From NCBI RefSeq assembly GCF_004297265.1, contig NZ_SCUT01000009.1, positions 62,001-126,000 of the forward strand: a stretch of DNA of 64,000 nucleotides, in the 5' to 3' direction. Origin of the DNA: Reyranella sp. (GTDB taxonomy: Bacteria > Pseudomonadota > Alphaproteobacteria > Reyranellales > Reyranellaceae). Both the position numbers and the translations under genes were made by a program. Positions 1-64,000 of the stretch are shown here, in pieces. The notes under the pieces are model-generated. The model was not told the origin of the DNA. It did no database searches and saw nothing but the letters and a program-made list of their open reading frames with translations. How positions within the stretch are numbered: position 1 is the stretch's first letter; each line of letters begins with the position of its first letter.

Positions 1-85
1 ACTTGGCTGTGGTGTGGTAGCGAAAGCCGGTCTGCTCGGCCAGATCCCGCCAGTCGGGCCGTTCGGCGATTGCGAGGCGCTGCAC
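1..85 (-). CDS. Glutathionylspermidine synthase family protein, N-terminal fragment (runs off the window)
   Basis: Only the first 28 codons are visible. The GTG at 85-83 is the only reasonable start, because an in-frame TAG lies a few codons upstream. The N-terminus reads MQRLAIAERPDW followed by GFRYHT, which is the opening of the pre-ATP-grasp domain in glutathionylspermidine synthase-like proteins (Arg-Pro-Asp-Trp, then Gly-Phe-x-x-His-Thr). These ATP-grasp ligases join a peptide carboxylate to an amine; most bacterial homologues are of unknown substrate and often sit beside a small membrane protein. The catalytic ATP-grasp part lies outside the window, so activity cannot be judged. Confidence 0.6.
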   Translation of the reverse strand, partial: MQRLAIAERPDWRDLAEQTGFRYHTTAK

Positions 86-642
86 GGTGGCGATCTTCGA
101 CTAGTCTGACAGATCGCTATCGAGCATCGTGTCGCCAAAGAGCCCCAGACCCCGGGCATGAGAAGGACCCACCGGATGAGCGGATGGGACTGTCCCGGCT
201 GGTGTCCGGGCCGCGGCGACATCGGACAAGCTCGGGAAACCGGCCCGATGCACTCCTCCGTCTTCTCCGCGCGCGACCCGGAAATAGGGTTGGTCGACCA
301 TGAGGACGAGTGCGATCGCTCCGGAACGGCGCAGAGGGGCGGCGTTCCGCGCCAATCCGTCTGCTCCTTCGGACTGCCCTCGCCGTTCCATGGATGCTCC
401 GCACTCAAGCCCGAAAAGGCACACTCGAACTGCGGAAACCATACCGGGTGCTTTTTACACCTTCAAGTTATGACTCTTCGCTCAGCGGCCTCGCCCCCTC
501 TCGATCGCATCGCCGGCCGACGCGATCGTGGCGACGGCGGGCACCCCTTTTTCCTTTCGTTTGATTCGGGTATCCCACTTAATTCGACTATTTTGGATAT
601 TTCGTTTATTGTCGGGCGCCTTCTGACGCAGCCGGCAACCGC
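86..642. other. Gene-poor stretch with a possible terminase-gene remnant
   Basis: No convincing gene. Open frames here lack ribosome sites and recognisable protein features. Around 503-530 the minus strand resembles the 3' end of the terminase-small-subunit-like gene at 1924-2343 (shared core encoding Gly-Asp-Ala-Ile-Glu), so this may be a decayed phage fragment. From about 555 to 615 the sequence becomes AT-rich and probably holds the promoter of the downstream HTH gene. Confidence 0.35.
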
Positions 643-1101
643 ATGGAGATGACGATGCCCGTCGACGGATCTCTTTCCGAGCGCCTCCCGACACCTGACG
701 AAGCCGAGAAGGCCAGGACGGCGAGCACGCTCCTGGCGCGCCACAGGGACAGGCGGGGCGGCCTGTCGCTCCGCGTCAGGAAGGGCGCCAAGGACGCCAC
801 CGTGGAGCTTCCACCGGCGATCAGCCACCTGGTGCTCGACCTCCTGCTGGCCGTCGGCAAGGGCGAAGCGGTCGCGCTCGTGCCGTTCGGCGGGGATCTT
901 TCCACCCAGCAGGCGGCCGACATGCTCCAGGTCTCCCGGCCCTTCCTCGTGAAGCTGATCGAGAACAAGGAGATCCCGTACCACAAGGTCGGCACCCATC
1001 GGCGCATCCGGGCACAAGACGTGTTCGCCTACAGGCAACGCCGCGACCGGACGCGCAACGACGCGCTGACCCGGCTCGCCCGGCTGAAGCAGGAGGTCTA
1101 G
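643..1101 (+). CDS. Excisionase-family HTH protein (antitoxin-like, orphan)
   Basis: A 152-residue protein. Residues about 86-133 form an excisionase/MerR-like winged helix: LSTQQAADMLQVSRPFL followed by the recognition-helix and wing signature Lys-x-Gly-x-His-Arg-Arg-Ile. The N-terminal 80 residues are a separate alpha/beta segment typical of antitoxins that pair with PIN-domain (VapC-type) toxins. In that family the toxin normally starts within a few bases of the antitoxin stop. Here the next 68 bases have no PIN gene and the following gene is an SRAP protein, so the antitoxin appears orphaned. ATG 655 is an alternative start. Role as DNA-binding regulator is well supported; antitoxin role is inferred. 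Confidence 0.75.
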   Translation: MEMTMPVDGSLSERLPTPDEAEKARTASTLLARHRDRRGGLSLRVRKGAKDATVELPPAISHLVLDLLLAVGKGEAVALVPFGGDLSTQQAADMLQVSRPFLVKLIENKEIPYHKVGTHRRIRAQDVFAYRQRRDRTRNDALTRLARLKQEV

Positions 1102-1169
1102 GACTGAAGGGAACGCAGCGCGGTCGTGACTCCCTGGCGAGGAGAGCGTCGACGCGCTAGCGTCCTTCC

Positions 1170-1871
1170 ATGTGTGGGAAGTTCACGGCGCAGGCCGCGT
1201 GGCGCGAAGTCGTCGCCTTCTCGCAGCCACTGACCGGTGAAAGTGGCGGCGGTGATGCCGAGGGCGGTGGAGACGAGATCGTCACCTACCGAGTCGGCGG
1301 GCCCTTGCCGGTCATCATCCGGGATCGCGAGGCGGGCAGGCGCCGCGTCGTGCCGATGCGCTGGGGCTTCCCTGCGCCGAAGGACTGGCGCCGGCCGCAG
1401 CCGATCCATGCGCGTTCGGAGACGATCGACGAGCTTCGCACCTTCAGGACGGCCTTCGAGACCGGGCAGCGCGGCATCGTCCTGTTCCGGACCTTCAACG
1501 AAGGCGAGGAGATCCTGAAGGAGGGCCGCAAGCCCCAGACGAAGCAATGGACGGTCGATCCCCGGGACGGCCGCCCGCGCGGCTTCGCTTTCCTGTGGCG
1601 CGAATTCGAGATCCCGGACCTGCCGATGCCGATGCGGGCCTGCGTCATGGTCACCGTGCCGGCCAACGAGCTGATCCGCCGGACCATCAAGTCCCTGGAG
1701 GAGGACCCGCGAATGCCGGCGATCCTGGAGGACGACGTCTGGGCGACCTGGCTGGGTGAGGACGGCGCCTCGCCGGCCGAAGCCAAGGCCCTGCTTCGGA
1801 CGATGGAAGGCGTGAACTGGACGGCGGCGCCCGAGCCGAAAAAGCCAAAGCCCGCCGCGCCACGCCCATAG
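1170..1871 (+). CDS. Divergent SRAP (SOS response-associated peptidase, YedK/HMCES-like) protein
   Basis: A 233-residue protein starting MCGKF, so Cys2 becomes the N-terminal residue after Met removal, as in YedK/HMCES proteins that form a thiazolidine crosslink with abasic sites in single-stranded DNA. The core RWGFP and the late RMPAIL motif are family signatures. Compared with the family, the usual Asn-Ala-Arg motif is His-Ala-Arg (residues 80-82), the active-site Glu appears kept at 111, and the His normally just before Arg-Met-Pro is Asp179. The tail is Lys/Pro-rich. Such variants are common on phages and plasmids, which fits the neighbourhood. Shielding of abasic sites is inferred from family; efficiency is uncertain given the changed residues. 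Confidence 0.8.
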   Translation: MCGKFTAQAAWREVVAFSQPLTGESGGGDAEGGGDEIVTYRVGGPLPVIIRDREAGRRRVVPMRWGFPAPKDWRRPQPIHARSETIDELRTFRTAFETGQRGIVLFRTFNEGEEILKEGRKPQTKQWTVDPRDGRPRGFAFLWREFEIPDLPMPMRACVMVTVPANELIRRTIKSLEEDPRMPAILEDDVWATWLGEDGASPAEAKALLRTMEGVNWTAAPEPKKPKPAAPRP

Positions 1872-1923
1872 CCGCGCGCGCGTGCCGTGCCGTCCTGCCA
1901 GCGATCCGACCGGCACAGGAATT

Positions 1924-2343
1924 CTACCCTCCCCCCATTCGCAACCGCGCCACCCGCTCCCGGCCCTTCTCGATCGCGTCGCCGATCGACGCTTCCGCGG
2001 GCGCCGCTTCGGGCACCGCCTTCTCGCCGTAGCGCTTCGGCGCGATCTTCGCGGTGAGCCATTTGATCGTCTCGATCTGGAGCTTGCACATGCTCACGGT
2101 GCCGGCTTCGGCGTTTCGGGCGATGTGGACCGCTTCCTCGGCGAGCGCATCGGCCTGCTGGTCGCGGGCGACGGCGTACTGGCCGCGGAACGGGCCGTTC
2201 TCGTTCTGCCAGCGGCGCACCGTGTCGCGGCTGGGCATGCGGGTCGGACGACAGATGTCGCACAGCAGCTCGCCGTCGGCGAGGCGGCGGCAGATCTCGG
2301 CGGCCAGAGTTTCGCTGAAGAGCGTGGGACGCTCGGCCGCCAT
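1924..2343 (-). CDS. Terminase small subunit-like protein (Sf6 gp1-like)
   Basis: A 139-residue protein. The N-terminal half has the phage terminase small-subunit pattern: Ala-x-Glu-Ile-Cys-x-Arg-Leu-Ala-x-Gly-Glu, Met-Pro-Ser-x-x-Thr-Val-x-x-Trp, then Phe-x-x-x-Tyr-Ala-x-Ala-Arg and a helix with Glu-Ala. That HTH region binds packaging sites in tailed phages; the rest is oligomerisation and a C-terminal tail. No large terminase subunit lies nearby, so it is either a phage relic or a domesticated DNA-binding protein. Its ATG shares one base with the TGA of the upstream gene at 2343-2588, implying translational coupling. Confidence 0.65.
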   Translation of the reverse strand: MAAERPTLFSETLAAEICRRLADGELLCDICRPTRMPSRDTVRRWQNENGPFRGQYAVARDQQADALAEEAVHIARNAEAGTVSMCKLQIETIKWLTAKIAPKRYGEKAVPEAAPAEASIGDAIEKGRERVARLRMGGG

Positions 2344-2588
2344 CACGGACCCTCCTTCTCGTACTTGCCGGCTACTTTCTTGCCCAGCCGTCGCCGGTTC
2401 ATGCGCATCAGCATGACCGTCGCGGCGCGCGACTGCCCGGGCGTCAGGTTCTCGGCGCGGCGGCGCTTGCGGATCAGGTCGGGATGGCGAGCCATCGTCT
2501 CGCCGATGCGCGCATCGGTTTCGCCGGCGGCGACCAGCCGGCGGAGCTGCGCCGCATCGTCGGCGGTCCAGGGGCGACCGCGGCTCAT
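2343..2588 (-). CDS. Small SANT/GcrA-like DNA-binding protein
   Basis: An 81-residue basic protein beginning MSRGRPWTADDAAQLRRL, with a helix-turn-helix following (Gly-x-Thr-Asp-Ala-x-Ile-Gly) and an Arg/Lys cluster. The Trp-Thr-x-x-Asp opening is that of Myb/SANT- or GcrA-like small DNA-binding domains. It overlaps the next gene by one base (TGATG), so the pair is probably one transcript. In phages such small HTH genes lie directly ahead of the terminase small subunit. No function beyond DNA binding can be stated. Confidence 0.55.
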   Translation of the reverse strand: MSRGRPWTADDAAQLRRLVAAGETDARIGETMARHPDLIRKRRRAENLTPGQSRAATVMLMRMNRRRLGKKVAGKYEKEGP

Positions 2589-2690
2589 CGCATCGCTCCT
2601 TCGCGACTGAAAGAGAGGAGCCCAAGCTTGAAGGTTCTGTTACGTGCCATCGGCCTTTACCTCGCCTCAAACGGAAGTCACGGTCGGCGC

Positions 2691-3272
2691 ATGAAGAGAC
2701 TTGCCCTCGCCGCCCTCTCTCTCACGCTGCTGGCGCCTGTCGCCCAGGCGCAGAACGCCGCCAAACCGCCGGCCGCCGCGCCCGCGGCTCCGGCCGCTGC
2801 TCCGGCAAAGCCGCCGGGCTGCACCGCCACCCAGGGCGCGCTGCCGCAGAACTGGTCCGGCCAGGCCTTCGCCCTCGACGGCGAGACGATGGGCGGCAGC
2901 GGCCTCAAGACGCCGATCCGCATCTGGGGCGTGCAGGCGCCGGCGCTGCGCGATGCCCAGCGAGTGGAGACGGTGCCCGGCATGCGCGCGCGGGCCGCGC
3001 TCGAGGATCTGCTGGCGCGCGCCGACCACAAGGTGAAGTGCCGCATCGCGCGCTACGATTCGGAATGCCGCCTCGTGGCGCAATGCGCGCTCGACGAGGC
3101 GCAGCCGATCGACCTCGGCGGCGCGCTGCTCGCGTCCGGCGTCGTCTACGGCCACGAGCTCGACGAGCCGCTGGCCTGGGAACCGCGCGCCGCCCAACGC
3201 TACGCCGACGCCGAGTTCGAGGCCCGCAAGGCACGCAAGGGCAGCTGGCCGCACTGGCTGGGCGAGAAGTAG
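2691..3272 (+). CDS. Exported thermonuclease-fold (SNase-like) protein with altered active site
   Basis: A 193-residue protein. Residues 1-20 are a signal peptide ending Ala-Gln-Ala, followed by an Ala/Pro-rich linker, so it is exported. The rest matches the staphylococcal nuclease-like fold: an Arg-Ile-Trp-Gly strand, a late Leu-Ala-Ser-Gly-Val-Val-Tyr strand, and the ending with Ala-Arg-Lys-Gly-Ser-Trp-Pro. In active nucleases the loop after Arg-Leu-x-Gly reads Asp-Ala-Pro-Glu, where Glu is catalytic; here it is Val-Gln-Ala-Pro-Ala, and the later catalytic Arg after Tyr is Gly. It is therefore probably not a canonical nuclease. The longer in-frame extension upstream of 2691 was rejected because the signal peptide begins here. 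Confidence 0.65.
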   Translation: MKRLALAALSLTLLAPVAQAQNAAKPPAAAPAAPAAAPAKPPGCTATQGALPQNWSGQAFALDGETMGGSGLKTPIRIWGVQAPALRDAQRVETVPGMRARAALEDLLARADHKVKCRIARYDSECRLVAQCALDEAQPIDLGGALLASGVVYGHELDEPLAWEPRAAQRYADAEFEARKARKGSWPHWLGEK

Positions 3273-3313
3273 CCCCCGGCCCCTCTCCTCACCGTCGCGA
3301 AGGCGGAAGCGGC

Positions 3314-3535
3314 TCATTGCAGCGCCGCCGCCGCCAGCGCCGCATCGATCACCCGTTCGATCTCGCGTTCGGAGTAACCCAGTTGGCGGGCGCGATCGGC
3401 CAGCATGTCGCGCGTCGCGAGGCGGGCGGCGCGGGCCGAATAGCCGCCCGTCCGTTCGAAGCCGAGACACTCGGCGGCATCCTCGATCAGCCAGGGGTGG
3501 AGGACGGGAGGGGAAAGTCTGGGTGAGGCGGCCAT
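3314..3535 (-). CDS. Small hypothetical protein, divergent from the S24 repressor
   Basis: A 73-residue, Ala/Arg-rich, largely helical protein with no recognised domain. It starts 95 bases from the S24 repressor gene on the other strand, and the shared intergenic region contains TTCCGGAW-type repeats, so it may be under the repressor's control. Its position opposite a repressor resembles the early-gene arrangement of temperate phages. Function unknown. Confidence 0.45.
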   Translation of the reverse strand: MAASPRLSPPVLHPWLIEDAAECLGFERTGGYSARAARLATRDMLADRARQLGYSEREIERVIDAALAAAALQ

Positions 3536-3536
3536 C

Positions 3537-3612
3537 CCGGAAAGATATCCGGATTATTTTCCTACTTCAAGACGGATTCCGGAAAATTCCCCTCTCGGAA
3601 TCCATTCCGGAA
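3537..3612. promoter_or_regulatory. Candidate operator cluster (TTCCGGAA-type repeats) between the divergent genes
   Basis: Perfect palindromes TTCCGGAA at 3577-3584 and 3605-3612, a related ATCCGGAT at 3547-3554, and a half-like CCCGGAAA at 3537-3544. The same motif recurs ahead of the gene at 4678. These sites lie directly upstream of the S24 repressor gene, the expected place for autoregulatory operators; binding is inferred. Confidence 0.5.
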
Positions 3613-3629
3613 CATGCCAGACTGAAGGC

Positions 3630-4385
3630 ATGGCCTTCGACGCCAACCAGCGCCGCCAGGCCCTGCGCGCCTTCATGGCCGGGGCCGGCCTCAACGTCGC
3701 CCAGTGGGAAAACCTCTCCGGACTGGGCGATGGAACGCTGCGCAAGTTCCTGGACGACCCGACCGGCGCCAAGACTCTGACCGACAAGACCTATGCGCGC
3801 TTGGCGGCCGGCGCCGCGAAGAAGACCGGCCGCGCCGTGGGCGTCGCCGAGCTGCAGGGGGAACTGCCCGCGGCGGCCGATGGTGCCGCCTCCTCCTTCG
3901 TCACGGATCTCGCCGGCAACGTCACGCCGGCCTTCGACGCGCCGGGCCGGCCGATGCTCGGCCACATGGCCAACGACGTCCCGCTCTATGGCACGGCGAT
4001 GGGCGGCGACGGCAACGGCGAGTTCGAGATGAACGGCACGGTGATCGACCATGTCGCCCGCCCGCCGGGCATCCTCGGCCGTGGCGACGTGTTCGCGCTG
4101 AACGTGGTGGGCGATTCGATGTGGCCGTGGCGCAAGCCCAACAGCCTGATCTACGTCGAGCGCGACCGCGCCCCCAGCGTCAACGACCATGTCGTGGTCG
4201 AGTTCAGGCCGATCGCCGGCTCCAGCGTGCGCCAGACCGTGGTCAAGCTGCTGGTCGGCATCTCGGTGAAGACGCTGAAGCTCGCGCAGTACCGCCCCCC
4301 GAAGGAATTCGACGTCGACCGCAGGACGGTGTTCCGCGTCTACCGCGTGCTGGAGTGGGATGAGCTGATGAAGGGTGGGCGATAG
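3630..4385 (+). CDS. S24-family (LexA/CI-like) repressor-peptidase
   Basis: A 251-residue protein. The first about 65 residues look like a lambda-repressor-type HTH, with Gly-Leu-Asn-Val-Ala-Gln-Trp-Glu and Thr-Leu-Arg-Lys-Phe-Leu. Residues about 115-245 form the S24 peptidase domain: Val-Val-Gly-Asp-Ser-Met with nucleophile Ser163 and a Lys at about 206 in Val-Val-Lys-Leu-Leu. The family autocleaves at an Ala-Gly bond when RecA is active; at the likely place this protein has Thr-Ala-Met-Gly, so cleavage may be altered. It probably represses its own promoter and neighbours through the repeats at 3537-3612 and 4618-4637. The stop codon sits inside a perfect hairpin. Confidence 0.85.
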   Translation: MAFDANQRRQALRAFMAGAGLNVAQWENLSGLGDGTLRKFLDDPTGAKTLTDKTYARLAAGAAKKTGRAVGVAELQGELPAAADGAASSFVTDLAGNVTPAFDAPGRPMLGHMANDVPLYGTAMGGDGNGEFEMNGTVIDHVARPPGILGRGDVFALNVVGDSMWPWRKPNSLIYVERDRAPSVNDHVVVEFRPIAGSSVRQTVVKLLVGISVKTLKLAQYRPPKEFDVDRRTVFRVYRVLEWDELMKGGR

Positions 4386-4418
4386 GCAGGCCGAGCGAAG
4401 CTCGGCCTGCCTATCGCC
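4378..4418 (+). terminator. Perfect 18-bp hairpin overlapping the S24 stop codon
   Basis: Arms at 4378-4395 and 4401-4418 are exact reverse complements with a five-base CGAAG loop. The TAG stop (4383-4385) of the repressor lies in the left arm. No T-run follows, so it is not a classical intrinsic terminator; it may act as a transcript-end stabiliser or be part of the repeat family that follows. Confidence 0.6.
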
Positions 4419-4429
4419 GAGGAGCGTCA

Positions 4430-4452
4430 GGACATTGCCTGCGGCAATGTCC
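4430..4452. repeat. Short perfect hairpin in the intergenic repeat region
   Basis: Arms GGACATTGCC (4430-4439) and GGCAATGTCC (4443-4452) with a TGC loop. It lies 11 bases after the 18-bp hairpin, forming a tandem hairpin array. Confidence 0.55.
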
Positions 4453-4487
4453 GGGAGCGTCGAAGGCAGAACGACCACACCTCTCTT

Positions 4488-4612
4488 TTGTCATCCTGAG
4501 CGAAGCCGCCCGCAGGGCGGCGCAGTCGAAGGATCCTTCATGCGGCGTATGATCGATCGAAGCAGAAGGATCCTTCGACTGCGCGCCCGTGGCGCTCCGC
4601 TCAGGATGACAA
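4488..4612. repeat. Intergenic inverted repeat of the CATCCTGAGCG / CGCTCAGGATG type
   Basis: The outer arms begin TTGTCATCCTGAGCG and end CGCTCAGGATGACAA; inner arms GCAGTCGAAGGATCCTTC and GAAGGATCCTTCGACTGC also pair. Such elements are scattered between genes in many GC-rich bacteria, and their spurious translation reads Cys-His-Pro-Glu-Arg-Ser. Related structures occur here at about 6659-6766 and, with a different outer sequence, at 20357. Confidence 0.7.
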
Positions 4613-4617
4613 ACTAT

Positions 4618-4637
4618 TTCCGGATTTATTTCCGGAT
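4618..4637. promoter_or_regulatory. Candidate S24-repressor operator pair ahead of the 4678 gene
   Basis: Two TTCCGGAT copies, 4618-4625 and 4630-4637, spaced 12 bases centre to centre, with a further TTTCGGAA-like half at about 4649-4656. The block CCGGATTTATTTCC closely matches CCGGATTATTTTCC upstream of the repressor (3549-3562). This suggests that the gene at 4678 is a repressor target. Confidence 0.45.
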
Positions 4638-4677
4638 TTCCATTGATTTTTTCGGAACCTGATCCGATACTCGGGCA

Positions 4678-5160
4678 ATGCCCGACAGTCTCTCTCTCCG
4701 CCCAAAAGAGACCGTCGCCGACCTGATCCGCCGCCACCGCCGCTCCCTCCCCGCACCCACCATCGAGACCGAAAACTTCCGCGCCCGCGCCGTCGCGCTC
4801 TGCAGCGCCGAGGTCGCCCACCGCAGCCGCGACTTCCAGCGGGTGGAGCGCGCCCTCGGCCTCGGCTTCGACCGTTGGCTCGAGCCCGACTGCGAACAAC
4901 TCGGCCAGTTCCCCCACGAGGCCCACGCCGCCACCGCCCTCCTCTGGCTCTCCCATCTCCAGACGCATGAGAGCCAGAAGCGCACGCCGTGGAGCGGCGT
5001 TCCGTTCCGCTCCTGGCGTGAGCGCGAGCGCACGGCCTGGTTCACCAAACGCCGCGAGTTGTGGAGCGGCTTCTTGAGGCAGGTCGAGCGCTATCGTGCG
5101 GCTAGGGCCAGTCGAAAGTGCTCGGATAGGGCGATTCAAAATTTGAAAAATACACTCTAG
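4678..5160 (+). CDS. Hypothetical protein, probable repressor-controlled accessory gene
   Basis: A 160-residue, Arg/Glu-rich, mostly helical protein with no recognised domain, no signal peptide and no membrane segment. It has a conserved-looking centre with Trp-Leu-Ser-His-Leu and a basic C-terminal tail. Upstream repeats shared with the S24 repressor place it in the same accessory unit. The GC content falls sharply at its 3' end, where the AT-rich patch begins. Function unknown. Confidence 0.55.
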   Translation: MPDSLSLRPKETVADLIRRHRRSLPAPTIETENFRARAVALCSAEVAHRSRDFQRVERALGLGFDRWLEPDCEQLGQFPHEAHAATALLWLSHLQTHESQKRTPWSGVPFRSWRERERTAWFTKRRELWSGFLRQVERYRAARASRKCSDRAIQNLKNTL

Positions 5161-5236
5161 GATTGGAATAGCGGGAAAGATGAACGCGTACATGGATTGC
5201 GCGTCAGACGTTGCCAATTTTTGAGGGAGACCAAAC

Positions 5237-6055
5237 GTGACTGTCTGCATTGCAGTTCGCTGTCAGGACAAAGACGTAGAAAAAATTGTTCTTTGCACGG
5301 ATCGAAAGGCGAGCACAGCGCTAGGAAGCGCTGAAACGGCCTTTAAACAGTATGACATTTCGAATGGCTGGTGGTGTCTCGGATCAGGAGATGAACCCGA
5401 TATCATAGCGCTAGTACATCTTTACAGAACTCAGTTCAGACAAGCGACGACAGAACCTACCCGAGATACCATTTTTGATTTTTTGAAAGTGCCTTTGCGA
5501 CAAAGAAAAGCGGCCTTATGCGAGGACTATATACAAAGCCGGTTTGCCATTTCTTATGACAACTTTATCAAAGAAGGAAAAGGAAGGTTTCCTCCTGATC
5601 AATTTTACGGAACAATGCAGGCAATATTAGAACTTGAACTCAAAGCTTCTCTGGTCATTGCTGGCTATGTGGAACACAAGCACGCAGTTGTCTTTACGAC
5701 TGACGGCTACGGAATGCTCAGACCTACTGGTGATTTTGCAGTTGGGGGAGAGGGAGGCTACATCGCGCAATCCTCCCTACTCAGAAGGCAATGCATCAAG
5801 TATCAGTCGCTTCACGAAGCTTTATATTTGGCTTACGAGGCAAAGACGCTCGCCGAATCAGTTGGAAGTGTTGGGTCGGAAACGCTTATTACAGTTCTTG
5901 GCCCCAAGAGTTGGCATGTTATCAACGATTCAGCGATAGAGCAGATGGCTGAGATGTTTACGAAGTACGGCCCTCAGCCCGTTGGCGACGTGAATCTGAA
6001 AGGCACTATCTTTCTTGGAGACAAGCCATCTCGTACAAAGAAAAAATCCGGGTGA
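5237..6055 (+). CDS. Ntn-hydrolase / proteasome-like protein in an AT-rich patch
   Basis: A 272-residue protein beginning MTVCIAVRC, followed by Ile-Val-Leu-Cys-Thr-Asp-Arg-Lys. This is the start of proteasome-beta/HslV-like Ntn hydrolases, in which Thr2 becomes the N-terminal nucleophile after Met removal and an Asp and Lys follow on the next strands. A later stretch (Gly-Gly-Glu-Gly-Gly-Tyr-Ile-Ala, then Ala-Tyr-Glu-Ala-Lys) fits the conserved Gly-Ser-Gly strand and helix of that fold. No prosequence is present. Base composition is clearly AT-richer than the neighbours, suggesting transfer. Substrate unknown; peptidase activity is inferred from the fold. A GGGAG ribosome site lies at 5223-5229. 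Confidence 0.6.
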   Translation: MTVCIAVRCQDKDVEKIVLCTDRKASTALGSAETAFKQYDISNGWWCLGSGDEPDIIALVHLYRTQFRQATTEPTRDTIFDFLKVPLRQRKAALCEDYIQSRFAISYDNFIKEGKGRFPPDQFYGTMQAILELELKASLVIAGYVEHKHAVVFTTDGYGMLRPTGDFAVGGEGGYIAQSSLLRRQCIKYQSLHEALYLAYEAKTLAESVGSVGSETLITVLGPKSWHVINDSAIEQMAEMFTKYGPQPVGDVNLKGTIFLGDKPSRTKKKSG

Positions 6056-6344
6056 ATTCATCATCAAATGCGTAGATTTCAAAGAAGCGCTACGATGCTT
6101 TTTGAAGAGTGCTCAACATGCCTCCTAAACCTCTATATAAATTTTCTGGATAGGCAGCGTCAGAAGCCCAAGCCTGTCGCATAAAGTCAAGTTGGCTACG
6201 GCACAGGGATGACTCCGGGAAAGGGATATCCAGTCGACGACAATCTGAGCGGGTGAACTCAAAAAGAGCGCATCACAACTCCAATGCGGATTGCGCTGAT
6301 CGCAACCTTGAGGATCGATCATTGGTGGGCGCCTACTAAGCCCC
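6056..6344. other. AT-rich non-coding stretch after the Ntn-hydrolase-like gene
   Basis: No gene is supported on either strand; the only open frame over 60 codons (minus strand, 6125-6322) lacks coding character. It probably is the right part of the transferred AT-rich segment. Confidence 0.4.
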
Positions 6345-6575
6345 TCACCTCGGCGCGAGCAGTGGCCTGATCTCCTCTTTGGCCAGCATGCCGAGCGCGA
6401 AGATTCGCTGGGCGACGACGAGGGCTTCGCCGGCGGTGCCGACGATGGCGGCGGCGATGCGGTCCTGGGCGGCGTTCATCGCGAACTCGACGGCCAAGCT
6501 CATGACGGCGGTCGAGGAGGCCGAGAACAGGACGTGCGAGAGGATGCGCCAGACGGCGCGTGCCGTGGCGCGGAT
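6345..6575 (-). pseudogene. Truncated duplicate of the 3' end of ycjF
   Basis: About 230 bases closely match the last 75 codons of ycjF at 7853-8080, including the same stop codon position (TGA at 6347-6345) and the protein ending Ala-Lys-Glu-Glu-Ile-Arg-Pro-Leu. The reading frame of the match is still open (Ser-Ala-Ser-Ser-Thr-Ala-Val-Met-Ser present in both), but there is no start and similarity stops abruptly near 6575. The copy and the source flank the ArsR/AHSA1 pair in the same orientation, so it looks like a tandem segmental duplication followed by loss of the 5' part. Confidence 0.8.
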
Positions 6576-6658
6576 CGTACTGGACAGATCGACTTCTTTG
6601 CAGAAAGTGCAAACAACCCCAAGCCGCCTGCAAGGCGATCACATGTAGTCCACTTTGC

Positions 6659-6766
6659 CGTCGTCACGACCGAAGCGGAGTGGATCTCTTTTCCCCGATT
6701 TGACGGCATTAACTGGAAAGGAGGTCTCTCCACTCCGCGCCTTCGGCGCTACGGTCGAGACGACGG
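6659..6766. repeat. Intergenic inverted repeat ahead of the ArsR gene
   Basis: The left arm (about 6659-6684, CGTCGTCACGACCGAAGCGG then AGTGGA) pairs imperfectly with the right arm (about 6729-6766, TCCACTCCGC ... GGTCGAGACGACG). Inside the right arm GCGCCTTCGGCGC is itself a small hairpin. It belongs to the same general class of scattered intergenic repeats as 4488-4612. Confidence 0.5.
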
Positions 6767-6851
6767 GGTGCTTTTATGTACGTCCAAAACACTTAGCCAT
6801 TCGTGAAACTTTTTCTTGACCGCGCCGTCGCGTGCGACAATAGTTTCCGTC

Positions 6852-7187
6852 ATGGCTAACCATTCGACCGACCTCGACCGAACCTTCGCGGCCCTCTCCG
6901 ATCCGATCCGGCGGGCGATCGTCACTCGTTTGTGCGAGGGGCCGAAGTCGGTGAGCGAACTGTCCCAGCCGTTCGAGATCGCCCTGCCGTCGCTCCTGAA
7001 GCATGTGCGGGTTCTCGAGGAGAGCGGGCTCATCAGCTCCGAGAAGACCGGGAGGGTGCGGACCTGCCGGATCGAGCGGCGCGCGCTGCGGGAGACCGAG
7101 GCCTGGATCCACCGGCACGTCGCCGCCTGGGAGCAGCGCCTCGACCGGCTGGAGACCCACGTTCAACGCATGAAGAGGAAGCATTAG
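6852..7187 (+). CDS. ArsR-family winged-helix regulator
   Basis: A 111-residue protein with the ArsR/SmtB-like winged helix: Ala-Leu-Ser-Asp-Pro-Ile-Arg-Arg near the start, Val-Ser-Glu-Leu in helix 3, Leu-Leu-Lys-His-Val-Arg-Val-Leu-Glu in the recognition helix, and a Thr-Gly-Arg wing. No metal-binding Cys pair is seen, so it belongs to the metal-independent group that is typically paired with an AHSA1/SRPBCC gene. That gene follows three bases after the stop. ATG 6852 was preferred over 6816 because family proteins begin with the helix before Thr-Phe-Ala-Ala-Leu. Probably autoregulates this two-gene operon. Confidence 0.9.
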   Translation: MANHSTDLDRTFAALSDPIRRAIVTRLCEGPKSVSELSQPFEIALPSLLKHVRVLEESGLISSEKTGRVRTCRIERRALRETEAWIHRHVAAWEQRLDRLETHVQRMKRKH

Positions 7188-7190
7188 GAA

Positions 7191-7694
7191 ATGAGCGAGA
7201 CGTTCACACCGCCACCGTCCGCGTGGCAGGACTGGCCCCTCGATCGCGAGATCGTGCTGACCCGCGTGATCGATGCGCCGCGCGCCCTCGTCTATGCCGC
7301 CTGGACCGATCCAGAGCAGATCCAGGTCTGGTTCGGGCCCGAGGGCTTCGAGATCGAGAGCCGCGAGATCGACCTGCGGCTTGGCGGGCTGTGGCGCTTC
7401 GACATGGTGGCGCCCGACGGCACGCGCTACGACAACCGCATGCGCTTCCTGCGGCTCGAGGCGCCGTCGCTGATCGAGGTCGAGCACGGCTCGGACCGCG
7501 ACGAGGATCCCGGCCGCTTCCGCATGCTCGTCACCTTCGACGAGCAGAGCGACGGCAAGACCGTCCTCACCCTGCGCCAGATGCATCCCACGAAGGCGCA
7601 GCGCGAGGGCGCGATCGGCTTCGGCGCCGTCGAGTATGGCGGCCAGACGCTGGCGAAACTGGCCCGCCACGTGGCGAAGGTCCGCGGCGTCTGA
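7191..7694 (+). CDS. AHSA1/SRPBCC-domain protein
   Basis: A 167-residue protein of the SRPBCC superfamily: Arg-Val-Ile-Asp-Ala-Pro-Arg-x-Leu-Val-Tyr-x-Ala-Trp-Thr-Asp-Pro at residues about 25-42, then Trp-Phe-Gly-Pro-Glu-Gly-Phe, and the central Asp-Leu-Arg-x-Gly-Gly-x-Trp-Arg-Phe. The helix-grip fold makes a hydrophobic ligand pocket; in bacteria these proteins often are co-transcribed with ArsR repressors, as here, and probably sense or carry a small hydrophobic molecule. The ligand is unknown. Confidence 0.88.
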   Translation: MSETFTPPPSAWQDWPLDREIVLTRVIDAPRALVYAAWTDPEQIQVWFGPEGFEIESREIDLRLGGLWRFDMVAPDGTRYDNRMRFLRLEAPSLIEVEHGSDRDEDPGRFRMLVTFDEQSDGKTVLTLRQMHPTKAQREGAIGFGAVEYGGQTLAKLARHVAKVRGV

Positions 7695-7705
7695 GCGGTC
7701 ATTTG

Positions 7706-7812
7706 CTTCCCCTTTGCGGAGTCCGCAAAGGGGAAGTGCCCTCGTCTTACGAGGGCGATGGGGTCATGACCCCTCCGGCCCTACGGGCCACCTCCCCATT
7801 TGAATGGGGAGG
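7706..7812. repeat. Array of five intergenic hairpins / palindromes
   Basis: In order: a perfect 15-bp inverted repeat (7706-7720 with 7722-7736, one-base centre); GCCCTCG/CGAGGGC (7738-7744, 7750-7756); palindrome GGGGTCATGACCCC (7760-7773); GGCCC/GGGCC (7777-7781, 7785-7789); and CCTCCCCATT/AATGGGGAGG (7791-7800, 7803-7812). It lies between the convergent ends of the AHSA1 gene and ycjF and may terminate both. Confidence 0.65.
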
Positions 7813-7852
7813 AAGAAGATTCTGATTCAGTCGGAAAGACTCAAAGCCACCC

Positions 7853-8782
7853 TCACCTCGGCGCCGGCAGCGGCCTGATCTCCTCCTTCGCCAGCATGCC
7901 GAGCGCGAAGATGCGGCGCGCCACGACCAAAGCCTCGCCGGCGGTGCCGACGACGGCGGCGGCGATGCGGTCGTGGGTGGCCTTCATCGCAAACTCCACG
8001 ACGCTGCTCATGACGGCGGTCGAGGAGGCCGAGAAGAAGACGTGCGAGAGAATGCGCCACACGGCGCGGGCGCTGTGGCGCAGGCCGTAGATCTGCATCA
8101 GGTCCTTGACCAGCGCGACGCCGATGCCCAGCACGACCAGCGCGTCGAGCGCGGGGTGCGGACAGGCCGCGACGCCGAGGCTGGCGCGCAGCGCGGCGCG
8201 CTGGATGCGCTCGTCGGCCGCGCGATCCATCGGCACGAAGATCTCGCGATTCAGGAGATCGATCACGTCGGCGTCGGTGTGCTGCGGCTGCAGCGCGGCC
8301 GAGACGGCGCCGAGCTTGCCGCGCACCTCGGGGTTGCCGGCATAGAGCGCGTCGAGCACGCCGACCAGACGGCCGCCGCTGCCGACGCCGCCCAGCCGCG
8401 CCAGATGCTCGGCCAGTTCGCGCGCACGTTCGGCTGACTTCAGCCGCGCATAGGCGCGGGCCTGGCCAGCCACCAGCCACAGGGTCGAGACCAGCAGCGC
8501 CACCAGCAGTCCGAACTGCGCGAGGTCGAGCAGGCTGCCGAGTTCGATCGCGCTCTGCAGCAGCGAGACCGCACCGTCGACGACATAGAACACCAGCAGC
8601 AGGCCGGCCGAGCCCAGCGCCAGCCTCGCCGGCCAGCGGATCGCGGGCGGGCGCGTCGTTACGGGCAGCGACTCGTCGAGCGCGGGCGCGTCGGCGGGCG
8701 GCAGGTCGCCCGGCCGGAACTCCATGTCGACGAGGCGGCGGGGCTTTTCTGCCACGGTTTCGGTGGGTGTGGTGATGCTCAT
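7853..8782 (-). CDS. ycjF: YcjF/TIGR01620-type inner-membrane protein (DUF697)
   Basis: A 309-residue protein. A charged cytoplasmic N-terminus is followed by two hydrophobic segments (about residues 53-72 and 80-105), then a soluble helical region and the DUF697 region with a third hydrophobic stretch near Ala-Leu-Val-Val-Leu-Gly-Ile-Gly-Val-Ala-Leu-Val. E. coli YcjF has the same layout and follows ycjX, as here. The pair is linked to envelope stress in enterobacteria, but the biochemical role is unknown. Start chosen at ATG 8782; GTG 8794 overlaps the ycjX stop as GTGA and is an alternative. Its 3' end is duplicated at 6345-6575. Confidence 0.85.
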   Translation of the reverse strand: MSITTPTETVAEKPRRLVDMEFRPGDLPPADAPALDESLPVTTRPPAIRWPARLALGSAGLLLVFYVVDGAVSLLQSAIELGSLLDLAQFGLLVALLVSTLWLVAGQARAYARLKSAERARELAEHLARLGGVGSGGRLVGVLDALYAGNPEVRGKLGAVSAALQPQHTDADVIDLLNREIFVPMDRAADERIQRAALRASLGVAACPHPALDALVVLGIGVALVKDLMQIYGLRHSARAVWRILSHVFFSASSTAVMSSVVEFAMKATHDRIAAAVVGTAGEALVVARRIFALGMLAKEEIRPLPAPR

Positions 8783-8790
8783 GCGGGTGC

Positions 8791-10218
8791 TCACGCGAGG
8801 AGGAACTGGAGGACCTTGTCGAGATTGACGTGCGGCAGCGGCCGGTCGCGGAAGACGGCGCCCAGCCGCGGCGGCTCGAAGCGGCGGATGTTGAAGTCGT
8901 GCTCCGCCCACTGGTCGGCGGCGGGAATGGTGCCGGGGATCACGCCGGGCTGGATGTCCAGCACCTCAGCTCGGCCGGCCGGAATGCCGCGCAGGAAGGG
9001 CGTCGCGAGCCCGTTCACCTTGAGCTTGAGATCTGTCGTCGCGCGCACCGACGAAACGGCCAGCAGGCCCGACTGCCGCGCCGTCGCCTGCAGGAACGGC
9101 TCGCCGATCAGGTCGCGCAGCAGGTTGACCAGGTTGGCGTGCTGGTCGGCGGTGACATGGTCGGCCTTGGTCGCGGCCAGCGCCAGCCGGTCGACGCGCG
9201 CGAGCGGCAGCAGGCGCAGCAGCGGATGGCGCAGATCGTCGAAGGCGTCGCTGATGCTGCGGATCGCGAGGCCGAGATCGGCGAAGGCGTCGCGGCCCTG
9301 CTGCAGCGCGGACAGGAGATCGACCAGCAGCACCTGCTTGCCCATGCGGCCGAAGACCTCGCCGTAGAACTGCCGCACCTGCCTGAGGTAGGCGGCGTGG
9401 CGCTGCAGCAGCGCGGCGCCCATCGTGCCGCTGCGGGGCGCACGCACGCCCGAGCGCACCGACGAGAGCGGGAAGAACAGCGCGGCGGGATCGACCGCTT
9501 CGTCGCCAAGCGCAAATCGTCCGGGCTGCACGAAGCACAGGCTGCGCTCCTCGCGGCAGCGCAGGAGATAGTCGCGATAGAGAAGACCGATGCGTGCCAG
9601 CTCCTCCGGATTCTCCGGCGCGGCGGGATCGAGCGTGCGTACGGCGTCGAGCCAGGGCGCGGCGAGATCGTGCCGGCCGGCGCTGTTGGCCAGTTCCTCC
9701 ATCTGCAGCGACCAGTCGCGGAACGATTGGGTCAGCATCGGCAGGTCCAAGAGCCATTCGCCGGGATAGTCGATGAGATCGAGATCGGTCGTGGCCTCGG
9801 ACGAGAGGACGGAGCGCAGCAGCCCGACATCGCCATGCCGGATGCGCACCCGCAGGCCGCTCAGGCCGGTGGTCGGCGCGGGCCAGGCCGGCGGCTCGGC
9901 GAGCAGCTGGTCCAGCCGCTCCTCGAAGGGAAAGCGCGGCACGCCGGGAATCGCCAGCAGCTCCACGGCGCGCACATGCTCGCGCCAGGGGAAGAACGGG
10001 AAGGATGCCATTGGCGCCTGCACCGCCGTGCGCAATGCGTGGGCGAAGGCGGTGATGAACACGGTCTTGCCCGAGCGCTGCAGCCCGGTCACGGCAATGC
10101 GATGCCGCCGTTGCGAGAGCGGCGAGGCATCGAACGCCGCCGCGATACCCTCCAGCGTGGAGCCGGCCGCGTCTTTCAGTCGGGAAAAAGGGGTCACCGG
10201 ATCGTCGCCTCGAAACAT
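8791..10218 (-). CDS. ycjX: YcjX-like P-loop NTPase
   Basis: A 475-residue protein with Walker A GLQRSGKT at about 45-52, an Asp-Leu-Ile-Asp-Tyr-Pro-Gly-Glu-Trp-Leu-Leu-Asp switch-like motif near 160-172, and an Ala-Thr-Lys-Ala-Asp-His motif near 370 that resembles the G4 guanine-recognition sequence (Thr-Lys-x-Asp). This fits the YcjX family of GTPase-like proteins. It precedes ycjF by eight bases or less, the standard arrangement. Start chosen at ATG 10218; an in-frame ATG at 10260 would add 14 residues. Cellular role unknown, likely membrane-associated through YcjF. Confidence 0.87.
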   Translation of the reverse strand: MFRGDDPVTPFSRLKDAAGSTLEGIAAAFDASPLSQRRHRIAVTGLQRSGKTVFITAFAHALRTAVQAPMASFPFFPWREHVRAVELLAIPGVPRFPFEERLDQLLAEPPAWPAPTTGLSGLRVRIRHGDVGLLRSVLSSEATTDLDLIDYPGEWLLDLPMLTQSFRDWSLQMEELANSAGRHDLAAPWLDAVRTLDPAAPENPEELARIGLLYRDYLLRCREERSLCFVQPGRFALGDEAVDPAALFFPLSSVRSGVRAPRSGTMGAALLQRHAAYLRQVRQFYGEVFGRMGKQVLLVDLLSALQQGRDAFADLGLAIRSISDAFDDLRHPLLRLLPLARVDRLALAATKADHVTADQHANLVNLLRDLIGEPFLQATARQSGLLAVSSVRATTDLKLKVNGLATPFLRGIPAGRAEVLDIQPGVIPGTIPAADQWAEHDFNIRRFEPPRLGAVFRDRPLPHVNLDKVLQFLLA

Positions 10219-10396
10219 GCCGTTCGCATGTGGGGTGTCACCACGTCCGAAAGATGGCAAGGCGCCCTTTCTGATGCCGCCAGCACTGCTTTCAGCCCAT
10301 ATCTAGCGGGTTTTCGCGGATTCGAGCCCCTGTATTAAGTGGCTTGTTGTTCCTATTTTGTTCGCATACGAGTCCATCCAGCAGAGGAGGTGCTGG

Positions 10397-10630
10397 ATGT
10401 TCGGTTTAACGCTTCACGACGTCGCCACGGCCCCGCATCCCATCGGCATCGAATGCGAGCGGTGCATCCGGCGCGTCGTCGTCACCGCGGCAACGCTGAA
10501 GGCGCGCTCGGGCGACCGGCGCACGCTCGAGGAGGCGGGTCTCGTCTGCAGCCGCTGCGGCTCGCGCGTCTTCGGTATCACCCGGTTCCTGTCGCAGGCC
10601 GAGTTGCGCGCCTTCGTGCGGGCGCGGTGA
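10397..10630 (+). CDS. Small zinc-ribbon protein
   Basis: A 77-residue protein with two Cys pairs, CERC (near residue 21) and CSRC (near 55), the spacing of a four-Cys zinc ribbon. The start is well defined by AGGAGG at 10385-10390. It is followed closely by two more small hypothetical genes on the same strand, suggesting one operon. Similar small ribbon proteins occur as uncharacterised genes in Rhodospirillales. DNA, RNA or protein binding cannot be decided. Confidence 0.65.
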   Translation: MFGLTLHDVATAPHPIGIECERCIRRVVVTAATLKARSGDRRTLEEAGLVCSRCGSRVFGITRFLSQAELRAFVRAR

Positions 10631-10638
10631 GACACGCC

Positions 10639-11250
10639 ATGACCGACATCGATGCCGGAACGCCTCGCCCGCCCGGTCCGGCGCGCATCCCCTATCGCAG
10701 CCCGCCGCGCTTCGACACCTCGGCCGAGATCGAGCAGGCCTTCCCCCATGCCACGCAGATCATCCGGCGCGGCCACTGGATGGTCTACGAGCAGGCCGAG
10801 GTGAATGCGATGCTGGGCGGGCTTGGCGAGTATCGCAGCGGTTGCTTCAACGGCATCGGCACCTTCCGCTTCACGCAGGCCGAGCACGCCGCCGCCTTCG
10901 CCGAATATGCCTTCGACAAGCGGCTGCATCGCCTCAAGGCCAACAGCACCCACGGCGCCACCCGCGAGGAGGTGGCGCTGGAATGGGAACGCCGGGCAGC
11001 GGAGCGCGAGGAGATCCTCGCCTGGGGCCGCCTCACCGGCATGACCCGCCAAGTGGTCGCGCACTATCGCGCCGAACGCCATGTCGGCGCCTGGTCCTGG
11101 CCCGCGCATCTCGCCGCCGCGCGGCTGATCGAGAAAGCCCATCCCACCATCGCCGATCCCTGCCATTACGCCGGGGTGATGATCGAATGGGCGGAACGGG
11201 AACACCGGTCGTGGTTCTGGCGTTGCTGCCGCGGCCTGCACCAGCTGTAA
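10639..11250 (+). CDS. Hypothetical protein, second gene of a small operon
   Basis: A 203-residue soluble protein with no recognised domain. It is rich in His, Arg and Trp, with a central Glu-Tyr-Arg-Ser-Gly-Cys-Phe-Asn segment, a charged helix about residues 110-140, and a C-terminus with Trp-Phe-Trp-Arg-Cys-Cys. It starts nine bases after the zinc-ribbon gene and ends nine bases before the next, so these three are probably co-transcribed. Function unknown. Confidence 0.6.
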   Translation: MTDIDAGTPRPPGPARIPYRSPPRFDTSAEIEQAFPHATQIIRRGHWMVYEQAEVNAMLGGLGEYRSGCFNGIGTFRFTQAEHAAAFAEYAFDKRLHRLKANSTHGATREEVALEWERRAAEREEILAWGRLTGMTRQVVAHYRAERHVGAWSWPAHLAAARLIEKAHPTIADPCHYAGVMIEWAEREHRSWFWRCCRGLHQL

Positions 11251-11259
11251 GGGAGTGCC

Positions 11260-11664
11260 ATGTCCACCGCCTTCGATTTCCTGCCCAATGCAAAAGATTC
11301 GCTCGAACGGGAAGCCGGCCTGATCCGGCGCGCTTTCGAACTCGCGGCCCGCCAGCCTTACGGATTCACCTTCGATGACCTGGAGCAGGTCGAGGCCTAT
11401 CGCATGCAGCGTGCGGCCGACGTCGCGTCGCTGGACTGCGTCGCCAGCCTCACCGACGGCCGCCGCTTCCACCTCGCCTATGTCGCGGGCCCACATCGGC
11501 CGGACTTCGTCATGGTCACGCAGATGATGACCACCGAGCCCCTCCCTTCCGGTCGCAGCCGGTTCTGGATCGACGACGTGGCCGAGCTCAACCACACGCT
11601 CGGCCTGCCCCTCATCCCGCCACCTCCCGCCCCCGTAATCCTGCCGCTGCCGGCGCGGCACTAG
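11260..11664 (+). CDS. Hypothetical protein, third gene of a small operon
   Basis: A 134-residue protein without recognised domain, signal peptide or membrane segment; it ends in a Pro-rich tail. Preceded by a GGGAG ribosome site (11250-11254). Its tight spacing to the 10639 gene implies co-expression. Function unknown. Confidence 0.55.
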   Translation: MSTAFDFLPNAKDSLEREAGLIRRAFELAARQPYGFTFDDLEQVEAYRMQRAADVASLDCVASLTDGRRFHLAYVAGPHRPDFVMVTQMMTTEPLPSGRSRFWIDDVAELNHTLGLPLIPPPPAPVILPLPARH

Positions 11665-11716
11665 AAACCGTGCGGGGAGCTTGCGGCGGCCTGCGGTCTC
11701 GCCCACAAGCTCCCCC

Positions 11717-12601
11717 ATGAGCCGTCAACACTCCCGCAAGCTCCCGCCCTCCTCCCGCGAACGGCCCGACATGGTCGCGGCGCGCAAGGTGCTGGCGGAG
11801 ATGTGGCCGGGCCCGGCGCGCGAGAGTTCCGTCACGCTGCTCAAGGCGTTGCACGTGCTGACGCGCGACGGCGGGCTGAACCTCGACACGCGGCGCAAGC
11901 TGAAGCAGGTGCTGCACCTCGTGCAGCTGCTGCGGCCGTCGCTCGACGCGCTGCTCGCCGAGGGAAATGATCCGGTGATCGCCGATCTCGGCACCGGCAA
12001 ATCCTATCTCGGCTTCATCCTCTACGACCTGATCGTTGGTCCGGCCGGGCGCGGCTCGATCGTCGGCGTCGACGTGCGCGCCGAACTGGTCGAGCGCTCG
12101 CAGCAGTTGGCGAAGGAGTGCGGCTTCGACCGCATGTCGTTCGTGGCCGGCGGCATCGCCGACACGGTGCTGCCGGGTGGTCGCGCCGACATGGTGACGG
12201 CGCTGCATGCCTGCGACACCGCCACCGACGACGCGATCCGCTTCGCGCTGCGCCACGAGGCGAAGGTCATCGCGCTGATCCCGTGCTGCCAGGCCGAGGT
12301 CGCGTCGCTGCTCGAGCATGCGAAGCCCGCGCCGATCGACCAGCTGTGGCGCCACCCGCTGCACCGCCGCGAGTTCGGCGCGCACGCCACCAACGTGCTG
12401 CGCGGCCTGGTGCTCGAAGCCAGGGGCTACAAGGTGCGCGTGACCGAGTTCACCGGCCTCGAACACACATTGAAGAACGAGCTGATCCTCGCGACCCGAC
12501 ACCAGCAGGGCAATCCGCTCGCCCGCCGCAAGCTCGACCAGTTCGTCGAGCAGCTGGGTGTGCGGCCGGGCCTGCTGGATGTGATGGATGCCGCTGCCTG
12601 A
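11717..12601 (+). CDS. SAM-dependent methyltransferase (Methyltransf_32-like)
   Basis: A 294-residue protein. Motif I is Ile-Ala-Asp-Leu-Gly-Thr-Gly-Lys-Ser-Tyr-Leu at about residues 83-93, followed by the acidic residue of strand 2 (Gly-Val-Asp-Val-Arg). A later His-Ala-Cys-Asp-Thr-Ala-Thr-Asp and Ile-Pro-Cys-Cys-Gln match the METTL25/RRNAD-type Methyltransf_32 group, where the Pro-Cys-Cys sits near the active site. The substrate is unknown; eukaryotic relatives modify RNA or peptides. The start at 11717 was chosen because the residues upstream are non-conserved and Pro/Ser-rich. Confidence 0.8.
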   Translation: MSRQHSRKLPPSSRERPDMVAARKVLAEMWPGPARESSVTLLKALHVLTRDGGLNLDTRRKLKQVLHLVQLLRPSLDALLAEGNDPVIADLGTGKSYLGFILYDLIVGPAGRGSIVGVDVRAELVERSQQLAKECGFDRMSFVAGGIADTVLPGGRADMVTALHACDTATDDAIRFALRHEAKVIALIPCCQAEVASLLEHAKPAPIDQLWRHPLHRREFGAHATNVLRGLVLEARGYKVRVTEFTGLEHTLKNELILATRHQQGNPLARRKLDQFVEQLGVRPGLLDVMDAAA

Positions 12602-12695
12602 GAGCGGAGGCCGCGCGCTGGACTACACTGACTCGCGCTGGCGTCTCGCGCCGAAGTTGTATAGCGTCCGCCCCCTCAGCGGGGGAGGCAATGGA

Positions 12696-13250
12696 ATGAT
12701 CGCGAGACGAGGTCTCATGGCGCTGGGTGCTGCCGGCGTCCTGGGCATGGCAGCGGCTGCGTGCACGGCCGACGTGAAGACGGTATCGAACGTCGACGCT
12801 GCCTATGGCCGCAAGCTCGACCGGGTGCTGGTCACGGTGGACCTGGGCTACCGGCATTCGCCGGGCCTGGTCATGACCAATGAGGCGACCTACCTCAAGA
12901 TGGGCGAAGTGGTCGACAGCCTGCGCGCCGCGTTCGCTCCCACGGGTGTCACCACGGAGTTCGTGACCGAAGAGAGTGCCGTGCCGGCGGCGACCGCCAG
13001 CTTCCGGCCCACCCAGTTCCTGAACATCCACGTCTCGTCCTACTCGAAGGACATGGGCAGCCCGAACGCCTTCACGCTCAAGTGCGAGGTCCGCGACGCG
13101 GCAACGCAGAAGCGGATCTGGCTGTCGACCATCACCTTCGAGGCGTCGCAGACCGCCGGCACGCGGCTGCTGCGCGCGGCCTCGAAGAAAGCCGCCGACA
13201 ATTTCGCGGACAATCTCGTGGGAAGGCTGCGCCAGGACAGGCTGATATGA
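12696..13250 (+). CDS. Predicted lipoprotein, first of a paralogous pair
   Basis: A 184-residue protein with a twin-Arg-like start (Ile-Ala-Arg-Arg-Gly), a hydrophobic stretch and a lipobox Ala-Ala-Ala-Ala-Cys at about residue 23, so it is probably lipidated and anchored in the envelope. The mature part resembles that of the next gene (a strand with Leu-Val-x-Val-Asp-Leu, then Ser-Leu-Arg-Ala-Ala-Phe), suggesting duplication. Its TGA overlaps the ATG of that gene (ATGA). Function unknown. Confidence 0.6.
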   Translation: MIARRGLMALGAAGVLGMAAAACTADVKTVSNVDAAYGRKLDRVLVTVDLGYRHSPGLVMTNEATYLKMGEVVDSLRAAFAPTGVTTEFVTEESAVPAATASFRPTQFLNIHVSSYSKDMGSPNAFTLKCEVRDAATQKRIWLSTITFEASQTAGTRLLRAASKKAADNFADNLVGRLRQDRLI

Positions 13251-13810
13251 GCCCGGGCGCACCGACCCTCGCGCGACGCTCGCTGATGCGGACGGTCGCG
13301 CCCGTCCTGCTGATCGCGCCTGCGCTCCTCACGGGCTGCAAGCCGGGTCCCACCGTCATCGCCACCAGGCCCACGGATGCTCCGGAGACGGATCGTGTGA
13401 CGCGCCTGCTGGTCTGGCTCCCGCCCTCCAGCAAATACCTCGACTCTGGCAATCTCGCTTCCGCGCTCAGCGCCCGGCTGGTGGCGAAGGGCGTACAGGT
13501 CGAGATGGTGATCTCCCGGCCCCTCGAACTCGAGCGCAGCGATTCACAGGCGCCCTTCATCACGCGATTCCGTCCCACGCACCGGCTCGAGATCGACGTG
13601 AAGGATATCTCCAGCTCGTCCACCAGCTTCGGCCAATCGACGATCTTCTCCGTCGTGGCCGTGCTCTATCCGGCGACGGGCGCGAAGGAGATCCGCAGCG
13701 TCCACATCGTGGCCAGGAATTTCCTCGCCCGCTCGGCGGACAGCGCCCGGGAAGTCAGCGACGAACTGCTCGACAAGCTGCAGGCCACGGGCATCACGTT
13801 CGGGCGTTGA
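13247..13810 (+). CDS. Predicted lipoprotein, second of the pair
   Basis: A 187-residue protein with a signal ending in the lipobox Leu-Thr-Gly-Cys at about residue 31 (start ATG 13247, overlapping the previous stop by four bases). The mature domain starts with Asp-Arg-Val-Thr-Arg-Leu-Leu-Val-Trp-Leu and has the same length and order of strands as its upstream neighbour, so they are likely paralogues expressed together by translational coupling. Both may form an envelope complex; that is inference. Confidence 0.6.
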   Translation: MSPGAPTLARRSLMRTVAPVLLIAPALLTGCKPGPTVIATRPTDAPETDRVTRLLVWLPPSSKYLDSGNLASALSARLVAKGVQVEMVISRPLELERSDSQAPFITRFRPTHRLEIDVKDISSSSTSFGQSTIFSVVAVLYPATGAKEIRSVHIVARNFLARSADSAREVSDELLDKLQATGITFGR

Positions 13811-13875
13811 GAATCACTCGATACGCGCCGCCCCTCGTCTCCCGTACCGCGGCGCGCTCACCGCGTCGCCGTGCG

Positions 13876-14181
13876 TCACGGTTTCTGGCGAAGGCTCAGG
13901 ATATAGGTGACCAGCGCATCCCGTTCCTGGGCGCTCAGCGAGAAATCCGGCATCAGCGTGTGCCCGGTGGAGAGGTAACGGTCGAGAGTCGCCGCCGTCG
14001 TGTCCACCCGCGCGGCAATGGCGCGAAAGCTCGGCGCACTGTCGGAAGCCAGGCGCTGACTGGCTTCCACGACGTGACAGGCCGTGCACCACCGCACGGC
14101 GAGCGCGCCACCGGTCTGGACGGTCTGGGCGGCCGCCGGGAGCGATATCAGCAGCGACGCCAGCACAAGGGCTCTTTTCAT
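13876..14181 (-). CDS. Small periplasmic c-type cytochrome
   Basis: A 101-residue protein with a signal peptide (cleavage near Ala-Ala-Ala-Gln) and a single heme-binding CTACH motif at about residues 32-36. The distal axial ligand is probably the Met in Thr-Leu-Met-Pro-Asp-Phe near residue 77. Size and motif order are those of class I mono-heme cytochromes that shuttle electrons to terminal oxidases or reductases. The gene starts 88 bases from an FNR-type box on the other side of which lies a divergent membrane protein gene. Confidence 0.9.
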   Translation of the reverse strand: MKRALVLASLLISLPAAAQTVQTGGALAVRWCTACHVVEASQRLASDSAPSFRAIAARVDTTAATLDRYLSTGHTLMPDFSLSAQERDALVTYILSLRQKP

Positions 14182-14269
14182 GGCTTGTCCACCAGCTCGG
14201 CCGTAGCGATTGTACGCTTGGAAACATTATCGCAGTCTTCATCTTATATGTCCGCCACCGGACGTTTCC

Positions 14270-14283
14270 TTGATCCGGGTCAA
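14270..14283. promoter_or_regulatory. FNR/FixK-type box
   Basis: TTGATCCGGGTCAA is a perfect match to the TTGAY-N4-RTCAA consensus bound by FNR, FixK and related oxygen or NO regulators. It lies 51 bases before the start codon of the 14335 gene and between it and the divergent cytochrome gene, a typical activation position. Binding is predicted. Confidence 0.6.
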
Positions 14284-14334
14284 GACGCCCGCTGGGTGGC
14301 GGCGAAAGGAATCATCTGTGACAGGGAGAGTTCC

Positions 14335-14565
14335 ATGAACAGTTCCACTCTGGTCGTCATCGGGACCGTCCTGGTCGTTCTCGGCCTGATCGGCTTCGCC
14401 TTCCCGATGTTCACGACCAAGGAGACCACGGAGTTGGCGAGGCTCGGCGAGCTGAAGCTCGAAACCACGCAAACCACCACGCATGTCGTTCCACCGCTGG
14501 TGATCGGCGGCGTCCTGGTGGCCGGCGTCATACTGCTGGGTGCAGGTCTCTACCGTAAGAGATAG
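14335..14565 (+). CDS. Small two-TM inner-membrane protein
   Basis: A 76-residue protein with two hydrophobic segments (about 5-24 and 51-71) separated by a Thr/Glu-rich periplasmic or cytoplasmic loop, ending Tyr-Arg-Lys-Arg. An AGGGAGAG ribosome site precedes the ATG. The upstream FNR-type box suggests induction under low oxygen. No known function; similar small DUF-type membrane proteins accompany stress genes in alpha- and betaproteobacteria. Confidence 0.65.
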   Translation: MNSSTLVVIGTVLVVLGLIGFAFPMFTTKETTELARLGELKLETTQTTTHVVPPLVIGGVLVAGVILLGAGLYRKR

Positions 14566-14618
14566 CGCCGCGGTCAGAGCCCGCTTGGCCGCCGGCCCCA
14601 GCAGATCATCCGCCCGAC

Positions 14619-15071
14619 TCAGTATCCGGGGCGGCTGTCGTTCTCCGCAGCTCTCGAGAGGAGCGGAAAAGGCTCGCCGGCAAGGCCAGGGGCCGGCCCC
14701 TCGGAAGCAAGCCACTCCCGCGCGTCCGTCTCGTCGGTGAAGAGGCGCAACCGGCGGCGGTCCCCTATCCGGTGCTTCAGGAGAACCGCCATGTCCACCA
14801 ACAGGGGCGGCGGCGTCCTTCCGACCAGAATCGCGATGGGTCCCGCGATGGTCGGGCCGGTCAGGCGGGTGCTGGCGGCCATGATGTTCAGATCATCGCT
14901 GCTGAGCTGAATGTCGGCCCGGCTCAAGTCGAACAGCTTGCAATACCCGACGGCACCCTCTGCCCGCATGGTCTCTCGAAATGCCGTGGCGAAAGAAAGA
15001 TCGAACACCCCCACGCCGCGGACCACGACCAGCCCTGCCGGCCGGTAGATCTTCCAACCCAGCGTACCCAT
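14619..15071 (-). CDS. SpoIIAA/STAS-like protein
   Basis: A 150-residue soluble protein with an alternating strand-helix pattern: Val-Val-Val-Arg-Gly-Val-Gly-Val-Phe-Asp, a Lys-Leu-Phe-Asp-Leu-Ser strand, then Ile-Ala-Ile-Leu-Val-Gly-Arg. This resembles the SpoIIAA-like (STAS superfamily) fold, and the protein is a distant paralogue of that at 15977. The family often has a structural or anti-sigma-antagonist role, but the conserved phosphorylated Ser is not evident. C-terminal 20 residues are likely disordered. Confidence 0.5.
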   Translation of the reverse strand: MGTLGWKIYRPAGLVVVRGVGVFDLSFATAFRETMRAEGAVGYCKLFDLSRADIQLSSDDLNIMAASTRLTGPTIAGPIAILVGRTPPPLLVDMAVLLKHRIGDRRRLRLFTDETDAREWLASEGPAPGLAGEPFPLLSRAAENDSRPGY

Positions 15072-15398
15072 GACTCTTACTCCCCTTGACCCAACTACCC
15101 GACGCGTCCGCTCGTCCCTCTCCCCGTGAACATCCTGCAGTCAGAGAAGCGTCAGAGTCATCAAATTTCTTCACGGGCTTCGGAATCGCGAATTAGTGTC
15201 GATCATCCCTCCCCTTTTGTTATTTTCTCTCCTGCCGCAATTTTCAGCGGCAGCGCGGACTGATCGCGAACGGCAGGCTGAGTTTCGCTCTTGGGCAACG
15301 TTTCAGGGCCAACGGCGTTATTTGCCGCCGAACACAGAATGATCACTTCGACAGGTGTTTCTCACACTTATGTTGGTGATCGGATCGGAGGCCCGCAG
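15072..15398. other. Divergent promoter region, no gene
   Basis: It separates the leftward STAS-like gene and the rightward CigR-like gene. The stretch 15160-15250 is notably AT-rich for the window and probably holds both promoters. GCCGCAATTTTCAGCGGC at 15235-15252 contains a short GCCGC/GCGGC hairpin. Confidence 0.35.
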
Positions 15399-15947
15399 AT
15401 GAAGAAGTTACCCTTGGCGATCGCATTGATCGTGGCCGCCTCGTTGGCACCGCCTGTGCTGGCCCAGAAGGACAAGGACAACCCTGGCCAGGGCCAGGGC
15501 CGCGGCGTCGAGAAGGCGGACAAGGCTGATCGCGGGAACGGGAAGAACGGAGTCGGCAATGCTCCTGGCGTGGCGCGAGCTCCTGGCAACCCGGGCAACG
15601 GCGTGGGCCAGGGCGCGGCATCGCCGGTCAACATGGTCGTGACCGAGCACGACCGGAGCGCCATCCAGGGCTACTATCGCCCGCTCTACGCCGCAGGGAA
15701 CTGCCCGCCGGGTCTCGCGAAGAAGAACAACGGATGCATGCCGCCCGGACAGGCCAAGAAGCTTTGGACCATTGGCCAGCCTCTCCCGGCTGGCGTGGTC
15801 TTCTACCCGCTTCCGGGCCCGCTGCTCGGGCAGCTCACGCCCGCACCGGCGGGTTACCAGTATGTCCGCGTCGCGAACGATATCCTGATGATGGCGATCG
15901 GCACCCAGCTCATCGTCAGCGCCATCGCGGATCTCGGCGCGATGTAA
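15399..15947 (+). CDS. CigR/RcnB-like periplasmic protein
   Basis: A 182-residue protein with a signal peptide ending Val-Leu-Ala-Gln (about residue 22), a long low-complexity Gly/Asn/Lys/Asp-rich segment to about 75, and a C-terminal domain with Cys-Pro-Pro-Gly-Leu-Ala-Lys-Lys-Asn-Asn-Gly-Cys, Pro-Gly-Gln-Ala-Lys-Lys, and a late Tyr-Val-Arg-Val-x-Asn-Asp-Ile-Leu. This order is that of the CigR family and the RcnB superfamily (periplasmic proteins connected with metal homeostasis or virulence control in Salmonella). The role here is unknown. A gene for a SpoIIAA-like protein follows 29 bases later. Confidence 0.75.
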   Translation: MKKLPLAIALIVAASLAPPVLAQKDKDNPGQGQGRGVEKADKADRGNGKNGVGNAPGVARAPGNPGNGVGQGAASPVNMVVTEHDRSAIQGYYRPLYAAGNCPPGLAKKNNGCMPPGQAKKLWTIGQPLPAGVVFYPLPGPLLGQLTPAPAGYQYVRVANDILMMAIGTQLIVSAIADLGAM

Positions 15948-15976
15948 CCACGCTCCGAGCGCGCCAGGGAGTGACG

Positions 15977-16396
15977 ATGCCGATTTACATGGACATTCTA
16001 CGCATCGAGCGCCTGGTTGTGATCGTTGCGCGGGGTCATGTGACGGCCGAGGAAATCGCCGCAAATATCAGGACGCTGATAGAGGCCAACGTTCCCGGCT
16101 TCGCCAAGATCATCGATGTCGCCGGCTCGGCTTCCGATCTGACGCGCGATCAGGTCCAGCGTATCGCCGACATGCTTCGCGGCGGTGCGGGCAGCCCCTC
16201 GAGGGGCCCTGTCGCCTTCGTGGTCAATCCGCCGCGAAAGGGGTTTGCCGAGGCATTCGCCGAGGTGACTCAACGCGACCGGCCCATCGAGCTCTTTACC
16301 AGTCTCCATGCCGCCCGCAGTTGGCTGAAGCGATCGAGGGAGGGCGCACCGCGTTCAAGCGCATTCCTGCATGATGGAGTACCCGTTCGGAGGTGA
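15977..16396 (+). CDS. SpoIIAA/STAS-like protein
   Basis: A 139-residue protein starting MPIYMDILRIERLVV. Strands and helices alternate as in SpoIIAA-like proteins: Arg-Gly-His-Val-Thr-Ala-Glu-Glu, Lys-Ile-Ile-Asp-Val-Ala-Gly, Pro-Val-Ala-Phe-Val-Val, and Pro-Ile-Glu-Leu-Phe. It looks like a paralogue of the 14619 gene. A GGGAG ribosome site fixes the start. Function unknown; the repeated occurrence next to the CigR-like gene suggests a shared envelope or stress role. Confidence 0.55.
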   Translation: MPIYMDILRIERLVVIVARGHVTAEEIAANIRTLIEANVPGFAKIIDVAGSASDLTRDQVQRIADMLRGGAGSPSRGPVAFVVNPPRKGFAEAFAEVTQRDRPIELFTSLHAARSWLKRSREGAPRSSAFLHDGVPVRR

Positions 16397-16502
16397 GTTC
16401 CTCGGCTTGGCCGGCGGCGCGGGATCGGGCGCAACGAGGATGGCGGACGCGGCGTTTATCGCCACCAAGCCCGCCCCGGCACCACCCCAGCAGGAGCCAG
16501 CC

Positions 16503-17141
16503 ATGGCAAGTCCCCGCGAAATCGAAGTGAAGAGACGCGCCCTGATGGCGGCCACCGTCGCCACCGCCGCGGTCGGCGCCGTGGCCCAGCGGGCCGGCGC
16601 GCAGACGACACCGGCTCGCGCCGCCCCGCCAGCGATGAAAGTTTCCTTCACCGTGAACGGCAAGCCGCGCGACCTCGACCTCGATCCGCGCACGACGCTG
16701 CTCGACGCGCTGCGCGAGGGGCTGCATCTCGGCGGCACCAAGAAGGGTTGCGATCACGGCCAGTGCGGCGCCTGCACGGTGATCCTCGACGGCCGCCGCA
16801 TCAATTCCTGCCTCACCCTCGCCGTGATGCATCCGGGCAGTGAGATCACCACCATCGAGGGGCTGGGCACGCCGGACAAGCTGCACCCGATGCAGGCGGC
16901 CTTCGTGAAGCATGACGGCTATCAGTGCGGCTACTGCACGCCCGGCCAGATCTGCTCGGCGGTCGCGGTGCTGGCGGAGATCGAGGCGGGCATCCCGAGC
17001 CACGTCACCGCCGACCTCAACGCCAAGCCCGCGCTGGACGATGCCGAACTGCGCGAGCGCATGAGCGGCAACATCTGCCGCTGCGGCGCCTATTCCAACA
17101 TCGTCGAGGCGATCGGCGAAGTCGCCGGGAGGAAGGCATGA
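16503..17141 (+). CDS. paoA: Periplasmic aldehyde oxidoreductase, [2Fe-2S] subunit
   Basis: A 212-residue protein closely resembling E. coli PaoA (YagT). A Tat-type signal (Val-Lys-Arg-Arg-Ala-Leu-Met-Ala) spans residues 1-34. The ferredoxin-like domain has Cys83, Cys88, Cys91 and Cys103; the second [2Fe-2S] domain has Cys142-x2-Cys145 and Cys192-x-Cys194. It carries electrons from the molybdenum site of PaoC out through the complex. The start at 16503 gives the expected signal peptide; upstream in-frame ATG 16371 would place it after a long tail and was rejected. Its stop overlaps the paoB start (ATGA). Confidence 0.95.
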
Positions 17142-18100
17142 AGCCCTTCACCTACGAGCGCGCCGCCTCCCCCGCCGAGGCCGCGACGGCCGCGGCCCGC
17201 CAGCCCGGCGCGCGCTTCATCGCCGGCGGCACCAACCTGCTCGACCTGATGAAGCTGCAGATCGAGACGCCGGACCATCTGATCGACGTCAACGGCCTCG
17301 GCCTCGACAGGATCGAGGAAACGCAGGACGGCGGCCTGCGCATCGGCGCCCTGGTGCGCAACACCGATCTGGCGGCCGATGCCCGCGTGCGGCGTGACCA
17401 TGCGGTGCTCTCGCGTGCCCTGCTGGCGGGCGCCTCGGGGCAGTTGCGCAACCGTGCGACCACGGCCGGCAATCTCCTGCAGCGCACGCGCTGCCCCTAC
17501 TTCTACGACACCAACATGGCCTGCAACAAACGCCGCCCCGGCAGCGGCTGCTCGGCGCTGGGCGGCTATAGCCGCCAGCTCGCGGTGGTGGGCGGCAGCG
17601 AGGCCTGCATCGCCACGCATCCCTCCGACATGGCGGTGGCGATGCGCGTCCTCGACGCCACGGTGGAAACCGTGAAGCCCACCGTGAAACCTGAGGGCGC
17701 TACCCGCAAGATTCCGATCGCCGATTTCCACCGCCTGCCCGGCGACACGCCCGAGATCGAGACGGTGCTGGAGCCCGGCGAGCTGATCACCGCGGTGACC
17801 TTGCCGAAGCCGGCGGGCGGCACGCATCACTATCGCAAGGTGCGCGACCGTGCCTCCTATGCCTTCGCCCTGGTTTCGGTCGCCGCGATCGTCCAGCCGG
17901 ACGGCAGCGGCCGCGTGGCGCTGGGCGGCGTCGCACCCAAGCCGTGGCGTCGCGAGGACGCCGAGGCGGAGATGTCGCGCGGCGCCAAGCCTGTGATGGC
18001 CAAGCTGCTGGCCGGCGCGAGGCCCACCGAGGAGAACAAGTTCAAACTGCCGCTGGCCGAGCGCGCGCTCGCCGCCGTGCTGGCCGAAGCGAAGGGCTGA
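17138..18100 (+). CDS. paoB: Periplasmic aldehyde oxidoreductase, FAD subunit
   Basis: A 320-residue protein matching PaoB (YagS). The N-terminal FAD-binding PCMH domain has Ala-Gly-Gly-Thr-Asn-Leu-Leu-Asp at 29-36 and Gln-x-Arg-Asn-x-Ala-Thr-Thr-Ala-Gly-Asn at 102-112. As in E. coli PaoB, an extra insert with Cys119, Cys129, Cys138 and Cys157 can hold the unusual [4Fe-4S] cluster of this enzyme. The C-terminal half is the CO-dehydrogenase flavoprotein C-terminal domain. It has no export signal and is carried by PaoA. Second gene of paoABC. Confidence 0.94.
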
Positions 18101-18103
18101 GCC

Positions 18104-20308
18104 ATGAAATTCGACACGCCCGCCACCACCAATCCCATCGACCGGCTGAAGATCGTCGGCCTTCCGACCGACCGTATCGACGGACCGTTGAAGACCACCG
18201 GCACCGCGCCCTATGCCTATGAACGCCACGACGTGGCGCCCGACGCGGCCTACGGGCATGTGCTGGGCGCCGCGATCGCCAAGGGCCGCATCGCCTCGAT
18301 GGATCTCACGGCCGCCTGGGCCGCGCCCGGCGTGCTGGCCGTCGTCACGGCGGAGAATGCCGGCAAGCTCGGCAAGGGCGAGTACAACACCGCCAAGCTG
18401 CTGGGCGGGCCCGAGATCGAGCACTATCACCAGGCCGTCGCGCTGGTGGTCGCCGAGACCTTCGAGCAGGCCCGCCACGCGGCCGAGCTGATCAAGGTCG
18501 ACTATGCGCCGGCCAGGGGCGCCTACGACCTCGCGGCGTCCCGCGATTCCGCCAAGCCCGCCGGCAAGGACGAGGAGCCGGCCGACAGCCGTGTCGGCGA
18601 TTTCGACGCAGCCTTCGCCGCCGCACCCGTACAGCTCGACGCGACCTACACCACGCCCGACCAGTCGCATGCGATGATGGAGCCGCACGCCAGCATCGCC
18701 GCCTGGAACGGCGACCGGCTTTCGCTCTGGACCTCGAACCAGATGATCGCCTGGAGCGTCGGCGACGTGGCGAAGACGCTGGGCATCGCGAAGGAGAAGG
18801 TCCACCTGATGTCGCCCTATATCGGCGGCGGCTTCGGCGGCAAGCTGTGGGTGCGCGCCGACGCGCTGCTGGCGGCGCTGGGCGCGCGCGCGGCGAAGCG
18901 GCCGGTCAAGGTGGCGCTGCAGCGGCCGCTGATGATCAACAACACCACGCACCGGCCGGCCACGATCCAGCGCATCCGTCTGGGCGCCGACAAGGACGGC
19001 AGGCTGACGGCGATCGGCCATGACAGCTGGTCGGGCGACCTGCCCGGCGGCAAGCCGGAGACCGCGATCATGCAGACGCGGCTGCTCTATGCCGGCGCCA
19101 ACCGGCTGACGCGGCAGCGGCTGGCCGAGCTCGACCTGCCGGAAGGCAATTCGATGCGCGCGCCCGGCGAGGCGGCCGGCATGATGGCGCTCGAGATCGC
19201 GATGGACGAGATGGCCGAGAAGCTGGGCCTCGATCCGGTCGAGTTCCGCATCCGCAACGACACGCAGGTCGATCCCGAACAGCCGGAGCGCAAGTTCTCG
19301 CAGCGCCAGCTCACCGAATGCCTGCGCACCGGCGCCGAGCGCTTCGGCTGGGCCCGGCGCAAGGCCGAGCCCCGGCAGGTTCGCGACGGGCGTTGGCTCG
19401 TGGGCCTCGGCATGGCGGCCGCCTATCGCGGATCGCCGGTGATCAAGTCGGGCGCGCGGGTGCGGCTAGACGGCAAGGGCACCGTCACCGTCGAGACCGA
19501 CATGACCGACATCGGCACCGGCAGCTACACGATCATCGCCCAGACCGCCGCCGAGATGATGGGCGTGCCGCTCGACAAGGTGGTGGTGCGGCTGGGCGAT
19601 TCGGCCTTCCCGGTGTCGTCGGGCTCGGGCGGGCAGTTCGGCGGCAATTCCTCGACCGCGGGCGTCTACGCCGCCTGCGTGAAGCTGCGCGAGGCTGTGA
19701 CGGCAAAACTCGGCCTCAACGCCGCCGATGCGCAGTTCGCGGACGGCCAGGTCCGCTCGGGCGATCGTTCCATCGCACTCGCCGAGGCGGCCAGGAGCGG
19801 CGAACTGGCGGCCGAGGATGCGATCGAGTTCGGCGGGCTCGACAAGAAGCATCAGCTCTCGACCTTCGGCGGTCATTTCGTCGAGGTCGCGGTCGATGCC
19901 GCCACGGCCGAGGTGCGGATCCGGCGCATGCTGGCCGTCTGCGCCTCGGGCCGCATCCTCAACCCGAAATCGGCGCGCAGCCAGGTGATCGGGGCCATGA
20001 CCATGGGCGCGGGCGCGGCGCTGATGGAGGATCTGGTGGTCGACAAGCGCCACGGCTTCTTCGTCAACCACGACCTCGCTTCCTACGAGGTGCCGGTCCA
20101 TGCCGACATCCCGCACCAGGAGGTGATCTTCCTCGACGAGACCGATCCGATGTCGTCGCCGATGAAGGCCAAGGGCGTCGGCGAACTGGGCATCTGCGGC
20201 GTCGCCGCCGCCGTCGCCAACGCGATCTACAACGCCACCGGCGTCCGGGTCCGCGACTATCCGATCACGCTCGACAAGCTCTTGGAGAAGATGCCGGACG
20301 TGGGGTGA
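18104..20308 (+). CDS. paoC: Periplasmic aldehyde oxidoreductase, molybdenum subunit
   Basis: A 734-residue protein, nearly the same length as E. coli PaoC (732). It contains Gly-Gly-Gly-Phe-Gly-Gly-Lys near 245-252 and the catalytic Glu694 in Lys-Gly-Val-Gly-Glu-Leu-Gly, matching E. coli Glu692. It oxidises aldehydes to acids at a molybdopterin-cytosine-dinucleotide centre; aromatic aldehydes are preferred in E. coli, and detoxification is the likely role. The maturation protein PaoD (XdhC-like), which follows paoC in E. coli, is missing here: the next sequence is an intergenic repeat with an IS110 insertion. The cofactor-inserting chaperone must be elsewhere. Confidence 0.95.
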   Translation: MKFDTPATTNPIDRLKIVGLPTDRIDGPLKTTGTAPYAYERHDVAPDAAYGHVLGAAIAKGRIASMDLTAAWAAPGVLAVVTAENAGKLGKGEYNTAKLLGGPEIEHYHQAVALVVAETFEQARHAAELIKVDYAPARGAYDLAASRDSAKPAGKDEEPADSRVGDFDAAFAAAPVQLDATYTTPDQSHAMMEPHASIAAWNGDRLSLWTSNQMIAWSVGDVAKTLGIAKEKVHLMSPYIGGGFGGKLWVRADALLAALGARAAKRPVKVALQRPLMINNTTHRPATIQRIRLGADKDGRLTAIGHDSWSGDLPGGKPETAIMQTRLLYAGANRLTRQRLAELDLPEGNSMRAPGEAAGMMALEIAMDEMAEKLGLDPVEFRIRNDTQVDPEQPERKFSQRQLTECLRTGAERFGWARRKAEPRQVRDGRWLVGLGMAAAYRGSPVIKSGARVRLDGKGTVTVETDMTDIGTGSYTIIAQTAAEMMGVPLDKVVVRLGDSAFPVSSGSGGQFGGNSSTAGVYAACVKLREAVTAKLGLNAADAQFADGQVRSGDRSIALAEAARSGELAAEDAIEFGGLDKKHQLSTFGGHFVEVAVDAATAEVRIRRMLAVCASGRILNPKSARSQVIGAMTMGAGAALMEDLVVDKRHGFFVNHDLASYEVPVHADIPHQEVIFLDETDPMSSPMKAKGVGELGICGVAAAVANAIYNATGVRVRDYPITLDKLLEKMPDVG

Positions 20309-20356
20309 CCCGCCCTCACCCTGAGAGGCTGGCCAGAAATGAAATAGCCCCAACAA

Positions 20357-20458
20357 CCTCACCCTGAGGAGCATCGCGCAGCGATGCGTCTCGAAGGGTG
20401 GGAACGCGCACCTTGCCTGTTGCCCATCCTTCGAGACGCGCCGCTTCGCGGCGCTCCT
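20357..20458. repeat. Left part of an intergenic inverted repeat interrupted by IS110
   Basis: CCTCACCCTGAGGAGC ... GCGTCTCGAAGGGTGGG is followed by the inverted partner CCCATCCTTCGAGACGCG ... GGCGCTCCT, which is cut by the IS and continues as CAGGATGAGG at 21582-21591. Rejoining the two sides gives a complete, nearly symmetric element of about 110 bases. Confidence 0.75.
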
Positions 20459-21581
20459 TGTATCAAGGGACGGCCGCGCCGGCGTAGAGTTGCGGGTGCG
20501 GTCTCGGTGGAGAGCCCGGAGGCTCCTGGGGCCAGCAAGCCCGTTCCTGAGCTCGGCGCCTCCACCGTTGATTTTGTGATCCCGAACGGTCGCCTGGGCC
20601 GAACCGCGAGCCCGCATGCGCAAGGATGGGAGCCAAGATCCATGTTCGTTGGCATCGATGTGGCGAAAGATCGCCTGGATGTTCATGTGCGCCCCGCCGG
20701 TGAGGCCTTCACCGTTGCCCGTGACGGAGAAGGCATCGAGGATCTGGTTGGGCGGTTGAGTAAAATGGTGCCCGCTCTGATCGTGCTCGAAGCAACCGGT
20801 GGCTTCGAGACGATCGTGGCGGCAGGTCTGGGCGCGGCGGGCCTGCCTGTGGCGGTCGTCAATCCCCGGCAGATCAGGGACTTCGCTCGGGCCACCGCGC
20901 GCCTGGCCAAGACCGATGCCCTGGATGCTGCTGTCATCGCCCACTTCGCCGAGGCGGTGAACCCACCGGCGCGGCCGCTCGCCGACGAGCAGTCCAGGTT
21001 GTTGGGCGAACTGATGGCGCGCCGCCGTCAGCTCATCGAGATGATTGGCGCCGAGAGCAACCGCCGACGCATGCTCACCGTGCGGCGCACCCTGAAGACC
21101 GTCGATCGCGTGCTGGCCACCTTGAAGACCCAGCTCCAACAGATCGACGACGACATCGACAGTGCCGTCCGGGGAACCCCGGCCTGGCGCGAGGCCGAGG
21201 ATCTTCTCGTCAGCGTTCCCGGCATTGGCCCCAGGATTGCTCGCACCCTGATCGCCGAGCTGCCTGAACTGGGCCGCCTTGGCCGCCGTGAGATCGCGTC
21301 CCTGACCGGCGTCGCCCCGTTCAATCGCGACAGCGGCACCTTGCGGGGCCGCCGTACCATCGCAGGCGGACGGCCTGTCGTGCGGGCCGCCCTCTACATG
21401 AGCATCCTCGTATCCATCCGCCGCAAGCTGCCGCTGGCCCTCACCTATCACCGCCTGCGCGCTGCCGGAAAGCCAGCCAAGGTCGCCATCGTCGCCTGCA
21501 TGCGCAAGCTCGTCACCATCCTCAACGCCATCCTCAGGGACAGAAACCATGGGCAAACGCTTGACCGCCACGACGGTCGCT
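20459..21581 (+). mobile_element. IS110-family insertion sequence
   Basis: About 1123 bases. The left boundary follows GGCGCTCCT (20450-20458) and the right boundary precedes CAGGATGAGG (21582-21591), judged from the interrupted repeat. A CT dinucleotide stands at both borders (20457-20458 and 21580-21581), as expected for the IS110 core. No terminal inverted repeats or long target duplications are present, which is normal for this family. A 183-base non-coding left end precedes the transposase and shows bridge-RNA-like features. Confidence 0.85.
20495..20641 (+). ncRNA. Predicted IS110 bridge RNA (limits approximate)
   Basis: A stem CGGTGGAG (20505-20512) / CTCCACCG (20560-20567) closes a loop. 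In it GCTCCT (20522-20527) equals the top strand left of and through the insertion core, and TCCTGAG (20545-20551) is the reverse complement of CTCAGGA on the right of it. This is the layout of the left and right target guides. After the loop, ACGGTCGC (20586-20593) equals the element's right end (21573-21580), as a left donor guide would; CAAG at 20621-20624 could begin the right donor guide (CTTG at the left end), but that match is short. Structure and function are predicted from the IS621 model. Confidence 0.6.
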
Positions 21582-21589
21582 CAGGATGA
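20642..21589 (+). CDS. IS110-family transposase (bridge recombinase)
   Basis: A 315-residue protein with the N-terminal RuvC-like DEDD_Tnp_IS110 domain: Asp6 in GIDVAKD, Glu50 in Leu-Glu-Ala-Thr-Gly-Gly, and Asp92/Asp95 in Lys-Thr-Asp-Ala-Leu-Asp. The C-terminal Transposase_20 domain has Ser-Val-Pro-Gly-Ile-Gly-Pro and the likely nucleophile Ser231 in Arg-Asp-Ser-Gly-Thr. It recombines the element at CT-core sites using a guide RNA from its left end. The last codons run across the right border, so the stop codon (21587-21589) is supplied by the target repeat. No frameshift is seen; the copy looks intact. Confidence 0.93.
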   Translation: MFVGIDVAKDRLDVHVRPAGEAFTVARDGEGIEDLVGRLSKMVPALIVLEATGGFETIVAAGLGAAGLPVAVVNPRQIRDFARATARLAKTDALDAAVIAHFAEAVNPPARPLADEQSRLLGELMARRRQLIEMIGAESNRRRMLTVRRTLKTVDRVLATLKTQLQQIDDDIDSAVRGTPAWREAEDLLVSVPGIGPRIARTLIAELPELGRLGRREIASLTGVAPFNRDSGTLRGRRTIAGGRPVVRAALYMSILVSIRRKLPLALTYHRLRAAGKPAKVAIVACMRKLVTILNAILRDRNHGQTLDRHDGRSG

Positions 21590-21597
21590 GGCCGCTC

Positions 21598-22563
21598 TCA
21601 CCCCACCACGCACTTCGACGGCGGCGGCACGTCGTCGAGCACGTAGAAGATGTTCTCGACCGCCTGCACGGCGACACGCTCCAGCGACTGGCGGGTCGAG
21701 CCGCCGATATGCGGCGTGAAGACCACGTTCTTCTGCTTCCACAACGGATGGTTCGGATCGGGCGGCTCGACCACGAACGTGTCGAGCGCCGCACCGGCGA
21801 GATGGCCGCTCTCCAGCGCCGCCACGAGGGCCACGTCGTCGACCAGCGGGCCGCGGCCGGCATTCACCAGGAACGTGCCCTTGCGCATGCGGGCGAGCGC
21901 CGCCGCGTCGATCATGCGGTCGGTCTCCTCGGTCAGCGGACAATGCAAGGTGACGATGTCCGCCCACTCCAGCAGATCGTCGAGGACGGAAACGCGGCCG
22001 ACACCCTCGGGGATTGCGTCCGGCGCGATGTACGGATCGTAGATCCGGATCTCAAGATCGAACGGCTGGCAGAGCGCGACCAGCGAGGAGCCGACGGCGC
22101 CGCAGCCGACGATGCCCAGCTTCGAGCCCGACAGTTCGCGGCCCATGAAGGCCGATTGCGACCAGGTGCCCTGCTTCAGCGCCGTGTCGAACGGCACCAT
22201 GTAGCGCAGCACGGAGATCATCATGCCCAGCGCCAGCTCGGCCACCGAGCGCGCATTGGCGCCGTGGGTGCGCAGCACCGCGATGCCGCGCTCACTGGCC
22301 GCCGCGACATCGATATTGTCGTAACCGACCCCGTGCTTGGACACGACGCGAAGGTCCGGCGCGGCGTCATAGACGGCCGGCGTGATCTTGGTGGTCCGCA
22401 CCAGGATCGCATGCGTCGGCGCCTCCGCCACCGCCGCGATCATCTCGGCCTCGGACGCGTGCGTCGGCAAGGTCCGGATCTGCGCCCCGCGCGCCTCAAG
22501 CAACGCCAGCGCCGCCGGCGCCAGCACGTCAGAATTGATGATGATCCGCGGCCCGTTCCTCAT
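21598..22563 (-). CDS. D-2-hydroxyacid dehydrogenase (phosphoglycerate dehydrogenase-like)
   Basis: A 321-residue protein. The Rossmann motif Gly-Ile-Val-Gly-Cys-Gly-Ala-Val-Gly-Ser lies at 150-159, and the catalytic triad is Arg237 (Asn-Ala-Gly-Arg-Gly), Glu266 (Val-Val-Glu-Pro) and His285 (Thr-Pro-His-Ile-Gly-Gly-Ser). It is NAD-dependent and has no ACT or serine-feedback domain, so it is the short type; the substrate may be a hydroxypyruvate or another 2-keto acid rather than 3-phosphoglycerate. It stands alone, with a G-rich upstream region. Confidence 0.9.
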   Translation of the reverse strand: MRNGPRIIINSDVLAPAALALLEARGAQIRTLPTHASEAEMIAAVAEAPTHAILVRTTKITPAVYDAAPDLRVVSKHGVGYDNIDVAAASERGIAVLRTHGANARSVAELALGMMISVLRYMVPFDTALKQGTWSQSAFMGRELSGSKLGIVGCGAVGSSLVALCQPFDLEIRIYDPYIAPDAIPEGVGRVSVLDDLLEWADIVTLHCPLTEETDRMIDAAALARMRKGTFLVNAGRGPLVDDVALVAALESGHLAGAALDTFVVEPPDPNHPLWKQKNVVFTPHIGGSTRQSLERVAVQAVENIFYVLDDVPPPSKCVVG

Positions 22564-22850
22564 AGAGGCACCCTCTCCTGATGCGATGACAGGGGGTTGT
22601 GTTTAGCGGGATTGGGGGATGGGGGCGAGACGTGGGGGCACTTCTGGACACAACTATCAAGTATCGCCCAAGAGATAACTCGTCACCAACCTAGTCAATC
22701 AATACTCGAACAGCGAGACTAACTGAGCGGAAGCTTCAAAAAACTTCCTTGTTCCAAAAATTGAATGAGGTTGCAGATCAAACGCAAAACCCACCAATAT
22801 AGGAAAATGAGGCAGATCAGGTTGATATTAGTCACTAGGAGCTAGTTTCT
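22564..22850. other. Boundary region: G-run cluster, then AT-rich flank
   Basis: 22592-22638 holds runs of five, three, five, five and five G on the plus strand, a possible G-quadruplex. From about 22655 the composition turns AT-rich, marking the left edge of the transferred pair of genes. CTAGGAGCT (22834-22842) is the ribosome site of the next gene. No gene is seen. Confidence 0.45.
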
Positions 22851-24344
22851 ATGCTGAATGAAGATCTTGCGTCTCTTCTCTTGCCAATCGGTCACGATAC
22901 GGCAAACGCCTCATACGATCCAGAAACCTTTCACGTTCTCCATCCAGCTCTCAAGAAAGAAGATTCTCCAACAATCTTCTCCCTATTACATGAATGCGTT
23001 CATGTCATTCAACATAGTTGTACTTCAACGGGCATTCACGACGTAATTGCGAAAGCGACGCGAGATCAAAACGTCGAAACGTTCATAAAAAGCGCTTCAA
23101 TAGATTTTGATTTGTATCCCGGGCACAAGTCTTGGTTCGGCTTGTACAGGCACCGATCAAGTCCAGATTTTTATCGCAACACCGTTAGATCAAAAGATGG
23201 ACTAAGCCTTCAAGCGTTTATAGATATTTGGTATTCGAATTTTCTCGCTGATAGATTTCGCCACGATCCGATTGCTGTGGCCAAATTGGCAAAGCGCTAT
23301 GACCCTCGTTACGAAGACCCATTTGTAGCGCTTCTACTGAGTCAAGCGAAGCAGCTTGTATTTGCGCAACACCGGTGGGCGCCAGCCTTTTTCGATCCAT
23401 CTGAAGACTACACCTTCGATGACTACAATGCCCAAGCATTTGAGTCGTATATTAAGAGCCAGCAGATATGGTGGCCTGGGTCAGCGGAACAAAAAGTACT
23501 TTCATCCCGGTTGTTGTACGAGGCTTGGGCATGCGCCATCGAAATGCTTCACATGAAGCGCTTAGGGTTAAACTGGGAATGGTTGAAGCGGTACCAAGAA
23601 ATATTGAATTCTGAATACAAATATTTTTTTCAATGGGTTGAGAAGAATTTTATTACCTTAGTTGGCGTCGACATACTCGAAGAGCCGCTCATTCTTTTGG
23701 ATTTAGCGATCATGTGCGAGCTGGCTCTTAATCCTCGCAATGCACCTTTCGTGAAAGAGATGTTTTCGGAAGGTATAACCAAACTTAATCCTCCATCGCG
23801 ATTTGCGACTTTGAATAAGCATGCTCGTGTCGTCTGGGACACTATCGGCAGCCCCAAAACCCTTGGAATAGACGAAATTAAATCGCGCGTTCGCACCTGG
23901 CGTTCACGCGCAAGCTTTAATTGCGTCGAGCTTCAAGAATTATCTGGATTGCAACTTAAGGAACAGTACAAAGGACGCTTAGGCTACGCTGGCATTGAAC
24001 TCTTGCTATCTTACAAGGATCAACTTTTCTCAGCGAATCCAACAGCAGAATCTGTCACCGAAATCATTCTTTCTGAGAATTTTTTGGCAAGCAGACCGCC
24101 ACTAGCTATCTACAAGTATGATCAAGAAGAAGAATATACCTTCTCCGAACAATGCTTCCCAAGCCAAGAGATCTTAATCAAAAAGGTCACAGAAATAATG
24201 TATTACAATGCAATGAAAGATTTAGTTATTGGCTTCGCTCCGATCCAATGCCTTATAGGTGGCCACTATGACCTAGAGAAAAATATTCCGGGCTTAACCC
24301 AGTTTGTCAAAAAGCAAATTACTCGTCTGACTCGTCGGCAGTGA
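22851..24344 (+). CDS. Putative zinc metallopeptidase-like protein (HExxH) in an AT-rich island
   Basis: A 497-residue protein that I do not recognise as a named family. Residues 47-51 are HECVH, followed by Val-Ile-Gln-His, i.e. an HExxH zinc motif in a predicted helix after Ile-Phe-Ser-Leu-Leu. A Glu in Leu-Tyr-Glu-Ala-Trp-Ala-Cys-Ala-Ile-Glu (about 224-233) could be the third ligand. No signal peptide or clear membrane segment is visible, so it acts in the cytoplasm. Codon and base use differ from the neighbours (AT-rich), implying transfer. It converges with, and overlaps by 26 bases, the small gene at 24319-24618. A defence or conflict role is inference from composition and partner. Confidence 0.6.
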   Translation: MLNEDLASLLLPIGHDTANASYDPETFHVLHPALKKEDSPTIFSLLHECVHVIQHSCTSTGIHDVIAKATRDQNVETFIKSASIDFDLYPGHKSWFGLYRHRSSPDFYRNTVRSKDGLSLQAFIDIWYSNFLADRFRHDPIAVAKLAKRYDPRYEDPFVALLLSQAKQLVFAQHRWAPAFFDPSEDYTFDDYNAQAFESYIKSQQIWWPGSAEQKVLSSRLLYEAWACAIEMLHMKRLGLNWEWLKRYQEILNSEYKYFFQWVEKNFITLVGVDILEEPLILLDLAIMCELALNPRNAPFVKEMFSEGITKLNPPSRFATLNKHARVVWDTIGSPKTLGIDEIKSRVRTWRSRASFNCVELQELSGLQLKEQYKGRLGYAGIELLLSYKDQLFSANPTAESVTEIILSENFLASRPPLAIYKYDQEEEYTFSEQCFPSQEILIKKVTEIMYYNAMKDLVIGFAPIQCLIGGHYDLEKNIPGLTQFVKKQITRLTRRQ

Positions 24345-24618
24345 CCGAAGTCACCTCAATTTTGGATGTCTGCTTACGATGTTCTCTAAATCGACTTAAA
24401 GCAGCATGGATCATATCGTGAGCTACGCTAGCTGAAATATGAGCAGAAAAAGCAACTACGAGATACTCGAACGCTGTCATCCCTAACGGTCGAACTGCGT
24501 TCATGTGATCCGTCCTGTCCTCATTGACGAAGACCGCATCCGCGCGATCATCCACCAAAAATTTGCGAAAGGCTTCCAATTCATCCTTCGCGCCCCGAAT
24601 TGTAGCCTCGATACTCAT
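24319..24618 (-). CDS. EACC1-like small protein (tentative), partner of the HExxH gene
   Basis: A 99-residue protein with the order: strand (Ser-Ile-Glu-Ala-Thr-Ile-Arg), helix with Leu-Glu-Ala-Phe-Arg-Lys-Phe-Leu, short strand (Ala-Val-Phe-Val), a Gly-Met-Thr-Ala-Phe-Glu-Tyr-Leu-Val-Val hydrophobic helix pair, a basic stretch and a final strand (Lys-Ile-Glu-Val-Thr). This is the layout of effector-associated constant component 1 (EACC1) proteins, found beside varied effectors in bacterial conflict systems; the match is by pattern only. AT-rich like its neighbour. It is encoded on the opposite strand, which is unusual for a co-operating pair. Confidence 0.45.
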   Translation of the reverse strand: MSIEATIRGAKDELEAFRKFLVDDRADAVFVNEDRTDHMNAVRPLGMTAFEYLVVAFSAHISASVAHDMIHAALSRFREHRKQTSKIEVTSVTADESDE

Positions 24619-24970
24619 ATAACAACCTGAGGTTAGATACTTCTTAAGAACGGATTAGAAAGGAGTCTGGAACGCATTGCAAGACAGGAGCAACTTCGAT
24701 CTACTCGCCCACTCGGGAGCGTCGTGACGGCGCTGGCAAAGGTCGTTCTAAGCGTATGCCCCAACACATCATCGCTGCTGGAGAGGCACACTCAGAGTGA
24801 AGCTGCTTGTGTGGGGCCGGCAATAGGGTCGCACTCACCCCTCAGGATCGGAAGATTGCCAAGGTCCGCTCGCATGATAGCTACGATCCTATCTGTAGCA
24901 CTGCTTCGACGAGCCGTTCTACAATGCTTGCCGGTACACTCCGCACCTCCCGCCATCGGGCCTTTCGCCC
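24619..24970. other. Right edge of the AT-rich island, no gene
   Basis: No reading frame here has coding character or a ribosome site. GC content rises again toward 24900. AACCTGAGGTT (24626-24636) is a short palindrome directly upstream of the small minus-strand gene and might be a regulatory site. Confidence 0.35.
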
Positions 24971-25978
24971 CTACTCCGCCTTCAGCAACCCATCCTTGAT
25001 CATCTGCGCGGCCGCCGCATCCTCCTTCTTCAGGAGCGCGTCGTATTGCTCGGGAGTCATCTTGCGGCCCTCGGTGCCGAGGCCGCGCAGCTTGGCCTGG
25101 ACCTCCGGATCGTCGAGCACCTTCTGCAGCGCGTCGCCCAGCACCTTCACCGTCGCGGGCGGCGTCTTGGCGGGCGCGAGCAGGCCGGAGCCGGTGACGA
25201 TCTCGAAGCCCTTGAGGCCGAGCTCGTCGAGGGTTGGCGTGTCGGGCAGGTCGGTGGCGCGCTTCAGGCTGGTCACCGCCAGCGGCTTGAAGGCGCCCAA
25301 GCGGAGCTGGCCGATCGAGCTGGGGATCTGGTCGACGACGGCGTCGATGTTGCCGCCGAGTAGGTCGGTGATGGCCGGCGACGAGCCCTTGTAGGGCACC
25401 GCGGTGAACTTCGTGCCCAGCATCTGCTGCATCCGCAGGATCGCGACATGGTTGGTCGTGCCGTTGCCGGCATGGCCGATGCGCACCGCCTCGGGGTTCG
25501 CCTCGGCGTAGTCCGCGAACTCGGCAAAGGTCTTGAAGCGGCTGTTGGCCGGCACCTCGAGCACCAGCGGCGTCTCGGAGGTCGAGCCGATGCCCGCGAA
25601 CTCCTCCACCTTATAGGGCGGCGTCGGCACCAGGCGCGGCGCCAGCACGAAGCCGGTCGTGCCGGCCAGCACCAGGGTGTAGCCGTCGGGCCTGGCCTTA
25701 GCGACGGCGGTCTGGGCGATCAGGCCCGCGGCGCCCGGCCGGTTGTCGATGACGACCGGCTGGCCCAACACCTTCGACATCGCCTGGGCCACGGTGCGCG
25801 CCGTCACGTCGATGTTCCCGCCGGCGGCATAGCCCACGAGGATGGTGATGGGCTTGCTGGGGAAATCCGGTGTCTGGGTCTGGGTCTGGGCCGGGGCGCT
25901 GGCCGTGCCCGTGGCCGTGCCGACGAGCGGTGCGGCGGCGAACGAAATACCGAGCGCGACGAAATTCCTTCTACGCAT
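24971..25978 (-). CDS. Tripartite tricarboxylate transporter binding protein (Bug family)
   Basis: A 335-residue exported protein with an Arg-rich signal (Met-Arg-Arg-Arg-Asn-Phe) and a cleavage region about residue 30. Family signatures are Phe-Pro-Ser-Lys-Pro-Ile near 39-44, Gly-Gly-Asn-Ile-Asp, and Pro-Asp-Gly-Tyr-Thr-Leu. Bug proteins bind carboxylates or aromatic acids in the periplasm. No TctA/TctB membrane genes are close, so this is one of the many orphan binding proteins typical of such genomes. Ligand unknown. Confidence 0.93.
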   Translation of the reverse strand: MRRRNFVALGISFAAAPLVGTATGTASAPAQTQTQTPDFPSKPITILVGYAAGGNIDVTARTVAQAMSKVLGQPVVIDNRPGAAGLIAQTAVAKARPDGYTLVLAGTTGFVLAPRLVPTPPYKVEEFAGIGSTSETPLVLEVPANSRFKTFAEFADYAEANPEAVRIGHAGNGTTNHVAILRMQQMLGTKFTAVPYKGSSPAITDLLGGNIDAVVDQIPSSIGQLRLGAFKPLAVTSLKRATDLPDTPTLDELGLKGFEIVTGSGLLAPAKTPPATVKVLGDALQKVLDDPEVQAKLRGLGTEGRKMTPEQYDALLKKEDAAAAQMIKDGLLKAE

Positions 25979-26068
25979 GAAAAACCCCCGGAGACCTTCC
26001 CCGGAGGTTCTTATCAGCCCATGCGGCGGCGTTGGTGCGGCGTGTGCGACAGCGTTCCGCCGCCCGGA

Positions 26069-26428
26069 TCAGCAGCGTGCGTAGCGCTGGCGGTAGCCGT
26101 CGTAATACTGGGTGCCGCAGGCCACCTGCTGCTGGACGACCTGGTCGGCGTAGCCGTTCTGGCCGCGGTTGGTGACGGTCACGGTCGTCATCCGCGGACC
26201 CTGATTGTAGTAGCCGTTATTGTAGCCGTTGTTATAGGCGTAGCCCTGATTGCCGTAATAGGCCGGCGCGGGCTGCGAATAGGCATAGCGCGGCGGCGGC
26301 GGCGCGTAATAGCCGTTGTTGTACGCGGGCTGGTAGCCGGTCGGCTGGCCGTAGCTATCGCCCTGGCAGGCGGCCGCCCCCATGCCGATGCCCGCAACAA
26401 GCACAAGCCTCGCAAAGGTCGTCAGCAT
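26069..26428 (-). CDS. Tyr/Asn/Gly-rich small lipoprotein
   Basis: A 119-residue protein with a signal and lipobox (Gly-Ala-Ala-Ala-Cys21). Residues 22-80 are low complexity, with repeated Tyr-Asn-Asn-Gly-Tyr and Tyr-Ala-Tyr units, Pro runs and Gln. The C-terminal part has two Cys (Ala-Cys-Gly-Thr and the terminal Arg-Cys), possibly a disulfide. No function known; such repeats suggest a surface-exposed or flexible envelope protein. Confidence 0.65.
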   Translation of the reverse strand: MLTTFARLVLVAGIGMGAAACQGDSYGQPTGYQPAYNNGYYAPPPPRYAYSQPAPAYYGNQGYAYNNGYNNGYYNQGPRMTTVTVTNRGQNGYADQVVQQQVACGTQYYDGYRQRYARC

Positions 26429-26638
26429 CTCTCACCCTCCAGCCCGGATGGGGCACACGATCATCATCGGAAGCGCTGCGGGCCAAACCAAGGCGGAATT
26501 GGCCATTTCTTGCGACGTATAACGCGCGGCCCCGATGGAAGTTGCCGACCGCGCGAGTCAGCCCGAGACGGCCGGTCGGTGTTCGCCGGCGCGCCTCCTC
26601 GAGATGAGGGGTTTGGTTCAACTCGAAGCGGAAGGGGT

Positions 26639-27685
26639 CTAGGCTCGGGCGCTGCGCCACGCCGCCGGCGATTGCCCGGCCCGTACGCTGAACGCCCGCG
26701 AGAAGGCGGCGACGTCGGAATAGCAGGTGGTGACGGCGATGTCGGCGACGGTGAGATCGGTGTCGCGCAACAACTGCTGTGCGACCTGGAGGCGGACCTC
26801 CGCGATCAGGTCGCGGATGGAGGTGCCGCGTTCGGCCAGGCGGCGATTCAGCGTCCTCCGGCTGAGGCCGGTGGCGGAAGAGACGGCGTCGACGCCGACG
26901 ATGCCCTGCGCCATTGCGCCGATGACGGCCCGGCGGGCCCGGACGGCAATGTCGAGGTCCTCGCCGGCCGCGGGCGGCGATGGCGGCCCGGCCGGTCCCG
27001 GCGGCGTCGACACGGGGCGCCGCGGCAACCAGCACGGATCGAAGTACACGGCGCTCTGCGGCGCATCGAAGACGAGCGGTGCCTTGAAGAAGTCATCGTA
27101 GGGCCGGCGGTCGGCCAGCTCGCGATGGGCGAAGGTCACGCGCAGCGGCGTCCATTGGGGACCGCCCAGAAAGCGCAGGATGTTGATCGCCGCCGCCAGC
27201 GAGAAGTCCTCGAGATGCAAGGTGCCGCGCCGGTGCCAGGCATAGGGCGTGATGCTGAAGCAGGCGCCGTCGGGACCGACCGAGAGGGCCGGCACCAGCG
27301 CCTCGCCGTTCAGGTGCAGGTTCATCGTGAGGCCGCGCAGCGCCCGCTCGACCGTGAGGGCGCCGCCCAGCAGGCGGGCGAGCGGTGCGCCGAGAGCGGC
27401 GGGTCCCACCGGCTGGGCGAGCAGCAGCCCGAGATGCGGACAGTTCGCGGCCTCGCCGCAGCGCGCCACGAGATCGAGCAGCCGGTCGACGGGCCAGCGA
27501 TTGTCGGGATGGCCGAAGCAGTCAGGCGGCAGGCCGGCCTCGCCGATCAGCGGCGCCAGCGGGACCCCGAACCGCCCCAGCAGCGCTTCCAGACCGAACA
27601 TCGGCCCGACACGCATGGTGCGAGCTGCAGAGTCGCTGCGGCGGGCGGGCGGGCCGAGTTCATCGGAGGTCGCGAGGACAGTCAC
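26639..27685 (-). CDS. AraC-family regulator with PF12625-type sensor domain
   Basis: A 348-residue protein. The N-terminal about 200 residues resemble the arabinose-binding-like domain of OruR/ArgR-type regulators (Gly-Glu-Ala-Gly-Leu-Pro, a later Phe-Ala-His-Arg-Glu-Leu). The C-terminal double HTH has Gly-Leu-Ser-Arg-Arg-Thr-Leu-Asn-Arg-Arg-Leu-Ala-Glu-Arg-Gly and Asp-Val-Ala-Ala-Phe-Ser-Arg-Ala-Phe. The GTG start at 27685 is chosen because upstream codons are irregular; ATG 27748 is possible. It is divergent from the beta-barrel gene at 27778 and probably regulates it and the DUF1254 gene. Confidence 0.87.
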   Translation of the reverse strand: MTVLATSDELGPPARRSDSAARTMRVGPMFGLEALLGRFGVPLAPLIGEAGLPPDCFGHPDNRWPVDRLLDLVARCGEAANCPHLGLLLAQPVGPAALGAPLARLLGGALTVERALRGLTMNLHLNGEALVPALSVGPDGACFSITPYAWHRRGTLHLEDFSLAAAINILRFLGGPQWTPLRVTFAHRELADRRPYDDFFKAPLVFDAPQSAVYFDPCWLPRRPVSTPPGPAGPPSPPAAGEDLDIAVRARRAVIGAMAQGIVGVDAVSSATGLSRRTLNRRLAERGTSIRDLIAEVRLQVAQQLLRDTDLTVADIAVTTCYSDVAAFSRAFSVRAGQSPAAWRSARA

Positions 27686-27777
27686 GTTGCGCGGAAGATT
27701 GCACTTTTGGCGCAAACTGTCATGGCCTCCGGCAAGGCGCTTTGGCACACCGCCGGGGAGAAATAGTCCCCCTCGAA

Positions 27778-28689
27778 ATGGCCGGAGAAGCCCTCGTGAA
27801 TCGGAAGTTGGCGGCTGCTGTGCTCGTCGTCGGGGGTGTCCTCGCCTGCACGGGCGTGGCGATGGCCGAGCCGGCGGCCGCCAACACCGCCGTGGCAGCC
27901 GATCCCGACGCCTGGCGCTTCCAGGTCGCCAGCTATGGCTGGCTGATGAGCGTGAGCGGCAGCACCACCTCGCACGGCCAGACGGTCGACACCAATGCGA
28001 GCTTCATCGACCTCTTGCAGAAGAGCGATTCGCTGATCGGCTTCATGGGCTATCTCGAAGCCGACAGGGGACCGGTCGGCGTCTATGCCGATCTCGTCTT
28101 CACCAGGATGGGCTTCACCACCAGCCAGGCCGCCTATCGCAACCCGGTCGCCGGCCTGAAGCTCAGCGCGACGGCCAACGCGGCGCTCACGATGCAGATG
28201 TTCATCGCCGAGCTGGGCGGCGTCTACCGGCTGGCGCGCTGGGGCGACGACGGCAGCGGCTCGACGACGCTCGAAGCCGTCGGCGGCTTCCGCTACTGGA
28301 ACGTCAACCTGGTAGGCACCTTCGACGCGCTGCTCAACGCCGACACGACGCGCTTCAACCTGAGCCGCAGCGGCGGCTTCGCGCTGGCCGACAGCGGCAC
28401 CACGGCCTGGGTCGATCCGCTGGTCGGCCTGCGCCTGCGCCACCAGCTCGCGCCCAACCAGACGATCACGGTGCGCGGCGACATCGGCGGCTTCAACCTG
28501 CAAAACTCGCTGAGCTGGCAGGCGATCGCCGTCTATTCCTACGACTGGCAGCTGAGCGGCTACCAGATCGCGGCCCTCGCGGGCTTCCGTGCGCTCGGCG
28601 TCAACTACAACAGCGGCAGCGGCGCCACCGCCTTCGGCCTCAACGAGGTCTTCTACGGCCCGGTCCTGGGCGTGAGTTTCCGGTTCTGA
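27778..28689 (+). CDS. Outer-membrane beta-barrel-like protein
   Basis: A 303-residue protein with a signal peptide (Ala-Ala-Ala-Val-Leu-Val-Val ... Ala-Met-Ala-Glu) and then alternating aromatic/polar strands (Trp-Arg-Phe-Gln-Val-Ala-Ser-Tyr-Gly-Trp), ending Val-Ser-Phe-Arg-Phe with a terminal Phe as in outer-membrane proteins. The start may be ATG 27778 or GTG 27796 (better ribosome site GGAGAAG). It is followed 17 bases later by the DUF1254 gene. Transport role unknown. Confidence 0.7.
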   Translation: MAGEALVNRKLAAAVLVVGGVLACTGVAMAEPAAANTAVAADPDAWRFQVASYGWLMSVSGSTTSHGQTVDTNASFIDLLQKSDSLIGFMGYLEADRGPVGVYADLVFTRMGFTTSQAAYRNPVAGLKLSATANAALTMQMFIAELGGVYRLARWGDDGSGSTTLEAVGGFRYWNVNLVGTFDALLNADTTRFNLSRSGGFALADSGTTAWVDPLVGLRLRHQLAPNQTITVRGDIGGFNLQNSLSWQAIAVYSYDWQLSGYQIAALAGFRALGVNYNSGSGATAFGLNEVFYGPVLGVSFRF

Positions 28690-28706
28690 AAGAGAGAGGT
28701 TCGATC

Positions 28707-30143
28707 ATGGCCATCAATCGTCGCAACGCCACGCTGGGCGGTCTCGCCGGCACGCTCTCGGCCCTCGGCGGCCTTCTTCCCACTGCGGGCGCACAGGCCC
28801 AGGAAGGCGTGCCGATCCTCGGCGGGCTGGAGGAGTTCTGGCTGGGGACCGACGCCTATGTCTATGGCTACCCGCTGGTCACCATGGAGATGACGCGGCG
28901 GATCATGACCAACGTCGCGGCCCCCGCCGGCACGCGCGCGCCGATGGGCCAGTTCGCACGCATCCGTGAATATCCCAGCGCCGCCTTCCGCGACGTCACC
29001 GCGCCCAACGCCGACACGCTCTACACCATCGCCTGGGCCGATGTCGGCAAGGAGCCGTGGATCCTCAGCCTGCCCGACATGAAGGGCCGCTATTACCTGT
29101 TCCCGATGCTCGACGGCTGGACGAGCGTCTTCCAGGTGCCCGGGTCGCGCACCACCGGCACCGGCGCGCAGACCTACGCCATCACCGGACCGGGCTGGAA
29201 GGGCACGCTCCCCGCCGGCGTGAAGGAATACAAGTCGCCGACCAGCCTGGTCTGGATGCTGGGCCGCATCTACTGCACCGGCACGCCGGAGGACTACGCC
29301 GCCGTCCATGCGCTCCAGGACCAGTGCAAGCTGGTGCCGCTCAGCGCCTGGGGCAAGGACTACACGCCGCCGGCCGGCATCGTGGATCCCAAGGTCGACA
29401 TGAAGACGGCGGTGCGCGAGCAGGTGAACGCGCTCGACGCCGTCTCCTACTTCACGCTGCTGGCCGAGCTGATGAAGACCAATCCGCCGGTCGCCGCCGA
29501 CGCCGCGGCCGTCGCGCGCTTCGCCCGCATCGGCCTGGTGCCCGGCCAGGATTTCGACAGGACGAAGCTCAACGCCGACTTCGTGGCGCGCATCCCGCAC
29601 ATCGCCTTCGACCGCATCATGCTGCAGCTCAAGGTCGGCAAGCCGGTGAAGAACGTGAACGGCTGGCTCTACGACACCGTCACCGGGATCTACGGCACCG
29701 ACTATCTCAACCGCGCGCTGGTCACGGCGATCGGACTGGGGGCCAACCGGCCGCAGGACGCGATCTATCCGATGTCGATGAAGGACGCCGACGGGCGCGA
29801 CTATGACGGCGCGAACAAGTACGTGATGCGCTTCCCCAAGGGCCAGCTGCCGCCGGTCAAGGGCTTCTGGTCGCTCACCATGTACGACGCCGACTTCTTC
29901 TTCGTCGCCAACCCGATCAACCGCTACTCGATCAGCGCGCGGCAGAAGCTGAAGGCCAACGCCGACGGCTCGACCGATCTCTACATCCAGAACGAATCGC
30001 CCGGTGCCGACAAGGAGTCGAACTGGCTGCCCGCGCCCAAGGGCAAGTTCCAGCTGATGCTGCGCCTCTACTGGCCCACCGAGACGCCGCCGTCGATCAT
30101 CAACGGCACCTGGTCCCCGCCGCCGGCGAAGAAAGTCGGGTAG
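28707..30143 (+). CDS. DUF1254/DUF1214-domain exported protein
   Basis: A 478-residue protein with a Tat-like signal (Asn-Arg-Arg-Asn-Ala-Thr-Leu-Gly). Residues about 45-180 match DUF1254 (Asp-Ala-Tyr-Val-Tyr-Gly-Tyr-Pro-Leu-Val, Asn-Ala-Asp-Thr-Leu-Tyr, Tyr-Tyr-Leu-Phe-Pro-Met-Leu) and the C-terminal part DUF1214 (Gly-Phe-Trp-Ser-Leu-Thr-Met-Tyr). Proteins with both domains are widespread in soil bacteria, with unresolved function. It follows the beta-barrel gene and is probably co-transcribed. Confidence 0.9.
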   Translation: MAINRRNATLGGLAGTLSALGGLLPTAGAQAQEGVPILGGLEEFWLGTDAYVYGYPLVTMEMTRRIMTNVAAPAGTRAPMGQFARIREYPSAAFRDVTAPNADTLYTIAWADVGKEPWILSLPDMKGRYYLFPMLDGWTSVFQVPGSRTTGTGAQTYAITGPGWKGTLPAGVKEYKSPTSLVWMLGRIYCTGTPEDYAAVHALQDQCKLVPLSAWGKDYTPPAGIVDPKVDMKTAVREQVNALDAVSYFTLLAELMKTNPPVAADAAAVARFARIGLVPGQDFDRTKLNADFVARIPHIAFDRIMLQLKVGKPVKNVNGWLYDTVTGIYGTDYLNRALVTAIGLGANRPQDAIYPMSMKDADGRDYDGANKYVMRFPKGQLPPVKGFWSLTMYDADFFFVANPINRYSISARQKLKANADGSTDLYIQNESPGADKESNWLPAPKGKFQLMLRLYWPTETPPSIINGTWSPPPAKKVG

Positions 30144-30159
30144 AAGCTCCCCTTCGCGA

Positions 30160-31242
30160 TCACTTCGGGGCGCCGCCGAGCGTCGCAGCGATCTCGCGTG
30201 CGGCGAGGGCGGCGCCACGGAAGGTGAAGTGCAGCATCGTGTAGTAGGCGTCGATATCGCGGCCGACATTCTCCTGCGCGAAGGCAGGAGTCGTGTCGAG
30301 GGTATCGAGGCCCGCCCGCGCCGCGCAGTCGAGTACCCGTGTCAGCGCTTCGCGCTGGCCGGCGGCCGCCTTCGCGTCGAAGAACACACCCTGCTCCGGC
30401 AAGGCCACCACTAGGGCGGCGGCACCCTCGCGCTTCGCCAGGGACGCCAAACGGTCCATCAGCCGGCAGGATACGACGAAGGGATCGACGCCCGTTCCGA
30501 TCTCGCGGCCCGACCAGTAGGCCCGCAGGCCGAGGCGCGTCACGATCAGGTCGAACAGGTGCGAATGGCCCAGCAGCCCCCGCGCCAGCACGACCGGCGG
30601 CGGGAAGTTCACCCCCGGTACCGGCACGTTGTGCAGCGCGAGTCCTCCTTGCGCGTCCGGAACGAAATAGGGCTTGCCCCGGGAGTCGCGGACAGAGAGG
30701 GCGGTGCGCGAAATATCGTCGGCGATGAAGGCCAGGACGACCGTCGCCGGCCTGAACTCGGGAACGAGGCGCTCGGCCCGCAGCACCATCTGGTCGAGGC
30801 CATAGCCGCGCACGCCGGCATTGAGCACGGGCCGGCCGGTGATGCGTTCCAGTTCGGCAGGCCAAGTCTCGTTGTCGCCCACGGCATAACCCTCGGTCAT
30901 GGAATCGCCGAACGTCATGATCGACGGACCGATCGCCCGGGGCGCTTCGCGGTTCTGCGCGCGCGTGCCCTCGTCGGTGAAGGTGAGGAACTTGCCCAGC
31001 ATCTTTCCCGAGGAACCGGCGACCGGCGCCCATCCCAGGATCGAATCGTAGGCGAACTGCGTCTCCCCTGGCGCCGGCTCCGAGGCCTCGACCAAGGAGT
31101 TGGGCCAGTGCCACAGGGAGACGTCCGGATCCCACAGGCGCGTCGCGACCTCACCCGCCAAGAGACAGAACACCACCGTCGCGGCGCCGAGAGCCAGCCC
31201 GCCCAACACTGAGGAAGACCGGCCGGGCGCGGGGTTGGTCAC
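30160..31242 (-). CDS. Membrane-anchored SGNH-hydrolase-like protein
   Basis: A 360-residue protein with one N-terminal hydrophobic segment (about 12-34) and a periplasmic domain. Block I of the SGNH family is Phe-Gly-Asp-Ser-Met-Thr-Glu-Gly at about 110-117; the likely catalytic Asp/His are in Asp-Ala-Tyr-Tyr-Thr-Met-Leu-His-Phe near the end. Such anchored esterases remove or transfer acetyl groups on polysaccharides or lipids. GTG 31242 overlaps the HxlR stop (GTGA), so the two are translationally coupled. Confidence 0.75.
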   Translation of the reverse strand: MTNPAPGRSSSVLGGLALGAATVVFCLLAGEVATRLWDPDVSLWHWPNSLVEASEPAPGETQFAYDSILGWAPVAGSSGKMLGKFLTFTDEGTRAQNREAPRAIGPSIMTFGDSMTEGYAVGDNETWPAELERITGRPVLNAGVRGYGLDQMVLRAERLVPEFRPATVVLAFIADDISRTALSVRDSRGKPYFVPDAQGGLALHNVPVPGVNFPPPVVLARGLLGHSHLFDLIVTRLGLRAYWSGREIGTGVDPFVVSCRLMDRLASLAKREGAAALVVALPEQGVFFDAKAAAGQREALTRVLDCAARAGLDTLDTTPAFAQENVGRDIDAYYTMLHFTFRGAALAAREIAATLGGAPK

Positions 31243-31658
31243 TGAGCACTCGGCGAAGGTTCCGCCTTCGCGCCGGGTTGGCTGGCGCCGTTCGTCCTCT
31301 CGCGCTGCGCGAAGACCCTCGTGACCTCGGCGAGGTTCTCGGTGCCCCAGGTGCAGAGCGGCACCAGGGCCTGAGCGAGGCTCTCGCCCAGCGGGGTCAG
31401 GGCGTAGTCGACCCGCGGCGGGACCTCCTTGTAGTCGGTGCGCTGCACGAGGCCGTCGGCCGTCAGCTCCTTCAGCTGCTGGATCAGCATCTTGTCGCTC
31501 ACGTCGCGCATGGCGCGGCGCAGCTCGCCGTAGCGGGTCGGACCGCCCTGGGCCAGGAAGTAGAGGATCAGCGGCTTCCACTTCCCGGCGATGACCCGCA
31601 GCGTCGCGTCGAGGCCGCAGGTGAAGCCCGGCAGGGTCGGGGTACAGGTGTCTGACAT
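31239..31658 (-). CDS. HxlR-family regulator
   Basis: A 139-residue winged-helix protein with the family core: Cys13 in Gly-Phe-Thr-Cys-Gly, Gly-Lys-Trp-Lys-Pro-Leu-Ile-Leu-Tyr-Phe-Leu, Arg-Tyr-Gly-Glu-Leu-Arg-Arg and Gln-Gln-Leu-Lys-Glu-Leu. Several members sense electrophiles through that conserved N-terminal Cys. It is divergent from the SDR gene at 31744, its probable target, and couples to the SGNH gene downstream. The C-terminus is Ser/Pro-rich. Confidence 0.92.
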   Translation of the reverse strand: MSDTCTPTLPGFTCGLDATLRVIAGKWKPLILYFLAQGGPTRYGELRRAMRDVSDKMLIQQLKELTADGLVQRTDYKEVPPRVDYALTPLGESLAQALVPLCTWGTENLAEVTRVFAQRERTNGASQPGAKAEPSPSAQ

Positions 31659-31676
31659 TTTTAGGCACTTACCAAA

Positions 31677-31704
31677 AGGTGCATACTTGTCCTTAGGTGG
31701 GTAC
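31677..31704. promoter_or_regulatory. Candidate HxlR operator (direct repeat AGGTGNRTAC)
   Basis: AGGTGCATAC (31677-31686) and AGGTGGGTAC (31695-31704), 18 bases apart, in the 85-base region between the divergent HxlR and SDR genes. Binding is inferred from position. Confidence 0.35.
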
Positions 31705-31743
31705 GCCTCCAGCTCTGTGCAACCTCAAATGCAGGAGCACATC

Positions 31744-32478
31744 ATGAACAGACTCAAGGGCAAGACAGCGGTAATCACCGGCGGCGGCACCGGCATCGGG
31801 CTGGGCGCGGCGCAGCGCTTCGTCGACGAGGGCGCCTTCGTCTACCTCTTCGGCCGGCGGCAGGAACCGCTCGACGCGGCCCTGGCGAAGCTCGGCAATT
31901 CGGCGCGCGCCGTGCGTGGGTCGGTGACTGACCTGGCCGACCTCGACCGGCTGTACGAGACGGTGAAGACCGAGCGCGGCGGACTCGACATCCTGTTCGC
32001 CAATGCCGGTACCGGCGCCTTCGCCCCGCTGGGCGCGATCACGCCCGAACAGTACGACCAGATCTTCGACGTCAACGTGAAGGGGCTGATCTTCTCGGTG
32101 CAGAAGGGCCTGCCGCTGATGAAGGCCGGCGGGTCGATCATCCTGACCGGCTCGACCACCGGCGAGATGGGCACGCCGCAGTTCAGCATCTACAGCGCCA
32201 CCAAGGCCGCCGTGCGCAACCTCGCGCGCAGCTGGGCGCTCGACCTGAAGGGCACCGGCATCCGCGTGAACGTCCTCTCGCCGGGACCGACCCGGACGGA
32301 CCTGGCGCTCGAGGTGGTGGGCAAGGAAGCCTTCGAGGCGATCGGCGCCTCGACACCGCTCGGCCGCATCGGCGAGCCGTCCGAGACCGGCGCGGTGGCG
32401 GCCTTCCTCGCCTCTTCCGACTCGAGCTTCATGACCGGCGGCGAGGTCTTCGTCGACGGCGGACTGGCGCAGATCTGA
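31744..32478 (+). CDS. Short-chain dehydrogenase/reductase
   Basis: A 244-residue classical SDR. Thr-Gly-Gly-Gly-Thr-Gly-Ile-Gly at 12-19 binds NAD(P); Asn-Ala-Gly near 83; the catalytic Ser, Tyr-x-x-x-Lys are in Gly-Ser-Thr-Thr and Tyr-Ser-Ala-Thr-Lys (about 150-158). The Gly-Arg-Arg after strand 2 suggests NADP use. This SDR/HxlR pairing is common in proteobacteria, where HxlR represses the reductase until an electrophile is present. Substrate unknown. Confidence 0.92.
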   Translation: MNRLKGKTAVITGGGTGIGLGAAQRFVDEGAFVYLFGRRQEPLDAALAKLGNSARAVRGSVTDLADLDRLYETVKTERGGLDILFANAGTGAFAPLGAITPEQYDQIFDVNVKGLIFSVQKGLPLMKAGGSIILTGSTTGEMGTPQFSIYSATKAAVRNLARSWALDLKGTGIRVNVLSPGPTRTDLALEVVGKEAFEAIGASTPLGRIGEPSETGAVAAFLASSDSSFMTGGEVFVDGGLAQI

Positions 32479-32482
32479 AGGG

Positions 32483-33250
32483 CTAGCGCGACCTCTGCAG
32501 CGGGGTCGGCGTGAGCGGACTCGGCGCCAGCGGTGCGGGCGCCGGGTCGGCCGAACTGGGCGGCAGTCCACGCATCGGATCGTTGATGGCCGGATCGTTG
32601 ACCATGCTGGGCTTCACCATGGTGTCGGACTCGGTCGCCGACACCGGCGTGGTGCCGGGTGCCAGGGGAACCGGCGCGCCCAGGGCCGTGGGCGCTCCGG
32701 GAGCCGCCGTTGCCGCGTTCGGAACCGCGGGCCGGCCCTCCTGCCGGGCGACGGCCTTGGCAGCGGAGGTGGTGTAGAGCCACTCGTCGGCGCCGCGGGT
32801 CGTGCCCTCCTTGAAGACGGCGATGGCGCGCTTCTTGTCGCCGGCCTTCCAGTAAGCCTCGGACACGTCGCGATAGACCATGCCGGTGGCGCTGGGCTTG
32901 TTCTCCTTCGGCACGAGCTGAAGCGTACCCTTGGCGCGGTCGAAGCTGCGCTCCCCGGCGGCCAGGTTCCCGCTCAGGATCTGGTATTCGGCCAGGCTGC
33001 TCAGGGCGAGCGCCAGGGTGCCGCAATTATAGTTGGTGGTGGAGGAGCACTGGTCGGCGGCCGAATATTTCTCGACCTCCTTCTGCGCCAGGCTGGTCGC
33101 GGCCTTGAGGTCGCCGCCTTCCGACGCGCGGAGCGCCTGCTCCTGATAGGAGGTGCTGTCGCCGGCGCAGGCCGAAAGAAGTGCGCCTGCCGCGCCAACA
33201 ACGACGAGCTTCAGGACCCCTGTCCCGCAATCCCCCAAAAGCCCGGCCAT
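32483..33250 (-). CDS. TPR-like predicted lipoprotein
   Basis: A 255-residue protein with a signal and lipobox Leu-Ser-Ala-Cys at about residue 28. Residues 35-165 have paired helices with the tetratricopeptide-like pattern (Ala-Leu-Arg-Ala-Ser-Glu-Gly-Gly-Asp-Leu-Lys, Ser-Leu-Ala-Glu-Tyr, Glu-Ala-Tyr-Trp-Lys-Ala-Gly-Asp-Lys). The last 80 residues are Ala/Pro-rich and disordered. Two Cys (near 68 and 76) may form a disulfide. It probably is a scaffold in the envelope; partner unknown. Confidence 0.6.
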   Translation of the reverse strand: MAGLLGDCGTGVLKLVVVGAAGALLSACAGDSTSYQEQALRASEGGDLKAATSLAQKEVEKYSAADQCSSTTNYNCGTLALALSSLAEYQILSGNLAAGERSFDRAKGTLQLVPKENKPSATGMVYRDVSEAYWKAGDKKRAIAVFKEGTTRGADEWLYTTSAAKAVARQEGRPAVPNAATAAPGAPTALGAPVPLAPGTTPVSATESDTMVKPSMVNDPAINDPMRGLPPSSADPAPAPLAPSPLTPTPLQRSR

Positions 33251-33429
33251 CCCAACTTCCCTGTCCGCTCCGAAGGCCGTCGATCGGCCCTCCCCCGCCC
33301 CTTCTTATGGCGGGCGACCCGCCGGAACGGAAGGGGGCATTTGGGACCGGGCCAAGCCGGCTGACGGTCCCGCTTCGGACAAGGATCAACCGGGCGCTTT
33401 CGAACCCCGCTTCCCGGGTTCCGGCCCGA
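33251..33429. terminator. Intergenic gap with a hairpin at the end of the ABC operon
   Basis: GGCGGG/CCCGCC (33309-33314, 33318-33323, loop CGA) lies between the lipoprotein promoter and the end of the minus-strand ABC operon. There is no T-run, so termination is only suggested. Confidence 0.3.
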
Positions 33430-34260
33430 TCAGCCAGGCACGTCGGTACTACCCCTGCTCCATTCGAGCAGACGGCGTTCGATCATGTCCATGAGGGCCG
33501 TCAGAGTCATCACCAGCAGGGCGACGATCAGGATGAGCGCCAGGACGCCGGCAATGTCGAAGCGGCCGCTGTAGCTTTGCAGCAGCACGCCAAGGCCGCT
33601 CTTGGCGGCGATCATCTCGCCGATGACCGCGCCGGCGCTGCAGTAGATCAGGGTGAGCTTGAGCCCGGCAAAGATGCCGGGCAGTGCCCAGGGGAAGCGG
33701 ACGTGGCGGAACAGACGCAGTTCCGACGCCCCGAACAGCCGCGACATCAGCAGGAGATCGCGGTCGACGTTCTTGAGGCCGCCCAGCGTACTCAGCAGCA
33801 TGATGAAATAGCCAAGCGAGAAGGCCAGCACGACCTTCGAGGCGATGCCGATCCCGAACCACAGGATGAACAGCGGCCCCAGCGCGATGCGCGGCATGCT
33901 GTTGAACGCCGTCAGGAAGGGCGAGACGATGCGGTTGAGCCAGTCGTTGCGGTCCAGCACGACGGCGCTGGAAATGCCGAAGACGACCGACAGGCTGAAG
34001 GCGATCACGATCTCGAGCACGGTGGTGCCGAGGTCGGGGAGTATCTCGCCGTCCCGGAACAGCTGCCACAGCGATTGCGCGACGCCGATCGGCGTCGACA
34101 CGAAGGCGGCACTGGCAAGGCCGGCCGCGACGGCACCCTGCCAGGCGGCGAGAATGAGCACGAGGAACAGCACCCGCGCCGCGAAGATCAAGGCCGGACG
34201 ATTGCCCGCCGGGCGTACGGCCGAGCCGAGACTTGCTTCCGAATTCGCGATGTCGGTCAT
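33430..34260 (-). CDS. ABC transporter permease (nitrate/sulfonate/taurine type)
   Basis: A 276-residue protein with six hydrophobic segments and the permease EAA-like loop (Gly-Ala-Ser-Glu-Leu-Arg-Leu-Phe-Arg-His-Val-Arg-Phe-Pro-Trp-Ala-Leu-Pro). It belongs to the SsuC/TauC group. The start overlaps the ATPase stop (ATGA). With the ATPase and the NMT1-like binding protein it forms a complete importer for a small anion or organic acid. Last gene of a five-gene operon. Confidence 0.93.
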   Translation of the reverse strand: MTDIANSEASLGSAVRPAGNRPALIFAARVLFLVLILAAWQGAVAAGLASAAFVSTPIGVAQSLWQLFRDGEILPDLGTTVLEIVIAFSLSVVFGISSAVVLDRNDWLNRIVSPFLTAFNSMPRIALGPLFILWFGIGIASKVVLAFSLGYFIMLLSTLGGLKNVDRDLLLMSRLFGASELRLFRHVRFPWALPGIFAGLKLTLIYCSAGAVIGEMIAAKSGLGVLLQSYSGRFDIAGVLALILIVALLVMTLTALMDMIERRLLEWSRGSTDVPG

Positions 34261-35024
34261 TGCGCGCTCGCCCTCAGGGAGGTCCAGGTCCTGCGGTAAA
34301 GATCGTGATAGTGGGCGTCGGCCTGCAACGCCTCGGCCGACCGCGGTCGCGCGAGATCGACGCGGATCTCGTCGACGACGCCCGTCCCTTTCTTCGACAT
34401 CACCAGCACCCGGTCGGCGAGCGTGATCGCCTCGCCGATGTCGTGGGTCACGAAGACGACGGTGGCGCCGCTCTTCTCCCACAGGCCGAGGAGCTGGTCG
34501 TGCAGCACCAGCTTGGTCTGCGAATCGAGCGCACTGAACGGCTCGTCCATGAGATAGAGGCTGCGGTCGACGGCAAAGGCCCTGGCCAGCGACGCCCGCT
34601 GCCGCATGCCTTGTGAGAGCCGGGAGGGATAGAGATCACGCGCAGCGCTCAGGCCGACCTTCTCTATGTAGGTCGCCGCCCGCCGCGCCCTCTCCTCGCG
34701 GCCCACGCCGGACAGTTCGAGGCCATACTCGACATTGCCCATGACGGTGCGCCAGGGCAGCAGCGCGTCACGGGCCAGGACATAGCAGATGTCCGCGCGC
34801 CCGGCGGCCGGGCCGGAGCCCGCGACCGTCACGGTGCCGGAAGCGGCGGGCACGAGGCCGGCGATGACGTTCAGCAAGGTCGTCTTCCCGCAGCCGCTGG
34901 CCCCGATCAGGGCGACGAACTCGCCCCGACGCACGGCGAGGTCGACGCCGGTCAGGACGCTGCGCACCTGGCCGAAGTTCACGACCAGGTCGTGGACGGC
35001 GATGTCGACGGGGTTCATGTCCAT
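34257..35024 (-). CDS. ABC transporter ATPase (SsuB/TauB type)
   Basis: A 255-residue ATPase. Walker A Gly-Ala-Ser-Gly-Cys-Gly-Lys-Thr-Thr at about 41-49, signature Leu-Ser-Gln-Gly-Met-Arg-Gln-Arg, Walker B Leu-Tyr-Leu-Met-Asp-Glu-Pro, and the switch His in Val-Thr-His-Asp. Gln replaces the second Gly of the usual Leu-Ser-Gly-Gly, a common variant in this subfamily. It lies 10 bases after the binding protein gene. Powers import with the permease at 33430. Confidence 0.95.
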   Translation of the reverse strand: MDMNPVDIAVHDLVVNFGQVRSVLTGVDLAVRRGEFVALIGASGCGKTTLLNVIAGLVPAASGTVTVAGSGPAAGRADICYVLARDALLPWRTVMGNVEYGLELSGVGREERARRAATYIEKVGLSAARDLYPSRLSQGMRQRASLARAFAVDRSLYLMDEPFSALDSQTKLVLHDQLLGLWEKSGATVVFVTHDIGEAITLADRVLVMSKKGTGVVDEIRVDLARPRSAEALQADAHYHDLYRRTWTSLRASAQ

Positions 35025-35034
35025 CGCGGGATGC

Positions 35035-36039
35035 CTAACCGGGGCAGCGGAAGCTTTCCCGCGCCGTTGGGGCGACCACGTCCTGCCGGGTCTTGGACGC
35101 AGCGAGCTGCTTGTTGTCGACCAGCAGCTTCGACCAGATGTCGATGGTGCGCGACGTGATCTCCGGGCCGAAGGTTGGCAACAACCCCTTGACCATCGTC
35201 TTGAAGGCGTCGTCGGAAAGATCGGGAACCTTCACGTATTTCTTCATCAGGGTGACGACCTCGTCGAGGTTCTCGGGCCTGCTGAACCAGCAGTAGGATT
35301 CCTCAAGCGATTTGGTGAAACGCGCGACGACTTCAGGCTTGTCCTTGAGGGTGGCGCTCGACGCCCACCAGCCATTGTAGCCAAGATCGTGGAACACCTT
35401 GGGCCCTTGGTTTTTTGCCAGATCCACCACGACGGTCCCTTCGTTGTTGGCCGCCACGATCGAGGGCAGCGGCTCGATGCTGAGATAGGTGTCGACGGTG
35501 CCGCGCTGCAGGGCCGGCCGGGCGGTGTTGGGCAGTCCGACGGCCAGAAACGTCGCATCACTCGCCTTGAAGCCGGCATCGGTCAGGATGGTCTGCGCCA
35601 TGAAGTGCACGGACACGCCCAGAGCCAGCACGCCCCAGTTCTTCCCGACCAGGTCCTTGATGTCGGCGGGATAGCCTTCCGCCAGATGCGGCAGGGGGAG
35701 GCCCTTGCGGGCGATCAGGGCAAACGGCACCTTCACGGTCGAGCCGGCCACCGCACGAACCGGCAGGCCCTTGTCGACCGCCAGGATGAGATTGTCCCAG
35801 GAATTGTTGACGAAGGTCACGCTGCCGCTGGCGACGGCGGACGTCATGGCGGGGCCGCTCGCGACCGGCACGAGTTCGACCGTCAAGCCGTTCTTCTCGA
35901 AGAATTTCCGCTCGCTGGCGACCAGCACCGGCATCGAGATCAACGCACCGGGATAATAGCCGACACTCGCCTTGTCCTGCGCCGTCGCCGGCGCCGCCAA
36001 GCCAACCGCCAGCAGGCCGGCCATGATGTGCCTTCGCAT
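35035..36039 (-). CDS. ABC substrate-binding protein (NMT1/SsuA-like)
   Basis: A 334-residue protein with a Sec signal ending Ala-Thr-Ala-Gln (about residue 20). The NMT1/THI5-like fold shows Gly-Tyr-Tyr-Pro-Gly-Ala at 28-33, Leu-Val-Ala-Ser-Glu-Arg-Lys-Phe-Phe-Glu-Lys-Asn-Gly-Leu, and Gly-Val-Leu-Ala-Leu-Gly. Relatives bind sulfonates, nitrate, thiamine precursors or aromatic acids. The operon context (CoA transferase, lactonase) favours an organic acid. Ligand unknown. Confidence 0.92.
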   Translation of the reverse strand: MRRHIMAGLLAVGLAAPATAQDKASVGYYPGALISMPVLVASERKFFEKNGLTVELVPVASGPAMTSAVASGSVTFVNNSWDNLILAVDKGLPVRAVAGSTVKVPFALIARKGLPLPHLAEGYPADIKDLVGKNWGVLALGVSVHFMAQTILTDAGFKASDATFLAVGLPNTARPALQRGTVDTYLSIEPLPSIVAANNEGTVVVDLAKNQGPKVFHDLGYNGWWASSATLKDKPEVVARFTKSLEESYCWFSRPENLDEVVTLMKKYVKVPDLSDDAFKTMVKGLLPTFGPEITSRTIDIWSKLLVDNKQLAASKTRQDVVAPTARESFRCPG

Positions 36040-36082
36040 TTGTTTCCTCCCTCGTATCGTTGTGCTTCTCACCACACCCCGT

Positions 36083-37288
36083 TCACCACACACCGTCGTC
36101 GCGCAGGGTGCGGCGCTGCGCTGCGTCGTAGCCCAGCTCCGCGAGCACGCTTTCATTGTCGGCGGCCAGCAGTGGAGGCGCCTGCTCGGGCGCAACCCGC
36201 TGACCGTTGAGCTTGAAGCCGGCCGTCGTCAGCGCCGCGTCGCGACCCTGCTGCGGCAGCTCGAGGCGGCGGAACAGGTCGCGCGCAACGACCTGCTGCT
36301 CGGCCAGCAACTCGGGCACCGACCGCACCGCACCGCACGGCACGCCGGCCGCGGCCAGCAGCTGTTCCCATTCGATCGCCGGGCGCCCGGCGAGGCGCGC
36401 CGCGATCAGGGCGCGCAGCGCGTCCTGGTTCTGCTTGCGGGCCGCGGGCTCACGGAAGCGCGGATCGGTCAGCAGCTCGGGCTGCCCCAGCACGCCGCAC
36501 AGCGCGGCGTACTGCGCTTCGGTGTTGGCGACGACGGCGAGCGGCGAAGTCTGGGTCGCGAACATCCCCGACCCGGGCGCACCGCTGGCGGCAGCGTTGC
36601 CGATCGGCGCGGCGGGCACGCCGCCGTTCACATGGGCCGACACGATCGAGCCCATGCCTGCAACGGCGCAGTCGAGCATGCCGACATCGACGTGCTGAGC
36701 CTCGCCGGTGCGATCACGCTCGCGCAGGGCCGCGAGCACGGCCACGGCGGCCGACAGGCCGGTCATGTAGTCGACCAGCGGCGGGCCGGTGCGGCTGGGC
36801 GCCGTCTGCGGCGTCCCGGTGACCGACATGATGCCCGAGACGGCCTGGATGATGTGATCGTAGGCCGGACGCGGCGACATCGGTCCGTCCTGGCCGAAGC
36901 CCGAGATCGAGCAGTAGACGATGCGCGGATTGACGGCCTTGATCGCGTCGAAGCCGACGCCCAGGCGCTCGGCGGTGCCAGGCCGCCAGTTCTCGATCAT
37001 GACGTCGACGCCGGCGGCGAGCTCGCGCGCGATCTGCACGCCGCGCGGGTCCTTGAGGTTCAGCGACACGGATTTCTTGCCGGCATTGCAGGACAGGAAC
37101 GTACTGCCCAGGCCCGCGGCGACCAGCGCCGCGTCGCCGCCCTGCCTGCGCATCCAGTCCCCCTGCAACGGGCGCTCGATCTTGATCGTCTCCGCACCCA
37201 GCAGAGTGAGCATATAGGAGCAGTAGGGACCGGCGATCACGCTCGCGCATTCGAGCACGCGCACGCCGGACAGCGGGAGTCGACTCAT
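36083..37288 (-). CDS. CaiB/BaiF (family III) CoA transferase
   Basis: A 401-residue protein of normal family length. The N-terminal motif Gly-Val-Arg-Val-Leu-Glu-Cys-Ala-Ser-Val-Ile-Ala-Gly-Pro and the catalytic-site Asp in Val-Asp-Tyr-Met-Thr-Gly-Leu (about 165-172) are typical. It transfers CoA between carboxylic acids, normally to activate the incoming acid for catabolism. It overlaps the SMP-30 gene by four bases and precedes the binding protein by 43 bases, so import and activation are encoded together. Confidence 0.94.
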   Translation of the reverse strand: MSRLPLSGVRVLECASVIAGPYCSYMLTLLGAETIKIERPLQGDWMRRQGGDAALVAAGLGSTFLSCNAGKKSVSLNLKDPRGVQIARELAAGVDVMIENWRPGTAERLGVGFDAIKAVNPRIVYCSISGFGQDGPMSPRPAYDHIIQAVSGIMSVTGTPQTAPSRTGPPLVDYMTGLSAAVAVLAALRERDRTGEAQHVDVGMLDCAVAGMGSIVSAHVNGGVPAAPIGNAAASGAPGSGMFATQTSPLAVVANTEAQYAALCGVLGQPELLTDPRFREPAARKQNQDALRALIAARLAGRPAIEWEQLLAAAGVPCGAVRSVPELLAEQQVVARDLFRRLELPQQGRDAALTTAGFKLNGQRVAPEQAPPLLAADNESVLAELGYDAAQRRTLRDDGVW

Positions 37289-38187
37289 GCTCTCACCTTC
37301 TCATCGAATTCGGGTTCGGGAAGTCCGCGCACGCCGAGGCCCTCGATGGCGAACACACGCCCCGCCAGCGGCTGGTCGCGAAGCGCCGCTTCGTCGAGGA
37401 AGCGACGGGCCGAGGTGACGTAGAGGATGTCGAGGTCCGGCCCGCCGAACGTACACATGGTGGGATTGGAGACCGGCAGGCGGATGTGGCGCACGAGTCT
37501 GCCGTCGGGATCGAACTGAGCGACGGCGCCACCGCGGAACAGCGCCGCCCAGTAGCAACCGTCGGCGTCGACAGTCGCACCATCGACGAAGCCGCTGATA
37601 TGGGCGGTCGACAGGAAGGGCCGCCGGTCGGCGAGCGCGCCGGTGGCGATGTCGAACTCGTAGCGCCACACGGTCCTGGTGAAGGTGTCGGCGAGGTACA
37701 GGGTGCGATCGTCGGCGCCAAAGGCGATGCCGTTGCCGACGAGCAGGCCGTCCTGCATCAGCGTCGGAGTGCCGTCCTGCCCCAGCCGCCAAAGCGCGGC
37801 GCTCGGTGTGCGATGATCGGTGTTGACCGAGGCGCACCAGAATCGCCCGGCGCGGTCGCACTTGCCGTCGTTCAGCCGGTTGGTGGCCGGCCGGTCGCCC
37901 TCGACCATCGCGATCCGACGCGCCGCGCCCCGTTCCAGGTCGAGATGCCAGAAGCCGCCCTTGACGCCCGCGATCATACCCCCGGCGACATGGCAACCGA
38001 TCGAGCCGATGGGTTGACCGGCCAAGGCCGCCGCGAACTCGATGCAGCGTGTCTCGCCAGTCGCCGGGTCGAGGACGTGGACCTCGCTGCGCCATGCATC
38101 GATCCAGTAGAGCCGCCGCGAACGGATGTCCCAGACGGGCGACTCCCCCAGATCGTTGGCGGCAGAGGACACGCAGGCGATGTCCAA
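37285..38187 (-). CDS. SMP-30/gluconolactonase-like hydrolase
   Basis: A 300-residue six-bladed propeller protein. Metal-site residues of the family are present: Glu in Gly-Glu-Ser-Pro-Val-Trp (about 13-18), Asn in Arg-Leu-Asn-Asp-Gly-Lys-Cys-Asp (about 102-109), Asn in Gly-Asn-Gly-Ile-Ala-Phe, and Asp in Val-Asp-Gly-Ala-Thr-Val-Asp. It opens sugar or related lactones using a divalent metal. First gene of the operon; a perfect palindrome lies in its promoter region. Confidence 0.92.
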   Translation of the reverse strand: MDIACVSSAANDLGESPVWDIRSRRLYWIDAWRSEVHVLDPATGETRCIEFAAALAGQPIGSIGCHVAGGMIAGVKGGFWHLDLERGAARRIAMVEGDRPATNRLNDGKCDRAGRFWCASVNTDHRTPSAALWRLGQDGTPTLMQDGLLVGNGIAFGADDRTLYLADTFTRTVWRYEFDIATGALADRRPFLSTAHISGFVDGATVDADGCYWAALFRGGAVAQFDPDGRLVRHIRLPVSNPTMCTFGGPDLDILYVTSARRFLDEAALRDQPLAGRVFAIEGLGVRGLPEPEFDEKVRA

Positions 38188-38210
38188 GGGTGTTTCCTCT
38201 CGTCCAATTA

Positions 38211-38224
38211 GTAGTGATCACTAC
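38211..38224. promoter_or_regulatory. MarR operator candidate
   Basis: GTAGTGATCACTAC is a perfect 14-bp palindrome located 24 bases from the SMP-30 start and 45 bases from the divergent MarR start. This position fits repression of both genes by MarR. Confidence 0.6.
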
Positions 38225-38268
38225 CATATGGCTTGAGCGATGATGCGGTCAAGTGCTAAGGCGTTGGC

Positions 38269-38730
38269 ATGCGAGAGTCGAAGATCGTCCCCGACCTGCT
38301 GACCACCCGCCTGCTGCGATTGTCGAACACGCTGGGCCTCTACAGCAGCCGCCGTTACCGCGAGCAGTTCGACGTGACCCTGCCGGAATGGCGCGTGCTG
38401 TCGATCATCGGAGCCCTCGAGACGACGAGCGCGCGCGACGTCAGCCGGGCGCTGGCGACGGACAAGGCCTGGGTGGGCCTTACGGTGCAGAAGCTGGAGC
38501 GACGCGATTTCGTGCGGCGCGTGCCGGACTGCCAGGACGGCCGGCGCACGCTCGTCAGCCTGACCCGGCAAGGCAAGGAAGTGTACGACGCGATCATGGC
38601 CAACGCCCGGCGCCGGCAAAAGCGTCTGCTGGGTACTCTCACCGAGAAGGACGCCGAGACACTGATCGCCAGTATCGAGAGACTACAGGTCGAAGCCGAC
38701 CGGATGCTGGAGGAGCTCGATGAGTCGTAG
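38269..38730 (+). CDS. MarR-family regulator
   Basis: A 153-residue winged-helix protein: helix 2-3 Trp-Arg-Val-Leu-Ser-Ile-Ile-Gly, recognition helix Asp-Lys-Ala-Trp-Val-Gly-Leu-Thr-Val-Gln-Lys-Leu-Glu-Arg-Arg, and wing Asp-Gly-Arg-Arg-Thr-Leu-Val. It is divergent from the lactonase operon and followed by the porin gene, so it is the likely local regulator responding to the transported acid. Confidence 0.93.
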   Translation: MRESKIVPDLLTTRLLRLSNTLGLYSSRRYREQFDVTLPEWRVLSIIGALETTSARDVSRALATDKAWVGLTVQKLERRDFVRRVPDCQDGRRTLVSLTRQGKEVYDAIMANARRRQKRLLGTLTEKDAETLIASIERLQVEADRMLEELDES

Positions 38731-38816
38731 TACCGCCACGGCCTGCAATCATTCGGTTCCAACCGTGAGCCTCCGATAGGTCGAGGGTCCGTGCCGTTAT
38801 TCCTCCCGTTACCGCT

Positions 38817-40205
38817 GTGAGATCGACCGCGACGACCGGGCTTGCGGCGGTGGGGGTAATCGGGTCGGTCCTCATGGGACCGGCCACGGCGCTGGCGCAG
38901 GCCAGCAAGCAGGAATATCCGATCCCGCGCAATCCGTCGGAGGACCTGACGGCGATCGAGCGCATCTTCACGCCGCCGAAGCCGCCGCCGCTCACCGCGT
39001 TTCCGGAGTTGCGCGAACGATGGCAGGACACGCCGGCGTTCCTGCGCGACTCGAAAGTGAGCATCGACGCCCGCAGCTACTATCGCGACGCCGTGCGCCC
39101 GCCGGGCAGCGCGACCATCCAGGAGGCCTGGGCGAGCGGCGGCTCGATCTCGGCCGAGACCGGCAAGCTGTTCGACCTCGTCTCGCTGGGCGCGGTGCTC
39201 TACACGTCCTTCCCGATCGTCGCGCCGTCGCAATACGGCGACACGGGACTGCTGCTGCCCGACCAGCAGGGCTATGCGGTGTTCGGCCAGCTCTATGCCC
39301 AGGTCCATCTCGGCGACGCCTACGAGATCACGCTCGGCCGGCACCTCTACAACACGCCCTTCGTCGGGGCGCACGACAACCGCATGTCGCCGAATACCTT
39401 CTCCGGTTACAGGCTGGTCGGAACGTTCGAAGGGGACGCGGGCGGGCCGAGCTTCCGCTACGGTGCCGCCTACCTCGATGCCATGAAGCCGCGGGATGCG
39501 ATCGCCTTCCAGTCGATGGCCAGCGCCGCCGGCGCTCCGACCTCGAACGCCGGAGTGGGTCTCGTCGGCGCCCTGATGAACTGGGGCCCGGCCTCGATCG
39601 GTGCGATCAACTACTACAGCCAGGACCTGCTCAACATCTTCTACACCGAGGGCAAGGTCGGCCATGACTTCGGCGGCGGTTTCACGGCGCTCGCCGCGGC
39701 GCAGTTCGTCGCCCAGAACAGCACCGGCCAGACGCCGCTCAACGGCGGCAATGCCTTCGCCACCAACCAGCTCGGCATGAAGGTCGATCTCGGCTACCAG
39801 ACCGGCATCCTGACCCTGGGCTATTCGGTCACCAACCCTGGCCTCGGCATCCTCACGCCGTGGAGCGCCAACCCCTTCTACACCGATGCGCTGATCCAGG
39901 GCTTCCAGCGCGCCGGCGAACAGGCGGTGATGATCGGCTTGTCGCACACGCTGAAGCCGGTCGGCCTGCCGGGCATCGCGCTGGCCGCCCACTTCTTCAA
40001 CGGCTGGACCAGCGCCCCCGCCGCGGGCGCGCCGCTGGTCGAGACCGAATGGGACTTCCACGTCGACTGGCGCCCGGACCACGAGCCGCTGCGGGGACTC
40101 TGGTTCCGCGTGCAGTATGGCCGCTCCACCGTGTGGCAGGGCGGCACGGTCACCAGCAGCGAGGAACTGCGGGTGGTGCTGAACTACGACCTCAAGATCT
40201 ACTGA
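38817..40205 (+). CDS. OprD-like outer-membrane porin
   Basis: A 462-residue protein with a signal peptide (about 28 residues, ending Ala-Leu-Ala-Gln), a Pro-rich mature N-terminus, then amphipathic beta strands (Phe-Leu-Arg-Asp-Ser-Lys-Val-Ser-Ile-Asp-Ala-Arg-Ser-Tyr-Tyr-Arg, Ala-Trp-Ala-Ser-Gly-Gly, Gly-Tyr-Arg-Leu-Val-Gly) as in OprD-type channels for acids and aromatic compounds. The start is the GTG at 38817. It follows MarR by 86 bases and its stop overlaps that of the converging histidine kinase. Probably serves uptake with the ABC operon. Confidence 0.75.
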   Translation: MRSTATTGLAAVGVIGSVLMGPATALAQASKQEYPIPRNPSEDLTAIERIFTPPKPPPLTAFPELRERWQDTPAFLRDSKVSIDARSYYRDAVRPPGSATIQEAWASGGSISAETGKLFDLVSLGAVLYTSFPIVAPSQYGDTGLLLPDQQGYAVFGQLYAQVHLGDAYEITLGRHLYNTPFVGAHDNRMSPNTFSGYRLVGTFEGDAGGPSFRYGAAYLDAMKPRDAIAFQSMASAAGAPTSNAGVGLVGALMNWGPASIGAINYYSQDLLNIFYTEGKVGHDFGGGFTALAAAQFVAQNSTGQTPLNGGNAFATNQLGMKVDLGYQTGILTLGYSVTNPGLGILTPWSANPFYTDALIQGFQRAGEQAVMIGLSHTLKPVGLPGIALAAHFFNGWTSAPAAGAPLVETEWDFHVDWRPDHEPLRGLWFRVQYGRSTVWQGGTVTSSEELRVVLNYDLKIY

Positions 40206-41521
40206 GCCAAGGTCGACGGAATCTCCAGCCGGACCCGGAGCCCATGGGGTGCCCGGTCGTGCAGGGTCAACGTGCCGCCATGGTGCCGGGCCACCGTTGC
40301 GGCGATCGCCAGTCCGAGACCGAAACCACCGACACTGTGACGTGCATCGTCGCCACGATAGAAGGGTTCGACCACCCTCGGTTTCTCGGCGTCCGGGACG
40401 CCTGGCCCATCGTCCTCGACGTCGATGGACACACGGCCGGCCTGCGTCGTGTCGAGACGGACGGTGACGGCGGTGCCGTACTTGACGGCATTGTCCACGA
40501 GGTTGGAGATGCCGCGCTCCAGGGCAAGCGGCAGGCATTGCAGCGCATAGTGCCGGGGACCTTCGTAGACGATCGGATGGCCGGCATCCTCGAACCGGCT
40601 GCAGACCGTCTCGAGCAGCGACGGAAGATCGGCCATTTCCGGCGCTTCCGTCGTCCCGCCTTCGCGAACATAGGCGATCGCCGACGCAATCGATTCGTCC
40701 ATCAGGGCGATGTCGTCCAGCATGCGCTGACGGGTCTTCCGGTCGCCGACTTCCTCCAGCCGCAGCCGCAGGCGCGTGAGGGGCGTCCTGAGGTCGTGGC
40801 TGATGGCCATCAGCATGCGCGTGCGATCCTCGATCAGGCGCAGGATTCGTTGCTGCATGCGGTTGAAGGCTCTCGCCGCCTGCCGGAGTTCCGCGGGCCC
40901 CTCCTCCCGAAGCACCGCCTCATCGCCATCCCCGCCGAACCGGTCCACCGCCACCGCAAATCGGGACAGCGGCGAGGCGAGCCGGCGCACCGCCCACACC
41001 GTCAGGAGCATGATCGACGCGACCATAAACGTGACCAGCAGGACGATCGGCAGGCTCAGGAAGCTCGGGACGTCCCGTACCAGGCGAAAGACCACGATCT
41101 GGCCGTCGCTCAGCCTGGTCACGACCGTGCCCACCTTGCCTTCGAAGTGAATGCCGAGAACCTCCACACCGGGCGGAATCTGGCTGAAGAACCACGACCG
41201 GAATTCGCCCTCCGAGTCCACGTCGTTCGACGGCAGGCGCGGCGCTTCGTCGACCAGACTCGCCGTGAAGTCGCCGCGCTGAAAGGCTGAAATCAGCTGT
41301 GCGCGACCGGCCGCCGGCAGGGCCTCGAGACCATGCAGGACGTTGAACACACTCACGACATGCCGGGTCACCGTCGGCGACAGGAACAGTATGGACTCGG
41401 GCGCCAGCGTGACGAACAGCGAACCTATGCCGATCCAGGCCAGGAGGCTGGACAGGATGAGGACGACGATCATCTGCGTGGCCACCCGGCTCATCACGCC
41501 GAACGGCCGAGCGAACCTCAC
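40199..41521 (-). CDS. EnvZ-type sensor histidine kinase
   Basis: A 440-residue kinase with two TM helices (about 18-40 and 155-177) around a periplasmic sensor, HAMP, HisKA with phospho-acceptor His242 (Ser-His-Asp-Leu-Arg-Thr-Pro), and HATPase with N box Asn-Leu-Val-Asp-Asn-Ala and G boxes Asp-Asp-Gly-Pro-Gly and Gly-Phe-Gly-Leu-Gly-Leu. The GTG start at 41521 overlaps the response regulator stop (GTGA). Senses an envelope signal and phosphorylates the partner regulator. Confidence 0.94.
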   Translation of the reverse strand: MRFARPFGVMSRVATQMIVVLILSSLLAWIGIGSLFVTLAPESILFLSPTVTRHVVSVFNVLHGLEALPAAGRAQLISAFQRGDFTASLVDEAPRLPSNDVDSEGEFRSWFFSQIPPGVEVLGIHFEGKVGTVVTRLSDGQIVVFRLVRDVPSFLSLPIVLLVTFMVASIMLLTVWAVRRLASPLSRFAVAVDRFGGDGDEAVLREEGPAELRQAARAFNRMQQRILRLIEDRTRMLMAISHDLRTPLTRLRLRLEEVGDRKTRQRMLDDIALMDESIASAIAYVREGGTTEAPEMADLPSLLETVCSRFEDAGHPIVYEGPRHYALQCLPLALERGISNLVDNAVKYGTAVTVRLDTTQAGRVSIDVEDDGPGVPDAEKPRVVEPFYRGDDARHSVGGFGLGLAIAATVARHHGGTLTLHDRAPHGLRVRLEIPSTLAQ

Positions 41522-42237
41522 CGCGCGTCCACAGTGGGCGTGAAGACGTAGCCGCCGGAACGGACCGTCTTGATCAACGCAGGATCGCGCGGATCGTCCT
41601 CGATCTTGCGTCGAATCCGACTGACGAGAATGTCTATGCTGCGGCTCACCGCCTCGGTCCCGCGGCCCTGCGTGAGATCGAGCAGCTGATCGCGCGTCAG
41701 CGTTCGTTGGGCATGCCGGCAGAACGCGAGAAGCAGGTCGAACTCACCACTCGTCAGCATGACGCGGACACCCGCCGGACTGCGCAGCTCGCGGCCCACG
41801 GGATCGAGCTGCCACCCGGCGAACCGCATCGGTCCCACCGGCTTCTCGGCCTGGGGAAGCGCCGCCGCACGGCGCAGCACGGCGCGGACGCGGGCCAGCA
41901 GTTCGTGCGGATCGAACGGCTTGGCCACATAGTCGTCGGCGCCCATTTCCAGCCCCACGACCCGGGCGACCGGGTCGCCGGCCGCCGTCAGCATGATGAT
42001 CGGCACTGATGACGTCGCGCGAAGACGTCGGCAGATACTCAACCCGTCCTCGCCGGGCAGCATGATGTCCAGGACGACCAGGTCGATACGGGCCGTCGCG
42101 GTCGCGCGGGACATCGATGGACCGTCGGCCGTCGCCGTGACCCGGCAACCGTGCTTCGTCAGGAAGCGCGACACCATCGTGCGAATGTCGGCATCATCCT
42201 CGACGATCAGAATGTGGGGGCTGTGCATTTCGCCCAT
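41518..42237 (-). CDS. OmpR-type response regulator
   Basis: A 239-residue regulator. The receiver domain has the acidic pair Glu13/Asp14, phospho-acceptor Asp57 (Leu-Val-Val-Leu-Asp-Ile-Met), and the Lys in Val-Ala-Lys-Pro-Phe-Asp. The C-terminal winged helix ends Val-Arg-Ser-Gly-Gly-Tyr-Val-Phe. Start at 42237 or 42228 (Met-His-Ser-Pro-His-Ile-Leu). Direct repeats with 10-bp period lie in the divergent region toward the MipA gene, the standard binding pattern for this family. Confidence 0.94.
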   Translation of the reverse strand: MGEMHSPHILIVEDDADIRTMVSRFLTKHGCRVTATADGPSMSRATATARIDLVVLDIMLPGEDGLSICRRLRATSSVPIIMLTAAGDPVARVVGLEMGADDYVAKPFDPHELLARVRAVLRRAAALPQAEKPVGPMRFAGWQLDPVGRELRSPAGVRVMLTSGEFDLLLAFCRHAQRTLTRDQLLDLTQGRGTEAVSRSIDILVSRIRRKIEDDPRDPALIKTVRSGGYVFTPTVDAR

Positions 42238-42273
42238 TCTACATGCCCGTGACGGCCGATCACGGCGCCAAAT

Positions 42274-42385
42274 TTGTTTCCCATTGTTTCCGGCCCGCAC
42301 CTTTGCAGCCGCCCGGGCGCGCGACGGGTTCCGTGGCATCGACGGCGGCGTTCGATCGCCGACATATTTGTTTCCGACTGTTTCC
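42274..42385. promoter_or_regulatory. Two pairs of 10-bp-periodic direct repeats (response-regulator boxes)
   Basis: TTGTTTCC at 42274-42281 and 42284-42291; TTGTTTCC at 42368-42375 and CTGTTTCC at 42378-42385. Each pair has the 10-bp step of tandem half-sites bound head-to-tail by OmpR/PhoB-type dimers. They lie between the response regulator and the porin gene, so both autoregulation and porin control are likely. Confidence 0.6.
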
Positions 42386-42498
42386 CGCCGCCCTGCCGAT
42401 ACCTTCCGTGACAATCGAGCCGTCCGGCCGTCGCGTCGCCGCCGTGTCCCTATGCCATATCAAAGGCATCGAACCTCAACGCGGGAGCCGCACGCTTC

Positions 42499-43323
42499 AT
42501 GACCCTCCAAGCAAGACTCGTGTCGACACTCGGCATCCCGGCAGGCTTCCTCGCGGCCCTCCTCGCCGTCGCGCCGGCCGCCGGCCAGCCCCTGAACGAT
42601 CCGTTCGCCTCGGGACGGACCGGCAGGGACTGGCAGGTAACCCTGGGTGCCGGCGGGGCACTCCGGCCCTCCTACGAAGGCAGCGACACCTATGCCGTGA
42701 TGCCCCTGCCCTACCTGAACGTCATCTGGCGCGACATGATCGCGCTCGATCCTTTCGGCCTCAGTGCCTACTGGCGCCTCGACGGGCTGCAGATCGGCGG
42801 CGGCCTCACCTACAACTTCGGTCGCAACCAGAGCGGCGGGCTGTTCCAACCGGGCAACTGGCGCCTCAACGGCCTGGGAGACATTCCCGCGGCCCTCGGC
42901 GTCCGCGGCTTCGTGAACTACAAGCTCGGTCCGGTCCTGCTCGGCGCGACGCTGACAAAATTCGTCACCGAAGGGAACAGCGGGCTGCTGATCGACAGCA
43001 GCCTCGGCGTACCCTGGCGCATCGACGACCGGTTCATGGTCATGGGCCGGCTTTTCGCGACGTGGGCCGACTCCACCTACATGCAGACGTATTTCGGCAT
43101 CAACGCCACGCAGTCGATCAACTCCGGCTACGCGCCCTACAGCGCCGGGGCCGGGATCAAGAACTTCGGGTTCGAAGTCAGGGCGAACTACGCTCTCGCC
43201 TCCAACTGGATGCTCTCGACCAGCGCCCGGCTGTCCCAGCTCGGGGGCAGCGCGGTCGCCAGCCCGATCTCCGTCTCCGACACCGCCGTCACGCTGATCA
43301 CGACCGTCGGCTACCGCTTCTGA
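42499..43323 (+). CDS. MipA/OmpV-family outer-membrane protein
   Basis: A 274-residue beta-barrel protein with a signal peptide (about 29 residues) and the MipA pattern: Leu-Gly-Ala-Gly-Gly-Ala-Leu-Arg-Pro-Ser-Tyr-Glu-Gly-Ser-Asp (about 49-63), repeated Gly-Gly-Gly-Leu-Thr-Tyr, terminal Tyr-Arg-Phe. In this family members scaffold murein enzymes or act as porins. Probably controlled by the divergent two-component system. Confidence 0.88.
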   Translation: MTLQARLVSTLGIPAGFLAALLAVAPAAGQPLNDPFASGRTGRDWQVTLGAGGALRPSYEGSDTYAVMPLPYLNVIWRDMIALDPFGLSAYWRLDGLQIGGGLTYNFGRNQSGGLFQPGNWRLNGLGDIPAALGVRGFVNYKLGPVLLGATLTKFVTEGNSGLLIDSSLGVPWRIDDRFMVMGRLFATWADSTYMQTYFGINATQSINSGYAPYSAGAGIKNFGFEVRANYALASNWMLSTSARLSQLGGSAVASPISVSDTAVTLITTVGYRF

Positions 43324-43328
43324 AACGG

Positions 43329-44207
43329 ATGTTCTCCGAAGTTCGCCGAGCCATCCTGCCGCTGGCGCGGCGCCGCATCCGGGGCCGGGACGATCTGGAG
43401 CGCGCCAGCCTCCTGATCGACTCCCTGGGGCGTCACTGGCAAGACCCGCTTCCGCTCGAACTGCTGATCGTCACGCCCCGGCGCGACGTCGCGCCGGTTC
43501 GTGCAAGCATCCCGCACGCGAAGACCGTGGCCGTCACGGTCCGCCCCGAGAGCGACTTCTTCGCGCCCTTCAGCCCCTTCTACCTGATGCCGGGCTGGTT
43601 CCGGCAGCAGATCGTCAAGCTCTACGTTCCGGCGCGCCTCGGCTTCGGCGGCTATCTGACCCTGGATTCGGACATCGTCTGCGTCGGGGATTTCGATCGC
43701 AGGACGTTCGTCCGCGAGGGTCGCGCGGTGTCGCGCTGGGAACCCAAGAGCGGTCAGGCGTGGTGGCGCAACGTCGCGGGGTCGATCGGCGTGCCCTACG
43801 ATCGCCAGGGCCACGGCCTGTCGGTCACGCCCAACATCCTGCACAGCGACCTCGCCTTCCAGGCTCTCGCGCATATGGCCAACGGCGCGATCGACGCCAC
43901 CGCGCAACTCTGGCTCCGGCTTGCCCGCAGGATCGGGACCGTTCCGTGGACGGAGTATTCGCTCTACACCAGCGTCGCGGAGCTGAAGGGCAATCTGCTC
44001 GCCTACCACCAGCATTGGGATTCCTGCTACGGCGGCGACGTGCATCTCTGCTCGGAACGGTCGTGTGTCTGGGAGGCGGACGACTTCGTGCGCCTGGCCG
44101 GACTGCCTCAGGGCAGCGATCCGGGCGGCACGTTCATCGTCGTTCAGAGCCATGCACACATTCCCGTCGAGCGGGTGCGCAGCTACAGCCGGCGCTTCAC
44201 GGGTTGA
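43329..44207 (+). CDS. DUF6492-like glycosyltransferase-fold protein
   Basis: A 292-residue protein with a glycosyltransferase-A-like pattern: Tyr-Leu-Thr-Leu-Asp-Ser-Asp-Ile-Val-Cys (about 113-122) contains the Asp-x-Asp metal motif, followed by Arg-Trp-Glu-Pro-Lys and later Trp-Thr-Glu-Tyr-Ser-Leu-Tyr. It begins six bases after the MipA stop, so both are likely transcribed together. DUF6492 proteins occur in capsule and surface polysaccharide clusters; acceptor unknown. Its 3' end overlaps the convergent devA by 11 bases. Confidence 0.7.
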   Translation: MFSEVRRAILPLARRRIRGRDDLERASLLIDSLGRHWQDPLPLELLIVTPRRDVAPVRASIPHAKTVAVTVRPESDFFAPFSPFYLMPGWFRQQIVKLYVPARLGFGGYLTLDSDIVCVGDFDRRTFVREGRAVSRWEPKSGQAWWRNVAGSIGVPYDRQGHGLSVTPNILHSDLAFQALAHMANGAIDATAQLWLRLARRIGTVPWTEYSLYTSVAELKGNLLAYHQHWDSCYGGDVHLCSERSCVWEADDFVRLAGLPQGSDPGGTFIVVQSHAHIPVERVRSYSRRFTG

Positions 44208-44913
44208 CCGGCGCCGCCGCGGCCGCGCCCGGCCGGGCGGCGACGATCCGGCCATCCTCCATTTCGAGGAGCCTGTCCGCGAAATCCAGCACGCGGTTGT
44301 CGTGGGTCACCATCAGCACGGTCATGCCGCGCTCGCGGGCGACACGGCGCAGGAGCGCGACGACGTCGTGGCCCGTCTGCCTATCCAGCGCAGCCGTGGG
44401 TTCGTCGGCGAGGATGAGCGGCGGCTCGGCCACCAGCGCGCGCGCAATGGCCACGCGCTGGCGCTGGCCACCGGACAGCTGATGCTGGAACTTGTTCGCA
44501 TGATCGGCGAGGCCGACCACCGCCAGCATGCGCTCGCTGCGCTCGTCGGCATCGGGCGGCAGCCCGCGGCCCTGCGCCTCGAGCCCCATCCGCACGTTCT
44601 CGCGCGCCGTCAGGGAACGGTGCAGATTGTGCGCCTGAAAGATGAAGCCGCATTGCCGCCGGTTGGCGATCAGCCGCGCCTCGTTCGCGCCGGCGAGTTC
44701 CCTGCCCGCCACCCGGACCGAGCCCTGCTGCACCGACCGCAACCCGCCGACCAGGGTGAGGATGGTGGTCTTGCCGCAGCCCGACGGTCCCATCAGGAAG
44801 ACGACCTCGCCGCGCGGGATGACCAGATCCAGTTCGAACAGGACCTGCCGCCGCGTCTCGCCGGCGCCGTACCAATGGGACAGGCGCGAAAGCTCCACCG
44901 CCGGCTCCTGCAT
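44197..44913 (-). CDS. devA: DevA-type ABC exporter ATPase
   Basis: A 238-residue ATPase of the MacB/LolD/DevA group. Walker A Gly-Pro-Ser-Gly-Cys-Gly-Lys-Thr-Thr (about 42-50), signature Leu-Ser-Gly-Gly-Gln-Arg-Gln-Arg, Walker B Leu-Ile-Leu-Ala-Asp-Glu-Pro. Its ATG shares one base with the devC stop (TGATG). In cyanobacteria DevBCA exports glycolipids with TolC; here the operon starts with mlaA. Confidence 0.9.
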   Translation of the reverse strand: MQEPAVELSRLSHWYGAGETRRQVLFELDLVIPRGEVVFLMGPSGCGKTTILTLVGGLRSVQQGSVRVAGRELAGANEARLIANRRQCGFIFQAHNLHRSLTARENVRMGLEAQGRGLPPDADERSERMLAVVGLADHANKFQHQLSGGQRQRVAIARALVAEPPLILADEPTAALDRQTGHDVVALLRRVARERGMTVLMVTHDNRVLDFADRLLEMEDGRIVAARPGAAAAAPVNP

Positions 44914-46100
44914 CAGAACACGTCCGCGGGGTCGGCCTTCCGCACGCGCCGCATGGCGAGGGCGCCCGAGAGGGCGCACATGGTCACGGCGAGCCCGAAC
45001 ACCAGCACCAGTCGCTCGACCGTCATCGCGATCGGCATGGTGAGGGCGGACCGCACGACGGCGTAGAGTCCCAGCGACACCAGCAGCCCCGGCACGAAGC
45101 CGGCGACCGACAGGATCAGCGACTGTTCGAACACCACGCCGAGCAAGGCCCGGTTGCTGAAGCCCATCGCCTTGAAGGTCGCGTATTCGGCCAGATGGTC
45201 GTGCACGTCGGCGGACAGGATCTCCAGCACGATCACGACCCCCACGATCATGCCGATGATCGTGCCGAACGTGAAAACGAACGAGATCGCCGAGTCGCGC
45301 CGCATCCGGCCCTTGGAGTGCTCGATGAAGTCTTCCATGGTCATGACCATGGTGTCGTCATAGGTGCCGAAGCGCGCCCGGATGGCCGCCGCGACCCCTG
45401 CGGCGTCGTGGTCCGGCGCCACGTTCACCAGCCCCACGCTCGGCGCCGAGGGAACCCTGTTCAGGGCGAACTCGAAGAAGGTCTGGTCCGATACGATCAG
45501 CACGCCCTCGCTGCCGAACGACGAACCGATCTGCATGGTGCCGACCAGCGTCACCGTGCGTCCGCCCAGCTCGGTCTGCGGCCGCTCGCCCCGCTCGATG
45601 GCCTGGCGGAATGGAATGAAGTTGCCGCGCGTCTTGCGGTCGAACAGGGCCGTTCCCGTCTCGACGAGCAGAGGCAGTTGGGCCGCGATCTCGGGATCGC
45701 GGAACGCCGCGAAATCGGGCCGGACGCCGATCATCAGCATCTGGGCGCGCTCGCCGCGATTGGTTTCCGACTGCTTGATCCAGTCGCGCGGAGTGACATA
45801 CAGCGCCTCGGCATCGGCGACGCCCGGCACGCCCACCGCCTGCAGGAGCCGGCTGCGCGGGAAGGTGCCGGGACTTGCGAAGTCGCGCGACGTCGACGAC
45901 ACCAGCACGATGTCGGCATTGAGCTGGCGATGGATCATGACGGCCGACTCGAACAGCATGTTCATGAAACCGAGCTGCATGAAGATCAGCAGCACGGCGA
46001 AGGCGACCCCCGCCGTGGCGATCGCCATCCGGCCCTTCGAATGGACGAGCTGCTTCCAGCCGAGCGGCGTGCGGCGGCGGACCAGATCCCTAATCTGCAC
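44913..46100 (-). CDS. devC: DevC-type FtsX-like permease
   Basis: A 395-residue permease with an N-terminal TM (about 25-47), a large periplasmic domain to about 270, then three C-terminal TMs with the FtsX pattern (Phe-Lys-Ala-Met-Gly-Phe-Ser-Asn, near 320). The DevC signature Pro-Leu-Gly-Trp-Lys-Gln-Leu-Val-His at 12-20 is present. Such transporters couple ATP use to mechanical work in the periplasm rather than a membrane channel. It overlaps devB by 11 bases. Confidence 0.92.
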   Translation of the reverse strand: MQIRDLVRRRTPLGWKQLVHSKGRMAIATAGVAFAVLLIFMQLGFMNMLFESAVMIHRQLNADIVLVSSTSRDFASPGTFPRSRLLQAVGVPGVADAEALYVTPRDWIKQSETNRGERAQMLMIGVRPDFAAFRDPEIAAQLPLLVETGTALFDRKTRGNFIPFRQAIERGERPQTELGGRTVTLVGTMQIGSSFGSEGVLIVSDQTFFEFALNRVPSAPSVGLVNVAPDHDAAGVAAAIRARFGTYDDTMVMTMEDFIEHSKGRMRRDSAISFVFTFGTIIGMIVGVVIVLEILSADVHDHLAEYATFKAMGFSNRALLGVVFEQSLILSVAGFVPGLLVSLGLYAVVRSALTMPIAMTVERLVLVFGLAVTMCALSGALAMRRVRKADPADVF

Positions 46101-47214
46101 GCGAGAGCCGCGACAAGTTCGGGCCGGTGGCCGTTGCGACGCGCCGGATCGACACGCGGACCTGCAGGTTGGTGAGCGCCGAGACGCGGGCCGACGAGGC
46201 GGAGTCGAGCTTCAGGTACACTTCCACCACCCTCGAATCGAGCACCGCCGCGGGATCTTCGCGGATGACGCTCTGGGTTCCGACGACCATGCCGATCCGC
46301 TCGACGGTCGCGTCCAGCGGTGTCGCGAGCGACCTCGACGTGACGGTCGCGGGCTGGCCGACGGCAACGGCGGCGATGTCGGCTTCGAAGACCTCGGCGC
46401 GCACCACCATTGTCGAAACGTCGCCCAGCTCGGCAAACCCGTCGGTGCCCAGCTGCTGTCCCAGCCGCGCGTGGAGCCGCAGGATGGTGCCGTCCACCGG
46501 GGCCCGGAAGCGCGACAGGGCATAATCGGTGAGGGCCCTTTCGGCGGCTGCCTCGACGGCCTGCAGTTCTGCCCGCACGACCGCCTCCTCCAGACGTTTG
46601 CCGTTCGCGTCTCGCTGCTGGATGCGCTCGAGCGCCAGCGTCGAGGCGTTGAGCTTTCGGTTCGCCGACAGCAGCGCCAGCCGCTTGTCGATCAGCGCCG
46701 GGTCGCTGTAGAGCCCCGCCTTGGCGAGTTGGCGCGTTCGTTCGAGGTCCCACTGGGCGCGATCGCGTTCGGCCACCTGCTGCTCGACGGCGGCGCCGAG
46801 GCTCTTTTCGCTATTGTCGAACTCGGCGAGCTTCTGCGCGAGCTGCGCCCTCTTCGTTGCCACGTTCGCCCGGGCCTGGGCCAGCGCTGCCGCCAGCCGC
46901 GGCTCCGTATCGAGAACGCCCAGGACCTGATCCCGTGTCACGCGCTCGCCTTCGGCGACGAATATCCTGGCAATGCGGCCGGCGTCGTTGCCCAGCGGTC
47001 CGTCCAGCCTGAGCAGCCGGCTGGCCGGCTCGATCCGGCCCAGCGCCACGATGGCGGTACCGGCGCTCTCGCCGGCGGGACGCGCCGAGAACCTGCTCGC
47101 CGCGGCCGCTGCCGGCGCCGCCGGCGCATGCACGGGCCATGACAACAGGACGAGGGCCGCCGCGAGCAGGGCAGCCGCTGCCGCCATGAGCAGATGCTTT
47201 GGCGATATCTTCAT
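46090..47214 (-). CDS. devB: DevB-type membrane-fusion (HlyD-like) protein
   Basis: A 374-residue adaptor with one N-terminal TM (about 9-30), a lipoyl half (Ala-Leu-Gly-Arg-Ile-Glu-Pro-Ala-Ser-Arg, the DevB signature), a long coiled-coil with Gln/Ala/Arg repeats (about 105-230), the second lipoyl half (Phe-Arg-Ala-Pro-Val-Asp-Gly-Thr-Ile-Leu) and a beta domain. It connects DevC to an outer-membrane partner. ATG 47226 would add four residues. Confidence 0.92.
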   Translation of the reverse strand: MKISPKHLLMAAAAALLAAALVLLSWPVHAPAAPAAAAASRFSARPAGESAGTAIVALGRIEPASRLLRLDGPLGNDAGRIARIFVAEGERVTRDQVLGVLDTEPRLAAALAQARANVATKRAQLAQKLAEFDNSEKSLGAAVEQQVAERDRAQWDLERTRQLAKAGLYSDPALIDKRLALLSANRKLNASTLALERIQQRDANGKRLEEAVVRAELQAVEAAAERALTDYALSRFRAPVDGTILRLHARLGQQLGTDGFAELGDVSTMVVRAEVFEADIAAVAVGQPATVTSRSLATPLDATVERIGMVVGTQSVIREDPAAVLDSRVVEVYLKLDSASSARVSALTNLQVRVSIRRVATATGPNLSRLSRAD

Positions 47215-47272
47215 GGAAGGCTCCACGGACGCATGGTGACGATGAGGACTGCGCCATTGCCGGCGGCAACGC

Positions 47273-48073
47273 TCAGTCCGTTGCCGGACCGGCGCCTGGA
47301 GCGGTCTGGCGGCTCATCCCGGCGTCGCCGACCTCACCGGCCCTTCCCTCGGCGACCAGCGCCGCGCGACGCTGGGCGGCAGCGGCCCGCACGGTCGCGT
47401 AATAGTCGAGCGATTCGCGTTCCAGGGAACTGGTGACGCCCAGGGCACGCGCGCGACCGTCGACGATGCCAGCTGCCTTGCTGGCGGTGTCGACCGTCGC
47501 GATCGTGCCCCCCGGAATCAGCCCCACCGGGTTCGCCACGAAGTCCACGACCTTGCCGACGCTGTCGCGCACGTTCGAGGGACCGAGCAACGGCAACTGG
47601 ACGCTCGGCCCGGGGCCCACGCCCCATACGCCCAGCGTCTGGCCGAAATCGGCCTGGTGTCCGGGCCGGTCCCAGTCCGTGGCGACATCGAACAGGCCCG
47701 CGCCTCCGACCGTCGTGTTGATCACGAAGCGCTGGACGGTATTCCAGCCCCGGCTGAAATTGCCCTGCAGAGCGTCGTTCAGCGCCACGGCCGGCTGGCC
47801 GAGATTGCTGGTGAAGTTGTGGACGCTCCTCTGCACTCGACCTGGAACGTGCTCCTGATAGGCCCGGGCGACCGGTTGCAGGGCATTGTCGTCGACGAAC
47901 TTGTTGCCCTTGAAGATCACGCGGTTCGTCGGCTCGGCCGGATCGTTGTTCCGTTCATGCTCCGCGCGCGCCTCGGCTTCCGCTGGCGCATGGGCGCATC
48001 CGGCCACGGCGACGATCCAACCTGCACAGATCACGGCAGGCATCAGGTGTCTCAGGACGATGGCGACAGGCAT
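47273..48073 (-). CDS. mlaA: MlaA/VacJ outer-membrane lipoprotein
   Basis: A 266-residue lipoprotein with lipobox Ala-Val-Ala-Gly-Cys at about 26. Family signatures: Asp-Pro-Ala-Glu-Pro-Thr-Asn-Arg (about 44-51), Asn-Thr-Thr-Val-Gly-Gly-Ala-Gly-Leu-Phe-Asp-Val-Ala, Asp-Phe-Gly-Gln-Thr-Leu-Gly, Gly-Pro-Ser-Val-Gln-Leu-Pro and the Asp after Asn-Val-Arg. It removes phospholipids from the outer leaflet of the outer membrane. Its usual partner is MlaFEDB; here devBCA follows 47 bases later in the same direction. Confidence 0.95.
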   Translation of the reverse strand: MPVAIVLRHLMPAVICAGWIVAVAGCAHAPAEAEARAEHERNNDPAEPTNRVIFKGNKFVDDNALQPVARAYQEHVPGRVQRSVHNFTSNLGQPAVALNDALQGNFSRGWNTVQRFVINTTVGGAGLFDVATDWDRPGHQADFGQTLGVWGVGPGPSVQLPLLGPSNVRDSVGKVVDFVANPVGLIPGGTIATVDTASKAAGIVDGRARALGVTSSLERESLDYYATVRAAAAQRRAALVAEGRAGEVGDAGMSRQTAPGAGPATD

Positions 48074-48074
48074 T

Positions 48075-48242
48075 TCAATCTCCTATTCCTGGTTGGGGCA
48101 CGACGGGTAATCTGCTCGAGGTCCGCAGGCACTGGGCGCTGCCGCAGGCGAGCTCGCTGCGAGGGCGCGCCACGACGAAGGCTGCCGCCATCAAAGCCAC
48201 GGCCGCCGCCAGGAGCGGAAGGACCTTCAACGGTGGTTTCAT
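48075..48242 (-). CDS. Small exported peptide gene ahead of mlaA
   Basis: A 55-residue frame (ATG 48242) with a positively charged start and one hydrophobic segment (about 6-24), then a Cys pair (Leu-Ala-Cys-Gly-Ser-Ala-Gln-Cys). Its stop is one base before the mlaA ATG, so ribosome handover to mlaA is possible. No homology recognised. It may be a small anchored factor of the transporter or just a leader. Confidence 0.4.
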   Translation of the reverse strand: MKPPLKVLPLLAAAVALMAAAFVVARPRSELACGSAQCLRTSSRLPVVPQPGIGD

Positions 48243-48422
48243 GGGCAGACGGCGCGATGCAGCGAACGATGTTCTGGAACCGGACATGTCACCGCTATAG
48301 CGAGTCCGCGGAGCCTGGACGGATTCGAGTTGTTTCGTGCCGTGTCTGGCGGCGGCTTGGTTACAAGCCGTTACAAATATGCCGGCGCCGCCGAAGCAGA
48401 CGCGTCCCTTACGCCCTCAGCC

Positions 48423-49442
48423 TCAAATGACGTCGAGCTTGAACACTCGACGCGCATTGGTCTCGTAGATCTTGCGTCGCTCCTCCTCGGTGATGCTGGC
48501 GCCGTCCATGAAGCGGACGGCTTCGGCGTCGTCCTCATAGGGGAAGTCGGCGGCGAAGAGGATGCGGTCCACGCCCAGCTCGTCGAGCGAGAGGCGGAGC
48601 GCCGGCATCGACGTCACGCCCGAGGTCGTGATGACGAAATTGTCGAGGAAGTATTCGCTGGGCAGGCGCTCGAGCTTCTCGCAGGCGCCGATCTTCGTCT
48701 CGAGGCGGTAGCGGTTGTCGATGCGCTGCAGCCAGAACGGAATCCCTTCGCCCATGTGGCCGAGCACGATCCTGAGCCTGGGGAAGCGATCGAACGTCCC
48801 GGACATGATGAGGCGCATCGCATGCAGGCCGGTCTCGGCGGCGAAGCCCCAGCCGGCGAACCACAGCGCATAATCGAGATAGGGAGCGACCCAGGAAGCG
48901 GCGGGCTCGCGCGGATGGAGATAGATCGGCATGTCGAGCGCTTCGGCCGCCTCGAAGATCGGCCGGAACTTCGGTGCGTCGAGATACTCGCCCTTCGTGT
49001 GGGAGTTCACGATCAGGCCGTTGAGCTTCAGCGTGTTGGCGGCCCGCTCGATCTCCTTGGCCGCCGCCCCGGGATCCTGCGGCGCGATGGCGGCGAGGCC
49101 GGCGAAGCGCGTCGGATGGGCGCGCACGGCCGCGGCCAGCGCATCATTCGACTCCGCCGCGAGTCGGGTCGCCAGCACGGCGTCGAACACCTGCACACCC
49201 GGCGAGGTGAGCGAGAGGACCTGCATGTCGATGCCGATCGCATCCATGTGGGCGAGGCGCGCCGCGCCGATGTCGAGCAGGCGGTCGTCCAGCGGCTTGT
49301 TGGCCGGCGTCTGCGCCAGGATCGACTCGCCCATCTTCGCGAAGCCGGGCTCAACGTCGCTGCCCGCCAGCACCTTGCGCCATTCCGCCATGATCTCGGG
49401 CGTGACGAAGGCTTCTTCGACCGCGATACGCCGAAAGTTCAT
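48423..49442 (-). CDS. Amidohydrolase-family decarboxylase (2,3-dihydroxybenzoate decarboxylase-like)
   Basis: A 339-residue protein of the Amidohydro_2/ACMSD group. Compared with gamma-resorcylate and 2,3-dihydroxybenzoate decarboxylases, the metal and catalytic residues align as Glu9, Ala11, His176 (Ile-Tyr-Leu-His-Pro-Arg), His229 (Leu-Gly-His-Met-Gly-Glu) and Asp299 (Ala-Ala-Asp-Phe-Pro). Ala at the second N-terminal position is as in dihydroxybenzoate decarboxylase, which uses three protein ligands. It probably removes CO2 from a hydroxylated aromatic acid, or hydrolyses a similar compound. Start ATG 49442. Confidence 0.82.
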   Translation of the reverse strand: MNFRRIAVEEAFVTPEIMAEWRKVLAGSDVEPGFAKMGESILAQTPANKPLDDRLLDIGAARLAHMDAIGIDMQVLSLTSPGVQVFDAVLATRLAAESNDALAAAVRAHPTRFAGLAAIAPQDPGAAAKEIERAANTLKLNGLIVNSHTKGEYLDAPKFRPIFEAAEALDMPIYLHPREPAASWVAPYLDYALWFAGWGFAAETGLHAMRLIMSGTFDRFPRLRIVLGHMGEGIPFWLQRIDNRYRLETKIGACEKLERLPSEYFLDNFVITTSGVTSMPALRLSLDELGVDRILFAADFPYEDDAEAVRFMDGASITEEERRKIYETNARRVFKLDVI

Positions 49443-49565
49443 ATTCCGCTCCCTGCTCCACTGCACCCACCCTACGTCGACGCACGCAAAACGCCGAATT
49501 CATTTCACATGCAATCGTCCACCCGATCCGCGTAGCATGAGGCACCTTCACTCGAGGAGCCCCGG

Positions 49566-51347
49566 ATGACGACGCCCGAAGACGATTCGTCCCTCCCGTC
49601 CCGCCGCGCGGCCATGGCTTCCGGTGCGGCCCTGCTGGGCACGACCCTGCTGGCCGGCGGGATCTCTCGAGCCCAGGCGCAGGCCGCTCCTTCCACAGCC
49701 ACGATGCCCACCGGCTACAACATCCTCTTCGTGCTGGTCGACCAGGAGCATTTCTTCCCGCAATGGCCGTTCCCGGTGCCGGCCCGCGAGGCACTCAAGA
49801 AGAAGGCCGTCACCTTCCTCAATCACCAGGCCGCCTCCTGCGTCTGCTCCTCGGCGCGCTCGGTCGTCTATACCGGCCAGCACATCCAGCACACCGGCAT
49901 CGCCGACAATCTCAACTACATCTGGCAGCGCGACCTCTCGACGAAGATCAGGACGATCGGCCACAGGCTCACCGAACTGGGCTACCACGCCGCCTATCAG
50001 GGCAAGTGGCATCTCTCGGCGACGATGGACCTCAACGACAGGCCGGTCGACGCGCCGCTGCTCGACTATCGCAAGACCATGCAGTCCTACGGGTTCCAGG
50101 ACTTCTTCGGAGTCGGCGACCTGATCGACGGCACCCTTGGCGGCTACAAGTACGACGACGGCACGCTCGCGACCGCGGTCACGTGGCTGCGCACGGAAGC
50201 GCAGACACTGCGCACGAAGGGCCAGCCCTGGTACCTCGCCGTCAATCTCGTGAACCCGCACGACACGATGTATTTCGACTCAGATGTCGGAGCGGAGAAC
50301 ATCCAGGGCAAGCGACATGCGCTCCCCATCGCCCGCGCGCCCGACGACGATCTCTATCGCGCAACCTGGGACAGTGTCCCCCTGCCTGCCAACAGGCACC
50401 AGCCATTCGACGCGCCGGGCCGGCCGAGGGCACATCTCTACTACCAGCAATCGATCGACCTGCTGGTCGGGCAATGGCCCGACGAGGACCGGCGCTGGCG
50501 CGACCTGCGCAACTACTACTTCAACGCCATCCGCGACTGCGACACCAAGGTCGAGCGCCTGATGGCGGCGCTCGAGCACAACGGCATGGCGCGGAACACC
50601 ATCGTCGTCTTCACGGCCGACCATGGCGAGCTGGGCGGCAGCCACCAGATGCGCGGCAAGGGCACCAACACCTATCGCCAGCAGAACCACCTGCCGCTGA
50701 TGATCGTCCATCCCGCTCTCCCGGGCGGCAAGGAATGCCAGGCGATCACCTCGCAGCTCGACCTCACGCCCACCCTCCTCGCACTCACCGGCAAGGACGC
50801 CGGCGCCGTCGCGCGGGCAAGCGAGGGACTGCGCGGGAAGGACTTCTCCGCCCTGCTGCGCAACCCGGAGACAGCCGAGCCGAAGGCCGTGCGGCCCGCC
50901 TCGCTGTTCAACTTCGACATGCTGTCCTACTCGGACCCAAAATGGGCCGCGATGACGATCGATATGCGTGCCTTCCGCACCAAGCCGCCGGAGCAGCAGG
51001 AGAAGATGCTGGCGGCACAACCGCCTGATTTCCGCAATCGCACCGCGATCCGCAGCATCTTCGACGGCCGCTACCGCTTCTCACGCTACTTCTCGCCCGT
51101 CGCCTTCAACAGGCCGAAGACGATGGAGGAGCTGCTCGCGAAGAACGACCTTGAGGTCTACGACCTGCAGACCGATCCCGACGAGATGGCGAACCTGGCG
51201 GTCGATCCGAAGAAGAACGGAGATCTCATCCTGGCGCTCAACCAGGTGACGAACGAGCGGATCGCCGACGAGGTGGGCGTCGACGACGGGTCGTTCCTGC
51301 CGATCCGGGACGGGAAGTGGAAATTTCCGCCTCTGGATGAACGGTAG
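49566..51347 (+). CDS. Exported sulfatase-family protein with altered active-site motif
   Basis: A 593-residue protein with a Tat signal (Ser-Arg-Arg-Ala-Ala-Met-Ala, cleaved about residue 40). Sulfatase fold: Ile-Leu-Phe-Val-Leu-Val-Asp-Gln (metal Asp59), Gly-Lys-Trp-His, and Thr-Ala-Asp-His-Gly-Glu-Leu-Gly-Gly with metal Asp/His. The nucleophile site is Cys94-Ser-Ser-Ala-Arg98 instead of Cys-x-Pro-Ser-Arg, so the Pro needed by formylglycine-generating enzyme is absent. It could be a phosphonate or sulfate ester hydrolase with another maturation route. Divergent from the decarboxylase gene, 123 bases apart. Confidence 0.85.
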   Translation: MTTPEDDSSLPSRRAAMASGAALLGTTLLAGGISRAQAQAAPSTATMPTGYNILFVLVDQEHFFPQWPFPVPAREALKKKAVTFLNHQAASCVCSSARSVVYTGQHIQHTGIADNLNYIWQRDLSTKIRTIGHRLTELGYHAAYQGKWHLSATMDLNDRPVDAPLLDYRKTMQSYGFQDFFGVGDLIDGTLGGYKYDDGTLATAVTWLRTEAQTLRTKGQPWYLAVNLVNPHDTMYFDSDVGAENIQGKRHALPIARAPDDDLYRATWDSVPLPANRHQPFDAPGRPRAHLYYQQSIDLLVGQWPDEDRRWRDLRNYYFNAIRDCDTKVERLMAALEHNGMARNTIVVFTADHGELGGSHQMRGKGTNTYRQQNHLPLMIVHPALPGGKECQAITSQLDLTPTLLALTGKDAGAVARASEGLRGKDFSALLRNPETAEPKAVRPASLFNFDMLSYSDPKWAAMTIDMRAFRTKPPEQQEKMLAAQPPDFRNRTAIRSIFDGRYRFSRYFSPVAFNRPKTMEELLAKNDLEVYDLQTDPDEMANLAVDPKKNGDLILALNQVTNERIADEVGVDDGSFLPIRDGKWKFPPLDER

Positions 51348-51434
51348 GCCGCCAGCAGTCCCGGTCCGAGCGTAGCCACTTCGCCAGCCCCGCTTGCGAC
51401 CGGGACTTGCGTCCCAAGCCGTTGACGCCCTATA

Positions 51435-51450
51435 TTGGTAGGTATACCAA
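51435..51450. promoter_or_regulatory. TetR operator candidate
   Basis: TTGGTA (51435-51440) and TACCAA (51445-51450) form an inverted repeat with a four-base spacer, 15 bases before the TetR start codon. Autoregulation is likely. Confidence 0.5.
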
Positions 51451-51464
51451 CCAGGGTCGCCGAT

Positions 51465-52037
51465 ATGTCACCCGCCGAGATCGCCGTTCGAGAGCGCCTG
51501 CTGATGGCGGCCATCGGGCTGATCCGCGAACATGGACTGGCCGGCCTGACCCAACCGCGCGTGGCGAAAGCCGCCGGCATCTCGCAAAGCCACCTGACCT
51601 ATTACTTTCCCACGCGGCAGGCGCTGCTGGCCGCCGTGCTGGATCGCACCGCGGCCGACCAGCTGACGGGCGTGGAACTTGCGATGCGTGCCGCCTCCAC
51701 AAGTCCCAGGAAGCTGGCGGATGCCATGGGCGCCGCCTTCGAGAAGGCGGAGAACAGCCGCGTCCTCATTTCCTTCGCCCTGGCGGCCAGTCAGGACGCC
51801 GATGCGCGGGCGATCTTCGAGCGGCTGACGCGCGGCATACGCGGCGAGGTTGCCGCAGCCGCCGATCGCATCGGTATTCCTGCGGATGCCAATACCGTGG
51901 CGCTGGTCCATGCCCTGGGGGTGGGATTGTCGGTGCTCAATCTCGCGCTCGGCGGCTCGACGCTGCGTCCCAAGGCCGCCGAGGGAATGGCGAAGCTGTT
52001 CAAGCTTCTCGCCGAGGAAGGCAAATCCAGGAACTGA
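51465..52037 (+). CDS. TetR-family regulator
   Basis: A 190-residue regulator: Arg-Glu-Arg-Leu-Leu-Met-Ala-Ala-Ile-Gly-Leu-Ile-Arg-Glu-His-Gly-Leu, then recognition segment Val-Ala-Lys-Ala-Ala-Gly-Ile-Ser-Gln-Ser-His-Leu-Thr-Tyr-Tyr-Phe-Pro. The C-terminal domain is a ligand-binding helix bundle. It starts just after an inverted repeat and is followed by the hydrolase gene 12 bases later, so both are one operon under self-control. ATG 51465 is preferred over 51435, which lies inside the operator. Confidence 0.9.
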   Translation: MSPAEIAVRERLLMAAIGLIREHGLAGLTQPRVAKAAGISQSHLTYYFPTRQALLAAVLDRTAADQLTGVELAMRAASTSPRKLADAMGAAFEKAENSRVLISFALAASQDADARAIFERLTRGIRGEVAAAADRIGIPADANTVALVHALGVGLSVLNLALGGSTLRPKAAEGMAKLFKLLAEEGKSRN

Positions 52038-52049
52038 CGGAACGAGACC

Positions 52050-53816
52050 ATGACGACCTGGCTGGACAATCTGATTCCCCTCAAGGGCCGGCTCAACCAC
52101 CTGCAACTCGCAGGCTGGAAACCGAGCAAGGTCGCCGCACAGGATCTGGGCTGCCGGTTGCTTGCCGATGTCATGATCCCGATGAAGGACGGAACGAAGC
52201 TGTCGGCAGACGTCTATCTGCCGCGCAAGCCGGGCCGCTATCCGGCAATCGTGCAGTTCTCGGCCTACAACAGAGACTTGCACTCGATCGGCGTGCCCAA
52301 GGGCACCAACGAGATCGGGTCGCCGCCGGTCATCACCGCCCGGGGCTACGCGCAGGTCGTCGTGACGGCGCGCGGCGTCGGCCGGTCCGAAGGCGAGTTG
52401 CGGCGCTGGCACGCCGAATCCGAAGTGCAGGATCATCTTGCCTGCGTGGCCTGGGCGGGCGAGCAGCCCTGGTCGACCGGCGATGTCTGCCTGTTCGGCA
52501 CGTCATACTACGGCATGAACCAGCCGACGATCGCCGCGCATCGGCCACCGGCGCTCAAGGCGTTCTTCTGCAACGAGATCTGCACCGACTTTCGCCGTCA
52601 TGTCTTCCGCTATGCCGGGTATCCGAACATAGAGTTCTTCGGCCTGTGGACCGGCGCCAACTTCACGGCCAAGGGCGTGAAGCTCTACGTTCCACCGGCG
52701 GTGCGCGCCCTCCTGAGCCACGTCGTCAACCGACCGTACTTGTGGAATCTGGTGCGTCCGCGCATCGATTCCATCATGCAGGGGTTCAAGAAGAACCGAC
52801 CCATCCCCCGCGCGCTGGAAAACCTGGTCGCCTTCTTCGCCGATACCGATACGGATCCGCACAACCGGACCGACGAAGGCTCCTTTCGCCGCCTGTCGCA
52901 GATCGACGTGCCGTTCGTCGTCGTGCAGAACCGGGGCAACATCTCGCTGCACCAGTTCGGCGCCTACGACCTCTTTGAGAATGCCGGCACGCCGGCCGAC
53001 CGCAAATGGCTGATCATCGGGCCGGCCGAGTACGAACTTCCCGCCTACTCCTGGCAGCTCGAGGCACTCGCCTTCTTCGACCACGTCGTGAAGGGGATCG
53101 ACAATGGCTACGATCGCCAGCCGGCCGTGCGCTGGTGGCGTGACGGCGCGGGCGACGGCGAAAGCGCCTGGGGGACAGCGGCGGATTTCCCGCCCCCGGC
53201 CTCCCGCACGCTGGCGCTCCATCCCGCCGCCACGGGCACCCTCGAGGTCGAACCGGTCGCCGAGGCCGCGAGCCACTGGCTGGCCGTGCCCCAGGTTCCT
53301 GGCCTCGTGCCGGGCACCGACAGCGTCATGCCTCACGTCCTGCGCTTCGCCTGGAAGGTGCCGGCCGATATGGAACTCGTCGGGCCGGCTCGTTTTCGCC
53401 TGGGCCTCGCCAGCACCGAGATCGACACGCATGTAATCGCGCGCCTCGACCGCATCGATCGCGGTGGCAAGCGGCACTGCCTGTCGATGGGAAACCAGCG
53501 CGCCGCGACTCGGCAGGTCATGCCGGAATACTCGACCAGGGCCGAACAGGCCATCGATGACAGGATCAAGACCCCGCTCGTTCCGGGCGAGCCTGTCGAC
53601 CTGATTGTCAACATGACTCCGACCGCCGCCGTGCTGCATGCGGGTGACACGCTGGAACTTGCCGTCGCGAGCCGCCCGGCGCTTCTCGCTGCCTCAGTCC
53701 GCGAGGGATTCCTCAGCTACGAGAACTATGGCCTGCCGCAATACATTGCGCGCAACACCCTGTTGCACGGCGCCAGGACCACCCTGGAAGTCACCGCCCT
53801 CTCACCGCCCGCATGA
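52050..53816 (+). CDS. CocE/NonD-family hydrolase (S15 X-Pro-peptidase-like)
   Basis: A 588-residue alpha/beta hydrolase. The N-terminal part has Leu-Pro-Arg-Lys-Pro-Gly-Arg-Tyr-Pro-Ala-Ile, and the nucleophile is Ser152 in Phe-Gly-Thr-Ser-Tyr-Tyr-Gly; Asp and His follow in the Cap/insert region (Arg-Asn-Arg-Gly-Asn ... Ala-Tyr-Asp). The C-terminal domain (from about 400) is the jelly-roll domain of X-Pro dipeptidyl peptidase. The family includes cocaine esterase and polyester/amide hydrolases. No signal peptide, so cytoplasmic. Substrate unknown; its TetR partner suggests it is induced by its ester. Confidence 0.88.
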   Translation: MTTWLDNLIPLKGRLNHLQLAGWKPSKVAAQDLGCRLLADVMIPMKDGTKLSADVYLPRKPGRYPAIVQFSAYNRDLHSIGVPKGTNEIGSPPVITARGYAQVVVTARGVGRSEGELRRWHAESEVQDHLACVAWAGEQPWSTGDVCLFGTSYYGMNQPTIAAHRPPALKAFFCNEICTDFRRHVFRYAGYPNIEFFGLWTGANFTAKGVKLYVPPAVRALLSHVVNRPYLWNLVRPRIDSIMQGFKKNRPIPRALENLVAFFADTDTDPHNRTDEGSFRRLSQIDVPFVVVQNRGNISLHQFGAYDLFENAGTPADRKWLIIGPAEYELPAYSWQLEALAFFDHVVKGIDNGYDRQPAVRWWRDGAGDGESAWGTAADFPPPASRTLALHPAATGTLEVEPVAEAASHWLAVPQVPGLVPGTDSVMPHVLRFAWKVPADMELVGPARFRLGLASTEIDTHVIARLDRIDRGGKRHCLSMGNQRAATRQVMPEYSTRAEQAIDDRIKTPLVPGEPVDLIVNMTPTAAVLHAGDTLELAVASRPALLAASVREGFLSYENYGLPQYIARNTLLHGARTTLEVTALSPPA

Positions 53817-53842
53817 GGCGCGTGCCGTGCGCACGGCGCCCC

Positions 53843-54346
53843 CTACTTCCTTTCGAAGGTGGCCGTAAGCGCCGCTTTGGCCAGCGTGTTGAAATGCAGC
53901 TGGAAGCCGACGACCGCGGCCGAGGTGTCGGCGTTCACCGGCAGCGTCTCCTCCTTCACGGCGAACACCGTGAACACGTAGCGATGCGGGCCATGGCCCG
54001 GCGGCGGGCACGGGCCGCCATAGCCCGGCGCGCCAAAGTCGGTGCGCGTCTGTAGCGCCCCCTTCGGCAGCAGGCCCGCCTTCGGGTTGCCGGCGTCGAG
54101 CGCGAGCTCCGTCGTGGTCGCGGGGATGTTGACCACCACCCAGTGCCAGAAGCCCGAGCCTGTCGGCGCGTCGGGATCGAAGCAGTGCACGGCGAAGCTC
54201 TTCGTGCCCTCGGGCGCGCCGGACCAGCGCAGGTGCGGCGACTTGTTGCCACCGCCGCAGCCGAAACCGTACTCGGCCGACAGGATGTGCTCCATGCCCA
54301 GAGTGGCGCCTTCCTTGAAACTGTCGCTGGTCACGGTGAAGGACAT
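53843..54346 (-). CDS. YbhB/YbcL-type PEBP (Raf kinase inhibitor-like) protein
   Basis: A 167-residue protein matching the phosphatidylethanolamine-binding family: Asp-Pro-Asp-Ala-Pro in the anion pocket (about 56-60), Trp-His-Trp replaced by Phe-Trp-His-Trp-Val-Val, and Gly-Gly-Pro-Cys-Pro-Pro-Pro-Gly-His-Gly-Pro-His-Arg-Tyr near 105-118. No signal peptide. The exact role of bacterial members is not known; E. coli homologues are dispensable. Confidence 0.92.
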   Translation of the reverse strand: MSFTVTSDSFKEGATLGMEHILSAEYGFGCGGGNKSPHLRWSGAPEGTKSFAVHCFDPDAPTGSGFWHWVVVNIPATTTELALDAGNPKAGLLPKGALQTRTDFGAPGYGGPCPPPGHGPHRYVFTVFAVKEETLPVNADTSAAVVGFQLHFNTLAKAALTATFERK

Positions 54347-54396
54347 GGTTGTGATCTCCCCTTGAGTGGTTGCACCGGCAAGCGTCGCGCGGCCGA

Positions 54397-55386
54397 CTAC
54401 TCGGCCTTGATACCGATCTCCTTCATCACCTTCAGCATGATCTCGGTGTCTCGCTTGAAGACCTTGTTGGTCGCTTCGAAATCAAGCGGGCCGACGATCA
54501 GGTAATTGGCCATCAGCGCCTTCACCTTCTCGTCTGTGCCGGCTTCGAACAGCGTGTCCGAGAGCTTCTTCACGATGTCCTTCGGCGTCGCCGCCGGGAC
54601 AGCGAAGACGGCGAAGGCCCGCGTCTCGTAGAAGCCGCCGACCGCGCCCTGCTCCACCATCGTCGCCACGCCGGGAAAGGCCGGAAGACGGTCGCCCATC
54701 ATGGCGATGGCCCGGCCCTTGCCGGAGGCGATCACCGCCGCCGCACCGGCGGGACTGCCCGCCGCGCCGTCGAGCGCCTGGGCCGCGACGTCGGCGAACA
54801 TCGCCGCCTCGCCGCGATACTGCACGACCTCGACCTTGAACCCGTACTGCCTGGCCATCGTCTCGATCAGCATCTGCGGCGTCGAGCCGGGTCCGTAGGC
54901 GCCGAAGTTCAACTTGTCGACCTTCTTGGCATACTCGAGGAACTGCTTGAGGTTGGTCGCGCCGGTCTTCTCGGCCGCCACGACCGGGCCGCCCAGGCTG
55001 GTCGTCATGGCGAGATAGGTGAAGTCCTTCTCCGGATCGTACGGCAGGTCCTTCACCGTGACCCGGTTCTGGATCAGCGACGAGGAGATGGTGCAGAGGA
55101 TGGTGTAGCCGTCCGGGGGTGCGCGCTTCACCTCGGCCACGCCGATCGTGCCGCCGGCGCCACCCTTGTTCTCGACCACCACCGACTGGCCGAGCTTGCG
55201 GCCGAGATACTCGCCATAGACACGCGCGATGCCGTCGGTCTGCCCGCCCGCCGGATATGGCACGATGATGCGGATCGGCTTGGTCGGGAACGCACCCTGC
55301 GCCCGCGACGACGTGGTGAAAAGAGCCGGCGCCGCAAGGGCGCCCGCACTCGCAACAATGAGCCCGCGACGAGTCGGTGTCCGCAT
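54397..55386 (-). CDS. Bug-family tricarboxylate transporter binding protein (second copy)
   Basis: A 329-residue periplasmic protein with a signal to about residue 28 (Arg-Arg-Gly-Leu-Ile-Val-Ala-Ser). Family features: Phe-Pro-Thr-Lys-Pro-Ile-Arg-Ile-Ile-Val-Pro-Tyr-Pro-Ala-Gly-Gly-Gln, Pro-Asp-Gly-Tyr-Thr-Ile. Only distantly similar to the 24971 copy, so it likely binds another carboxylate. No membrane components nearby. ATG 55386 chosen; GTG 55389 adds one residue. Confidence 0.92.
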   Translation of the reverse strand: MRTPTRRGLIVASAGALAAPALFTTSSRAQGAFPTKPIRIIVPYPAGGQTDGIARVYGEYLGRKLGQSVVVENKGGAGGTIGVAEVKRAPPDGYTILCTISSSLIQNRVTVKDLPYDPEKDFTYLAMTTSLGGPVVAAEKTGATNLKQFLEYAKKVDKLNFGAYGPGSTPQMLIETMARQYGFKVEVVQYRGEAAMFADVAAQALDGAAGSPAGAAAVIASGKGRAIAMMGDRLPAFPGVATMVEQGAVGGFYETRAFAVFAVPAATPKDIVKKLSDTLFEAGTDEKVKALMANYLIVGPLDFEATNKVFKRDTEIMLKVMKEIGIKAE

Positions 55387-55486
55387 CACAATTCCTCCCT
55401 GATCCGTAGGGCCTTCCCGCCCCTTCGATCGTGTGGCGGGACACTAGTTCAGGAGATGTGATTCGGGCAAGGCGCGAGACGTCGCG

Positions 55487-57946
55487 TCAGAAGTCTGCCG
55501 TCAGTGAGAAGCGCACCGTGCGGGGCGCACCGAGGAACATGAAGAGCGCGCTCGTGTTGCTGCCGGCCCAGTAGTTGTTGTCGAGCACATTGTCGATGTT
55601 CAGGCGCGCCACCAGCAGCTTGCCGGGCGCTCCCGGATTGTCGAAGGCGTAGCGCGCCCCCACGTCGAAGCGGGTCCATTCCGGCATCATGCGCCGCGGG
55701 AAGGTTGTCGCGTCGATGTATTGCGCGCCGGTATAGACCGCGCGGCCGGTCAGAGTGAGGCCGCGCACGAAATCTACGTCGACCTCGCCGCCGAGGTTGA
55801 GCGTCACCTGCGGCGTGAAGGGCGCGATCCAGCCATCGGTCACACCGCCCTGCGTCTTCGCCAGCACCGGATTGATGAACATGGCTCCGGCGAGGATGCG
55901 GAAGCCGGGCGAGACTTCGCCGAACACGTTCAACTCGAGGCCCTGGTTGACCTGCTCGCCACCCAGGAACTGAGTGTTTGTGGTGGTGTTGGTCAGGATG
56001 CTCGGCTGGGCGATCTGGAAGATGCTGGCCGTCGTGGTGAGCGTGCCCCAGTCGATCTTCACGCCGGCTTCGTACTGCGTAGACTTGTAGGGCGGAAAGA
56101 TGGTGCCGGCATTGGCGAACGGCGCCTGCACGATCGAGCCCTGCTGCAGCCCCTGGATCCAGTTGGCGTAGAAGGAGACGTTGTCCCAGAACGGCTTCAC
56201 GACCAGCGCGACCGAGGGGCTGAGCGCGGTCTCGTTGTAGGACGAAGTCGTTGCACCGCTGACGACGTTGTAGTTGACGCTCGCCACCTGCTGCAGGCGC
56301 GCGCCCACCGTGAGCTGCACCCTCTTGTCCGCCGCCGACAGCGTGTCGGCGATGGCCAGGCTGTTCAGGCCCGCGAACGACGTCTTGTTGGCGCTCGGCA
56401 CCGCGATGTTGGGGACACCGACCAGCGTCGGATTGTAGATATTCGTCGCGAAGGCGGGCTGCGAGCCGGTGGTCGTGTTGAAACCGTCGGTCTGCGAATA
56501 GATCGTGCCAATCACCGCCGCTTCGTGGTTGATGATGCCGGTGTCGAAGTCGGCGCGCACGCCGCCTTCGGCCGTGAGGTAGTTCGTCCACGAACTGTAG
56601 TTGAAGGGCGCGCCGCTGGTGGCCGCGCCGTAGAAGCTGGTGATCGTCGTGAAGGGCGTGTAGACGCCGGTGACGCGGTTGTCGTGCGCGCCGAACGAGG
56701 CGAAGGCCGTCACGTTCGGCGCCAGATCGACCTCTGCCTTCACCATGGTGAAGATGTCGGTACGCGCCTGGAAGCCCCAGGGCTGCGCGGTGGGATTGCT
56801 GCGGGCGCTGGGCGCCCACGGCAGCTGCACGCCCGCGGCCAGCGACAGATAGGGAGCGATGCCGGTCAGATACTGCGACTGGTAGCCGAAGTCGGCCGCC
56901 AGCCGGAATCCATCGCCGCGATAGTCGAGGCCGAGCGACGCCAGGGCTCGCTGGTCGGTGTTGTACTGGAGTTCCGTCTGGCCGGACCGGAAGACGCCGT
57001 TGAAGCGGGCGCCGAATTCCTTGTCCGCGCCGAAGCGCCGGCCGATGTCGGCATGCGCGCCGAACTGGCTGCCGGAAATGTAGTTGCCCGTGAGCTGCGT
57101 CAGCGGTTCGTCGGGCGCGCGCTTGGGCTGGACGTTCACGATGCCGCCGATCGCACCGAGCGGCGCCATGCCGCTCAACATGGCGCTGGGGCCCTTGAGG
57201 ATGTCGACGCGCTCCATGAGTTCGGCCATCGGCGAGAGCGACGGCATGATGTTGAACAGACCGCCGAAGGCCCAGGACGTCGAATTGACGGGAAACCCGC
57301 GGATGTTGGCGCCGTCGGCGCCGGGACTGGTCGCCGGGCGCATGGCGCGCACCGAAGGATCGTCGGCCAGCACTTCCTGGATGGTCTTGGCCTGCTGGTC
57401 CTTCGCCTTCTTCGCCGTGTAGGTCGTCTGGTTGAACGGCGTGTTCATGACCTCGCGATTGCCCAGCAAACCCAGCTGGCCCCCGGTCGCGACCTGGCCG
57501 CCGGCGTAGGGGGCCGGCAAGTTGTCGATCATCGCCTGCTGCGGAACGATGGCGCCCTGAACCTGCACGGGATCGAGCTGCAGGGCGCCGCTCGCATCCG
57601 GCGCGCGACTGAGCATCACGCCGCCGCCCGGCGTGAAGCGCGCGACGATGCCGGTGCCGCCGAGCAACTGGCGCAGTGCGGCGTCGATGCTCATCGTGCC
57701 GGCGACCGCCTGCGACTGGAGCCCGCGCGCGACGGAAGCCTCGACCGAGACCTGGATGCCTGCCTGCGTGCCGAAGGCATTGAGCGCGGAAGCCAACCGC
57801 TGGGCGGGAATGTCGAAGGTGCGCTGCTGGCCCGAGGCCTGCGCCAGATCAGGACCGGCGGGATCGCCTTGCCCGACCTGTGCCCACGCGTTCGACGAGG
57901 CCGCCAAGGCCACGACCGTCAACATCACCGCCACGCTCTTACGCAT
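55487..57946 (-). CDS. TonB-dependent siderophore receptor with STN signalling domain
   Basis: An 819-residue outer-membrane receptor. After a signal peptide (about 23), residues 42-95 are an STN domain (Phe-Asp-Ile-Pro-Ala-Gln-Arg-Leu-Ala-Ser-Ala-Leu), used to signal to FecR. The plug starts near 160 and the barrel ends with Phe-Ser-Leu-Thr-Ala-Asp-Phe. The class is FpvA/FhuE-like ferric-siderophore transport. It follows FecR and the ECF sigma gene on the same strand, as in ferric-citrate-type systems. Ligand unknown. Confidence 0.95.
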   Translation of the reverse strand: MRKSVAVMLTVVALAASSNAWAQVGQGDPAGPDLAQASGQQRTFDIPAQRLASALNAFGTQAGIQVSVEASVARGLQSQAVAGTMSIDAALRQLLGGTGIVARFTPGGGVMLSRAPDASGALQLDPVQVQGAIVPQQAMIDNLPAPYAGGQVATGGQLGLLGNREVMNTPFNQTTYTAKKAKDQQAKTIQEVLADDPSVRAMRPATSPGADGANIRGFPVNSTSWAFGGLFNIMPSLSPMAELMERVDILKGPSAMLSGMAPLGAIGGIVNVQPKRAPDEPLTQLTGNYISGSQFGAHADIGRRFGADKEFGARFNGVFRSGQTELQYNTDQRALASLGLDYRGDGFRLAADFGYQSQYLTGIAPYLSLAAGVQLPWAPSARSNPTAQPWGFQARTDIFTMVKAEVDLAPNVTAFASFGAHDNRVTGVYTPFTTITSFYGAATSGAPFNYSSWTNYLTAEGGVRADFDTGIINHEAAVIGTIYSQTDGFNTTTGSQPAFATNIYNPTLVGVPNIAVPSANKTSFAGLNSLAIADTLSAADKRVQLTVGARLQQVASVNYNVVSGATTSSYNETALSPSVALVVKPFWDNVSFYANWIQGLQQGSIVQAPFANAGTIFPPYKSTQYEAGVKIDWGTLTTTASIFQIAQPSILTNTTTNTQFLGGEQVNQGLELNVFGEVSPGFRILAGAMFINPVLAKTQGGVTDGWIAPFTPQVTLNLGGEVDVDFVRGLTLTGRAVYTGAQYIDATTFPRRMMPEWTRFDVGARYAFDNPGAPGKLLVARLNIDNVLDNNYWAGSNTSALFMFLGAPRTVRFSLTADF

Positions 57947-58050
57947 ATCGCCCCCGAAGCAAACTCCTGCGACACGGCTGGCGATGGCTGCGTGTCACAT
58001 CAGAGACGTGGAGCTGCGATTTCTTTTCGACGGCCCGGGAAAGGCGGCGA

Positions 58051-59052
58051 TCAGGAGCCTGACACGACGGTCAGGATCCGCGGGACCGGACGCACCTGCG
58101 CGCCGAACGGGCCGACCAGAACGCGCAGCGCCTCGGCCGGGTCGCGCAGATCGTAGAGGCCGGTCACGCGCTTCCGTAAAAGGGCCTCGTCGGTGACGAC
58201 GATCCAGCCGCGATCGTAGCGGCGCAGATCGTTGATGACTTCGCCGACGGTGGCACCATCGACGAACAGCCTGTGGCGGCGCCACGATCCTGCCTCGGCG
58301 ACAGGAAGAATGCTCTGCTCGATCGAGCCGTCGGTCCGGGAGACCAGTTGGTCGCCGGCCTTCAGGCTTCGCCGGACCTGTGTCTTCGCCGCCGTCCCCG
58401 GCATCGTGACCTCGACGGAGCCATGCTCGACCAGGACCGCCACGGCTCCGTAGTCGAGGCGGACATTGAAGGCCGTACCCGTCACGACGATCGAGACCTC
58501 GCCCGCGCGCACCGTGAAGGCGCGCGCGTCGCCCGGCTTCACCGAAAAGAACGCCTCGCCCTTGAGGAGCCTGACGGCGCGGGTGCTGCCGTTGAACTCC
58601 ACGCCGATGGCGCTGGCCGCGCCCAGTTCGACGGTCGAGCCGTCCTGCAGGCCGACGCTGCGATGCTCGGCCGTCCGGGTTGCATGATCGGCGCCGAAAT
58701 TCATGACCAGCGGCGGCGCGTAGAAGGACAACGCCAGCACCGCGAGCAGCGAGACGGCCGCCATCATCCAGCGCGAGGTGCGAGCCCGCGGCGCAGGCGC
58801 TGGCGACGGGACTTGCGAATGCCCTGCCTCGTCTGCCCTCACCCGATCCACATCGGCTTCCGTCGGCGTCGCGAAGGCCACCGCGCGCCAGGCCCGCTCG
58901 GCCTGCCGCCACGCCACCGCATGGGCCGGGTCGCGGGCGCGCCAGGCTCCGGCCGCGTCGTGGAGCGCGCGGTCGGCCGGCGCGGCCGACAGGCGCATCA
59001 TCCAGTCCGTGGCCTGCCGAAGAAGCTCTCTGTCCGGCCTGCTTGCCGTCAT
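58051..59052 (-). CDS. fecR: FecR-type anti-sigma/sigma-regulator
   Basis: A 333-residue inner-membrane protein: cytoplasmic N-terminal DUF4880-like helices (Trp-Met-Met-Arg-Leu-Ser, Trp-Arg-Gln-Ala-Glu-Arg-Ala-Trp), one TM (about 96-117), and the periplasmic FecR domain (Gly-Ser-Thr-Val-Glu-Leu-Gly-Ala, Thr-Gly-Thr-Ala-Phe-Asn-Val-Arg) with a C-terminal STN-like segment. It relays receptor occupancy to the ECF sigma factor. Start ATG 59052. Confidence 0.94.
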   Translation of the reverse strand: MTASRPDRELLRQATDWMMRLSAAPADRALHDAAGAWRARDPAHAVAWRQAERAWRAVAFATPTEADVDRVRADEAGHSQVPSPAPAPRARTSRWMMAAVSLLAVLALSFYAPPLVMNFGADHATRTAEHRSVGLQDGSTVELGAASAIGVEFNGSTRAVRLLKGEAFFSVKPGDARAFTVRAGEVSIVVTGTAFNVRLDYGAVAVLVEHGSVEVTMPGTAAKTQVRRSLKAGDQLVSRTDGSIEQSILPVAEAGSWRRHRLFVDGATVGEVINDLRRYDRGWIVVTDEALLRKRVTGLYDLRDPAEALRVLVGPFGAQVRPVPRILTVVSGS

Positions 59053-59146
59053 CGTCCGATCATCCAAAGCGGCCCAAGGCCAAACCATCCCCTGACCATA
59101 GACGATCAGCCTGCGAATTTTTTCGATGTGTGCTTTTCGGCCCGGG

Positions 59147-59701
59147 TCAGGCGTCGGTCGATGCCAGCGCCACGGCGATCTCGACCAGCGCCTCGCGCAC
59201 CAGACGATGGGCCGTATTGATCGAAACGTCGAGCTGCTCGGCGACCTCCTCCAGCGTGTAGCCGGCGATCCGGTGCATCTTGACGGCTTCACGCGCCCGC
59301 GCCGGCACGGTTTCGAGGATGGCGTCGATCCGCTCGATATCCTCGCGCAGGAAGAAGTCGTCCTCCGGCGTGCGCGGCTCTTGCGGCACCGTCCAGAAGG
59401 CCGACCGCGAGTAGTCCTCGCCATGTTTCGTTTCGAGCACGCGCTTGCGCATGACGTCGTAGGCGAGATTGCGGACGATCCGGTAGAGATAGGACAGCGG
59501 CTCCTTGATCGGATGCGCCGCACGCCCGGTGTTAGGCGCGAACCGCAGGTAAGCTTCCTGCACGACGTCCTCGGCGCGGGCGCGATCACCGACGATCGGC
59601 AGGGCAAACCGCACCAGCGCCGCCCGGTGCTGCATGAAGATCTCCGCTCTTTCGTCGGCGCTTCTCACTTGACGCAAAGCCCGGTTGCGAATGGTTCGCA
59701 T
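59147..59701 (-). CDS. fecI: ECF RNA-polymerase sigma factor (FecI-like)
   Basis: A 184-residue sigma-70 family member. Region 2 (Ala-Glu-Asp-Val-Val-Gln-Glu-Ala-Tyr-Leu-Arg-Phe, Tyr-Arg-Ile-Val-Arg-Asn-Leu-Ala-Tyr-Asp) and region 4 (Gly-Tyr-Thr-Leu-Glu-Glu-Val-Ala-Glu-Gln-Leu-Asp-Val-Ser) are intact; no extra domain. It should drive transcription of fecR and the receptor. ATG 59701 is preferred; an upstream in-frame ATG at 59791 is less likely. Divergent from plsY. Confidence 0.93.
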   Translation of the reverse strand: MRTIRNRALRQVRSADERAEIFMQHRAALVRFALPIVGDRARAEDVVQEAYLRFAPNTGRAAHPIKEPLSYLYRIVRNLAYDVMRKRVLETKHGEDYSRSAFWTVPQEPRTPEDDFFLREDIERIDAILETVPARAREAVKMHRIAGYTLEEVAEQLDVSINTAHRLVREALVEIAVALASTDA

Positions 59702-59819
59702 CAATAGGTCATGCCACGTCGAAGCGCAAACTTCTTCGTTGTTTCCAGGCTGGCGGTCCTGGACAAGTAGCGACGATGCTCGCCGCGACATCGCACGCCC
59801 GGAACGAATGTGGAGTTGC

Positions 59820-60449
59820 ATGATCTTCTGGATCGCCTGCGCGGCGGGCATCGCCGCCGCCTATCTCCTGGGCTCGCTTCCCACCGGCTATCTCGCCGGC
59901 CGGCTGCTCAAGGGCATCGACATCCGCGAACATGGTTCCGGCTCGACCGGCGCGACCAATGTGCTGCGCACGCTGGGCAAGGGACCGGCGCTGGCAGTGC
60001 TGCTGGTCGACGTTCTCAAGGGCGTCGCGGCCATTCTTCTTGCACGCTGGCTCTATCCCGGACTGCAGGCGCCGGCTGTGTGGCTGCCTTGGGCGGTCTG
60101 CCTGTGTGGCCTCGCCGTGCTGCTGGGACACAGCCGCTCGGTCTGGCTGGGCTTCACCGGCGGCAAGTCTGCGGCGACAGGGCTCGGCGTGCTGCTCGCG
60201 ATGTCGTGGCCGGTCGGGATCGGCGCAGCGGCCGTTTTCGTCGCCGTGCTCGCGATCTTCCGGATCGTGTCGCTCGCCTCGATGCTGGCGGCTGTGACGG
60301 CCGCCATCCTCGTCTGCCTCCTGCCCGAGCCGCTGCCCTATCGCCTGCTGGTCGTCGCCGGCGGCCTCTACGTGATCGCGCTCCATCGCGCCAATATCGG
60401 TCGGCTGCTCGCGGGCACCGAGCCGAAGGTGGGGCGCAACAGCCCCTGA
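59820..60449 (+). CDS. plsY: Glycerol-3-phosphate acyltransferase PlsY
   Basis: A 209-residue integral membrane enzyme with five or more TMs. Signature motifs are Gly-Ser-Leu-Pro-Thr-Gly-Tyr (about 18-24), Gly-Ser-Gly-Ser-Thr-Gly-Ala-Thr-Asn-Val-Leu-Arg (about 39-50), and Gly-Gly-Lys-Ser-Ala-Ala-Thr-Gly. It acylates glycerol-3-phosphate from acyl-phosphate in the first step of phospholipid synthesis. It stands alone here between the ECF sigma factor and the hybrid kinase. Confidence 0.95.
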   Translation: MIFWIACAAGIAAAYLLGSLPTGYLAGRLLKGIDIREHGSGSTGATNVLRTLGKGPALAVLLVDVLKGVAAILLARWLYPGLQAPAVWLPWAVCLCGLAVLLGHSRSVWLGFTGGKSAATGLGVLLAMSWPVGIGAAAVFVAVLAIFRIVSLASMLAAVTAAILVCLLPEPLPYRLLVVAGGLYVIALHRANIGRLLAGTEPKVGRNSP

Positions 60450-60456
60450 TCCATTG

Positions 60457-62415
60457 TCAGCCGGGGGACTTGGGTCTTCCCCGCATCACCTCGGCGATGG
60501 CCTGGTCGAGATGGGCCTGCAGGAAGGGCTTGTTGAGGCGCGGCACGGTGCTGCTTTCGCCATTGGGCAGCTCGGCGTAACCGGTGGCCAGCAGGATCGG
60601 CAGGTCGGGGTGCCCGCGCCTGATCTCGGCGATCAGTTCGGTGCCGGTCATGCCGGGCATCGCCTGGTCGGTGACGACGAGATCGACGCGTTCCATGCGT
60701 TCGAGCGCCGCCAGCGCCTCGTGGCCGGAATAGGCGGTGGTGACCTCGTGGCCCAGATCCTCCAGCATGGCGGCGGTGTTCACCAGGATCAGCGCATCGT
60801 CGTCGACCGCGAGGATATGCAGCGGCGTCGTCTCCGGCGCAGGCGTTGGCTCGGATGCGTTGGAAGGGACGTCCTCGCCGCCGGCCACCGGGATCCACAA
60901 TGATGCGGTCGTGCCGGCGCCCGGCACGCTCTCGAGGTGCAACCGGCCGCCGAGCTGCTCGGCAAGACCATGCACCATGGAGAGGCCGAGGCCGGTCCCC
61001 TTGCCGACGCCCTTGGTCGTGAAGAAGGGTTCGGTCGCGCGCGCCAGCGTGGCGGCATCCATGCCGTGGCCCTGGTCCCGGACCGAGAGGCGCACGTACC
61101 GCCCGGCCGGCAGCGGGAAGGACGCAGACGGCCTGTTCACGATCTCGCGCGCGGAGATGGCGATCACGCCGCCGCGCGGCATGGCATCGCGCGCGTTCAC
61201 CACGAGGTTGAGCAACGCCATCTCGAGCTGGTTGACGTCGACCCGCACCGGCGGCAGCGACGCCGGGCAATCGACGTCGAGCACGATCGAGGGGCCGAGC
61301 GTGTGGTCGAACAGGGTCGTCATGCCGCCCACCAGCGAAGCGACCGAGGCCAGTTCGGGATCGAGCTCCTGTCGCCGCGCGAAGGCCAGCATGCGCTGCG
61401 TCAGGGTGGCGCCACGGCGCGCCGCCTGCATGGCATTGTCGATCAGCGGCAGGTTCCGGTCGGCGGCCGGCAGGCGCTTGCGCACCAGTTCGAGACTGCC
61501 GATCACGGCGGTCAGCAGATTGTTGAAGTCGTGCGCGACGCCGCCGGTGAGCTGGCCGATCGCCTCCATCTTCTGCGACTGGAACAGCGCCTCCCTCGCC
61601 CGCTCCAGCTCGAGCTGCGCCTCGCGCCGCTCGGTGATGTCGCGCGTGACCTTGGCGAAGCCGCGCAGCGTGCCGTCGGGCTCGCGCACCGGATCGATGA
61701 CGATGCTCGCCCAGAAGCGCGTGCCGTCCTTGCGCACGCGCCAGGCCTCGTTCTCGAAGCGGCCCTCGTGGGCCGCGGTGGCCAGCGCCCGCTGCGGGGC
61801 GCCGGCGGCGCGGTCCTCCTCGGTGTAGAAGCGCGAGAAGTGCTGACCGACGATCTCTTCCTGCGTATAGCCCTTGATGCGCTGGGCGCCGGCGTTCCAC
61901 GTCGCGACGTTGCCCTCGGGATCGAGCATGTAGATGCCGTAGTCGGTGACGCTCTGCACCAGAAGGCGGAACTCCTCCAGGTTGCGGCGCAGTTCCTCCC
62001 CGGCGGCGCGCCGCCGGGTGAGGTCGCGTATGACCATGGCGAAACCCAGCAGGGTGCCGTCGGACGCACGGATCGCATCCATGCCCTCATGCGCCCAGAA
62101 GCGCGCACCGTCCTTGCGCACACGCCAACCCTCGTGCTCGAGCCTGCCCTCGCGCAGAGCGATCTCGAGGGCGCGTGCCGGCAGGCCGGAGCAGCGATCC
62201 TCCTCGGTGTAGAAGCACGAGAAATGGCTGCCGATGATCTCGGCGGCGGTGTAACCCTTGAAGCGCTCCGCGCTGCTGTTCCAGCTCGCGACAGTGCCTG
62301 CGGGATCGAGCATGTAGGCGGCGTAATCGAGCACGCCCTCCACCAGCTGGCGGAACGAGCCTTCGTCGATGGGTTCGCGGCCGGACGCAAGGGCCTTCTG
62401 TGAAGGGGCCGACAT
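60457..62415 (-). CDS. Hybrid sensor histidine kinase (PAS-PAS-HisKA-HATPase-REC)
   Basis: A 652-residue soluble protein without TM. Two PAS domains (about 15-130 and 140-260) are internally similar, each ending Val-Arg-Lys-Asp-Gly-x-Arg-Phe-Trp-Ala, i.e. a tandem duplication. HisKA with Val-Ala-His-Asp-Phe-Asn-Asn-Leu-Leu (His about 290), HATPase with Gly-Leu-Gly-Leu-Ser-Met-Val-His-Gly and a C-terminal receiver (Asp in Leu-Val-Val-Thr-Asp-Gln-Ala-Met). PAS ligand unclear; likely cytoplasmic redox or light/oxygen sensing. No output regulator is adjacent. Confidence 0.94.
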   Translation of the reverse strand: MSAPSQKALASGREPIDEGSFRQLVEGVLDYAAYMLDPAGTVASWNSSAERFKGYTAAEIIGSHFSCFYTEEDRCSGLPARALEIALREGRLEHEGWRVRKDGARFWAHEGMDAIRASDGTLLGFAMVIRDLTRRRAAGEELRRNLEEFRLLVQSVTDYGIYMLDPEGNVATWNAGAQRIKGYTQEEIVGQHFSRFYTEEDRAAGAPQRALATAAHEGRFENEAWRVRKDGTRFWASIVIDPVREPDGTLRGFAKVTRDITERREAQLELERAREALFQSQKMEAIGQLTGGVAHDFNNLLTAVIGSLELVRKRLPAADRNLPLIDNAMQAARRGATLTQRMLAFARRQELDPELASVASLVGGMTTLFDHTLGPSIVLDVDCPASLPPVRVDVNQLEMALLNLVVNARDAMPRGGVIAISAREIVNRPSASFPLPAGRYVRLSVRDQGHGMDAATLARATEPFFTTKGVGKGTGLGLSMVHGLAEQLGGRLHLESVPGAGTTASLWIPVAGGEDVPSNASEPTPAPETTPLHILAVDDDALILVNTAAMLEDLGHEVTTAYSGHEALAALERMERVDLVVTDQAMPGMTGTELIAEIRRGHPDLPILLATGYAELPNGESSTVPRLNKPFLQAHLDQAIAEVMRGRPKSPG

Positions 62416-62472
62416 GGCCCCTCTCTATCACAACTCGCGCCGACCGGAACGACTCCGTCGCTCGCGCGCCCG

Positions 62473-63000
62473 CTAGCCGAACCGCAGCGAGTCGAAGAAC
62501 TGCGCGACCAGCGGGCTGCCGAGTTGGGACATCGGTCCCTGCGCGATCTGCGAGTAGATCGCCTCCGGCGTCAGATAGAAACGCGCCCGCACGAAGCGGT
62601 CGCCCGCCGCCGCCAGGACGAACTCGCGGCCGGTGAGCGGCCCGGTCTGGATTTGGCGCTGTTCCCGCACCGTGCTGCCCGGCCAGCTCTTCATCATCCC
62701 GCCCTGCGCCTGCTCCAGCGCGGTCGCGAGGGCCGCCCCGGACGGAACCGGATGCGGACTGGCCGGAACGATGTCCAGCAGCTCCAGGGTCACCTTGTCC
62801 GGCAGCATGTAGACATACGAATTGAGCGTCCCGCTGTGCGTCGGGACCTGCAGGTAGCGGTAGCCCAGCGGCATCTTCAGGCGATAGCGGTTGCCGGGGC
62901 CGGAGACGGCGACCCACACCACCTCCGCCCGTCCCGGCGTGGAGACCCCGATAAGACCGACCGCGGCGCCTGCGGTCACGAACAGCCGACGATGCATCAT
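62473..63000 (-). CDS. Exported hypothetical protein
   Basis: A 175-residue protein with an N-terminal signal (His-Arg-Arg-Leu-Phe-Val-Thr-Ala-Gly-Ala-Ala, possibly Tat, cleaved about 25). The mature part has strands such as Tyr-Arg-Leu-Lys-Met-Pro-Leu-Gly-Tyr-Arg-Tyr and Gly-Arg-Glu-Phe-Val-Leu. The pattern resembles small secreted proteins of unknown function that act on lipids or peptides; no known domain is identified. Confidence 0.6.
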   Translation of the reverse strand: MMHRRLFVTAGAAVGLIGVSTPGRAEVVWVAVSGPGNRYRLKMPLGYRYLQVPTHSGTLNSYVYMLPDKVTLELLDIVPASPHPVPSGAALATALEQAQGGMMKSWPGSTVREQRQIQTGPLTGREFVLAAAGDRFVRARFYLTPEAIYSQIAQGPMSQLGSPLVAQFFDSLRFG

Positions 63001-63101
63001 GTCATCTTCTCCCGATCAAGAAGTGGCATCCTGCGCCCGATCCGCGTTGGACGAAATGGGCACCGGCAGCAGTCCGGCCAGTGCGAGCCAGCACCCCGTA
63101 G

Positions 63102-63881
63102 CTAGGCGGAGCGCTCCCGGGAGGTTTTCGCCCCGTCGCGCGGCTGCCGGCGTCCCTTGAGAAACAGCGGCGGCACGATCATCGCAACGCTCTCGCGGTA
63201 GCGGCGATACTCGTCGCCGAACAGGTCGAGGAGTTCGTGCTCCTCCAGGGCAATGCCGACGAAGATGTAGGCCGTCGTCACCATCGCGAACAGCGCGTGT
63301 CCCACCGTCATGGTCGGCGCCACCCAGAAAGCGACGAGGAAGCCGAGATAGAGCGGATGGCGCACCAGCTTGTAGAGCAGCGGCGTCTGGAAACGCGGCG
63401 CTGATGCGGTGCGGCCGCTGAGATGGTTCACGACCTGCGAGAGACCGAATAGCTCGAAGTGGTTGATCAGGAAGGTGCTGGCAAAGACCAGCGCCCAACC
63501 GGCCAACGAAAGGCCGGTCAACACCAACGCCAGAGCATTGTCTGTATGCCACAGTACGCCCGGCATCGGGCGCCACTGCCAGAACAACAGCAGCAGCACG
63601 AGGCTCGCGGCCATCACGTAGGTGCTGCGCTCGACCGCCACCGGAACGTACTGCGTCAGCCAGCGCTTGAAGCGCTTGCGCGCCATAACGCTGTGCTGGA
63701 CCGCGAACAGGGTGAGCAGTGCCAGGTTGACCAGCAACGCCTCCGGCGCGGAAACGAGCGCGCCGGCGTCGATGTCCTTCGGCACGCCAAAGCCGCTCAC
63801 GAAACCGATCGCATAGAGGATGGTGACGAAGAACAGAAGATAGGCCGCGAGGCCGAACGCGAAGGCTATGAGACGGATCAT
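63102..63881 (-). CDS. mddA: Methanethiol S-methyltransferase-like (MddA/NnrU) membrane protein
   Basis: A 259-residue protein with about six TMs, belonging to the isoprenylcysteine methyltransferase/NnrU superfamily. The C-terminal half shows the MddA hallmarks: Arg-His-Pro-Leu-Tyr-Leu-Gly-Phe (about 186-193), Glu-Glu-His-Glu-Leu and Phe-Gly-Asp-Glu-Tyr-Arg-Arg-Tyr-Arg. It would methylate methanethiol to dimethylsulfide with SAM. Sequence similarity is by motif, so the substrate is likely but not shown. Start at ATG 63881. Confidence 0.72.
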   Translation of the reverse strand: MIRLIAFAFGLAAYLLFFVTILYAIGFVSGFGVPKDIDAGALVSAPEALLVNLALLTLFAVQHSVMARKRFKRWLTQYVPVAVERSTYVMAASLVLLLLFWQWRPMPGVLWHTDNALALVLTGLSLAGWALVFASTFLINHFELFGLSQVVNHLSGRTASAPRFQTPLLYKLVRHPLYLGFLVAFWVAPTMTVGHALFAMVTTAYIFVGIALEEHELLDLFGDEYRRYRESVAMIVPPLFLKGRRQPRDGAKTSRERSA

Positions 63882-63939
63882 GGGAATTTCTTTCGAGGCG
63901 AGAGTGGGATTCGGATCGGATGCGCAGACAACGCCGGTT

Positions 63940-64000
63940 CTAGAAATCTCGAGGCACGAGCCCGTCACGATCCAGGTGAAGGATGCCCGCTCGGCCGACG
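63940..64000 (-). CDS. C-terminal fragment of an unidentified gene at the right edge
   Basis: The frame read from 64000 to the TAG at 63942-63940 gives Gly-Arg-Ala-Gly-Ile-Leu-His-Leu-Asp-Arg-Asp-Gly-Leu-Val-Pro-Arg-Asp-Phe, which looks like a real coding end. The start and most of the gene lie outside the window. Not enough for a family assignment. Confidence 0.45.
   Translation of the reverse strand, partial: VGRAGILHLDRDGLVPRDF

Follow-up and report, generated by a model that had tools for sequence, protein, structure and literature searches.

Left end of a Reyranella IS110-group element very probably encodes a bridge RNA guiding insertion into REP-like palindromes

The window, a stretch of 64,000 nucleotides of Reyranella DNA, carries an IS110-group element at 20459-21581 (plus strand), and the left end of this element very probably encodes a bridge RNA that guides insertion into REP-like palindromes. 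The guides, the fold, the co-variation, the promoter motif at the junction and the REP site can all be read from the DNA itself. The boundaries of the element include the right-hand copy of the CT core, which flanks it on both sides (20457-20458 on the left and 21580-21581 on the right). When the flanks are rejoined, a REP unit is restored: the left part of the interrupted palindrome (20423-20458, plus strand) contains the left target GGCGCTC and the core CT, the right part (21582-21591, plus strand) contains the right target CAGGATGAGG, and the rejoined flanks read ...CGCGGCGCTC-CT-CAGGATGAGG (...GGCGCTC-CT-CAGGATGAGG), one shoulder of the palindromic repeat. The non-coding left end is 183 bases long (20459-20641), and the ATG of the recombinase gene stands at 20642. 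This left end had been delimited in the first-pass annotation, and all coordinates and motifs given there were confirmed by direct reading of the sequence. The same left end was found at 17 further distinct flanks, the remnant L163 being excluded. A copy occurs in the strain Reyranella aquatilis KCTC 52223. The element sits between two convergent genes, one for a molybdopterin-binding dehydrogenase (18104-20308) and one for a 2-hydroxyacid dehydrogenase (21598-22563, minus strand). An open reading frame of 497 amino acids at 22851-24344 gave no Pfam match at E 0.001.

REP units were searched with the pattern CGAGACG-(6-24)-CTCCTCAGG. In this genome 80 intact matches were detected, and the reversed control gave 0; among 65 Reyranella genomes, 63 contained the pattern, and the reversed control gave three matches in two genomes. 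A second REP unit, in inverted orientation, adjoins the interrupted one at 20357-20402, and such inverted pairs recur genome-wide.

The predicted bridge RNA extends from 20473 to 20636 on the plus strand, on which all its parts described below also lie; its ends were placed from the promoter position and the alignment with IS621. When 20470-20641 is folded (z -2.31, with 3 of 200 shuffles doing equally well), a 5' stem-loop is predicted together with loops for target and donor; in the minimum-energy structure the stem-loop lies at 20472-20503. The target-binding loop (20505-20567) is closed by CGGTGGAG at 20505-20512 and CTCCACCG at 20560-20567, both present where they had been reported. With G48 taken as landmark, the left target guide comprises 8 nucleotides, AGGCTCCT (20520-20527), of which the last six bases match the element's own target; positions 2 and 3 of the guide are mismatched, giving 6 of 8, while the right target guide TCCTGAG (20545-20551), complementary to CTCAGGA, matches at 7 of 7 with the core included. 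The donor-binding loop (20573-20636) was located by the landmarks, the fold and the covariance model. Its left donor guide, ACGGTCGC at 20586-20593, is identical with the right end of the element at 21573-21580 (8 of 8), as the first-pass annotation had noted. The right donor guide had been described there as only weakly visible (CAAG). This description does not hold, since the complete pattern of IS621, AT-GC-G-CAAG, is found at 20616-20624 (AT at 20616-20617, then GC, G at 20620 and CAAG at 20621-20624). Its partner in this discontiguous pairing is CT-TGTAT, the right donor that IS621 also has, and the fourth guide is thus complete. Of the four handshake bases, three fit: C20552 of the target loop (20552-20553) fits the G at donor position 7, T20553 misfits position 6, and GA in the donor loop (20625-20626) fits the C at target position 7 and the T at position 6. 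A Shine-Dalgarno-like stretch GGGAG (20628-20632), 9 bases ahead of the ATG, falls within the 3' portion of the donor loop; judged from this placement, folding of the bridge RNA could affect translation of the recombinase. A search of the window against Rfam at gathering thresholds matched no curated family.

As a control we used a copy of IS621 from an E. coli plasmid, together with the base-by-base landmarks of its bridge RNA given in PMC11208158. In this copy A43, G48, A67, G72, A116, G121, A150 and G155 fall at the published numbers, as do the guides ATCGGGCCT, GTAG, ACAGTATC and AT-TT-G-CAAG. The counterparts of the eight landmarks in the window are A20513, G20518, A20538, G20543, A20579, G20584, A20609 and G20614. 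The two elements are alike in the homology of their recombinases, in a left-end RNA built of a 5' stem-loop and of loops for target and donor, in the landmark A and G bases, in the left donor guide of 8 nucleotides, in the identical right donor CT-TGTAT with the same right-guide pattern, and in the CT core, the junction promoter and the use of REP targets. In contrast to IS621, the left target guide of the window element is one base shorter by landmark and matches consistently only over its last five bases; the right target guide pairs over 5 + 2 bases, whereas that of IS621 is given as 2 + 2; the right end is shorter; and a different REP family is used. According to PMC11208160, the right-guide pairing of IS621 can extend to 7, and some orthologues have longer right guides. 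Among solved structures, IS621 (8wt6, E 6.1e-31) and ISCro4 (9t56, E 7.2e-34) were the two distinct sequences matched by the recombinase at E up to 0.01, ISCro4 being the closest in a comparison of protein sequence only.

Assignment to the IS110 group of IS621-like elements agrees with a recombinase that combines a DEDD RuvC-like domain and a Tnp domain with its catalytic serine, with the bridge RNA in a left non-coding end that is longer than the right end, with target-loop guides that match the element's own target, with donor guides that match its own ends, and with the handshake bases. The IS1111 group, with its seekRNA elements, belongs to the same broad family and shows RNA-guided choice of target (PMC11187229), and its RNA is located in the right end (PMC11208160). 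In the Reyranella element, unlike that group, the RNA features are in the left end and the recombinase gene runs to the right end; membership in the IS1111 group by a long right-end bridge RNA was accordingly rejected. Bridge RNAs have been predicted in 85.7% of IS110s (PMC11208160). IS110 elements that target REPs were already catalogued in 2006 (PMC1525189). Among them is ISRm19 of Sinorhizobium meliloti, for which a table of that paper gives 4 of 4 copies in REPs; ISRm19 resembles the present element by its description, as an IS110 element in REPs of an alphaproteobacterium.

Conservation of the two-loop fold among homologues, which the first-pass annotation had made decisive for its reading, was borne out by compensatory changes and by matches to a covariance model. 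RNAalifold analysis of 16 related left ends gave a structure of 29 pairs, 12 of which show changes on both sides, and 95.5% of the 463 alignment cells are paired. The covariation score was 0.325, as compared with 0.137 for shuffled alignments (0 of 500 reach it) and at most 0.087 when the structure was slid. The changes on both sides are located in the helices of the target loop (in its closing helix 10 of 11 pairs change on both sides in some row), and the donor-loop helices are nearly invariant. The covariance model R1, consisting of the two loops and 16 rows, matched all 53 distant loci searched; these 53 were taken from 80 loci, 13 of the others being rows of the model and 14 being omitted as near-duplicate, truncated or not chosen. 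R1 also matched IS621 at the right place (337-482 of locus L160), weakly, with E 0.011 under a rough calibration. A second match in the window, at 55277-55369 (E 0.87), was taken as chance.

Copies of the element were surveyed in nine Reyranella genomes, chosen from a search in which six candidates per genome were scored, so that copy numbers are lower bounds; one genome with multiple copies is G005. In all, 19 distinct left flanks and 23 right flanks of the lineage were collected from Reyranella genomes, the window being counted in both; eight additional right flanks belong to more distant elements outside the lineage count. If the reading was correct, other copies with this left end were expected at sites matching the guides, and this was largely the case: 17 of the 19 left flanks end with CTCCT inside a REP, and 21 of the 23 right flanks start with CAGGA (16) or CAGGG (5). 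Four copies deviate. The left flank of L115 (G031:C448), ATTGACCCT, reads ATTGACC-CT with no REP nearby; this copy lies at a contig end of a genome given as 77% complete, and 73 bases of the element are present. L163 (G062:C5:11230-11254) is a remnant of 25 bases of the left end beside a REP, with the flank CTCTT and the rest of the element absent, and the right flank of L110 is CAAGA where others have CAGGA. In L126 the right flank is CAGCA and its own right guide is TGCTGAG in place of TCCTGAG, each altered to match the other, indicating that guide and flank changed together. This one-base change of guide and flank (TGCTGAG with CTCAGCA) belongs to L126 / L083 / L002 (G031:C437). Left and right flanks of one copy could seldom be paired because most copies end at contig ends.

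The left target guide was readable in 17 copies, L124 (too short) and the remnant L163 being omitted. Positions 1 to 4 are matched in 10, 2, 7 and 8 of these, and positions 5 to 9 in 16 or 17; when L163 is kept, the tally becomes 10, 2, 7, 9, 16, 16, 17, 17 and 17 of 18. Of the guide GCTCCT (20522-20527) proposed earlier, CTCCT is therefore matched consistently, but its first G, at position 4, finds a match in no more than 8 copies. The outer positions lie opposite the palindrome's stem, and this stem varies between REP units. Related elements with other guides were seen in two genomes. In G001, of the same genus, the left ends L148 and L149 carry the right guide GGGAGAG, and the right ends L088, L131 and L137 have the corresponding flank CT-CTCCC, left and right ends being on separate contigs or at contig ends. 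L086 (G003:C31, minus strand) has the right guide TCCTCAG and the flanks CCTCATC-CT-GAGGAG, using the same REP shoulder as the window lineage on the opposite strand.

Co-variation of guides and targets was then analysed among 80 related loci. After omission of four truncated loci (L010, L045, L062, L073) and addition of the window, 77 were examined; L024, L048 and L080 had no recognisable donor guide, leaving 74 rows, and L019, L047, L064 and L076 had no target-guide motif, leaving 70. A usable right flank was available in 65 of these 70, representing 50 distinct right guides. In the shuffle tests, guides and flanks were re-paired among loci, relatedness among the loci being ignored. The complementarity of TCCTGAG and CTCAGGA pointed out in the first-pass annotation was found to extend to relatives: over the five bases beyond the core, 223 of 250 positions pair with the locus's own flank, as compared with a mean of 71.3 and a maximum of 104 after shuffling (0 of 10,000 reach 223). 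The sixth base is unpaired, pairing in 7 of 50. Failures were observed for L011 and L012 (0 of 5 pairs) and for L040 and L058 (1 of 5). For the left target guide, 179 matches were counted in 44 rows against 107 after shuffling (0 of 2,000 reach 179); the guide was chosen as the best CT-ended 9-mer, and the same procedure was therefore applied to the shuffled targets. Matches were found at positions 1-2 in 13 of 41 and at positions 5-7 in 33-35 of 41. The right flanks of L016, L059 and L063 (Chloroflexi/Dehalococcoidia) lie at GAGCTTGTCGAA or GAGCGTGTCGAA, where the right guides pair at 5, 5 and 4 of 5 bases; by their sequence, these flanks look like another shared repeat serving as target.

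The donor guides behaved in a similar manner. The left donor guide occurs in ten types; for 64 of the 74 rows its strictly best match is with the right end of the element itself, and for the other 10 it is not. For the right donor guide, 11 of the 74 rows were lost (4 without the left end and 7 without the motif), and merging of duplicates left 55: bases 157-158 pair in 53 of 55 and bases 162-165 in 52 of 55, each level being reached in 0 of 10,000 shuffles. The rule used here, in which the conserved [CT][CT]CG preceding the guide serves as anchor, was chosen after the result of a first rule was known. That first anchor, CAAG with a fixed gap, gave 24 of 57 at one position (shuffled mean 17.8; 23 of 10,000 reach it) and was replaced because the gap length varies from 1 to 5 bases. 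Changes on the two sides are co-ordinated, donors ending AT or AA being read by AT or TT, and core plus donor CTTG, CTAG or CTCG by CAAG, CTAG or CGAG; exceptions are L011, L025, L064 and L066. Handshake position 81 fits in 56 of 58 (shuffled mean 52.3; 37 of 10,000 shuffles reach it) and position 166 in 44 of 53 (mean 38.5; 12 of 10,000), a signal that is weak because both sides are mostly constant.

These results bear on two other explanations of the guide matches. One is that they are chance words in a GC-rich stretch of 183 bases. Taken singly, the motifs are indeed not rare: when the left end was shuffled 20,000 times with its dinucleotides preserved, GCTCCT turned up in 717 shuffles, TCCTGAG in 320 and ACGGTCGC in 66. 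GCTCCT followed by TCCTGAG, however, was found in 4 and all three in order in 0 of the 20,000; moreover, dozens of loci show co-variation of this layout, by which chance is already contradicted, and we regard its probability as negligible. The other is that the recombinase protein itself recognises the shape or sequence of the REP, the likeness of the RNA being incidental or the RNA only regulating expression of the recombinase. REP units are palindromic, and a single kind of site serves nearly all close copies, so that within the lineage RNA and protein specificity are inseparable. For another element, ISPpu9, regulation by small RNAs has been described (PMC8450116). The guides, however, change along with non-REP flanks in diverged relatives, G001 of the same genus has another guide with matching flanks, and the one-base guide change of L126 matches its changed flank. 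Recognition by the protein itself is therefore considered very improbable, and guidance by the bridge RNA remains the preferred reading.

A further possibility concerns the window copy and is compatible with RNA guidance in the lineage, namely that this copy is a relic, immobile through the frame-shifted end of its gene. The DEDD recombinase gene (20642-21589, plus strand) matches PF01548 and PF02371 above cut-off, and D6, E50, D92, D95 and S231 align with catalytic-motif residues of IS621. Of the IS621 residues, D102 and S241 are named in PMC11208158. Near the 3' end (21500-21589), the gene has one base fewer than in four relatives (L083, L082, L110 and L084), and its last dozen or so residues are in another frame; because of this missing base the stop codon falls in the target REP. 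That the stop codon is normally supplied by the target REP was rejected, as it lies inside the element in 63 of 70 rows, the window being among the 70. The shifted gene end puts continued activity of this copy in doubt, and at least one match to the element was found in its own genome, where 40 of 121 candidates were scored. Against a relic, the two Pfam domains and the catalytic residues that align are all upstream of the shift, and the ends and guides are intact; the window copy may be inactive, or the frame difference may be an assembly error. A relic is a serious candidate, to which we give somewhat less than an even chance.

The promoter of the bridge RNA is predicted at the junction of the two ends. 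A -35-like hexamer TTGACC (21561-21566, plus strand) is located in the right end and a -10-like hexamer TATCAA (20461-20466, plus strand), overlapping the right donor CT-TGTAT, in the left end; when the ends are joined, the two are 17 nucleotides apart with 3 mismatches to the consensus, a promoter predicted from its motif. In 60 of 66 rows, the best -35/-10 pair spanning the joined ends shows no more than 4 mismatches, a best-of-window score taken unshuffled and with duplicates included. In 38 of these 66 rows, the window copy not being among them, the TGA that ends the recombinase gene falls inside the -35 box. The term 'stop codon' is absent from the main text of the bridge-RNA paper PMC11208160, and our literature search found no paper joining the IS110 stop codon, the circle junction and the promoter.

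From the precedent of IS621 we infer transcription, circle formation and catalysis in the following form. The right and left ends would join in an excised circle, by which the sigma-70-like promoter TTGACC-17-TATCAA would be rebuilt and the bridge RNA transcribed from it. The second (donor) loop would read the element's own joined ends, ACGGTCG-CT-TGTAT, and the DEDD/serine recombinase would use both loops and exchange strands at the CT core, the element thereby being inserted in the conserved shoulder of the REP-like palindromes, which have 80 intact matches in this genome. More tentatively, and with rather less confidence than doubt, we suggest that target reading has been re-centred on the core in the REP-hunting branch: the outer left guide would be unmatched because it faces the hyper-variable REP stem, the right guide would read past the core by five bases, the window lineage and L086 of G003, which have diverged, would read the same shoulder from opposite strands, and the TGA in the -35 box of many relatives would pack gene end, promoter and donor site into about 30 bases.

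The first-pass annotation had taken the element as support for the bridge-RNA mechanism in this lineage. The layout, the fold and the match to the element's own site hold in independent copies, but the implied novelty does not: the mechanism, the junction promoter and the targeting of REPs by IS621 are all described in PMC11208160, and the Reyranella element opens no new mechanism in a family for which bridge RNAs are already published. A literature search on Reyranella insertion sequences found nothing relevant. What the analysis provides is an independent reproduction, from public genomes, of the published bridge-RNA rules in a lineage remote from E. coli; it extends to the discontiguous right donor guide and, with weaker signs, to the handshake bases. 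With their many REP units and their IS110 elements with differing guides, the Reyranella genomes form a natural set for the study of guide drift and retargeting.
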